Below are positions 1 to 35,035 of a DNA stretch of 35,035 nucleotides, in pieces (position 1 is the stretch's first letter; each line of letters starts with the position of its first letter). The notes beneath the pieces were generated by a model. The model saw only the letters and a list, made by a program, of their open reading frames with translations, was not told the DNA's origin and did not search any database. Location of the stretch: positions 1-35,035 of the forward strand of contig CANQWG010000011.1 of assembly GCA_947627505.1 (NCBI GenBank). Direction: 5' to 3'. The position numbers and the translations under genes are program-made. The DNA is from an uncultured Bacilli bacterium. Lineage in GTDB: Bacteria; Bacillota_I; Bacilli_A; RFN20; CAG-449.

Positions 1-119
1 GAAAATGCATAAAATTGCCTTTATTTAGCCACTTTTACTCGTTTATTTTTGATTTAACTGTCAAAGATGAGATTATATACTATCAAAGGTAAAAGTAAAC
101 ATAAAAGTGAGGTAATTTT

Positions 120-485
120 ATGAAATTTTTAAAAAATTCAATTTATATAACATTATTAGCCTTAGTTTTTTTAATTATTGGCTATTTTGTTTATTCTTAT
201 ACTCAAATTAATGGAAGTGTAAGCCAAGATGTTTTCAAGCAACAATTTTTTAGAACTAAAGATGAAAAAGGTTTTGTAAGCTTTGGATCATTTAAAAATA
301 CGGTAATTTGCTATGATGATGTTTATTATTTCATCAAAGATCTTACTTATGATAATGGCATTTTTACATTACAAAATAGAGATAATGAAGAAGTTTATAA
401 AATAGTTGCTATTGATGAAAATACTATTTATTTAAGTGATTTTAATACTTATTTTTACAATATTACTTTATTTAACGAGGATTAG
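120..485 (+). CDS. Membrane-anchored small protein of the phage-like element
   Basis: I do not recognise this 121-aa protein. It starts with a short basic segment and one hydrophobic span (about residues 8-27), followed by about 90 residues rich in Asp, Tyr, Phe and Asn, so it is probably a single-pass protein with its soluble part outside. A GAGG ribosome binding site lies at 109-112, just upstream of the ATG. The stop codon is followed 4 nt later by the methyltransferase start, so the two are probably co-transcribed. In a filamentous phage a protein of this kind could be a minor coat or attachment protein, but nothing in the sequence proves that. Confidence 0.65.
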   Translation: MKFLKNSIYITLLALVFLIIGYFVYSYTQINGSVSQDVFKQQFFRTKDEKGFVSFGSFKNTVICYDDVYYFIKDLTYDNGIFTLQNRDNEEVYKIVAIDENTIYLSDFNTYFYNITLFNED

Positions 486-489
486 AAAA

Positions 490-1227
490 ATGAGTGAAGA
501 TTTTGAATTAAATAATATATATAATCTAGATTCTTATTCTGCAGTCAAAAAAATAAATGATAAATCCGTTGATTGTATCTATATCGATATTCCTTATTTG
601 TTTTATAAAGGTGGTAAATCATCAACTTTAATTGGTCAGCGATTATGTGATGTTTATAAAGATATAAAAGATTTTTCAAATGGTATTGATTATTCAATTT
701 TTGATGATTTTAAAAGAATTATGAAAAAAATAAATATTTTTATATGGTGTAGTACGCGACAAATGAAAGAAGTAATTAATTATTGGTTATCAATTAAAAA
801 TGTAAAAATGGAATTGTTTGTATGGTGTAAAACTAATCCGGTTCCAAAAAATAATTGTTTATTAACTAATGTCGAATATTGTTTATGGTTTCGTGATGTA
901 AACGTAAAAGTAAATGGCGATTATCACAATAAGTCAAAATACTATGTTTCGGTTATTAATCGAATTGATAAGAAATTGTATAAGCATGCAACAATTAAAC
1001 CTTTAGATTTTGTTAAAAATCATATTTTATGTGCAACTAGTGAAAATGATTTAGTTGTTGATTTTTTTAGCGGTTCTGGAACGACAGCTGTCGCTTGTAA
1101 AGAATTAAAACGTAATTTTATTTGTTTTGAAATAAAAAAAGAAAATTATATTAATTCCTTAAAACGTTTAAATAATGACTTTATTAATGATGAATTAAGG
1201 AAATTTGAACAGATTAAATTATTTTAG
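490..1227 (+). CDS. DNA methyltransferase, N6-adenine/N4-cytosine type (beta-class motif order)
   Basis: This 245-aa protein carries the catalytic motif IV as DIPY at residues 33-36 (a variant of DPPY) and the SAM-binding motif I as DFFSGSGTT at about 191-199. Having motif IV before motif I is the beta-class order of amino-methyltransferases, and the central region (about 60-170) would be the target-recognition part. The ATG at 490 is chosen over an in-frame ATG at 436 because a CGAGG site sits 9 nt upstream and the longer form would overlap most of the preceding gene's end. No restriction endonuclease is seen nearby, so it is an orphan enzyme. It probably protects the element's DNA from host restriction or tunes its replication; the recognition sequence cannot be read from the protein. 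Confidence 0.85.
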   Translation: MSEDFELNNIYNLDSYSAVKKINDKSVDCIYIDIPYLFYKGGKSSTLIGQRLCDVYKDIKDFSNGIDYSIFDDFKRIMKKINIFIWCSTRQMKEVINYWLSIKNVKMELFVWCKTNPVPKNNCLLTNVEYCLWFRDVNVKVNGDYHNKSKYYVSVINRIDKKLYKHATIKPLDFVKNHILCATSENDLVVDFFSGSGTTAVACKELKRNFICFEIKKENYINSLKRLNNDFINDELRKFEQIKLF

Positions 1228-1239
1228 CGAGGTGGGAAA

Positions 1240-1521
1240 ATGAAATTACACGAGATTAAGATCAAAGATAATTATTATTATGCATTGATTCATGGCTATA
1301 AATCTTTTGAATTAAGGAAAAATGATAGAAATTATCAAGTTGGCGATTTAATTCATTTTGTTGATGTTAACGGAAATGATTTTTTGAATGAATCATTTAA
1401 TTTATTTATTATTACTTATGTTTTAAAAAATGTTTCTGAATATGGATTAAATGAAAATTATTGTATTTTATCAATTCAAAAATATAGCAGTGAATTACTA
1501 AAAGGATTGAAATTGTTATGA
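1240..1521 (+). CDS. DUF3850 / ASCH-like domain protein
   Basis: This 93-aa protein matches the pattern of the DUF3850 family (PF12961, ASCH-like fold): it begins with MKLHEIKI, has a central FELRKNDRNYQVGDLIHF stretch at about residues 29-46, and ends with a GLNENYCILSI strand. Such proteins are common in phages and mobile elements and belong to a superfamily with RNA-related folds, but their role is not established. A GAGGTGGG ribosome binding site precedes the start. Its TGA stop overlaps the ATG of the next gene (ATGA), which implies translational coupling to the Zot-like protein. Confidence 0.8.
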   Translation: MKLHEIKIKDNYYYALIHGYKSFELRKNDRNYQVGDLIHFVDVNGNDFLNESFNLFIITYVLKNVSEYGLNENYCILSIQKYSSELLKGLKLL

Positions 1522-3662
1522 TAAGATTTTTAAAGAAAATTGATTATCGTTATATTGTTTCTGGAGTCATTTTAATATGGATCATATCGTTAAGTTTTAT
1601 ATTTAAGGATTCATTTGTTCGTGTTTGGGAATCATTAAAAGATTTTGGATTATCAATAGCTTATTATTTTTGTGAGCTTTTTTATCTACCTTATAATATT
1701 AAACCTACCATTAATGATTTAAGTGTTTCTTCGTTAAAAATAATTAGTGATTTTAACATTTTTGATTTTTCTAATTTTCAAACTTTTTTCGATGTTGGAT
1801 TTAATATGATATTTAATATAGATACATTATTAAGATATTTGAATAAAGTTGCGGATTTTCTATCATCAACAACAAGATTTTTATTAATTTTTGCTCCGTT
1901 AGTGCTGTTAATTATTTTAAAATATCGAACTTATTTTAGCGAAAATGATAATAAGCTTAATAGTGATTCAAAGTTTCTAAAAATATTTAAACAGATTGAG
2001 TTAAAATTTTATAATCCGATTAAAAATTGGTTGATTGATTTGTTTCATTTTTTCTTTAGTAAAAAATTTTTTGTAATAATTACATTGTTGATGTTTAGTA
2101 TTTATTTTAATGTGATTACTATAATTGTTGAATTTTTCGCTTATTATTTTTATTTGGTCATTTCTTTTGATTTTTTATCCCTTTTCAAACAATTATATAA
2201 ATTTGTAATTGATCTTTATCCTCTTTTTAGATTTGTGCCACTTCCAATATGGTTAATTTTAGCTGTTTATTTAATTAGTAATATTAGAAAAAATATTGCT
2301 TATGGTATTTTGAATCACTATGAAATGAAAAATCGTGGTTATATAAATTCAATCGGTCAAGTAAGTATGATATGCGCTCCAATGGGCAAAGGCAAGACAA
2401 CGGTCTTAACGGACATGGCATTAAGTCAAGAAGTAATGTTTCGTGATAAAGCTTTTGAAATGATTTTAGAGAACGATTTAAAATTTCCGTTTTTCCCTTT
2501 TATTGTTTTTGAAAAAGAAATTCAACGAGCGATGTATTATCACGAAATATTTAATTTAGCTAGTGCTAGATTATGGCTTAAAAAAAAGAGAATTCGTTTT
2601 GAAAAGAACAACGATAAAAGTAAATGCTTTGATTATGATTTTAGTAAATATGGATTGTACTACGATGATAATTTAAAAAGAATACATTTATTTGAGATGT
2701 TAGAAAATTACGTTCAGTTGTATTTTATTTATGTTATCGAAAGTAGTTTACTAGTAACAAATTATAGTATCCGTGAAGATAATGTTTTGCAAGATCTAGG
2801 AAATTTTCCAATGTGGCATAGTGATTTCTTTAGATCTAATACGGATTATATGGACGCTTTTTCTCGGCATTCACATATTTTAGATTTCGATATGTTGCGA
2901 CTTGGAAAAAAAGTTATTGATAATAATATTAAATCTAATGCTTTTGAATTTGGTGTTGTAGTTATTACTGAGGGCGGAAAAGAACGTAAGAATACGCTTG
3001 AGCTAAAAGAAACTAAAAAGAACGTTGAACAAACGAATCAAAAGAATGATTTGTTTAATATGTGGCTTAAAATGGCTCGACACTCGGCAACTATCGATAA
3101 TTATCCTTTCATTAAAGTTTTAATTGATGAACAGCGCCCCGAATCAATGGGAGCAGATGTTAGAGAGTTATGTGAGAAGATTATTTTTATTCGCGATAAA
3201 AAAGATACGAAAACTCCGTTAATGTTTTTCTATTTTGAAACGATGATTTATGACTTTTTAAAAAGTAAATTCAGTAATATTTATTATCGATATAGATTTG
3301 TCCGTTCGGATAATACTTTATTTATTTATTTGTTAAAAAAATTAGTAAGTAAGTACATTCATTATTATGAACGTTTAAAAAATACATTTAGTTATCGTAA
3401 GTTAATAATCGAAAGCGAAAAAGGTACTTTAGACAATAATTTTGAAAAAAACGATTATTACATTATGGATAAAAAAATTTATAGTAATAGATTTTCTACC
3501 GCGTGTTTTAGTGAATTTTTTGAGTATAAGAGTTTAGCGAGTTCTTTAGGATTAAATGATTTAGAAGAATACGAATCAGAAAAGGCAACTTTAAATGAAT
3601 TGAATCATCAAAGTTCCTATTTCATTAATGAATTAATGGAATATACGCAAAGAAAGGAATAA
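1518..3662 (+). CDS. Zot/pI-type phage assembly ATPase with long N-terminal membrane domain
   Basis: This 714-aa protein has several hydrophobic spans in its first roughly 265 residues (near 15-32, 112-130, 180-200, 205-225 and 240-255), then a P-loop APMGKGKTT at about 286-294 and a Walker B-like VLIDEQ segment near residue 530. A P-loop ATPase joined to membrane spans, encoded immediately upstream of an HUH Rep, is the pattern of the filamentous-phage morphogenesis protein pI/Zot, which extrudes phage ssDNA through the inner membrane. It is larger than the usual 350-450 aa, and its membrane part is N-terminal rather than C-terminal. A conjugative coupling-type ATPase is the main alternative. 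The name Zot refers to a historical toxin label and does not imply toxicity. Confidence 0.7.
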   Translation: MIRFLKKIDYRYIVSGVILIWIISLSFIFKDSFVRVWESLKDFGLSIAYYFCELFYLPYNIKPTINDLSVSSLKIISDFNIFDFSNFQTFFDVGFNMIFNIDTLLRYLNKVADFLSSTTRFLLIFAPLVLLIILKYRTYFSENDNKLNSDSKFLKIFKQIELKFYNPIKNWLIDLFHFFFSKKFFVIITLLMFSIYFNVITIIVEFFAYYFYLVISFDFLSLFKQLYKFVIDLYPLFRFVPLPIWLILAVYLISNIRKNIAYGILNHYEMKNRGYINSIGQVSMICAPMGKGKTTVLTDMALSQEVMFRDKAFEMILENDLKFPFFPFIVFEKEIQRAMYYHEIFNLASARLWLKKKRIRFEKNNDKSKCFDYDFSKYGLYYDDNLKRIHLFEMLENYVQLYFIYVIESSLLVTNYSIREDNVLQDLGNFPMWHSDFFRSNTDYMDAFSRHSHILDFDMLRLGKKVIDNNIKSNAFEFGVVVITEGGKERKNTLELKETKKNVEQTNQKNDLFNMWLKMARHSATIDNYPFIKVLIDEQRPESMGADVRELCEKIIFIRDKKDTKTPLMFFYFETMIYDFLKSKFSNIYYRYRFVRSDNTLFIYLLKKLVSKYIHYYERLKNTFSYRKLIIESEKGTLDNNFEKNDYYIMDKKIYSNRFSTACFSEFFEYKSLASSLGLNDLEEYESEKATLNELNHQSSYFINELMEYTQRKE

Positions 3663-3667
3663 CTAAA

Positions 3668-4558
3668 ATGGAAAATAATTTATATCGAATTAATAATGAC
3701 GGCTCACATTTTGTTGGTGTTAAATATATCAAAACTCGTAGTGGCGATGAATCGATTTTAAAGAATTATACAAGCGAGTTTTGTTATCAGCACGGCAAGC
3801 CTAGAATTAAGCGGAAGTCTGGCGATGAAGAATCTGATGTTTATAAAATATTAAAGGAATCTTACTTAAATTGTTTGCAGTATGAAAAGCGAGATCGATT
3901 AATAATGATGAAACAATATTTAAAGGATCATGATTATGAATTGTCCGATGATACGATTAATAATTTTTTATCGCGTCAATATAAAAATTTGAAAAATCGT
4001 GTTGAACGTTTTAAAAAGAAAGCGTTAAACAACGAATGGAATTATTTTGTAACGATTACTTATGATGAATCAAAACACGATGAATTTAGCTTTAAAGAAA
4101 AATTAAAAAAATGTTTAGCCAATTTGCATACGCGATGTGGTTATAAATATATGGGTGTCTTTGAACGATCGAAAATTGGTCGCTTGCATTTTCATTGTTT
4201 AATGAATATTCCAAGCGGTTCAATGAAAGGAAAAATTGTTGAGATTAAAGACTATTCAACTAGCGATAAAAAAATGAGAATTACGCATATTAATACGTTT
4301 TTTGAAAAACGTTTTGGTAGGAACGATTTTGTAAGGATTAATTCAAAAGAATTAATGCACGATAATACTATTTCTTATCTGTTAAAATACATTAGTAAAA
4401 GCGATGAACCTATTTTTTATTCCAGAGGAATAGCAACGTTCTTATTTTTGCAACTGACTAATAATGATGTTGTTACTTGCTTTGGCGATCTGTTGATTAG
4501 GTACGTTTTGTTTGATGATATTTTAGAGAATAATAGTTTAATTAAAATGAGGTGTTAA
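3668..4558 (+). CDS. HUH-endonuclease replication initiator (rolling-circle Rep)
   Basis: This 296-aa protein shows the three motifs of rolling-circle initiators. Motif I is FVTITYD at about residues 127-133. Motif II is the metal-binding HFH at 174-176 in a GRLHFHCLM context. Motif III is YLLKY at 237-241, whose Tyr237 or Tyr241 would nick the DNA and form the covalent 5' linkage. It would start rolling-circle replication of the element's circular form at a double-strand origin. A GGAAT-type ribosome binding site at the end of the preceding gene, only 5 nt away, couples it to the Zot-like gene. The hairpin-rich region immediately downstream is the natural candidate for its origin. Confidence 0.85.
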   Translation: MENNLYRINNDGSHFVGVKYIKTRSGDESILKNYTSEFCYQHGKPRIKRKSGDEESDVYKILKESYLNCLQYEKRDRLIMMKQYLKDHDYELSDDTINNFLSRQYKNLKNRVERFKKKALNNEWNYFVTITYDESKHDEFSFKEKLKKCLANLHTRCGYKYMGVFERSKIGRLHFHCLMNIPSGSMKGKIVEIKDYSTSDKKMRITHINTFFEKRFGRNDFVRINSKELMHDNTISYLLKYISKSDEPIFYSRGIATFLFLQLTNNDVVTCFGDLLIRYVLFDDILENNSLIKMRC

Positions 4559-4565
4559 CTAAAAA

Positions 4566-4698
4566 AAATTTTAACTTTTTTTCGGTGAGTGGCAAAAAAA
4601 TACTGCATTCTTTCAATATTAATGTTTTATCGCATATAATAAAAATCCAAATCATACGCTTAAATTGCTAAATTTTAACTTTTTTCGTATGAGTTGGC
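4566..4698 (+). repeat. Imperfect direct repeat pair, about 28 bp, 104 bp apart
   Basis: Copy one (4566-4593) and copy two (4670-4698) share AAATTTTAACTTTTTT followed by CG, TGAG and TGGC, with small indels. Between them lies a perfect TATAAT box (4635-4640). An inverted repeat TCATACG (4652-4658) / CGTATGA (4686-4692) overlaps copy two. Located directly after rep, this fits an origin or regulatory region better than coding DNA. The function is inferred only. Confidence 0.55.
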
Positions 4699-5002
4699 GA
4701 AGTCGAAAAATGCGATAAAAAAGGATTGTCAATGTCTAGGGTTTCCTTGTTATGCCCTACGGGAAATAATAAGGCACGGCATTTACAATTCTTTAATTAA
4801 TATTGTTTTGATGTTGTTTTTTGTCGTTTTTTTATTAACGAGCTTAATTGATTTTATATTAAATGGAAACTTGGCAAAGAAAAAAAGGCAAATTCGCCGT
4901 TTCTTTGCCAAGCATTTAATTAAAGAAAGTAGTCGGTACACACCTATTTATTGGCGGTGCGCTTGCGCGCCGACACTTGTTTATATAAATAGGTGTGTCT
5001 AA
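4694..5002 (+). CDS. Possible small membrane protein (doubtful ORF)
   Basis: This open frame of 102 codons begins with TTG and has no convincing ribosome binding site. In its favour, residues about 31-57 form a believable membrane span followed by a strongly basic segment (KKKRQIRRFF), and small membrane proteins are usual in filamentous phages. Against it, both strong hairpins at 4870-4998 lie inside the frame, and its C-terminal 25 residues are simply the translation of the second hairpin. It may be a real minor coat-type protein with a different start, or a chance frame across an origin region. Confidence 0.3.
   Translation: MAKSKNAIKKDCQCLGFPCYALREIIRHGIYNSLINIVLMLFFVVFLLTSLIDFILNGNLAKKKRQIRRFFAKHLIKESSRYTPIYWRCACAPTLVYINRCV
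4870..4912 (+). repeat. Hairpin 1: 13-bp perfect inverted repeat
   Basis: CTTGGCAAAGAAA (4870-4882) pairs perfectly with TTTCTTTGCCAAG (4900-4912). A short inner GGC/GCC (4887-4889 / 4896-4898) can extend the structure. No T-run follows, so it is not an ordinary terminator. In single-stranded phage DNA it would fold stably, as origin or packaging hairpins do. Confidence 0.75.
4938..4998 (+). repeat. Hairpin 2: 14-bp perfect inverted repeat with GC-rich inner stem
   Basis: ACACACCTATTTAT (4938-4951) pairs with ATAAATAGGTGTGT (4985-4998). The loop holds a GC-rich inner hairpin (about 4956-4971, GGTGC paired to GCGCC with one G-T pair), which stands out in otherwise very AT-rich DNA. It lies just upstream of the transposase ribosome binding site. 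It could be a ssDNA origin or packaging signal of the phage, or a leader structure limiting transposase expression. Confidence 0.75.
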
Positions 5003-5035
5003 TGCTCATTTATAGTTTTTGGAGGTAAAATAGTT

Positions 5036-6019
5036 ATGTTATGTGAAGTTGAAGTTGAAAGAAAAAAGCATTATTTTAATTATCCGTATAGCGCAAAAGA
5101 AAAGTTAAAAGCTTTAAACTTGTTAAAAAGTAGTACTTTTGAATTTGTCGCACATCGCTATCATTGTACAATTCAAACTCTTTATCGTTGGAAACGTCAA
5201 TTTGACGGAACTCTTGCAAGTTTAGAAAACGGATCACACGTTCCGTTAACTCCGAATCCGCGTGAACAAACAATCGAAGAAAAAAAACATATTCAAGATC
5301 TAATAAGGCGCAATCCTAATATAAGTCTTAATGAATTATATGGTAAGTTACGAGTAAATTATGGTTATTCCAGAAATCCCGTAACGCTTTATCGTTATCT
5401 TAGAAAAAATAATTATTTTAAGAATCTTTCAAAAGATAGAAAAAATTATAAACCTAAGAAATATTTTACTCCACTTTCGCTTGGCGAAAAAATGCAACTC
5501 GATGTTAAGGTTGTTCCTTACGATTGTCGAACAAAGGAAGTTCCTTTCGACATGAAGTTTTATCAGTATACTATAATCGATGAATGTACTAGAGAACGAT
5601 TTATTTATCCTTACAAAGAGCAAAACGCAGATTCTACTTGTGATTTTGTGATACGTGCTATTAATTATTTCGGTTATAAACCGAAAGTAATTCAAACTGA
5701 CAACGGACAAGAATTTACTTTTTTAAAGCAATATGGAAAAATACATAAGTTTGATTTACTTTGTGAAAAATTAGGAATTGAGCATAAGCTTATTAAACCT
5801 CGTACTCCTCGCCATAATGGTAAAGTTGAACGTTCTCATAGAAATGATAACGAACGTTTTTATAGATATTTAAAATTTTATAGTTACGAAGATCTAGTTA
5901 GGCAGATGAAAGCATATTTAAAACGATCTAATAACATTCCTACAAGTGTTTTAGGTTGGAAAACTCCGATTGAAAAACGTAAAGAAATAATGTTAAGTGA
6001 TTTTGGGGTTGTTGAGTAA
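5036..6019 (+). CDS. DDE transposase/integrase (rve-type, IS481/IS3-like)
   Basis: This 327-aa protein has an N-terminal helix-turn-helix (about residues 20-52, with the TLYRWKRQF recognition-helix pattern) and an integrase core. The catalytic acids are Asp near 155 (QLDVKVV), Asp near 221 (QTDNGQEF) and Glu near 264 (GKVERSH). The second Asp and Glu are 43 residues apart, somewhat more than the classic 35, owing to a short insertion. A strong GGAGGT site lies at 5021-5026. The frame is intact, so the enzyme could be active. I see no IS-type terminal inverted repeats hugging this gene, so it may act as the recombinase of the whole element rather than belong to a separate insertion sequence. 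Confidence 0.88.
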   Translation: MLCEVEVERKKHYFNYPYSAKEKLKALNLLKSSTFEFVAHRYHCTIQTLYRWKRQFDGTLASLENGSHVPLTPNPREQTIEEKKHIQDLIRRNPNISLNELYGKLRVNYGYSRNPVTLYRYLRKNNYFKNLSKDRKNYKPKKYFTPLSLGEKMQLDVKVVPYDCRTKEVPFDMKFYQYTIIDECTRERFIYPYKEQNADSTCDFVIRAINYFGYKPKVIQTDNGQEFTFLKQYGKIHKFDLLCEKLGIEHKLIKPRTPRHNGKVERSHRNDNERFYRYLKFYSYEDLVRQMKAYLKRSNNIPTSVLGWKTPIEKRKEIMLSDFGVVE

Positions 6020-6037
6020 AATATTTTTTGTTATAAT
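6009..6037 (+). promoter_or_regulatory. Promoter of the coat-like gene
   Basis: TTGTTG (6009-6014) and a perfect TATAAT (6032-6037) are separated by 17 bp. The box overlaps the end of the transposase gene and drives the 58-aa gene alone, which is followed by its own terminator. Confidence 0.7.
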
Positions 6038-6060
6038 TCTCGCAGATTGGGGGAATTATA

Positions 6061-6237
6061 GTGAATTTTAATTTTTTAGAACATGTTGTTGATACTCCAA
6101 AAGACACTACTGGAGTTTATATTAATAATCCACCATACGAAAATTATAATTGGTTATTATTAGTAATATTTGTTTTAGTAGTGCTTATTTTTGGAATTAT
6201 TTATTTTGCAACGCGAAATAAGCAAAAGGAAAAATAA
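6061..6237 (+). CDS. Candidate major coat protein, 58-aa single-span protein
   Basis: The reading frame starts with GTG, 7 nt after a GGGGG ribosome binding site (6049-6053), and ends with TAA. The protein has a hydrophilic N-terminal half of about 30 residues containing acidic residues, a hydrophobic span WLLLVIFVLVVLIFGIIYF (about 31-49), and a basic tail ATRNKQKEK. This layout (acidic or polar head, one span, basic DNA-facing tail, 50-60 aa) is that of mature filamentous-phage major coat proteins. A dedicated strong promoter and a perfect terminator fit a highly expressed structural gene. No cleavable signal peptide is visible. The identity is an inference from architecture and context. 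Confidence 0.6.
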   Translation: MNFNFLEHVVDTPKDTTGVYINNPPYENYNWLLLVIFVLVVLIFGIIYFATRNKQKEK

Positions 6238-6240
6238 ATT

Positions 6241-6265
6241 AAGCATCAAAAGATGCTTTTTTTTT
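6241..6265 (+). terminator. Rho-independent terminator after the coat-like gene
   Basis: AAGCATC (6241-6247) pairs with GATGCTT (6252-6258) across an AAAA loop and is followed by a T-run to 6265. Confidence 0.9.
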
Positions 6266-6280
6266 GAAAAATTTTTCGCG

Positions 6281-6296
6281 AAACCCCTAGGGGTTT
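6281..6296. repeat. 16-bp perfect palindrome near the right edge of the element
   Basis: AAACCCCTAGGGGTTT is a perfect palindrome with a GC core in AT-rich DNA, 15 bp after the terminator. It may mark the element boundary, a recombination site or an operator. I found no second copy in the window. Confidence 0.6.
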
Positions 6297-6388
6297 TATT
6301 GCTATTGATTGTCTATTTCTCTTTTTTTCTTTTTTAATTATTTTTTTTAAAATGTCATTGACAATTCATCACACTTTAAAATAACTCT

Positions 6389-6417
6389 TTAATTATTTCC
6401 TTCATTCATTTTATAAT
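6389..6417 (+). promoter_or_regulatory. Promoter of the YumC-type reductase
   Basis: TATAAT (6412-6417) lies 17 bp after a weak TTAATT box (6389-6394). An AAGGAG ribosome binding site precedes the ATG at 6445. Confidence 0.5.
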
Positions 6418-6444
6418 AGTATAAACAAAAAAAGGAGACAATTT

Positions 6445-7389
6445 ATGAAAGATCTCATCATCATTGGTGCCGGTCCAATAGGACTTTATAGCGGTATTCT
6501 TGCTTCACTACACAATTTAGATTTTTTAATTATCGAATCAAAAAGTCAACCGGGAGGACAATTGACTTCTTTGTATCCTGAAAAAGATATCATCGATCTT
6601 GCCGGTTTACCTAGTATCAGCGCTAAAAATTACATCCATCAATTAATGCTTCAATTGACTAATCTTTCTTCGGATTCATTGCATTTAAACGAGAATGTTC
6701 TCACTATCGAAAACAAAGAAAATTATCACATCGTCCACACTTCAACATCCTCTTATGAAACTAAAACCATTCTTATTTGCACCGGCATGGGATTATTTAT
6801 GCCCCGTAAAATCGGACTAGATAATGAAGATTGTTTTAAAAATATTTTATATAGTCTTCCTAGCAAACAAATGCTCAAAGATAAAAACGTGATCATTTTA
6901 GGCGGAGGAGATTCCGCGGTCGATTGGGCTTTAACATTAAAAGATCTTGTCAAAGAATGTTCGATTGTTCATCGTCGTCAAGAATTTCGCGCCCAAGATA
7001 ATCAAGTACAAGCAATGAGAAATTCAACAATTAATATTTATACACCTTACACCATAAAAGAACTTCGCGGTGAAGATAACTATCTTACTTCCATCATATT
7101 AGAAAACGTCGATACTAAAAATGAAGAAGAACTATCTTGTGACTATCTTTTCGTAAACTATGGCTTGATTCCAACTAAAGACAATTTTAATGTTGCAAAA
7201 GAAAATGGCTTAATCACAGTTAATCGCACTTTTGAAACATCGATCAAAAATATTTTTGCTGTCGGAAATATTATCACTTACGAAGGCAAAGTAAAAAACA
7301 TCACCTGCGGTCTTGGCGAAGCTGTTGTAGCCATTACCAAAATCGATCAAATCTTAAATCCCACAAAAAATATTCCCATCCATTTTTAA
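6445..7389 (+). CDS. Ferredoxin/flavodoxin-NADP+ reductase, thioredoxin-reductase-like (YumC type)
   Basis: This 314-aa flavoprotein has an N-terminal FAD-binding GAGPIG (residues 8-13), a PGGQLTSLYP segment (about 36-45), an NADPH-binding GGGDSA (about 153-158) and a C-terminal FAVGNI FAD motif. It lacks the CxxC redox pair of true thioredoxin reductases, which is the mark of the TrxR-like ferredoxin-NADP reductases such as Bacillus YumC. It would pass electrons between NADPH and ferredoxin or flavodoxin in the cytoplasm. It stands alone and converges with the DUF402 gene, the two sharing their last bases. Its base composition and codon use differ from the phage region just before it. Confidence 0.88.
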   Translation: MKDLIIIGAGPIGLYSGILASLHNLDFLIIESKSQPGGQLTSLYPEKDIIDLAGLPSISAKNYIHQLMLQLTNLSSDSLHLNENVLTIENKENYHIVHTSTSSYETKTILICTGMGLFMPRKIGLDNEDCFKNILYSLPSKQMLKDKNVIILGGGDSAVDWALTLKDLVKECSIVHRRQEFRAQDNQVQAMRNSTINIYTPYTIKELRGEDNYLTSIILENVDTKNEEELSCDYLFVNYGLIPTKDNFNVAKENGLITVNRTFETSIKNIFAVGNIITYEGKVKNITCGLGEAVVAITKIDQILNPTKNIPIHF

Positions 7390-7943
7390 TTGGAGAGAAT
7401 ATCTTTTTCTTGGAGATCTTTGATTTTTAAATAACTGCGATAATATTGCTGAATTTTTTGATCAATAAATGGAAAGACACGATCTTCCATTTTTTTATGA
7501 ACTTTTTCATTTACATAACGAATTACTTTATAAAGATCATCATCATATACGTATTTTTTACGATGATATTCAAATTCCTTTTCATCAAGACGAATTATTT
7601 CACCATCAACTAACAATTTAAGATCCAAATCATAATCGATATATTTGATGATATGATTATCGATAAGACTCGGCGAGGCGATATTGCAGTAATAATAAAT
7701 TGAATTTTCGCGAAGCATCGCAATCACATTAAACCATTCTTTAAAGAAAAATATCGAGACCGCCGGTTCTCTTGTATACCACTTTCTGCCGTCTCCTTCA
7801 ATCACTTTAGTGGTTGAAGAAACGATAACGATATAATCCTCACAATATTCGACAATCATCGCATTATCCCAAGTACGATGAAGACTTCCATCGTGTTTGT
7901 AACTTTGCACTTGTATAAATTTACCGATGTAATCTAAATCCAT
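7386..7943 (-). CDS. DUF402 nucleoside tri-/diphosphate phosphatase (Ntdp/YgaC type)
   Basis: This 185-aa protein shows the conserved DUF402 layout: KHDGSLHRTW near residue 16, WYTREPAVSIFF near 55, WFNVIAMLRE near 69 followed by YYYCNIASP, and the acidic YIDYDLDLKLL near 100. Family members such as S. aureus Ntdp hydrolyse nucleoside tri- and diphosphates using a divalent metal. The C-terminal part is charged and helical. The gene stands alone on the minus strand and is cytoplasmic. Confidence 0.88.
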   Translation of the reverse strand: MDLDYIGKFIQVQSYKHDGSLHRTWDNAMIVEYCEDYIVIVSSTTKVIEGDGRKWYTREPAVSIFFFKEWFNVIAMLRENSIYYYCNIASPSLIDNHIIKYIDYDLDLKLLVDGEIIRLDEKEFEYHRKKYVYDDDLYKVIRYVNEKVHKKMEDRVFPFIDQKIQQYYRSYLKIKDLQEKDILSN

Positions 7944-8052
7944 TTTTTGAACCTCGCATAGATTATATCACTAGTTTTTGTGCTTTTCCATTTTCCGCTT
8001 TAAATAAGATTAATTACTGCACAATAAAGTGTTTCTTTTAATATTCGCTTTT

Positions 8053-8076
8053 TTAATGTATAATATTATACATTAA
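8053..8076 (+). promoter_or_regulatory. Perfect 24-bp palindrome overlapping the -10 box
   Basis: TTAATGTATAAT and its exact complement ATTATACATTAA are fused back to back. The left arm contains TATAAT (8059-8064), a likely -10 box with a weak TTTTAA -35 at 8036-8041. The GAGGA ribosome binding site follows at once (8077-8081). This is the layout of a repressor operator or a leader hairpin. Confidence 0.65.
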
Positions 8077-8089
8077 GAGGACATAAACC

Positions 8090-9142
8090 ATGGAAGAAAA
8101 TAAAACCAATGAAGAAGTAATACGACAAGTACAAAAAGAAGAAGGAAAAGAACAAGCGACAAACGAAAATGTAATTACTCAAGAAGAAAAAATTGAAGAT
8201 CCCAAAGATACCTTGTTAGATTTAAGCGATAAAGATTTAACTGCTTTAGTTGAAGAGGCTCGCTTAAAATTTTTTGATACTTATAAAAAGCAAAAAAGAA
8301 TTAATTTAATTGTGATGATCGCTTTTGTTGCCGTATTAGTTTTATTCATGGTCCTTTTTGGAACTAATCCCAACATGTTTACCTACTTTCTCATTTTTGT
8401 CATTATCTATTTTGCTTTCATGTGGTTGTATTCAAAAAAATCAAAAGCAAAGTTAAATGATTCTATTGATGAATATGTTACAACCTATGGTAGATTAATC
8501 GATAGTTACGTATTTACCGATCAAAACTTTACGGATATGAAAATTTTCTACCATAAGCAGTTTGATCTTGAAAGAATAAAAAAATCACGCGTTGTCAAAG
8601 ATATTAACCATGTCGGATCTCGCGATATGATTGAAGGAAACTTTGACGACGATCCTTTTACAGTCGGTGATTTGTTAATCAACATTAAAATTCCCAATGA
8701 GAAAAAACCAAAACCGGTTTTTATCGGAAAATATTTTGAATTCCCATATTTGCAATTAGTCGAAGAAGGACGAACTATCGTTTATCTTAAAGGCAATGAA
8801 TTAAGTGTCGGACCTAGCGATATCGCGGATCTAACCGAAGTGAAAATCGAAGGACTTAAAGATGAATATATCGTTTATTCCTCTGAAGATAAACCTAAAG
8901 CTCATTTTTCTAAAGCGGTTATTGAAGTCTTGAACAAATTCGAAACTAACGATACTCTTATCGACATGTTTCTTTCTTTCACGGAAACGCAAACTTCACT
9001 TGGTTTATCGTACGCTGACAATGTGATGGTTATTCCTTTAATGGATCCATTTAAAATCGACCCGATCAATCAATATCAAAGCGATGTTTTGAAAGTTGTA
9101 GATTTGATGAAAGCGTTGAATAAAGCAAAAAATAAGAAGTAA
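8090..9142 (+). CDS. DUF3137 family membrane protein
   Basis: This 350-aa protein has a charged, Glu/Lys-rich N-terminus (1-45), two adjacent membrane spans (about 71-90 and 97-114) and a long cytoplasmic part. The pattern matches DUF3137: two spans, then a SYVFTDQNF-like segment, an IVYLKGNE region, and near the end VYSSEDKPKAHFSK followed by a block ending in ADNVMVIPLMDPF, which corresponds to the family's conserved C-terminal block. The function of the family is unknown. It is a single-gene unit with a palindromic control region. The assignment rests on pattern memory, not on a search. Confidence 0.7.
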   Translation: MEENKTNEEVIRQVQKEEGKEQATNENVITQEEKIEDPKDTLLDLSDKDLTALVEEARLKFFDTYKKQKRINLIVMIAFVAVLVLFMVLFGTNPNMFTYFLIFVIIYFAFMWLYSKKSKAKLNDSIDEYVTTYGRLIDSYVFTDQNFTDMKIFYHKQFDLERIKKSRVVKDINHVGSRDMIEGNFDDDPFTVGDLLINIKIPNEKKPKPVFIGKYFEFPYLQLVEEGRTIVYLKGNELSVGPSDIADLTEVKIEGLKDEYIVYSSEDKPKAHFSKAVIEVLNKFETNDTLIDMFLSFTETQTSLGLSYADNVMVIPLMDPFKIDPINQYQSDVLKVVDLMKALNKAKNKK

Positions 9143-9223
9143 GGCATTTTATATTTCAATCTTAAGTGTGACAAATTATAAATACCAACTTAATATAATT
9201 ACTTCGATAATCAAATTTTTTAT

Positions 9224-9248
9224 AAAAAAACTTGCTGTTATGCAAGTT
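9224..9248 (-). terminator. Terminator of the thiT unit
   Basis: Read on the minus strand, AACTTGC (9248-9242) pairs with GCAAGTT (9235-9229) and is followed by a T-run (9230-9224). Confidence 0.75.
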
Positions 9249-9277
9249 CTTAAGCGTTTTAATTAATTTTAAATCAA

Positions 9278-9703
9278 CTAATTATCGCTTTTTTTACGAG
9301 TTTCTAAATAATTAAAAACAAAATAACAAAGAATTCCAAGTCCGACGATTCCTACGAAAAAATAATTCAAATAATCAACGAACAATTTTCCTTTATTTAA
9401 TTGTTTGAAAAGATACCCTAACGGATAAAAAAATAAAAGACTTGAAATTAATAATCCGGAATAAATTGGTATAAATTTATTTTCCTTTTTATTTTTTAAT
9501 GTTACTAAAAGCAAAATACCACAGGCAGCGAGCACTATTGAAATTAGCATCGCGACGATATAATCAGAATTAAAGGAAATATCTACAATATATTCGTCTG
9601 CATAATATTCAAAACTTAAAATGTATTTTACTAAGCTAAAAATAAAAGATACAACACCAATAAAGATCAAACTCAGATATTTAAGCAATTTGTTGTTCAT
9701 CAT
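9278..9703 (-). CDS. Small membrane protein co-transcribed with thiT
   Basis: I do not recognise this protein of about 141 aa. It has four hydrophobic spans and a basic C-terminal end (ETRKKSDN). The ATG at 9703 is chosen because AAGGAG lies 6-7 nt upstream; a GTG at 9721 would lengthen it by six residues. Its start lies inside the last codons of thiT, so the two are translated together and both fall under the TPP riboswitch. A role linked to thiamine uptake is suggested by the operon only. Confidence 0.7.
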   Translation of the reverse strand: MMNNKLLKYLSLIFIGVVSFIFSLVKYILSFEYYADEYIVDISFNSDYIVAMLISIVLAACGILLLVTLKNKKENKFIPIYSGLLISSLLFFYPLGYLFKQLNKGKLFVDYLNYFFVGIVGLGILCYFVFNYLETRKKSDN

Positions 9704-10313
9704 TATTTTCTCCTTCTTCACAACTCAACAATCTCGGTTGTTTGATTGAAATCAAACATATTATCACAGCGTTGATAATAATGTTTGGAAGCATATACAT
9801 ACCATTATAGACAATGCTAAACATTACCGGTCCCCCAAAATATCCTTCCGGACAAGAGCTAGCCCAGAAAATTATACCAGATAAAAAGTGTGATAAGAAT
9901 TTTAAAAAGCCACCTAAGCTAGTCCCAAAGACTAAGGCCAAAATCCGTTGCTTATCGGTTGTCGCTTGATGATAGGATTTTGTAAATAAAGCACAAGCGC
10001 AAACCATAGGATATGCAATTATATAATCTAATATAATTTGGCAAAAGACTTTATACCAAGTATCAGCGATTGCAGGATTAATAGTAGTGCCGCCTAACAT
10101 TTGTAAAAAGCTTACCGCAATCGCAGCTAATAAGCCCGGAACAAATCCTCTTCGATACGTAAGGACCAATATCGGAAGCATCGCGATACCGATTGATCCT
10201 CCATTAGCAAAGATGCCTCTAAAGATGCCTCCTTGGAAAACATCCAGTACAAAAGCTAACGTAGCCATAAAGGCGGCTTCAGTCAAAACTTTTGTGGTTA
10301 ATTTTGTTTTCAT
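9681..10313 (-). CDS. thiT: Thiamine transporter ThiT, S component of an ECF transporter
   Basis: This 210-aa integral membrane protein has about six spans and the ThiT-type segment NGGSIGIAMLPILVLTYRRG at about residues 37-56, followed by a proline/glycine-rich loop. ThiT binds thiamine at the membrane and delivers it through the shared energy-coupling module EcfAA'T, which is not encoded here. A TPP riboswitch with a terminator lies directly upstream, which independently supports the substrate. A GGAAG ribosome binding site precedes the ATG. The last bases overlap the next gene. Confidence 0.93.
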   Translation of the reverse strand: MKTKLTTKVLTEAAFMATLAFVLDVFQGGIFRGIFANGGSIGIAMLPILVLTYRRGFVPGLLAAIAVSFLQMLGGTTINPAIADTWYKVFCQIILDYIIAYPMVCACALFTKSYHQATTDKQRILALVFGTSLGGFLKFLSHFLSGIIFWASSCPEGYFGGPVMFSIVYNGMYMLPNIIINAVIICLISIKQPRLLSCEEGENNDEQQIA

Positions 10314-10331
10314 TTTTTCTTCCTTTCTAAT

Positions 10332-10362
10332 AAAAAATCCTTCATAGGCATGCTATAAAGGA
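10332..10362 (-). terminator. Riboswitch-controlled terminator
   Basis: On the minus strand TCCTT-T-ATAG pairs with CTAT-G-AAGGA around a CATGC loop (one internal mismatch) and is followed by six T residues. It lies between the TPP aptamer and thiT, so TPP binding should stop transcription. Confidence 0.8.
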
Positions 10363-10377
10363 AGTGAAAACAAAAAA

Positions 10378-10462
10378 TTCCTTACGCTAGCATTACCTAG
10401 TTCAAGTACGGTCTACCTCGGTATCAGAGGTACTCTCAGCCTAATTCCTTAAGCTCCCAAAA
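10378..10462 (-). ncRNA. TPP riboswitch (THI element)
   Basis: Read on the minus strand it contains the invariant GGCTGAGA block, a variable P3 arm (CCTC / GAGG), the TTGAACTAGGTAATGC stretch matching the conserved GAACCUGAUCUGGUUAAUACC region in a divergent form, and the closing GCGTAAGGAA. It lies about 65 nt upstream of thiT. Class and ligand follow from these conserved blocks. Confidence 0.93.
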
Positions 10463-10488
10463 GTAATATACCTCAATTGCATAAAATT

Positions 10489-10518
10489 GTAAATAATTTA
10501 TCTCTTGTTGCATACATT
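10489..10518 (+). promoter_or_regulatory. Sigma-E-like sporulation promoter in front of the GerQ-like gene
   Basis: CATACATT (10511-10518) fits the sigma-E -10 consensus CATACAHT. A GTAAATA box (10489-10495), 15 bp upstream, matches most of the -35 consensus. AAGGAG follows at 10530-10535, 9 nt before the ATG. No good vegetative promoter is visible there. Confidence 0.45.
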
Positions 10519-10544
10519 TAAATAGTGACAAGGAGATTTTAATT

Positions 10545-11000
10545 ATGGATAGAATTCAACCACCACCTAATTATTATGGAGCCCCGTATCCTTCAAGTGG
10601 CGATCAAGGTTATCGTCCGCCATTTCAAGAGATGTATCCACCTCAAGGAAGTCAAGCCACTTATCCGCGAGCTGACAATAACGGAAACAATAATTCCGGA
10701 TGGAACAACAACAATGGTATGAATAATAATAGTATGGGTGGTAACTCTGATACTGCCAATAACAATAATGGTTATTCATTCAATACCGATATTTCCCATC
10801 CTTTCTTTGGACGAAACATTAAAGTTTACTGTTCGTTTCCCGATTCTGGAAAATGGCATGATGTCGTCTTTGAAGGAGTAATGGTCGAACAATCAAACGA
10901 CCATATCGTCATTGAAGATCGAAATTCTGGCAAATCTTATCTCATCGTAGCTGTATATGTCAATTACCTTGAACTAGACGGAGTAATGAACAGGCGATAA
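10545..11000 (+). CDS. GerQ-like spore coat protein
   Basis: This 151-aa protein has a low-complexity N-terminal half rich in Pro, Tyr, Gln, Gly and especially Asn (residues 1-88). A compact C-terminal domain (about 89-147) with HDVVFEGVMVEQSNDHIVIE and GKSYLIVAVYVNYLEL matches the end of GerQ (YwdL), a Bacillus spore inner-coat protein that is cross-linked by transglutaminase and needed for cortex-lytic enzyme CwlJ. The gene lies next to ung, as gerQ lies near ung in B. subtilis. A sigma-E-like promoter precedes it. Whether this organism sporulates cannot be told from the window. Confidence 0.72.
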   Translation: MDRIQPPPNYYGAPYPSSGDQGYRPPFQEMYPPQGSQATYPRADNNGNNNSGWNNNNGMNNNSMGGNSDTANNNNGYSFNTDISHPFFGRNIKVYCSFPDSGKWHDVVFEGVMVEQSNDHIVIEDRNSGKSYLIVAVYVNYLELDGVMNRR

Positions 11001-11011
11001 AATATAATAAA

Positions 11012-11055
11012 AACGGCTTAATATGATTTCAATCATAACTAAGTCGTTTTTTTAT
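11012..11055. terminator. Bidirectional terminator between the GerQ-like gene and ung
   Basis: AACGGCTTA (11012-11020) pairs with TAAGTCGTT (11040-11048) with one G-T pair. An inner ATGATT/AATCAT stem extends the hairpin. A-runs before and T-runs after allow use from both sides. Confidence 0.85.
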
Positions 11056-11708
11056 TAATGATTAATCCAATTAATCGGTTCTAACCCATTTTTAACTAGA
11101 AACTCATTGCATTTTATAAAGTGCTGATTTCCGAAGAAACCTCTAGAAGCCGATAACGGAGAAGGGTGTGGCGAGGTTAAAATCAAATGGTGAGGGTTAG
11201 TTATTAACTCTCTTTTTGAATTCGCCTTAGAACCCCAAAGTAAAAAAACCTTCGGATTATCATCTTCGTTTAATTTACTTATCAAAGTGTCAGTTAAAAT
11301 TTCATAACCTCGATTTTGATGCGATAATGGCTGATTCATTCTTACCGAAAGAACGGTGTTAAGTAATAAAACACCCTGCTTTGCTAAATATGTAAGATCA
11401 CCAGAACGAATCATCGTTTTTCCGTATTCGTTTTCAATCTCTTTAAAAATATTTAAAAGGCTCGGTGGTAAATCGACACCATTAGGAACAGAAAACGCTA
11501 AACCCATCGCTTGTTTCGGATTATGATATGGGTCTTGTCCCAATATAACCACTTTCACAGAAGAAAAGGGCGTTAAAGATAACGCCCGATAAATTTTCTG
11601 TTTTGGTGGAAAGACTCGATAATGTTCATATTCATTATCAACGAACTCTTTTAATTTCAAGTAATAAGGTTTAACCCGTTCTTGATTTAAGATTTCTTTC
11701 CAATCCAT
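11055..11708 (-). CDS. ung: Uracil-DNA glycosylase
   Basis: This 217-aa cytoplasmic repair enzyme carries motif A GQDPYH (residues 57-62, catalytic Asp59) and the HPSPLSA loop with catalytic His181, plus the uracil-pocket LLLNTVLSVR segment near 114-123. It removes uracil from DNA to start base excision repair. Length is normal for family 1 UDG. It begins 2 nt after the stop of the 687-aa membrane protein gene and has only a weak AAGAAG binding site, so it is the second gene of a two-gene unit. Confidence 0.96.
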   Translation of the reverse strand: MDWKEILNQERVKPYYLKLKEFVDNEYEHYRVFPPKQKIYRALSLTPFSSVKVVILGQDPYHNPKQAMGLAFSVPNGVDLPPSLLNIFKEIENEYGKTMIRSGDLTYLAKQGVLLLNTVLSVRMNQPLSHQNRGYEILTDTLISKLNEDDNPKVFLLWGSKANSKRELITNPHHLILTSPHPSPLSASRGFFGNQHFIKCNEFLVKNGLEPINWINH

Positions 11709-11710
11709 AA

Positions 11711-13774
11711 CTACTTCTTTTTAGCATCAACCGGTTTAATCGGCTTTTTTAATTCCTTTTTTTGCGGTTTTAAAGGTTTTATTGGCTTAACAACTTCGGG
11801 TTTCGGTCCTTCGTCGGTTTTTTTAGCTAATTCGACAGGTTTAATCGGTTGAATAGGCTTAATTGCTTTCTTTTCTTCGCCTTTCTTTTCAAGAATATGA
11901 TTATTATCTTCATCGTGTCTTACAATTATCGGATTAATCATTTTCTTATGTGCATTTTCAAAAGGTTTCTCTTCTTTATAGTCTTCCGGTTTACTGACTA
12001 CCGGAATTTTTTCAGAAGAAATCTTTTTAACAGGATTAAGACTCATTGGACGAATAACCGATGCCACTCTAGTGGTTCCCGTATTGAAAGCTTCAGTCGG
12101 AGTTAAGTTACCACCTACTTTAGTATTTGAAGAAACATATTTCTTAAGTTCAAGTTGTTTTCGTTTTTCAAGATCAATCGGTTTGATATTCTTTTTGGTT
12201 TGTCCAGTCGGTTTAAAGTCAATCGGTTTTGCAAACTCTTTTTCTTCTTGTTGCGCTTCTTGCTTTTCTCCACGAACAACCGCGATTGGTTTAATATTAG
12301 GACGCGGTTTTTCTTCCACAACTTCTTCAACGACTTCTTCCGGTTCCTCGGCAGGTTCTTCAACGATCGGTTCAACAACTTTAGGTTCTTCTTTAACTTC
12401 AACCTTTTCAACGATCGGTTTGCTTTCTTCTTTAGGTTCTTCAACCGGTGTATAAACAAATTCTTTGATCACTATCGCTTCTGATGGTTCTTTTTCTTCC
12501 ACTTCTTCATAAACTTTTAAGACTTTAGAATCACCAAGTTCGGCAATAGCATTCACATCAACATATTCAGCTTGATATTTTTCAAAGAACGGATCTTCTT
12601 CTAGTTCAACTTCATTCTCAATTTCTTCCTCTTCTGGGACTTCTATAACCGGTTCTTTGTCGAGTACAATGTCGATTTCTTTTTCATCAACAAAAGCAAC
12701 TTCCCGTTCAACAACCGGAGCTTTATTTTCTGTTTCACCAGCATTGCCATTGACACCAAGATCAATGACACCTTCAGAAAGATCATCAATGTAATCAGCA
12801 TGTTTTAACACATCTTGCGTCAATCCTTCGTTTTCAGTGCGATGAATAGCCGCGATGCTTCTAATCGAATCATCTGTAGGTTTATATAATGATTCATTGA
12901 CCTCAGTTCCTTCATAGCCAAGGAAAACAGAACTTTTCTTTGAAATTTGAGAGAAATTGTCAGACAAAGCTTCTTCTTCCGATTTAGCCATCTTTTTAAA
13001 GTATTTTTCTTCCGCTCTTTTTGCTCTTCTTTTCGCAGCACTTTTACGGAAAGGTAATCCTAATAGAGTAAACAATAAGAACCATACAACTAAAACTAAG
13101 ACAACCGCTACAGCAAAGACAACATATTCAACCCACAATAGGTCTTGAGGAATATATTTGTTGGCTAAATCAATCCATCCGTAAGGTTTAGTTACGATAC
13201 CATAGAAACGACCATTTAACCCAATTTTAAAATTATCAGTAAATGGTTTTAAATAATCAGACCAGATAGTAAAAAGACCCTGATTATTAGATTTATATTT
13301 TGCACAAATCGTCGTATCAAATCGCACTAAGAAAAAGAAAGCCAATACTGCTAAAGGAATAAGCATCGAAATTACACGTTTCGTAGGGAAATGACGTAAA
13401 TACATTTTACTATCAAAACGGGCTTTTTCTTCTTCAGTTAATTCGTAAGGATGTTTCATTAATTTTTTACGACGTCTAATTTTTGCTTTTTTAATCGCCA
13501 AACCAATCAAGCCAAAGACAAGGTACCAAACGATTGTCTCAATCACGAAACATATCGCACAAGACACTATGGTAACAAATTTTGGTTGGATACCCAAGTC
13601 AGCTAGATGTAACATCGCTCCGATGTCCTTATAGAATTTACATAATTCTCTTGCGGCATCACAAATAAACGGCATATTTTCCGCAAAGTATGTCGCGGCC
13701 GGTTGATAGATACGAACTACCGCCAAGAACACTTGAACTAATGTAATCAAAACGTAAACTAAAGTTTTTTTCAT
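11711..13774 (-). CDS. Membrane protein with duplicated two-span unit and IKPI-repeat acidic/basic tail
   Basis: I do not recognise this 687-aa protein. It has four membrane spans: about 3-22, 67-94, 133-151 and 213-241. Spans 2 and 4 end in similar blocks (VWYLVFGLIGLAIKKAKIRR at 82-101; VVWFLLFTLLGLPFRKSAAK at 229-248), each after a long loop, so the membrane part looks like a tandem duplication. Residues 255-470 are acidic, with Glu/Val/Pro repeats. From about 475 to the end, basic segments repeat a core such as IKPI, KPID and KPIKP. The tail is probably cytoplasmic and disordered and may bind a partner. It precedes ung with only a 2-nt gap. Confidence 0.75.
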   Translation of the reverse strand: MKKTLVYVLITLVQVFLAVVRIYQPAATYFAENMPFICDAARELCKFYKDIGAMLHLADLGIQPKFVTIVSCAICFVIETIVWYLVFGLIGLAIKKAKIRRRKKLMKHPYELTEEEKARFDSKMYLRHFPTKRVISMLIPLAVLAFFFLVRFDTTICAKYKSNNQGLFTIWSDYLKPFTDNFKIGLNGRFYGIVTKPYGWIDLANKYIPQDLLWVEYVVFAVAVVLVLVVWFLLFTLLGLPFRKSAAKRRAKRAEEKYFKKMAKSEEEALSDNFSQISKKSSVFLGYEGTEVNESLYKPTDDSIRSIAAIHRTENEGLTQDVLKHADYIDDLSEGVIDLGVNGNAGETENKAPVVEREVAFVDEKEIDIVLDKEPVIEVPEEEEIENEVELEEDPFFEKYQAEYVDVNAIAELGDSKVLKVYEEVEEKEPSEAIVIKEFVYTPVEEPKEESKPIVEKVEVKEEPKVVEPIVEEPAEEPEEVVEEVVEEKPRPNIKPIAVVRGEKQEAQQEEKEFAKPIDFKPTGQTKKNIKPIDLEKRKQLELKKYVSSNTKVGGNLTPTEAFNTGTTRVASVIRPMSLNPVKKISSEKIPVVSKPEDYKEEKPFENAHKKMINPIIVRHDEDNNHILEKKGEEKKAIKPIQPIKPVELAKKTDEGPKPEVVKPIKPLKPQKKELKKPIKPVDAKKK

Positions 13775-13806
13775 AACAAAATACCTCTCAATTTTTGTTT
13801 AATTGT

Positions 13807-13836
13807 ATTATAGCATAAGTATATTTATATATACAA
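13807..13836 (-). promoter_or_regulatory. Promoter of the 687-aa gene
   Basis: On the minus strand TATAAT (13812-13807) is preceded by TGC (extended -10), with TTGTAT (13836-13831) 18 bp upstream. A GAGAGGT ribosome binding site follows before the ATG at 13774. Confidence 0.6.
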
Positions 13837-13911
13837 CTCTAGATTTTTGCTTTAGTCACAACTCATGTCTAAAAAATGAAGTTTCTCGTAAAGAAAAGAT
13901 TTAAATATCAA

Positions 13912-14103
13912 TTATTTTTTTCTTACAAAAATCTTAAAAAAATTTTTTAATTTTTTTGGATTTTGCTCGTTTATCGCAATACATTTATTACAAGTGCCAT
14001 AACGATGACAGCGACTGCAATTTTCGTCTTTTTTGGCCAACAAAAGCGCTCCTCCTATTCCAAACATCAATAAAACAACTATAAATAGTTCTTTTAAATT
14101 CAT
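13912..14103 (-). CDS. FeoB-associated Cys-rich small membrane protein
   Basis: The 63-aa protein has one N-terminal span (about 4-22) and a cysteine cluster CSRCHRYGTCNKC, followed by a basic tail. This matches the small FeoB-associated Cys-rich family (PF12669), encoded after feoB in many Bacillota. Its role in iron uptake is likely but not defined. The ATG at 14103 is preferred because AGGAGG lies 7-8 nt upstream; it overlaps the TGA of feoB as ATGA, showing translational coupling. Confidence 0.85.
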   Translation of the reverse strand: MNLKELFIVVLLMFGIGGALLLAKKDENCSRCHRYGTCNKCIAINEQNPKKLKNFFKIFVRKK

Positions 14104-16079
14104 ATCAAAAGACCTCCTATCACATAAAATAAAAATGAGCACAACCATGCGATGGATGTTTGAAGAAGCATATGTAATATAGCATCAAAAGTCGAATGCA
14201 ATTCTCGCTTAATCGCCGCAAAAGCAGCAACACAAGGCATATATAGCAAAATAAAAACGAGCAATGACATTACTTCTAAAGGTCCTAGCAGTTGATGAAT
14301 AGTATCTATCGATCCTAAAAGAATTTGAAGAGTCGACAAAACCGTTTCTTTAGCGATTAATCCGGTGATTAGTGCTGAGATAATCTCCCATTGATTAAAG
14401 CCTAAAGGTTGAAAAAATGGAGAAATTGATTTAGCCATCATTGCCATTAAAGAAACACTGCTATCAGTTACATAATTTAACCGCAAATCGAAACTTTGCA
14501 AAAACCAAACAACTATCGTAGCTAGAAAAATAATCGAAAATGCCTTTTTTAAAAAATCTTTACACCTTTCCTTCATCAACATTCCCGTACTTTTTAGGCT
14601 CGGAAATCGGTAAGACGGAAGTTCTAAAACAAACGGAGGCGGTACACTTTTAAATAAAACTTTAACGATTAAAGAAAACATTAATGCCACGACAATTCCA
14701 AGGCCATAAAGAAACATCATCACAAAAGGAGCTTTATTTCCAAAAAAGGCCGCGGTCAATACTGCATAAATCGGAAGTTTGGCAGAACACGACATAAAGG
14801 GCACCAAAAAAATAGTCATTCTGCGCTCCCTATCACTATTAAAGGTTCTAGTGGCCATCACCGCGGGAACCGAACAACCAAATCCCAACAATAAGGGTAC
14901 AAATGATTTGCCGGATAACCCGAAAAATCGCATTGGTTTATCGACAATAAATGCGATACGTGCCATATATCCTGAATCTTCTAGCAATGATAAGAAAAGA
15001 AAAAGAACTAAAATCGTTGGAATGAAAATCAATACACTTCCAATTCCGTTCAACACTCCATCGATTATTAAAGATCTTAAAATCATATTGACATCATAAA
15101 AGAAAGTTACATCGATAAAGGAAATGAAAGAGGCAATCATTTGTTCAAAAATCGTTGAAAGTGTATTGCCAATGACTCCGAAACTTAAATAAAAAACCAA
15201 TCCGAGAATTAAAAATAATATCGGAAAAGCTAAATATCGATTGGTAAAAAAACGATCGATTTTTCTAGAACGCCTTTGTTCTTCAGTCTCAAATGTCTCC
15301 CTTTTAAGGCAACTATTAATTATCTTTTCAATCAACTGATATCGGTAATCTACAACCACTGCTTCACAATCTAAATTATAAGATTGTTCGATTTTAGATT
15401 TTAACTTGTTGAGTTTATCGATAGTGTCTTGTGAAATGCCATACTTATCAGCAATATCTAAATTGCCTTCTAAAACTTGAGTGATTATAAATAAGTCATT
15501 AATCTTCGATTCTTTATTATCAGTTGCGATTAAATTTTTACTTTCTGCAATAAACGAGGATAATTTTGAATTATCGTAATAATAGCAAATTGGTAATTTT
15601 TTTTGCACGCTTTTAACTTGATCAACCAATTCTTTCAATCCTTCTTTTTTTAATGCCGAAATAGGAATTATTGGAACTTTTAAAAATTCTTTTAAATGTG
15701 CCAAATTTAGCGAAAGATGACTTTTTTCAAGTTCATCCATCATATTTAAGGCCACAACTAAAGGAATACCTGTCTCTTGAAGTTGTAAAGTCAAATATAA
15801 ATTTCTTTCAAGATTTGTCGCATCTATGATATTTAAAATGACATCCGGATTTTCTTCGATAAGGAAATCTCTAGTAATAACTTCTTCTTTTGAATAAGGT
15901 GAAAGAGAATATATTCCCGGAAGATCGACTAACTCTAATTTTTTATCTTTATAAATATAGCCTACTTTGCTTTCTATGGTGACACCTGGAAAATTGCCGA
16001 CATGTTGATTAGAACCTGTAAGTTGATTGAATAAAGTTGTTTTACCGCAATTTTGATTACCGATTAAAGCGATTTTCAT
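14100..16079 (-). CDS. feoB: Ferrous iron transport protein FeoB
   Basis: This 659-aa protein starts with a G-protein domain: P-loop GNQNCGKT (7-14), DLPG (52-55) and NMMD (112-115). About eight membrane spans follow, with the two gate motifs GFGCSVPAVMATR and MSCSAKLPIYA. It imports Fe2+ under GTP control. The length is normal for the family. It overlaps the end of feoA and the start of the Cys-rich gene, so all three form one operon. Confidence 0.96.
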   Translation of the reverse strand: MKIALIGNQNCGKTTLFNQLTGSNQHVGNFPGVTIESKVGYIYKDKKLELVDLPGIYSLSPYSKEEVITRDFLIEENPDVILNIIDATNLERNLYLTLQLQETGIPLVVALNMMDELEKSHLSLNLAHLKEFLKVPIIPISALKKEGLKELVDQVKSVQKKLPICYYYDNSKLSSFIAESKNLIATDNKESKINDLFIITQVLEGNLDIADKYGISQDTIDKLNKLKSKIEQSYNLDCEAVVVDYRYQLIEKIINSCLKRETFETEEQRRSRKIDRFFTNRYLAFPILFLILGLVFYLSFGVIGNTLSTIFEQMIASFISFIDVTFFYDVNMILRSLIIDGVLNGIGSVLIFIPTILVLFLFLSLLEDSGYMARIAFIVDKPMRFFGLSGKSFVPLLLGFGCSVPAVMATRTFNSDRERRMTIFLVPFMSCSAKLPIYAVLTAAFFGNKAPFVMMFLYGLGIVVALMFSLIVKVLFKSVPPPFVLELPSYRFPSLKSTGMLMKERCKDFLKKAFSIIFLATIVVWFLQSFDLRLNYVTDSSVSLMAMMAKSISPFFQPLGFNQWEIISALITGLIAKETVLSTLQILLGSIDTIHQLLGPLEVMSLLVFILLYMPCVAAFAAIKRELHSTFDAILHMLLQTSIAWLCSFLFYVIGGLLI

Positions 16080-16305
16080 CTTTTATAGCCTCTATTATCA
16101 CAAGTTTTGCGTCTTTTTTTAAGATGGAGATTTCATAACCGCGAATGCTCAATTCCAAAGGATCGCCAAATGGCGCTACTTTTTGTAAAGTTACTTTTGT
16201 TTTTGGAGTAAATCCCAATTCTAAAAGACGATGACGGATATATCCAGAACCACATAATCTTACAATAATTCCGCTTTGATGAGGTTTTAAATCTGCTATA
16301 GTCAT
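16057..16305 (-). CDS. feoA: Ferrous iron transport protein FeoA
   Basis: This 82-aa SH3-like cytoplasmic protein has the FeoA pattern: IADLKPHQSGIIVRL at the start, the central RHRLLELGFTPKTKVTLQK segment (about 25-43) and a DPLELSIRGYEISI strand pair. FeoA supports FeoB activity. It overlaps feoB by 23 bp. The start follows a run of T residues that also forms the tail of a terminator hairpin; the only binding site is GGGG inside that hairpin, so its expression may be controlled there. Confidence 0.92.
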   Translation of the reverse strand: MTIADLKPHQSGIIVRLCGSGYIRHRLLELGFTPKTKVTLQKVAPFGDPLELSIRGYEISILKKDAKLVIIEAIKDENRFNR

Positions 16306-16338
16306 AAAAAAAGCCCCATCACAATTTATGATTGGAGC
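16305..16338 (-). terminator. Hairpin with T-run between oppF and feoA
   Basis: On the minus strand AGCTCCAATCA (16338-16328) pairs imperfectly with TGATGGGGCT (16321-16312), followed by seven T residues ending at the feoA ATG. It probably ends opp transcription but overlaps the feoA ribosome binding site. Confidence 0.65.
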
Positions 16339-16376
16339 TGCTTTAATTTGTACAGATTGTTTAAAATCAGTCGATA

Positions 16377-17315
16377 TTATAGTATTTTTTTATATTCTAA
16401 TACTTCTTCATCTGAAGCTAAAACAAAGTGATCTTTTTCAATCTCGACAAGCGAAGGTTGATGTTCTTCATCGTAGTGATGACATGAACCATCATATACG
16501 ATTACTTCTTTATTTTTCTCTAAGCGCGGATCGGGAATCGGAATGGCGGTAAGCAATGCCCTAGTATAAGGGTGCAATGGTTTTTCAAATAAGCGCTTGG
16601 AAGAAGCGATTTCTACGATCTTACCATGATATATTACCGCGATACGGTCGGAAATATATTTCACAACACTTAAATCATGCGCGATGAAAAGCACGGTCAT
16701 ATTTTTTTCTTGTTGAAATTTTCGAATCAAATTGAGTACTTGTGCTCTTACCGAAACATCTAATGCAGAAATTGGTTCATCGGCAATAATCAACTCTGGA
16801 TTCATAACGACCGCTCGAGCGATTCCGATTCTTTGACGTTGACCGCCAGAGAATTCGTGAGGATAACGCGATAAGTGCTCTGGTCTTAAACCGACAGATA
16901 GCATTATCTCCGTAATTTTATCAAGACGATCTTCTTCGTTTTCATACATATGGAAAGCTCTAAGACCTTCAGAAACAATATAATCGATATTGCTTCGATC
17001 ATTTAATGAAGCTGATGGATCTTGAAAGATCATTTGAATGCTCTTTTTTAATTCATGAGCTTCTTTGCGTGGAAGTTTACCTGAAATTCTTTCACCGTTC
17101 ATCGTGATTTCACCACTATAAATCGGAATAATTCGATTGATGGCACGTCCGATTGTCGTTTTTCCGGAACCGGATTCACCAACTAAGCCGAGAACTTCCC
17201 CTTTGTAAATATCGAGGTTTAATTTGTCGACGATAACCGAAAGACGATTGTGATTTTTATATCCGATTACCACGTCCTTCATTGAAACGAGCACTTCTTT
17301 ATTTTCGTTTGCCAT
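16377..17315 (-). CDS. oppF: Oligopeptide ABC transporter ATP-binding protein OppF
   Basis: This 312-aa ATPase has Walker A GESGSGKTT (about 48-56), Q-loop IFQDP, signature FSGGQRQR, Walker B LIADEP and the switch His in FIAHDL. The C-terminal extension with PHPYTRALL and a SCHHYDEEHQP segment is usual for OppF. It pairs with OppD to power peptide import. The ATG at 17315 is preferred over a GTG at 17324 because of an AGGTGA site; it overlaps oppD by 17 bp. It is the last gene of the operon. Confidence 0.93.
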   Translation of the reverse strand: MANENKEVLVSMKDVVIGYKNHNRLSVIVDKLNLDIYKGEVLGLVGESGSGKTTIGRAINRIIPIYSGEITMNGERISGKLPRKEAHELKKSIQMIFQDPSASLNDRSNIDYIVSEGLRAFHMYENEEDRLDKITEIMLSVGLRPEHLSRYPHEFSGGQRQRIGIARAVVMNPELIIADEPISALDVSVRAQVLNLIRKFQQEKNMTVLFIAHDLSVVKYISDRIAVIYHGKIVEIASSKRLFEKPLHPYTRALLTAIPIPDPRLEKNKEVIVYDGSCHHYDEEHQPSLVEIEKDHFVLASDEEVLEYKKIL

Positions 17316-18810
17316 CGTCTTCACCTACTTTCTGTTGCATCGAATTCACGGTCATCTGAATTTTTTGTTCCATGTTGCGAATAATTTTCGGCTTTTGAAC
17401 TTTAGGTGCCCGTGGATCAAGCAACCATGTTTTTGCATAATGTGAATCTGAAATTTTAAACATCGGTGGTTCTTTGACAAAATCGATTTTTAAAGCATAT
17501 TCATTACGAGGTGCAAACGCATCGCCGACAATTTCGTTACCAAATGAAGGTGGATTTCCTTTAATATAAGTCAATTCATCACCTTCGTTTGCAAGTTGCG
17601 GTAACGATGAGAGCAAAGCCCAAGTGTATGGATGCGCCGGATGATAGAAAATATCTTCCACGGTACCATATTCGATAATCTGTCCACCATACATCACCGC
17701 GACACGATCGCTAACACTAGCGACGACACCTAAATCGTGGGTAATGAAAATCGTCGTAAAATTATATTCTTTTTTCAAATCTTTAATCAATTGCAAAATT
17801 TGAGTTTGAACAGTGACGTCTAGCGCGGTCGTCGGTTCATCACAAATTAAGATTTTCGGTTTACACGCTAAAGCGATGGCGATAACAACACGTTGTCGCA
17901 TACCACCAGAGTATTGAAAAGGATAATCACGATATCTTTTTTCTGGATCTGGAATTTTAACTTTGCGTAAAAGTTCGATAGCTTCTGCTTTCGCTTGACG
18001 CTTCGTCACTTTGATTTTTCGCATGTATTCTTCTTTAATCTGTCTGCAATTTTCTTTTAAAGTTTTTTTGTCTAAGTCGTTTGAAGCTTTTAATTCAGCG
18101 ATTTTAGTTTTCATTTCACTGATTGTTTGATTTTTAAAAGTTTTGACTTGTTTTTTAGCTTCAGCACTTGTTATAGCAAGTTGCTTTTTTAACTCCGGCT
18201 TTTTAGATTCATATAAAGCTTTCGCTTCTTTCTTTTCAATGACTGCGCGCGATTTGATTTTTTTTATGCGCGGATCATTCTTTTGAATATTAGGTTCACT
18301 TTTTTGCAATTTTTCGATTTCTTCAGCACAATGGCGTTCAATAATTTGAAGTTCTTGATAATAGTTTTCTTCATTTTGTCGCAACGCCACTAAATCTTTA
18401 GAAATCAATTCATCGTACATTTTCTTTAAATGCTTGCCATGAATTCGAAGTGTTTCTGAAATTTGATAACCGATCCTTAATAATGGATTTAAAGATGTCA
18501 TCGGATCTTGGAAGACTGTTGCGATTTTACGTCCACGAATGCTTATCCAATCTTTATTTGATCGTATTTTAGCTAAATCGCGTCCTTCAAAAATAATCGA
18601 ACCATCTGAAATAAAACCATTTTGTTCCAACATTCCCGTGAATGTTTTAGTAAATACCGATTTACCAGAGCCGGATTCACCAACAATAGCAAAAGTCTCA
18701 CCTTTATAAATATCCATTGAGACATTACGAATTACACGTGATGTTTGCCCATGTAAATGAAATCCCACAGAGAGATTAGTAACTTTTAATTCAATTTCTT
18801 TTTCTGCCAT
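17299..18810 (-). CDS. oppD: Oligopeptide ABC transporter ATP-binding protein OppD with coiled-coil insertion
   Basis: The 503-aa protein has Walker A GESGSGKS (about 44-51), Q-loop [11 protein letters not shown] near 97, signature YSGGMRQR near 303, Walker B LICDEP and ITHDLG. Q-loop and signature are usually about 60 residues apart; here they are about 200 apart because of a Lys/Glu-rich, heptad-like helical insertion of about 140 residues (roughly 125-280). The ATPase motifs are intact. The ATG at 18810 is preferred over 18816 because AGGAGG then has normal spacing. The C-terminal oligopeptide-transporter extension is present. Confidence 0.93.
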
Positions 18811-18823
18811 TACCATTCACCTC

Positions 18824-19771
18824 CTACATGTGGGTCTTTGGGTCTGTCGCGTCAGCGAGAGCCAATCCAAAATAGAAGAAAGCGATTGTAATAATCATTA
18901 ATACTATCGCCGGGAAAAATAAAGTATGCGGATAATTAACGTATTGACCTTCCGCTGCATTGTTTAAAACTTTTCCCAAAGTTATTTGTGAAGAGTCCAT
19001 TAAGTTAAAATATTGTAAGGAAACTTCCATTGAGATACAAGAAGGAACAAATCCTGAAACCACTTGAACGATAATTGATACTAAGTTCGGCAAAAGGTTA
19101 TGAATAATAATCGCACGACTTGAACTTCCTAAAGTTTCCGAAGCGATATTAAATTCACGATTTCTAATAATGATAATTTGATTTCTCATCATCGAAGCTA
19201 AACCTAACCATCCGAATAAGCACATCACAAAGACCATGCTCCAAAATGATGGTTCTAATAATTGCATCAACATCAAATAAATCAATAAAGATGGAATATT
19301 ATTGATAACGTTCGTAAATTCAATCAAGATCGGATCAAGTTTACGAATATAACCCCAAAGGCCACCTACTACTAAACCCACAATAATGTTAATTACTGAG
19401 GAAATGGCCGCTAAAAGGAGTGAAAATCTCGAACCCTCCCAAATAATTGTCCAAATGCATTCGCCTCGTCCGCTAGTTCCGAACCAATATTTGGAATTTG
19501 GTGTAAGATTCTTTAATCTAGCAATTTCAATCGGATTTTTTGGTGATGGATTATAAAGCATCATCGGTCCAAAAATCGTAAAGAAAATAACGATAGCAAT
19601 CAGCACCAAACAAAAGATAGCAATTTTATTTTTAAATAAATTTTTCCAAACAGAACGCCAATAGGAATAAGGCGCCGAATCTAATTTTTCAATATTTTCT
19701 TCAGAAGTGCCAACAACCGTAAAAAGATCATCATCTTCAGAATCAATTATTTTTTCAATATCTGTTACCAT
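18824..19771 (-). CDS. oppC: Oligopeptide ABC transporter permease OppC
   Basis: The 315-aa permease has an acidic cytoplasmic N-terminus, a first span near 50-72, a short external loop, and five further spans with the EAA-type loop around ASETLGSSSRAIIIHNLLPN (about 215-234), which contacts the ATPases. It is preceded by AGGAGGT at good spacing and lies 14 nt after oppB. It forms the membrane channel with OppB. Confidence 0.92.
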   Translation of the reverse strand: MVTDIEKIIDSEDDDLFTVVGTSEENIEKLDSAPYSYWRSVWKNLFKNKIAIFCLVLIAIVIFFTIFGPMMLYNPSPKNPIEIARLKNLTPNSKYWFGTSGRGECIWTIIWEGSRFSLLLAAISSVINIIVGLVVGGLWGYIRKLDPILIEFTNVINNIPSLLIYLMLMQLLEPSFWSMVFVMCLFGWLGLASMMRNQIIIIRNREFNIASETLGSSSRAIIIHNLLPNLVSIIVQVVSGFVPSCISMEVSLQYFNLMDSSQITLGKVLNNAAEGQYVNYPHTLFFPAIVLMIITIAFFYFGLALADATDPKTHM

Positions 19772-19785
19772 TGTTTTTGCACCTC

Positions 19786-21018
19786 CTATTCATCAGCCGT
19801 AAACGATATTCGCGGATCGGCAATCGCCATTGAAATATCGGAGATCAAATAAGAGACAACCGAAATTATCGCTGTAATTACTACTAGTCCTTGAACCATC
19901 GTATAATCTTCAGCATTTAACGCTGAAATTAAAATTCCACCAAATCCACCGATGTTATAAATATTTTCGATAAAGAAACTACCGATTAAGCAAGCGATGA
20001 TTGAGGTAACGAAGGAACGCGATAATGGAACTATCGCATTTCTTAAAATATGAATAAATAAGATTCTATTTTCAGAAAGTCCTTTCGCTCTTGCAAATTT
20101 AACGTAATCCGATGAAAATTCGTTGAGCATATAACGACGGACCCAATAAGCAGTACCTGTCATTCCCGCAAAAGCGGTAGTCAAAACCGGTGGCAATAAA
20201 GTCATTGGATCATCCGGATTATAAATTGTTTTCCAATGCAAGACAGTTGAGAAGAAAACTAAAAGAACATAGTAATAAACTAAACCAGGAATCGAATCTA
20301 GGACAATGATGTAGGCTTTGCCTAATTTATCGATAAAACGATCTTTGTATTTTGCCATGAAAATACCAAGAGGATAACCAAGCATAGTATCTAATAAAAT
20401 CGCCCAAATTCCCCATCTAAAGGATACAGGCATTGTTTGAGCAACAATTTTAGTGATTGCCACACCTTTACGATAAGCGGAAGAGACACCTAAATCAAAT
20501 AATGTCCATTCCTTATTAGCGCAAACCCATTCTCCAACATTGGTTGCTTCGTCTACTTCATAAGATAATTGCATACATACTTCTTTTGGAAAAGGAAGAA
20601 TATTATAATAATATTTTAATAATTGAACAATCATTGGAACGTCTCTAAAGGAAGCTTCACATGATTCTGAGGTCGGATCACAATTATAATACATCTCTTT
20701 AAGTCCCAAATTTGAAAGATAGACATTACACGTATAATCTTTTGCATCATTTGGGAATTTATCTAACCATCCTGTACAGAAGACCGCATGAAAATTTTTA
20801 TTGCTACGCAAAAGCACAAATGTAATAGCGACAGCAAGCATAATAGAAATAAGCGAACTTCCGATTCTTTTAAGAGAATAATATGTTAACGGATTGGTAA
20901 TAAATCTTCTTACCCAGTTATCACTTTTCATGATGATATTGTGATTGACAAGAACCACAAATACCACTAAGCATACAATTAACGCGATAATTGTATACCC
21001 TAATATCATCGTACCCAT
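19786..21018 (-). CDS. oppB: Oligopeptide ABC transporter permease OppB with enlarged external loop
   Basis: The 410-aa permease is about 100 residues longer than typical OppB. It has an added N-terminal span (about 5-25), then a span near 55-70, an external loop of about 120 residues holding six cysteines, and the usual core with the EAA loop KFARAKGLSENRILFIHILRN (about 309-329). The six cysteines might form disulfides outside the cell. The only ATG has an AGGAGG site about 13 nt upstream, which is a long spacing. It is preceded by an intergenic hairpin after oppA. Confidence 0.9.
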   Translation of the reverse strand: MGTMILGYTIIALIVCLVVFVVLVNHNIIMKSDNWVRRFITNPLTYYSLKRIGSSLISIMLAVAITFVLLRSNKNFHAVFCTGWLDKFPNDAKDYTCNVYLSNLGLKEMYYNCDPTSESCEASFRDVPMIVQLLKYYYNILPFPKEVCMQLSYEVDEATNVGEWVCANKEWTLFDLGVSSAYRKGVAITKIVAQTMPVSFRWGIWAILLDTMLGYPLGIFMAKYKDRFIDKLGKAYIIVLDSIPGLVYYYVLLVFFSTVLHWKTIYNPDDPMTLLPPVLTTAFAGMTGTAYWVRRYMLNEFSSDYVKFARAKGLSENRILFIHILRNAIVPLSRSFVTSIIACLIGSFFIENIYNIGGFGGILISALNAEDYTMVQGLVVITAIISVVSYLISDISMAIADPRISFTADE

Positions 21019-21047
21019 GTGAATTTAACAACCTCCTTAGTAGACAA

Positions 21048-21071
21048 AATAGGGCTAAACGTAGCCCTATT
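21048..21071 (-). promoter_or_regulatory. Intercistronic hairpin between oppA and oppB
   Basis: AATAGGGCT (21048-21056) and AGCCCTATT (21063-21071) form a 9-bp perfect stem with a 6-nt loop. On the minus strand the following T-run is short and broken (TTTTGT). It may be a partial terminator or RNA-stabilising hairpin raising oppA level over oppBCDF. Confidence 0.65.
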
Positions 21072-21092
21072 AATATTTTTTACTTGCAAATA

Positions 21093-23405
21093 TTATTTTT
21101 TAGATTCGGCTTTTTCACGTTCCCACTCATTCTTCAAAGCTTGTCTTTGTTGCTTGGTGAGAGCTTGTTTAATAACTTCCAATCCTTTATATTTGTCATT
21201 TGATGTTCCATATCCGGCTCTTGGAGTACGATATGGAATAATATTTGAAACAGAAACTTGATAACCTAATCCTGTCATATACAATGGTCTTAAAATTCCC
21301 ATTTCTTCTAATAACATAATTTCCGCTTTAGCAAACAATTGATAACGTTTTGAAATATCTTCATTTTCTAAATCGGCTTGTCTAACAAGACTATCATATT
21401 CCACGAATAATTCAAAAGTTTCTTCAGACAAACTTCCATCGTTTACAAGAGATTTATCATCGGCATTAACATAATGATAGTTAGTACCGAAATGTTGAGA
21501 CATATCACCGCCTAGAGTAGCTGTATTCAAGAATGTTAACGGATCTTCAAAATCAGGAATCCAACCGGAAACAAAGATTGAGAAAGCGTGATAGTCTGAA
21601 GCGTTAGTATAATCAGTAGCCGAAGCAATATTAGTATTATTGATAATACGAACTAAGACATCACTATCGGTAGCGTTGGTACCATAAATTTTATCAAGAT
21701 CATTAATCGCGATATCTTCATCGAAGATAACACCATTCATCGCTTCGTTACTCGCTTCAATAAAGTAATCATCGTATGTTCTTTGTTCTTCATCATAAGC
21801 GATACCGACATTTTCAAGATAAATCGGGAAAGTAATCGAAGGATCATCTTTCTTTAAACGATCACAAGCATCTTTAATTTGCTTCATTGAATCCTCAAGA
21901 GAAATTTTAGAAGCGTATGGATTCATCGGCTCGAGTTTTTCAGTAGCCTTTTCTAAAGATACATTATGCTTTGAAGCATATTCTTCGCATAAGAATTCAA
22001 AGTAATCCTTCTCTACAAGTTGCCCGTCTTTTTCAACCATCGTCTTTGCAAAATCGCGAGGTGTATAAGTGTTGATTGCATATTGACTACGGATCTGCTC
22101 ATTGTCAACTGAGAAACGTAAATAATAAACTTCTAAATCCAAACTATTTAGTACCGCTTGTCTAAAGTAAGAATACTTTAATGCCTTATTAGTGTTTGTA
22201 ATTGCAGCTTCGACATTATCAACATAATTTCTTAAAGAAGTATTATAAGTTCCTTGAGAATTAGTTTCTCTATTTTGATTCAAATAATAGATAAATGGTG
22301 ATTTAGAACCTTCACCGTAATTTGAAAAAGCATTTTCGTGAGCAGGATTTTCAAGAGTTCCTGTTCCATCTTTCCCTAATACATATTCATTCCAACCATC
22401 AACATCGGCATCTGTGAGACCAAACGAATCGATTTGTCCTGATTCATATTGTTCACGAGCATACGTGTTGCCAATATTGGTCGGTAATTTATTAAAGATT
22501 AATGTGCTTGTAGTGACATGGTCTTTATCCCAATAATATGGATTCTTTTTATAAACCATTCTAGTACCAGCCGGATCCCATTCATCTAATAAGTAAGCAC
22601 CACAATATAAAATCTTATCTTTCTCGGTTCCGAAATTGTTAAATCCAACCGAAGAAACAAAGTCTTCTTGCATCGGAAGATAAGCCGAATAAGTGAGCAT
22701 AGTCGGGAAATAGTCGGCACGTTGTTTTAATTTATAGGTCAACGTCATCGCCGCATCATCATATGAGATTCCGACACGTTCAAAACTTAATATTTTTCTA
22801 ACGTCTTCTGCTGTACAACCTGGAGTTACACCCATATCATTCAACCTAGTTGCAATTCTAGAATAGCGAATATTTTCAGGAAGATTTTTATTTTGCGAAT
22901 TCAAAAAAGTTGCTTGCCAATATTCGTTGGCTCCATCAATGATAAGTGCTAAAAGGTAATATCCTTCAGCCAAATTGTCAAAATTTAATGCGTATCTGGC
23001 CGAAGTGTAAAAATCACTCGGTTTAACTGTTTTATCTTTGTATTGTTCTCCATTCCAAGTGACCCACGGAACATTTTTTCTAATATGGAATGTGTAAGTG
23101 TCTTTCGCGGCGTTGGTTTCCCACGATTCGCCCAAAGAAGGGACGATATTACCAAACCGATCATTCTCTACCAATCCATCAACAAAATTTACGATATGCT
23201 GTGAATCCTCTTGTTGGTTTGTCGTTGCCGAATTCAATGTCGACGGCATAGTAGAAACATAACTTGAAAAAGTATCTTTTCTTTCTAGACCCGCTAAATC
23301 AGCATAACCACTAATATTTCCTAAATCAACATACTGGTCACCGCCGCCACAACTAACAAGCATCGTAACTGCAAACACTGAAATAAGAAGTTTACTTTTA
23401 TTCAT
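21093..23405 (-). CDS. oppA: Oligopeptide-binding lipoprotein OppA
   Basis: The 770-aa protein begins with a lipoprotein signal: basic MNKSK, hydrophobic core and lipobox LVSC with Cys19 as the lipid anchor. The SBP_bac_5 fold follows, with a PSLGESWETN segment and repeated peptide-binding landmarks such as KKNPYYWDKDHV and, near the end, ISVFVSGWIPDFEDP-like text. It captures peptides outside the cell for OppBCDF. It is larger than the usual 540 aa, through inserts. ATG 23405 has GAGGAGGT 7-8 nt upstream; a longer frame upstream is not needed. Confidence 0.92.
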   Translation of the reverse strand: MNKSKLLISVFAVTMLVSCGGGDQYVDLGNISGYADLAGLERKDTFSSYVSTMPSTLNSATTNQQEDSQHIVNFVDGLVENDRFGNIVPSLGESWETNAAKDTYTFHIRKNVPWVTWNGEQYKDKTVKPSDFYTSARYALNFDNLAEGYYLLALIIDGANEYWQATFLNSQNKNLPENIRYSRIATRLNDMGVTPGCTAEDVRKILSFERVGISYDDAAMTLTYKLKQRADYFPTMLTYSAYLPMQEDFVSSVGFNNFGTEKDKILYCGAYLLDEWDPAGTRMVYKKNPYYWDKDHVTTSTLIFNKLPTNIGNTYAREQYESGQIDSFGLTDADVDGWNEYVLGKDGTGTLENPAHENAFSNYGEGSKSPFIYYLNQNRETNSQGTYNTSLRNYVDNVEAAITNTNKALKYSYFRQAVLNSLDLEVYYLRFSVDNEQIRSQYAINTYTPRDFAKTMVEKDGQLVEKDYFEFLCEEYASKHNVSLEKATEKLEPMNPYASKISLEDSMKQIKDACDRLKKDDPSITFPIYLENVGIAYDEEQRTYDDYFIEASNEAMNGVIFDEDIAINDLDKIYGTNATDSDVLVRIINNTNIASATDYTNASDYHAFSIFVSGWIPDFEDPLTFLNTATLGGDMSQHFGTNYHYVNADDKSLVNDGSLSEETFELFVEYDSLVRQADLENEDISKRYQLFAKAEIMLLEEMGILRPLYMTGLGYQVSVSNIIPYRTPRAGYGTSNDKYKGLEVIKQALTKQQRQALKNEWEREKAESKK

Positions 23406-23459
23406 ACTATTGACCTCCTCATATCTTTTCTTATACAAAAATCTTTCGATTTGTGTTTT

Positions 23460-23488
23460 ATTTTAAAGCAACCATATATCTAAGTCAA
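23460..23488 (-). promoter_or_regulatory. Promoter of the opp operon
   Basis: On the minus strand TTGACT (23488-23483) and TAAAAT (23465-23460) are separated by 17 bp, about 55 nt before the oppA start. Confidence 0.75.
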
Positions 23489-23543
23489 ATTTTTTAATAT
23501 AATTTTGGAAATTATTTGTTCTTTTTTTATAAAAAAAGAAAGC

Positions 23544-23888
23544 TTAAATTGCTTGAAAGATACTAAACAAAATTAAACTAGCAATCAAATCGATAATCGC
23601 TCCGTCAAGAAATCGTGCTCTTAAAAGGTAAATTCTTTCACGAGTTTCCAAAGGTAGCTTTCCTTTATAATATGCATTTTCCTTACGATAGGTGTAACTG
23701 ATATTGTTTCCGCCAACCCAGCCGCATAAAAGAAGAATTAATCCAGCAGCCAAGCAAATTGAATCTGAAGCGATATTCCAAGAGAATGTTCGACCTAAAA
23801 ATTCAAATATTATCGTTAATGCGATTCCGCCAAGAGAATATAACAATCCGATCAACATATTGCGTGGTTTAATCATTTGCTCAAACAT
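23544..23888 (-). CDS. Small membrane protein, unknown
   Basis: I do not recognise this 114-aa protein. It has three hydrophobic spans (about 13-31, 41-60 and 92-112), with a short polar segment containing YTYRKENAYYKGKLPLETRE between the second and third. The ATG at 23888 is preferred to an upstream TTG because GGAG lies 9 nt before it. It stands alone between the opp promoter and the smpB cluster. Confidence 0.7.
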   Translation of the reverse strand: MFEQMIKPRNMLIGLLYSLGGIALTIIFEFLGRTFSWNIASDSICLAAGLILLLCGWVGGNNISYTYRKENAYYKGKLPLETRERIYLLRARFLDGAIIDLIASLILFSIFQAI

Positions 23889-24086
23889 CGTGGTCAACTC
23901 CTCTTCCTAGTATTCCAATCATAACAAAAAAATCACAAAACACATAATTGTTTTTGCAATTTAAAAATTTTATCATTAGGCATTAAGTCATTATTTTTTT
24001 ATTTGAATATGAGTGGAATTCTTTATTTGAAAAAATAAAGCCAATTGATAATGTAATAGTTAAATTGACATTACTGTTTTTTTGCT

Positions 24087-24812
24087 CTAATAAAAGCAAG
24101 TTAAATTAATAGCTTCTTTATTTAAAGTTATTGCAAAATCACAAATTAAATTGCCTATCAGTTTAATGTCCGTAACCATTAAATCAAATTCACTTGCTAA
24201 AACACGCAGCTTCAGTTCATCAAAAACTTCTACAAACGAATGCTGCTTATCTAAAGCGACCGGGATGATTTGAACATCTAAATCACTGAAATTATGTGCT
24301 CTGCTTTCACCCACAAAAAGAATTTTTTTATCTTTGAGTTGCTCGTAAAACTTTTTGAAAAAATCGATAGTAATTTTATCGTCAATTAAAATTTTAGCAC
24401 TTGACACGAGCGAATTGATGGCGCAATTTCTAGCTTTTTTTTCCGAAGTAATAATAATGTCGCATTGGTCAAGACAACGCTTTAAGTTATTAGCTAGAAA
24501 TTTTAATTCTTGTTGGTTAAGATTATCTAGACCATGATCTTTTAAAATACGATGAAGTCTCATTTGATCTTTTTTTCTCATTTTTGATGAAATTAAATCG
24601 ATGGTTTCTTCTTCATATGGCGAAATATTAAGGGCAACAAATGCTAATCCGCTTTCTAAAAAATCACAGATAACTTCATAACTGTAATTTTCTTTGTCGT
24701 TACACTCTTCTTCAATTAAAGAATAATCCAATTTTTTAAGCAGTTTTTTATTAATCCAACTTTTGAAACGTGCTTTTCTCTTATCGATTAACAAATGAGT
24801 TTTGTGTCCCAT
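24087..24812 (-). CDS. Unknown protein downstream of smpB, possible Rossmann-like C-terminus
   Basis: I do not recognise this 241-aa protein. It is soluble, starts with a basic segment (MGHKTHLLIDKRKARFKSW) and continues as helices. From about residue 160 it alternates strands and helices (KKILFVGESRAHNFSDLD, FDLMVTDIKLIGNLICDFA), which resembles a nucleotide- or sugar-phosphate-binding Rossmann-like fold of the GT-D kind; that resemblance is weak. ATG 24812 has AAAAGGA upstream; an alternative ATG at 24830 overlaps the smpB stop as TAATG but has no binding site. It is the last gene of the secG-rnr-smpB unit. Confidence 0.7.
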   Translation of the reverse strand: MGHKTHLLIDKRKARFKSWINKKLLKKLDYSLIEEECNDKENYSYEVICDFLESGLAFVALNISPYEEETIDLISSKMRKKDQMRLHRILKDHGLDNLNQQELKFLANNLKRCLDQCDIIITSEKKARNCAINSLVSSAKILIDDKITIDFFKKFYEQLKDKKILFVGESRAHNFSDLDVQIIPVALDKQHSFVEVFDELKLRVLASEFDLMVTDIKLIGNLICDFAITLNKEAINLTCFY

Positions 24813-24829
24813 TTTTTTATTCCTTTTCA

Positions 24830-25282
24830 TTAAAAATTTTTGGTAGTCTTTTCTATTTCGCGTTTGATTGATTTATTTTTTTCAGTCTCGCGCTTGTCAT
24901 ATAATTTTTTACCCTTAGCTAATGCCAATTCACATTTAGCCAATCCATCTTTTAAATAGATTTTCGTAATTACTAAGGTAAATCCTTTTTCTTGTATTTT
25001 ACGATTAAGTTTTATGATTTCTTGTTTGTGCAACAACAATTTTTTGGTTCGCAGTGCCTCATGATTAAACAAATTACCTTTATCGTAAGGTGCAATATTC
25101 ATTCCTAAAACAAACGCTTCTCCGTTTTTTATAATCACATAAGAATCGTTTAAACTTGCACCATGCATACGCAACGACTTAATTTCTGTACCTTTTAAGA
25201 CAATTCCGGCTTCAATAAAATCAGACAAAAAATAATCGTAATACGCTTTTTTATTATTGACGATAATTTTTTCATCTTTCAT
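24830..25282 (-). CDS. smpB: SsrA-binding protein SmpB
   Basis: This 150-aa protein has the SmpB core: NKKAYYDYFLSDFIEAGIVLKGTEIKSLR near the N-terminus, GASLNDSYV, and NIAPYDKGN followed by RTKKLLLH. A basic C-terminal tail (KGKKLYDKRETEKNK) enters the ribosome's mRNA channel. With tmRNA it rescues stalled ribosomes. It lies 30 nt after rnr, the classic order. No tmRNA gene follows in this window. Confidence 0.96.
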   Translation of the reverse strand: MKDEKIIVNNKKAYYDYFLSDFIEAGIVLKGTEIKSLRMHGASLNDSYVIIKNGEAFVLGMNIAPYDKGNLFNHEALRTKKLLLHKQEIIKLNRKIQEKGFTLVITKIYLKDGLAKCELALAKGKKLYDKRETEKNKSIKREIEKTTKNF

Positions 25283-25311
25283 CTTAGTCTTTTCCTTTCA
25301 ATCTATTAACT

Positions 25312-27393
25312 CTATTTTATTTTATTAGATTTCTTCTCAGTAATCAAAGATAAATCTATCGTAGCTTTAGCAATATCGACTTCATCAACCTTTACCTTAC
25401 ATTTGTCACCTAATAAATATTTTTTGCCACTTCTTTTACCAAAAGCCATCATTCTTCTTTCATCATATATGAAAAAATCTTTTTTCATCGTTTCAAAAGC
25501 GATGAATCCGTCGATTCCGTTATCCATTTCGACAAACATTCCGTTAACAGTAAATCCAACAATAACTCCTTCATGTATTTCACCGATTCTTTGAGCCATA
25601 TATTTAGCAGACATCAAGTCTATTACATCGCGTTCAATTGCTAAAGCACGCCTTTCATTAATAGAAGAAACTTCAGCTATTTTAATAAGATTGTTAATCA
25701 TTTGCTCATCATAGTCGGTATGTTTTTCAATTAAAAATCGATCGATAAGACGATGCACTTCAAGATCCGGATATCTTCTAATCGGAGAAGTAAAATGGCA
25801 ATAACATTTTGAAGCCAACCCAAAGTGACCTTTATTTTCAATCGAATATCTAGCTTTAGCAAGGCTTCGTAACAATTGACGCGAAAGCACTTCGTATCGC
25901 GGTGATTTAGAAATTTTTTCAAGATGTCGCGATAACTGTAATGGTGTCACCGTCAAAAAAGAGAACTGACATGAAAAACCAAGCCTAGACGATAACGCCA
26001 TAAAAGCTTCCATTCGCTTAGCATGAGGTTGTTCATGGATTCGATATATAAATGGATAATGTCTTTTTTCAAAAGTATTGCTAACCACTTCGTTAGCGGT
26101 AATCATCAAATCTTCGATTAACTTTTCAGCTTCATCTTGATTTTGAATGGAAACTTCAAGCGGTTCTCCGTTTTTATCAACCTTGAATTTAAGCTCCGTC
26201 GAATTCAAATCTAAAGCACCTTGTAATTTTCGCTTTTTTCGTAAACTACAAGCTGCTTTATTTAAAGTATACAACGCTTGTTCTAATTCATGATTTTTTT
26301 CTTTTATTTGATGCTTTAATACAGCATTGACATAGGTATAAGTCAATCGCGCTTTGGATTTAATAACTCCTTTGCAAATTCGAGTATTTGAGACATTGCC
26401 ATCTTTGTCGACCACGAAAAAGCAAGAAGTCACTAACCTTTCAACTCCGGGATTTAAAGAACAGATTCCATTCGATAATTCAAATGGAAGCATTGGCACT
26501 ACTCGATCTGTCGCATATAACGAAGTCGCGCGAGATAAAGCTTCTTTATCAATACTTCCAAATTGCTTTACATAATGTGCGACATCCGCGATATGCACTC
26601 CAACATGAAACCCCTCATCATCTTCATAGGCTTCAACAGCATCATCAAAGTCTTTAGCGTCTTCACCATCGATAGTGACAATAAAATGATTGGTAAAGTC
26701 CTCCCGGTTTTTTTTATCTTCGCTTGCTACTTCTCGCGGTAATTTTTTTACTTCTTCTTTGACTTCGTCTTTAAAAGTCGTCGGAGCGCCGTGTTCTAAA
26801 ATAATTCTTAAAACATCGATCCCCGGGTCGTTTCTTGAGCCGATGACTTCTTCAATCGCACAAGCAATTGAATTTCTAGAACTATCTAGAATCGTTGCTC
26901 GTACTATCTGTCCTTCAATTAAGGGAATTTCTGTTTTAACGATGTTAATCTTAAAATTTTGATATGATCGATCATTAACCTGAAGATAATAATATCCATT
27001 CTTTTGGAAAATTTCCCCAACTAAAGTCAAATGAGCTCTTTTTATAATTGAGAAAACTTTATATGCTTCTTTATTACTTTGATAATCTTCTTCTAAAAAA
27101 ACTTCGTCATCCTTTAAAGCTGAATTCAAATTACGATTTTCAATAATGACTTCCTCTTCTTCGCCATCGATAATCGCTAACGAAAAGCAATCCTTGATTT
27201 TAGTAATTTTTGCTCTTTTAAGTTCTAAATCTTCAGGTACAAAGTATTCTTGCTTTTTTGAAACAACTAAACCCTCTTCTTGCAATTTCAAAAGAAGATC
27301 GTTAAGTTGATTCGATGTAACATTAAAAAGATCTTTTAGATTTTTAAAAGATCGTGAATGTTGCTTTAATAACTTAACGATTTCTTTTTCCAT
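25312..27393 (-). CDS. rnr: Ribonuclease R (3'-5' exoribonuclease)
   Basis: The 693-aa enzyme has an N-terminal winged-helix-like region (1-60), cold-shock OB domains (about 60-220), the RNB catalytic domain with GEDAKDFDDAV near 247 (catalytic Asp cluster), and a C-terminal S1 domain starting at GEIHEGVIVGFTVNGMFVEM. It degrades structured RNA and works with SmpB and tmRNA. A GAGGTC site precedes the start. It lies between secG and smpB. The basic tail of longer homologues is short here. Confidence 0.95.
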   Translation of the reverse strand: MEKEIVKLLKQHSRSFKNLKDLFNVTSNQLNDLLLKLQEEGLVVSKKQEYFVPEDLELKRAKITKIKDCFSLAIIDGEEEEVIIENRNLNSALKDDEVFLEEDYQSNKEAYKVFSIIKRAHLTLVGEIFQKNGYYYLQVNDRSYQNFKINIVKTEIPLIEGQIVRATILDSSRNSIACAIEEVIGSRNDPGIDVLRIILEHGAPTTFKDEVKEEVKKLPREVASEDKKNREDFTNHFIVTIDGEDAKDFDDAVEAYEDDEGFHVGVHIADVAHYVKQFGSIDKEALSRATSLYATDRVVPMLPFELSNGICSLNPGVERLVTSCFFVVDKDGNVSNTRICKGVIKSKARLTYTYVNAVLKHQIKEKNHELEQALYTLNKAACSLRKKRKLQGALDLNSTELKFKVDKNGEPLEVSIQNQDEAEKLIEDLMITANEVVSNTFEKRHYPFIYRIHEQPHAKRMEAFMALSSRLGFSCQFSFLTVTPLQLSRHLEKISKSPRYEVLSRQLLRSLAKARYSIENKGHFGLASKCYCHFTSPIRRYPDLEVHRLIDRFLIEKHTDYDEQMINNLIKIAEVSSINERRALAIERDVIDLMSAKYMAQRIGEIHEGVIVGFTVNGMFVEMDNGIDGFIAFETMKKDFFIYDERRMMAFGKRSGKKYLLGDKCKVKVDEVDIAKATIDLSLITEKKSNKIK

Positions 27394-27423
27394 AATGACC
27401 TCATTAAATTTAGTATACCCTAG

Positions 27424-27450
27424 GCAAAATAAAAAGGGCTGCTGCCCTTT
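27424..27450 (-). terminator. Terminator overlapping the secG stop codon
   Basis: On the minus strand AAAGGGC (27450-27444) pairs with GCCCTTT (27439-27433) around a 4-nt loop, followed by TTTTTATTTT. It begins within the secG stop, so rnr is reached only by read-through or its own promoter. Confidence 0.85.
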
Positions 27451-27673
27451 AGAAATACTTGGTAATCAACACTAGTAAGAAGAAGATGATTCCGACGATA
27501 AGTGTCATACGTGACACCCAAAGTTCCGAACCACGTTCCTTGGTTTTAGCAAAAATATTCATTTTGCTACCACCGGTAATTGCGCCCGATGCACCATCTG
27601 ATTTACCACCTTGTAAAAGGGCTAATATAATTAAAAATACAGAGACGATTAATAAAACGATATCCATCTTCAA
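27449..27673 (-). CDS. secG: Preprotein translocase subunit SecG
   Basis: The 74-aa protein has two membrane spans (about 5-20 and 53-72) flanking the conserved loop with LLQGGKSDGASGAITGGSK (about 18-36) and FAKTKERG. SecG aids SecYE in protein export. AGGAGG lies about 8 nt upstream of the ATG. The order secG-rnr-smpB is standard in Bacillota. Confidence 0.95.
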   Translation of the reverse strand: MKMDIVLLIVSVFLIILALLQGGKSDGASGAITGGSKMNIFAKTKERGSELWVSRMTLIVGIIFFLLVLITKYF

Positions 27674-27700
27674 ACCTCCTAAATAAATAGGTACTTATCT

Positions 27701-27728
27701 ATTTTACACTAATTGTTTAAATTAACAA
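27701..27728 (-). promoter_or_regulatory. Promoter of secG
   Basis: On the minus strand TTGTTA (27728-27723) and TAAAAT (27706-27701) are 16 bp apart, about 28 nt before the secG start. Confidence 0.6.
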
Positions 27729-27767
27729 AGAATTAATTTGCAAAGATGTTATTTTGATAGCAACAAT

Positions 27768-27796
27768 TTGACAATACACCCTTTTTGAATTATAGT
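27768..27796 (+). promoter_or_regulatory. Strong promoter of the 172-aa membrane protein
   Basis: A perfect TTGACA (27768-27773) and TATAGT (27791-27796) are separated by 17 bp, about 28 nt before the GTG start. Confidence 0.8.
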
Positions 27797-27823
27797 ACGA
27801 GTGAAAAAAGGTGAGCAAGTAAA

Positions 27824-28342
27824 GTGAAAGTAAAGAAGACTAAGATTAAAGAAAAACGCAAAAGATACTACATGGTGGATCCGATTTTATTAGTAGCGTC
27901 CATTATCTATGTTTTTCCATGTATTGCATTGGTCATATATTCGTTCGTAACTCTTGATAAATACAATGTCTCCGTCTGTGTCTTAGCGATTAGCTTACTT
28001 ATTTCTTCAATAATTCTTTTCATCATTGCCATTAATGATTATATTTTAGTTGATTATCGTCGGCGTTTGGTGTTTTTGAGACACGGAAATTATACTCCTT
28101 TAAAATTTGACGATCTTGCCAAAGTTTTCACCGCTAAAGGTTCCGCGGGAGCTTTTATCGTGTTTAGAGTCAAAGGTTATAATCTATATAATATTCGTTA
28201 TATTTCTATTTTTGAAAAACGACAACTAAAAGCCATTGACGATTTAGCCTCGCTTTTTGATGTAACCTTGGTGCCACCTAAAAAAATTAAGCCTAAACCA
28301 AGCAAAGAAGAATCAAAAAATCCATATCTTTTTCCGTTTTAA
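27824..28342 (+). CDS. Two-span membrane protein with PH-like soluble part
   Basis: The 172-aa protein starts with GTG after an AAGGTGAG binding site. A very basic N-terminus (KKTKIKEKRKRYY) precedes two spans (about 21-42 and 51-70). The rest (NDYILVDYRRRLVFLRHG, then strand-rich text) resembles the short bacterial PH-like domains attached to two spans, but I cannot confirm it. The end is Lys/Pro-rich. It converges with the calcium ATPase gene and overlaps its stop by 4 bp, with no terminator between them. Confidence 0.7.
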   Translation: MKVKKTKIKEKRKRYYMVDPILLVASIIYVFPCIALVIYSFVTLDKYNVSVCVLAISLLISSIILFIIAINDYILVDYRRRLVFLRHGNYTPLKFDDLAKVFTAKGSAGAFIVFRVKGYNLYNIRYISIFEKRQLKAIDDLASLFDVTLVPPKKIKPKPSKEESKNPYLFPF

Positions 28343-31005
28343 AGCGATCTATTTTTTTTGGCCACGACTCTTTTTAACCGCATTCTTAAAAATATCTTGC
28401 TGATTTCAACTATTGCCAAAGGAGTTAAAGATAATGTGGAAACTATAATCCACTCACGTAGTGAAAGAGCATGAAAACCAAATAAATTTTGAAGTGCTGG
28501 CACTAAAACAATTAGCAAAATAAAACAAGATGAAGCCACTGTAGCAAAAAATAATGGAATATTTTTTGTTTTAGAGCTAAAGATTGATTCATAGTTTGAT
28601 CGTTGATTAAAGGCATGCAGAAGTTGTGAAAAAGATAACACAATAAAAGCCATGGTTTGTCCTAAACGATTAGCTTCGTTAGGTAACATTCCAGATTTTA
28701 CATTTTTAGTATAACCGATAAAATATGCTAAAAGTGTCACTATACAAATAATTAGTCCATGAGCAATAACTCTTAAAACCACCGCTCGATCAAACAAAGT
28801 GTTGGCATTGACAGGTTTTTCTTTCATGATCCGCTCACTGGCCGGATCGACTCCTAAACTTAATGCCGGTAAAGTATCGGTTGCTAGATTAACCCACAAA
28901 ATTTGCAAAGCCGATAACGGAGCAAATTTAAAATTGCAAAGTGTCGCGATAAAAAGCGTCATAATTTCAGCGATGTTTCCAGCAAGTAAAAATTGAATTA
29001 CTTTTTGAATGTTTTTATATACTTTCCGTCCTTCATATATCGCATCGACAATCGTCTTAAAATTATCATCAAGCAACACCAATTCCGCTGCATCTTTAGC
29101 GACATCAGTGCCACTTTTTCCCATCGCACAACCAATGTCGGCTTTTTTTAAAGCCGGAGCATCGTTAACCCCATCGCCAGTCATCGCCACAATCGCCCCT
29201 CTTTTTTGAAAAGCACTGACAATTCGATATTTATCTTGAGGAGTGACTCTTGAAAAAACCGCATAATTTTGAATTTGTGTCTCTAATTCTCCGTCGCTCA
29301 TTTTTTGTAATGTTTCACCATCGATAAAACAATCGTGCTCTTGAACTATTCCCACTTCTTTTCCTATCGCGACTGCGGTCATTAAATAATCTCCAGTGAC
29401 GATAACCGGTTTTATTCCCGCTTCTTTACATATTTTAATAGAATCTTTGACTTCTAATCGAGGCGGATCCACAATGCCGAAAACTCCAAGTAGCATAAAA
29501 TTTTCTTCAAGATGCGAATAATCTTCTCGATAAAGATTTTTTTTGGCCACCACCATCACTCTTAGCGATTCCCCGGCAATTTTTTTCACTTTTTCAATAA
29601 TTTGTGTTTTTTCAAAATCATGTAACGGCCTTTCTTTTTGACCATCAAAATAAATTGTCGCTTTACAAAGCAATATTTCTAACGCGCCTTTACTATAACA
29701 GACAAGCTCCTTTGAATTACGACAAACGACCGTCATGAGTTTTCGTTCACTCGAAAAAGGAATTTCATGCAATCGCCAATATTCATTATTTAACGAAACA
29801 AAATCTAAGTATTGTTCCGCTCCTTGTACCAAGGCCTTTTCAATCGGATCGCCTAAATATTGATGATCAAAATACGTAACATTGGAGCATAAAGAAACTC
29901 CTTTAAACATTTCCTGATAAATAGATTCTTCAAACGTACTTTTGGAATTAATAATCTCATTAATGCTTATCACTTGTTTAACTTGCATTTCATTAGTAGT
30001 CAAAGTTCCAGTTTTGTCAGAACAAATAACTGTCACACCACCTAGAGTTTCAACCGATGCAAGGTTTCGCATTAAAGCATTTTTCTTAGCCATCCGTTCA
30101 ACTCCCAAAGCTAAAACTATCGTCGCCGTTGCCGGCAATCCTTCCGGAATAATTGAAATTGCTAAAGCTATCGATGTCAGTAATAATGGTTTCCATGATT
30201 TACCATACATTAACCCGATTCCTAAAATTAAAAAACAGACGATAATTCCAATAAGGCTTAAGACTTTTCCTACTTTATTCAGTTTGTGATTTAAAGGTGT
30301 ATCTATTTTTTTATCATGTTTTAATAAAGTAGCGATTTTACCTACCTCAGTTTCCATTCCAATCGCCGTCACTACTCCATAACCATGACCATAACTTACT
30401 AAACTCGATGCATAGGCCATATTGATCCGATCTGCCAAAGCGACATTGTCGTCTAAGACTTCAAACGCATTTTTATCGACCGGTAAAACCTCTCCTGTTA
30501 AAGAAGATTCTTGAATTCTAAGCGAAAAACTTTTGATAAGGCGACAATCTGCCGGCACCAAATAGCCATCTTCTAAATGTACGATATCGCCGATTGTTAC
30601 TTCTTGCGAAGGAATAATATATTCATGATTATCTCTTATCACTTTAGCATTCGGAGAGGAGATTTTTTGTAAAGCTTCCAAAGCCGAATCTGCCTTTAAT
30701 TCTTGAGTTACTCCAACGATAATATCAATAGCAATAATCGCCAAAATAACATAGCCTTCGATATAATCGCCTAAAAAAAAGGATAATACTGCCGCACTAA
30801 AAAGGATGAAAACCATCAAATCTTTCACTTGCTTTAGCAGCGTTTTAAAAAAGTTTGCTTTTTTACCTTTAGAAATGGTGTTTTCACCATATTTTTTTAA
30901 TCTTCTAGTAGCCTCTTCATTCGTAATTCCTTTTTCGTCGCTACCTAATGTTTTTAAAGTTTCTGCAATGCTCATATTATGAAAAATTTTTTTATTTGTT
31001 TCCAT
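28339..31005 (-). CDS. Calcium-transporting P-type ATPase (SERCA/PMCA-like, P2A/B)
   Basis: The 888-aa pump has an N-terminal cation-ATPase domain, the actuator motif LTGEVLP (usually TGES), PEGLP in span 4, the phosphorylation motif DKTGTLT near residue 330 and GDGVNDAPAL. Span 5 has NIAE and span 6 LWVNLATDTLPA; these match the Asn, Glu, Asn, Thr and Asp ligands of calcium site II of SERCA. It expels Ca2+ using ATP. ATG 31005 (METNKK) has AAGAGGT 8 nt upstream; the longer frame to 31110 lacks one. It is divergent from the XRE regulator. Confidence 0.92.
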   Translation of the reverse strand: METNKKIFHNMSIAETLKTLGSDEKGITNEEATRRLKKYGENTISKGKKANFFKTLLKQVKDLMVFILFSAAVLSFFLGDYIEGYVILAIIAIDIIVGVTQELKADSALEALQKISSPNAKVIRDNHEYIIPSQEVTIGDIVHLEDGYLVPADCRLIKSFSLRIQESSLTGEVLPVDKNAFEVLDDNVALADRINMAYASSLVSYGHGYGVVTAIGMETEVGKIATLLKHDKKIDTPLNHKLNKVGKVLSLIGIIVCFLILGIGLMYGKSWKPLLLTSIALAISIIPEGLPATATIVLALGVERMAKKNALMRNLASVETLGGVTVICSDKTGTLTTNEMQVKQVISINEIINSKSTFEESIYQEMFKGVSLCSNVTYFDHQYLGDPIEKALVQGAEQYLDFVSLNNEYWRLHEIPFSSERKLMTVVCRNSKELVCYSKGALEILLCKATIYFDGQKERPLHDFEKTQIIEKVKKIAGESLRVMVVAKKNLYREDYSHLEENFMLLGVFGIVDPPRLEVKDSIKICKEAGIKPVIVTGDYLMTAVAIGKEVGIVQEHDCFIDGETLQKMSDGELETQIQNYAVFSRVTPQDKYRIVSAFQKRGAIVAMTGDGVNDAPALKKADIGCAMGKSGTDVAKDAAELVLLDDNFKTIVDAIYEGRKVYKNIQKVIQFLLAGNIAEIMTLFIATLCNFKFAPLSALQILWVNLATDTLPALSLGVDPASERIMKEKPVNANTLFDRAVVLRVIAHGLIICIVTLLAYFIGYTKNVKSGMLPNEANRLGQTMAFIVLSFSQLLHAFNQRSNYESIFSSKTKNIPLFFATVASSCFILLIVLVPALQNLFGFHALSLREWIIVSTLSLTPLAIVEISKIFLRMRLKRVVAKKNRSL

Positions 31006-31152
31006 CTCATTACCTCTTAATAACATCAATAAAATATATAATTTTTTTAGATGATATATTCTTTTTGAATTTAAACCATAATAATCAAAATTGCTGTTCA
31101 AAATCGTCAACTCTTGTTTTACCGAAGTTGCAAAATCAAAAAAAGGCGGTTT

Positions 31153-31182
31153 TTAGCATTATTAGAAGAAATATGCTATAAT
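31153..31182 (+). promoter_or_regulatory. Extended -10 promoter of the XRE regulator
   Basis: TATAAT (31177-31182) is preceded by TGC at 31174-31176 (extended -10). TTAGCA (31153-31158), 18 bp upstream, is a weak -35. Confidence 0.7.
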
Positions 31183-31192
31183 TTATAGGATA

Positions 31193-31208
31193 TTATCGTC
31201 CCCGATAA
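31193..31208 (+). promoter_or_regulatory. Inverted repeat TTATCG-N4-CGATAA at the start of the XRE transcript
   Basis: TTATCG (31193-31198) and CGATAA (31203-31208) are perfect inverted arms separated by TCCC. They lie just after the -10 box and before the GGAGG site, where an autoregulating repressor would bind. Confidence 0.5.
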
Positions 31209-31227
31209 CAAATAGGAGGTCATCATT

Positions 31228-32322
31228 ATGTTTAAAAGAAGAAAAGATGGCGATCGGGCAAATTTTCCTAACAACCTCCGTAAACTTCGTATCGAACGTG
31301 GTTGGTCACAAGCAAAACTCGGAAGCTTTTTAGGTGTATCCCGACAATCTGTTAGCAAATGGGAGGTGGGTAAAAGTTTTCCAGACTTTTCTTTGTATGT
31401 AAAACTAGCCGAAATATTTGAAGTCGATGAAGCGGACTTATTGGCGGCTCCACCAATTGATTATCGAGCATTTTTCAAAAAGTTAAAAATAGGAAAGCGC
31501 CTTGGTTATACTTTCATGTTTATTTTACCTATATACTCAATAACATCCTTAATCATGTATCTATTCTTTCCACCCAAATATCCTGAAACTCCGATATATT
31601 ACGCTGAAGAATTTCAAGAAAGAGAGATATTTAAGGATAAGAATGAAAATGAATATTATTTCACTTTAACATTTTTCGATAGTCATGATGCCGATGATAT
31701 AAAGGTAATGGAAATTCAACTAAACGATAGACGAAGAACTTTTTTGAAAGTGACTAATACACAAGTATCCTACACTAACAAGTTACGTTATAATTACAAA
31801 GGCTTTAGAATGTATGGTAACTTGTACACTATGAAAATATCATTTTTGATGTTAGATAATTTTTCAGCTAGTGAACTTAAGTTAGGTTATATCATGGTCA
31901 AGTTTGATCAATCAATTCAAAGATTTAATTATACTTCTAGTAATTTAATTCTTAAGCATGCTTATGTCATAAATAACTTGGCAATCGATGCAAAACCAAT
32001 AAACAATCAAGGCTTCTGTGTAAATTTTTCAAAATATAACGAGCAATTTAAACCCTTGGGTATTTATATTGCTTATAGTAAAGAACCTTTAGATTCTTTG
32101 ATTATGGATTTTGAAAATAATAGTTTTAATTACAACTATGAAAATGTCACTGAATTTGACGATGAACTTATTTTTAATCAAATTAATATCACGTTAACTT
32201 ATTTTGAAAATAACAATACACTTTCTCACTGTGCTTTAAACTTACCAATTGTCATCGATCCAAGCGACGCTTATTTAAGAAATTTTACCGATAATCACTT
32301 TATTATAGGAACGTCGATATAA
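31228..32322 (+). CDS. Membrane-bound XRE-family regulator with external domain
   Basis: The 364-aa protein begins with an XRE/Cro helix-turn-helix (about 16-70: LRKLRIERGWSQAKLGSFLG, then SRQSVSKWE). A linker and one membrane span (about 92-114) follow, then about 250 residues outside the cell, rich in Asn, Phe and Tyr and with no cysteines. A DNA-binding head joined to an external sensor suggests a one-component signal sensor. The external domain is not recognised. AGGAGGT precedes the ATG. The next gene follows 20 nt later and encodes a secreted protein. Confidence 0.82.
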   Translation: MFKRRKDGDRANFPNNLRKLRIERGWSQAKLGSFLGVSRQSVSKWEVGKSFPDFSLYVKLAEIFEVDEADLLAAPPIDYRAFFKKLKIGKRLGYTFMFILPIYSITSLIMYLFFPPKYPETPIYYAEEFQEREIFKDKNENEYYFTLTFFDSHDADDIKVMEIQLNDRRRTFLKVTNTQVSYTNKLRYNYKGFRMYGNLYTMKISFLMLDNFSASELKLGYIMVKFDQSIQRFNYTSSNLILKHAYVINNLAIDAKPINNQGFCVNFSKYNEQFKPLGIYIAYSKEPLDSLIMDFENNSFNYNYENVTEFDDELIFNQINITLTYFENNNTLSHCALNLPIVIDPSDAYLRNFTDNHFIIGTSI

Positions 32323-32342
32323 TCTAAGGAGAAGTACTTAAA

Positions 32343-33368
32343 ATGAAAAAATTGTTTTTGATTGGGCTTGTTGCCCTTACACTTGGAAGTGTATCAGCTC
32401 AATCACTTTCACAATTACATATTAAAGATATAAAAAACAATGAAATCCAATACGCCAAACCATTAGAGCCTAGTCAACCCGATATCATTGCTCCAAATCC
32501 TTTTGCGTATGACGATTATTACAAATATTATACCAATCATCGAAGATTTTTAGCTAAAGCAAGCAATCTTTTAGAAACCCTTGCTTCAGTTTATCCTCCT
32601 ATGCAAGGAAACGATGTTTTGTATCGTTCGTACGGCTATGTATTGCCCGATATTGACTATTTTCCATTAAGAATTATTCCTCGGCGTGAAGATTATGATT
32701 TAAATTCTATTTATTTAAATCATCTAATGTATACTGCGACATTTGATCCACATGTAATATTCAATTATGACGTATATCCAACAAAAGCCGATTATGCCGC
32801 AATATGCGAACATAATTCTTATTGGTGGGAATCTGGTTATTACAATTACGATCCATTCCTATTCGTTTACAAGAACCTTATTACTGATAGTTATAAAACA
32901 TTTTTAGAATATGGCGATGTCGGCACCTTAGAAGAAAGAATACATGATGCTGTGGCCATGTTTGCATATTTTGCCGCTGGAAATCCAGTATTTGGTAGAT
33001 TAGATCCTTATGAAAATGCCTTTGTCAGCGCTTTAAGAGATGTAAGTGGTATTATTACTACAGTTAGCGCCATCAAGAAAACCGAAGGAAGTTTCTTTGG
33101 CTTAATCAAAAACGCCATTGATAGCTGTTTACCGGTCGTTGCCTACACTGAAACGTATAATTACTTAGATGATTATGCAGGAGAACGAATTTGCCCGGCA
33201 TATCTTTCAATCGTTGGTTATGCCCGCAAAGTTTTAAGAAAAGATAATGAATTATATTATTCTTACGAGGCGATTTACGATGATGCTAACGGAAACTACG
33301 TAGCATTTGAAATCGATCAACTAACGGAACTTATCATCTGTCCGTGGTTTGATATAAACACTTTATAA
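32343..33368 (+). CDS. Secreted protein of unknown function, partner of the XRE sensor gene
   Basis: The 341-aa protein has a clear signal peptide, MKKLFLIGLVALTLGSVSA, with cleavage likely after Ala19. The mature protein is acidic and very rich in Tyr, Asp and Pro, with only three cysteines, and I recognise no domain. AAGGAGAAG precedes the start and the gene lies 20 nt behind the membrane-bound regulator, so the two are probably co-transcribed. It may be the molecule whose presence or state the sensor reports, but that is speculation. Confidence 0.75.
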   Translation: MKKLFLIGLVALTLGSVSAQSLSQLHIKDIKNNEIQYAKPLEPSQPDIIAPNPFAYDDYYKYYTNHRRFLAKASNLLETLASVYPPMQGNDVLYRSYGYVLPDIDYFPLRIIPRREDYDLNSIYLNHLMYTATFDPHVIFNYDVYPTKADYAAICEHNSYWWESGYYNYDPFLFVYKNLITDSYKTFLEYGDVGTLEERIHDAVAMFAYFAAGNPVFGRLDPYENAFVSALRDVSGIITTVSAIKKTEGSFFGLIKNAIDSCLPVVAYTETYNYLDDYAGERICPAYLSIVGYARKVLRKDNELYYSYEAIYDDANGNYVAFEIDQLTELIICPWFDINTL

Positions 33369-33421
33369 TTCTATTTAATTTAGAAAATGATAATTGAGTT
33401 TCTTTTCTCTTACCAAATAAA

Positions 33422-33450
33422 AAATTCATCAGTTTTACTGGTGAATTTTT
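33422..33450. terminator. Bidirectional terminator between the secreted-protein gene and tdk
   Basis: AAATTCATCAG (33422-33432) pairs with CTGGTGAATTT (33438-33448) with one G-T pair and a 5-nt loop. T-runs occur on both sides, and the tdk stop codon lies in the hairpin. Confidence 0.85.
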
Positions 33451-34034
33451 TCTTTTGTTCGATGTGGTACTTGATGACAATGGCGGCACCTAGCCTCATA
33501 AGTTTCTTCTGCACCGACAATAACGATTTCGTCTTCATAATATGCCGGCACTCCGTTTACAATTCTTTGAGTTCTAGTTGCCAAAGCCCCACAATTTTCA
33601 CAGATTGCCGAAAGCTTAGTAACCGACTCAGCCCGAGCTAATAATTCAGGCATAATAGAAAAAGGTTCTCCTCTAAAATCAAGATCAAGTCCGGCAACGA
33701 TAACTCTAATTCCTCTTGAAGCCAACGTTTCACAAATCTCCACTACTTCCGGATCTAAAAATTGCACTTCATCGATGACGACCGAATAAGTATCTTCTTC
33801 AAGATAGTTATAGATATCGTGAGCCTTATCGATATCCACGGATTTTGTCCGATTTTTTGCGTGTGAAACAATTTCACATTCAGAGTATCGGTTATCAATT
33901 CGTGGTTTAAAAACCAACACTTTCTTTTTAGCGTATTCCATTCTTTTAACACGTCTAATTAACTCTTCGCTTTTGCCAGCAAACATCGGTCCACAGATAA
34001 CTTCAATCCAGCCTAATCGCATATTGTATTCCAT
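33435..34034 (-). CDS. tdk: Thymidine kinase
   Basis: This 199-aa type II thymidine kinase has the P-loop GPMFAGKS (15-22), the VIDEVQF segment with catalytic Glu89, and a zinc-binding set of four cysteines, Cys145, Cys148, Cys183 and Cys186. It phosphorylates thymidine (and deoxyuridine) in the nucleotide salvage pathway. The length is normal. It lies 14 nt after the PF06541-type gene on the same strand. Confidence 0.96.
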   Translation of the reverse strand: MEYNMRLGWIEVICGPMFAGKSEELIRRVKRMEYAKKKVLVFKPRIDNRYSECEIVSHAKNRTKSVDIDKAHDIYNYLEEDTYSVVIDEVQFLDPEVVEICETLASRGIRVIVAGLDLDFRGEPFSIMPELLARAESVTKLSAICENCGALATRTQRIVNGVPAYYEDEIVIVGAEETYEARCRHCHQVPHRTKEKIHQ

Positions 34035-34048
34035 ATATTTACCTCTTT

Positions 34049-34771
34049 CTATTCACTTTCTAACTCCAACGTCATGTTTGGATAAATCAGTTTTAAAAAA
34101 TCATCATTGTAAATGGTATCTATCAGTTTTTCAAAAAAATTCGGTTCTTGACATTGCATGGTTTCCGCACATATATGTCGCGCTTCTTGTCGTTTTAACG
34201 CCACTAAAGAAATTAAACTATCAAGCAAAAAGAAAATAATAAATCCGATAGTCAGTTTATGTCCGATGTGAGGGGGAATTTTAGCTAATTGATGCAGAAT
34301 AAACGGATACAATATTTTTAAGGCGAGCGCGGAAACGATCCCCCATCCAATCGCGTGAAACAAAGAAGTTCCACCCCAGAACAATCCTTGCAAAACTTGC
34401 TTACCATTGATATAAATAAATGATTTATAATTCCAAGATTCGGTTTTAAAAAAAGCACGTTGCAAAGCCCAAATCGTATATTCAAAAAGGCCACCGACAA
34501 ATCCACCGACAAGAATTAAATTATGCACTTTTTTAAATCGATGCAACAAGACAACCAAAAGAACGAAACCGGCACCATAAACGGGATTAACCGGACCGTA
34601 AATCAAGCCGCGCCGTGATTGCCATTCACCGAATTGAAATAAGCAAAGAATTTCTTCATAAACCGTGCCTAAAACACTTCCAATAAGAAAAATCCACACT
34701 AGCTGATCTAGTTTCAATTCTTGAGCAAACACCTTAGTTTCTGTCTTTTCTTTTTCAATAGTTTCTATCAT
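34049..34771 (-). CDS. Putative ABC transporter permease, PF06541 type
   Basis: This 240-aa membrane protein has six or so spans and the family's signature SRRGLIYGPVNPVYGAG (about 52-68) after an N-terminal acidic/Lys-rich segment. It matches the PF06541 (CmpB) group, annotated as putative ABC transporter permease although the function is not proven. It precedes tdk on the same strand. The C-terminal 50 residues are hydrophilic and contain CAETMQCQEPNF. Confidence 0.8.
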   Translation of the reverse strand: MIETIEKEKTETKVFAQELKLDQLVWIFLIGSVLGTVYEEILCLFQFGEWQSRRGLIYGPVNPVYGAGFVLLVVLLHRFKKVHNLILVGGFVGGLFEYTIWALQRAFFKTESWNYKSFIYINGKQVLQGLFWGGTSLFHAIGWGIVSALALKILYPFILHQLAKIPPHIGHKLTIGFIIFFLLDSLISLVALKRQEARHICAETMQCQEPNFFEKLIDTIYNDDFLKLIYPNMTLELESE

Positions 34772-34965
34772 AATAATTCCAATCTATTTAAGATATTCAT
34801 ATACAATTAAAATTATAAGTGATTACCTAATGATATTAAATCTTCTTGTAGATTTTTTTACAATTTTTGTGCCACTTATTTTATTTGTATAAGTAACATT
34901 ATACTAATTATTTATATTGCAAATCTTTTTTAAGATACTTTAAAATAATTGTAAAGAAACCCATC

Positions 34966-34997
34966 TTCCGTCGTTGTTCACTAGATTTTCCGTCGTT
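34966..34997. repeat. Direct repeat TTCCGTCGTT, two copies 22 bp apart
   Basis: TTCCGTCGTT occurs at 34966-34975 and again at 34988-34997 in the AT-rich, gene-free stretch 34772-35035. The centre-to-centre distance of 22 bp is two helical turns, as expected for paired protein-binding sites. No other feature is seen in that stretch. Confidence 0.5.
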
Positions 34998-35035
34998 TTA
35001 ATAAAATAATTTCATGCAAATTGATTTAACTATAT

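What the first reader, a model, noticed from the sequence alone, without database searches (positions are those of the whole stretch)
1..6265. Inovirus-like element carrying a DDE transposase, a methyltransferase and DUF3850
Zot-type ATPase and HUH Rep are adjacent on one strand with a DNA methyltransferase, DUF3850 and a DDE transposase. Filamentous phages are known to integrate by host Xer or by tyrosine or DDE recombinases. The combination here in a Bacilli/Erysipelotrichia-like background looks little described and is intact.
Basis: partly seen in the sequence, partly recalled or inferred. Interest (0 to 1): 0.75.

Follow-up and report, generated by a model that had tools for sequence, protein, structure and literature searches.

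The report
Filamentous-phage-like element that inserts by transposition
The first 6.4 kb of this gut-bacterium contig is the right half of a roughly 11-kb filamentous-phage-like element that inserts with its own transposase, leaving a 26-bp target duplication, and it belongs to a family found in well over a hundred bacterial species yet almost absent from virus databases.

Summary
Window base 1 is a contig end inside the element, so this is its right half (73-6371), not an intact copy. A 26-bp direct repeat (6372-6397; other copy on contig C25) flanks it, and a sister species has the empty site. Other elements with the same transposase share its terminal repeats but have unrelated 25-26-bp flanking repeats. 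That is transposition, not site-specific integration. The transposase is IS481-like.

The 'Zot' ATPase belongs to an undescribed family: none of 63 members matches Zot or a coupling protein in Pfam or PHROGs, and fold matches are weak and FtsK-HerA-like. Over 120 relatives were found in Clostridia and Bacilli genomes, but only one each in IMG/VR and GenBank phages. Gene order matches filamentous phages: OB-like small protein, secreted proteins, pIII-like protein, short membrane peptide, ATPase, rolling-circle Rep. One relative is circular (13 kb) and one a tandem dimer. Rep and recombinase types are swapped freely.

Most likely an integrated filamentous-phage-like element working like Spiroplasma vespertilioviruses but with its own Rep. 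Virion production and the coat protein are unproven.

The parts
1..72 (.). end of a multicopy repeat (probably an insertion sequence) at the contig edge, lying inside the element just upstream of ORF1
   Evidence: same 72 bp at the ends of contigs C40, C32, C8, C36 and a degenerate copy inside C6; alignment with L080 puts it in the spacer between the pIII-like gene and ORF1
73..6371 (+). right half of the integrated element
   Evidence: homology to the complete element L080 (67% ATPase identity, about 11.4 kb TIR to TIR); empty site in G001
120..485 (+). ORF1: N-terminal membrane helix plus about 85-aa domain; extended version of the short membrane peptide that precedes the ATPase across the family
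490..1227 (+). DNA methyltransferase (N6/N4), accessory cargo; the ORF is open from a GTG at 436 but the ATG at 490 is the more plausible start
   Evidence: Pfam N6_N4_Mtase E 3.4e-25; absent from most relatives
1240..1521 (+). DUF3850 (ASCH-like) protein, accessory cargo
   Evidence: Pfam DUF3850 E 4e-20
1518..3662 (+). membrane ATPase: several N-terminal membrane helices, then a P-loop ATPase domain (Walker A GKGKTT at about residues 290-295); proposed pI-like extrusion motor
   Evidence: no family hit for 63 members
3668..4558 (+). rolling-circle replication initiator (HUH)
   Evidence: Pfam REP_ORF2-G2P E 3.4e-12, PHROG rolling-circle initiation 4e-7; LHFH and YLLKYISK motifs
4938..4998 (+). 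conserved long hairpin after Rep; proposed replication origin or packaging signal
   Evidence: fold z-score -6.1; same position in relatives with covarying outer stem
5036..6019 (+). IS481-like DDE transposase, the proposed integration enzyme of the element
   Evidence: Pfam rve 5e-17; NCBIfam IS481 180 bits, below the equivalog cut-off of 224; 70% identical copy at the same place in L038
6061..6237 (+). 58-aa protein: acidic N-terminus, one membrane helix, basic C-terminus (GTG start); coat-like architecture, but a relative was found only in L080
6354..6371 (.). right terminal inverted repeat (reads TGATGAATTGTCAATGAC inward); partner left end on contig C25 reads TGTTTTTTTACAATGGAC
6372..6397 (.). 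26-bp target-site duplication (CACTTTAAAATAACTCTTTAATTATT); other copy at C25:78-103, minus strand
   Evidence: single copy with a few mismatches in the empty site of G001

Best explanation
The window holds the right half of an about 11-kb integrated, filamentous-phage-like element of Bacilli. Shown: it has matching terminal inverted repeats with TG...CA ends, was inserted into an AT-rich intergenic site of the host with a 26-bp target duplication, encodes an HUH Rep and a DDE transposase, and has relatives that are circular or in tandem. Inferred: the IS481-like transposase cuts out or copies a circular double-stranded form and reinserts it; the HUH Rep nicks the circle (possibly at the hairpin at 4938-4998) and makes single strands by rolling circle; the OB-like small protein in the missing half coats the strand; the membrane ATPase with its small membrane partner extrudes the DNA through the cell membrane as a thin particle bearing the pIII-like protein and other secreted proteins, without lysis. 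The methyltransferase and DUF3850 are cargo, the methyltransferase perhaps protecting the DNA from restriction.
For: Empty site in sister species G001 with the repeat in single copy; second empty site for the L038 element in G486. In 6 of 7 elements with this transposase and both ends on hand, exact 25-26-bp direct repeats of unrelated sequence sit exactly outside conserved TIRs; two elements with near-identical ends (L106, L155) have unrelated repeats, which excludes a shared attachment site. Conserved order small OB-like protein, secreted proteins, pIII-like protein (signal peptide and C-terminal membrane anchor), short membrane peptide, ATPase, Rep over dozens of loci, circularly the same as f1. 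Circular 13,013-bp contig with 141-bp end overlap; head-to-tail dimer of identical 10,854-bp units. ATPase fold hits are mostly FtsK-HerA packaging ATPases and include Zot, none listed is a coupling protein. Topology (N-terminal helices, then ATPase) matches Spiroplasma phage ATPases and the 30% 'atypical' inoviruses of PMC6813254.
Against: No sequence or profile link to Zot/pI beyond the Walker A motif; fold matches are weak (best E 5e-4 viral, 0.04 PDB). No family-wide major coat protein was identified; the secreted proteins of 160-700 aa are larger than usual in inoviruses. Only one IMG/VR and one phage-database relative, both inside long contigs that are not free phage genomes of this size. 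The window's own left half is missing, so this copy may be dead. The predicted OB-like protein gave only weak matches to single-strand-binding folds.
Confidence: 0.66

Rival explanations
1. A conjugative or mobilisable element: the HUH protein is a relaxase-like Rep, and the membrane ATPase is a coupling or single-protein DNA pump moving DNA between touching cells; the surface proteins are adhesins.
For: N-terminal membrane helices before the ATPase are also the topology of VirD4/TraG and FtsK/TraB pumps (own knowledge); large N-anchored surface proteins with weak Ig-like similarity; no identified coat protein.
Against: No VirD4/TraG/FtsK/TraB hit in Pfam or PHROGs for any of 63 ATPases; no coupling protein among the listed fold matches; no second conserved ATPase or other conserved candidate secretion gene in the mapped loci; gene order mirrors filamentous phages; Rep families are rolling-circle initiators.
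Confidence: 0.18
2. The 26-bp repeats are attachment sites of a tyrosine/serine recombinase or XerCD, and the DDE transposase is a passenger insertion sequence.
For: Filamentous phages often use Xer or integrases; some relatives do use other routes (tRNA-Thr site with a 46-bp repeat in L081; tyrosine integrases). Roux et al. treat such repeats as non-canonical att sites (PMC6813254).
Against: The repeats differ completely between related elements while length (25-26 bp) and TIRs are constant; TIRs lie at the element ends, not around the transposase gene; no dif-like site is conserved in sister genomes.
Confidence: 0.06
3. A decayed, non-mobile remnant whose genes are only vestigially phage-like.
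For: Left half missing and a repeat end inside the element; single copy in the genome.
Against: All ORFs are open and catalytic motifs are present; the two target-duplication copies are still identical; the 67%-identical L080 is complete; the break coincides with a contig end at a multicopy repeat, as expected from short-read assembly.
Confidence: 0.1

Closest known systems
Spiroplasma vespertilioviruses (SpV1-R8A2B, Plectroviridae)
   Same: filamentous-type phage of low-GC hosts related to Bacilli; carries a transposase gene (322-aa ORF3, IS30-type from own knowledge) and moves by transposition with a circular form (PMC8295915); ATPase with N-terminal membrane helices; large 715-aa ORF1
   Different: no Rep in SpV1, ATPase not alignable beyond Walker A, 8.3 kb instead of about 11-15 kb, standard code here, IS481-like transposase with a 25-26-bp duplication
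'Atypical' inoviruses of Roux et al. 2019 (PMC6813254)
   Same: N-terminal membrane domain on the morphogenesis ATPase; exchangeable Rep (including HUH plus SF3 helicase) and exchangeable recombinases
   Different: that survey defined members by pI-type profiles and short structural genes; this ATPase family matches no profile in the libraries at hand and has long structural genes; whether any member was in that survey could not be checked
Ff phages (f1/M13)
   Same: circular gene order Rep, SSB, (coat), pIII, small membrane protein, pI ATPase
   Different: no sequence homology found; f1 does not integrate; no secretin (pIV) and no recognisable major coat here
IS481 / IS1202 / IS481EU transposons
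   Same: transposase related to IS481; target duplications in discrete classes including 24-29 bp (PMC10045372, PMC10132070)
   Different: those are short insertion sequences or transposons; here the unit is an 11-15-kb phage-like genome

Membership tests
Inoviridae / Tubulavirales (filamentous phages) | pI-like morphogenesis ATPase | tested here: inconclusive
   P-loop membrane ATPase in the right gene position; weak fold hits to Zot and FtsK-HerA packaging ATPases; no sequence or profile match
Inoviridae / Tubulavirales (filamentous phages) | short (30-90 aa) single-helix coat proteins | tested here: inconclusive
   a 25-50-aa membrane peptide precedes the ATPase in 53 loci and a 58-aa coat-like ORF exists in the window and L080, but neither is proved to be a coat
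Inoviridae / Tubulavirales (filamentous phages) | circular genome replicated by rolling circle | tested here: met
   HUH Rep in the window; circular relative L104; tandem dimer in G147; replication itself was not observed
Inoviridae / Tubulavirales (filamentous phages) | circular gene order Rep-SSB-coat-pIII-pVI-pI | tested here: inconclusive
   order over dozens of loci matches f1 by position and protein architecture, but the SSB-like protein is only weakly supported and the coat is unidentified
Inoviridae / Tubulavirales (filamentous phages) | filamentous virions released without lysis | not testable with these tools
   needs culture
IS481-superfamily DDE transposon | IS481-type transposase | tested here: met
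   best NCBIfam model IS481 at E 6e-53 (180 bits) but under the equivalog cut-off of 224, so a divergent relative
IS481-superfamily DDE transposon | terminal inverted repeats and constant-length target duplication of non-conserved sequence | tested here: met
   TIRs and 25-26-bp duplications in 6 of 7 elements; empty sites for two
IS1202 family (long-duplication group) | IS1202-type transposase | not tested
   no IS1202 sequence was at hand; the ISNCY model is only a weak match
Conjugative element | VirD4-type coupling protein plus VirB4 and type IV secretion genes | tested here: not met
   no such family among the ATPases and no conserved second ATPase cluster in the mapped loci; the neighbours were clustered, not all scanned one by one against Pfam

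The most novel reading that the evidence does not exclude
The ATPase defines a major, previously unrecognised lineage of single-stranded-DNA extrusion viruses of Clostridia and Bacilli, not demonstrably homologous in its hallmark motor to known inovirus pI proteins, whose members swap among several integration enzymes, two of them DDE transposases giving two fixed target-duplication lengths (about 15 bp with the IS30-type, 25-26 bp with the IS481-like).
Probability: 0.4. Interest if true: 0.82.

Novelty: new variant of a known kind. Interest (0 to 1): 0.62.

Why it matters
If right, a common class of gut bacterial phages has been missed because its motor protein matches no profile in the usual libraries. 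It would extend transposition-based integration from wall-less Spiroplasma hosts to many Clostridia and Bacilli, give a clean natural case of module swapping between integration enzymes, and show that an 11-15-kb phage-like genome can be the cargo of an IS481-like transposase with a 25-26-bp target duplication. At least one named strain appears to carry a member (Pumilibacter intestinalis CLA-AA-M10, L091), so the prediction is testable.

Tried and rejected
Xer/dif integration: the repeat is not conserved in sister genomes as dif would be and no convincing dif-like site flanks the recombinase-less clade. Site-specific att reading: rejected because repeats differ between elements with the same ends. 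Zot by sequence: Pfam, PHROGs, NCBIfam and HHalign against f1, IKe, Pf1, Pf3, SMA9, B5, SVTS2 and R8A2B proteins gave nothing beyond Walker A. Some Pf3 and B5 reading frames taken as pI may be the wrong gene (no Walker A), which weakens that comparison. Coat protein: scans for small membrane proteins found only the short peptide before the ATPase as family-wide. Missing left half in own assembly: not found, but the query was a fast-evolving relative and there was no positive control. OB-fold of the SSB-like protein: only weak fold matches. A single-sequence scan of genome contigs failed. A scan of IMG/VR with the hairpin sequence found nothing. L080 has both TIRs but no matching flanks, unexplained; its contig flanks are only about 70 bp.

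Full report
WHAT IS IN THE WINDOW. The window is contig C11 of a 1.38-Mb, 60-contig genome and starts at the contig's first base. From 120 to 6237 all convincing genes are on the + strand: ORF1 with one membrane helix, an N6/N4 DNA methyltransferase, DUF3850, a 714-aa membrane ATPase, an HUH Rep, a DDE transposase and a 58-aa membrane protein. GC is 23-30% there against roughly 33-36% in most of the host part.

THE LEFT EDGE IS AN ASSEMBLY BREAK. The first 72 bp recur at the ends of four other contigs and, degenerate, inside C6; they look like the end of a multicopy insertion sequence. Comparison with the closest relative (L080, 67% ATPase identity) places this repeat in the spacer between the pIII-like gene and ORF1. 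In L080 about 5.6 kb of element lies to the left of ORF1, with the small OB-like protein, secreted proteins and a pIII-like protein. That part was not found in the window's own assembly (no positive control). So the finding is the right half of an about 11-kb element, and whether this copy is complete is open.

HOW IT GOT THERE. A 27-bp match links window 6372-6398 with C25:77-103; a 26-base core of it occurs nowhere else in the genome with up to 3 mismatches. In the sister species G001 the C25 flank runs directly into the C11 flank, with this sequence once. Taking TG...CA as element ends, the duplication is 26 bp. Elements elsewhere that carry a relative of this transposase show the same picture: L038 26 bp, L097 26, L098 25, L106 25, L155 26, each exactly outside terminal repeats of the form TGttttnATACAAT and TGaanAATTGTCAAt, and each of unrelated sequence. 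A second empty site was found for L038 in G486. L106 and L155 have almost the same ends but different repeats. A constant length, non-conserved sequence and TIRs mean target-site duplication by a DDE transposase. The transposase is IS481-like (168-199 bits; cut-off 224). Target duplications of 24-29 bp are described for the related IS1202 group and about 25 bp for IS481EU (PMC10045372, PMC10132070), so the length fits the enzyme type; I found no report of it for a phage-like element (a limited library).

THE FAMILY. An alignment-based scan of GTDB species genomes gave 123 relatives of the ATPase, of which 79 loci were kept, mostly Clostridia (names such as Gallimonas, Borkfalkia, Pumilibacter) and Bacilli. 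In the window's phylum 12 of 392 sampled genomes have it, and 15 of 147 close relatives. Two scans of IMG/VR found one contig and the phage collection one record. Clustering of neighbours (some loci are duplicates of each other, so counts are approximate) gives a conserved order: OB-like small protein (32 loci), small basic protein, one or more N-anchored secreted proteins, a 196-aa N-anchored protein (53), a protein of about 620 aa with signal peptide and C-terminal membrane anchor (77), a 25-50-aa membrane peptide (53), the ATPase (94), Rep. Read around a circle this is the f1 order. One contig of 13,154 bp has 141 identical bases at both ends and is therefore circular or tandem; one genome has two identical 10,854-bp copies head to tail with a 2-bp spacer.

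MODULES. Rep is of three kinds: REP_ORF2-G2P, origin-binding domain with an SF3-like helicase, and Rep_trans. Recombinases are IS30-type DDE, IS481-like DDE and tyrosine integrases; large serine recombinases lie farther left in some loci. On the ATPase tree recombinase type changes at least 7 times and Rep type at least 9 times; L125 and L142 have nearly identical ATPases but different transposases. IS30-type elements carry flanking repeats of about 14-17 bp at the same relative position.

THE ATPASE. None of 63 members matches a Zot, VirD4, FtsK or HerA model in Pfam or PHROGs. The AlphaFold2 model (mean pLDDT 78.5) has several N-terminal helices and a P-loop domain with a poorly modelled stretch at about 410-530. 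Fold matches are weak but often of the FtsK-HerA packaging type, including Neisseria Zot (2r2a) and inovirus Zot models, and no coupling protein among those listed. The conserved motifs (Walker A; a hydrophobic strand ending in TE; RHSATVDN; DEQRPESxGADxR) follow the Zot motif order by eye, which is an inference.

HAIRPIN. After Rep (4938-4998) lies a 61-nt hairpin with z-score -6.1. The same position in relatives has a hairpin with a conserved GGCG...CACTTGT core and an outer 14-bp stem that pairs completely in 9 of 9 sequences although every stem position shows changes on both sides; none of 2000 partner shuffles reached that. The nine were chosen because they had a stem, so the shuffle overstates the case, but the diversity of the stems is real. 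I propose the double-strand origin or a packaging signal.

HOW IT PROBABLY WORKS. Shown: TIRs, target duplication, empty sites, circular and tandem relatives, Rep and transposase genes. Inferred: circle formation by the transposase, rolling-circle single strands by Rep, extrusion by the ATPase. The nearest working model is the Spiroplasma vespertiliovirus, which has a transposase and packages a circular transposition intermediate (PMC8295915); here a Rep is present as well. Membership in Tubulavirales is left open because the hallmark ATPase and coat protein tests were inconclusive.

VERDICT. A phage-like integrated element of a known general kind, new in detail, and apparently widespread and overlooked.

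Noticed in passing
L173+L174 (G147:C1:169962-191669), L083, L085, L086, L091, L102, L105, L120, L133, L149: Elements of the same family with an IS30-type transposase carry flanking direct repeats of about 14-17 bp of unrelated sequence at their TIR ends; IS30 elements are generally credited with only 2-4 bp (own knowledge). The tandem dimer has a 2-bp spacer between copies.
   Followed up: partly
L081:2099-2144 and 13148-13193: A relative in the same genus as the window (G002) is integrated at a tRNA-Thr gene with a 46-bp direct repeat and has no DDE transposase.
   Followed up: partly
window 1-72; C40, C32, C8, C36 ends; C6:34566-34640: Multicopy repeat end that breaks several contigs of this genome; insertion-sequence type not identified.
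   Followed up: no
L009, L079, L113-L157 (36-row clade): A large clade of the family in Christensenellaceae-like hosts has no DDE or tyrosine recombinase next to Rep; large serine recombinases lie at the left in several, and no convincing dif-like site was found.
   Followed up: partly
L091 (NZ_CALPCH010000018.1): The named strain Pumilibacter intestinalis CLA-AA-M10 carries an element of the family, offering an experimental host.
   Followed up: no
L080:72-11488: Closest relative has both TIRs but its two short flanks share no duplication.
   Followed up: no
window 10545-11000: 151-aa low-complexity protein with a C-terminal region that resembles spore-coat protein GerQ (from memory, not tested).
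   Followed up: no
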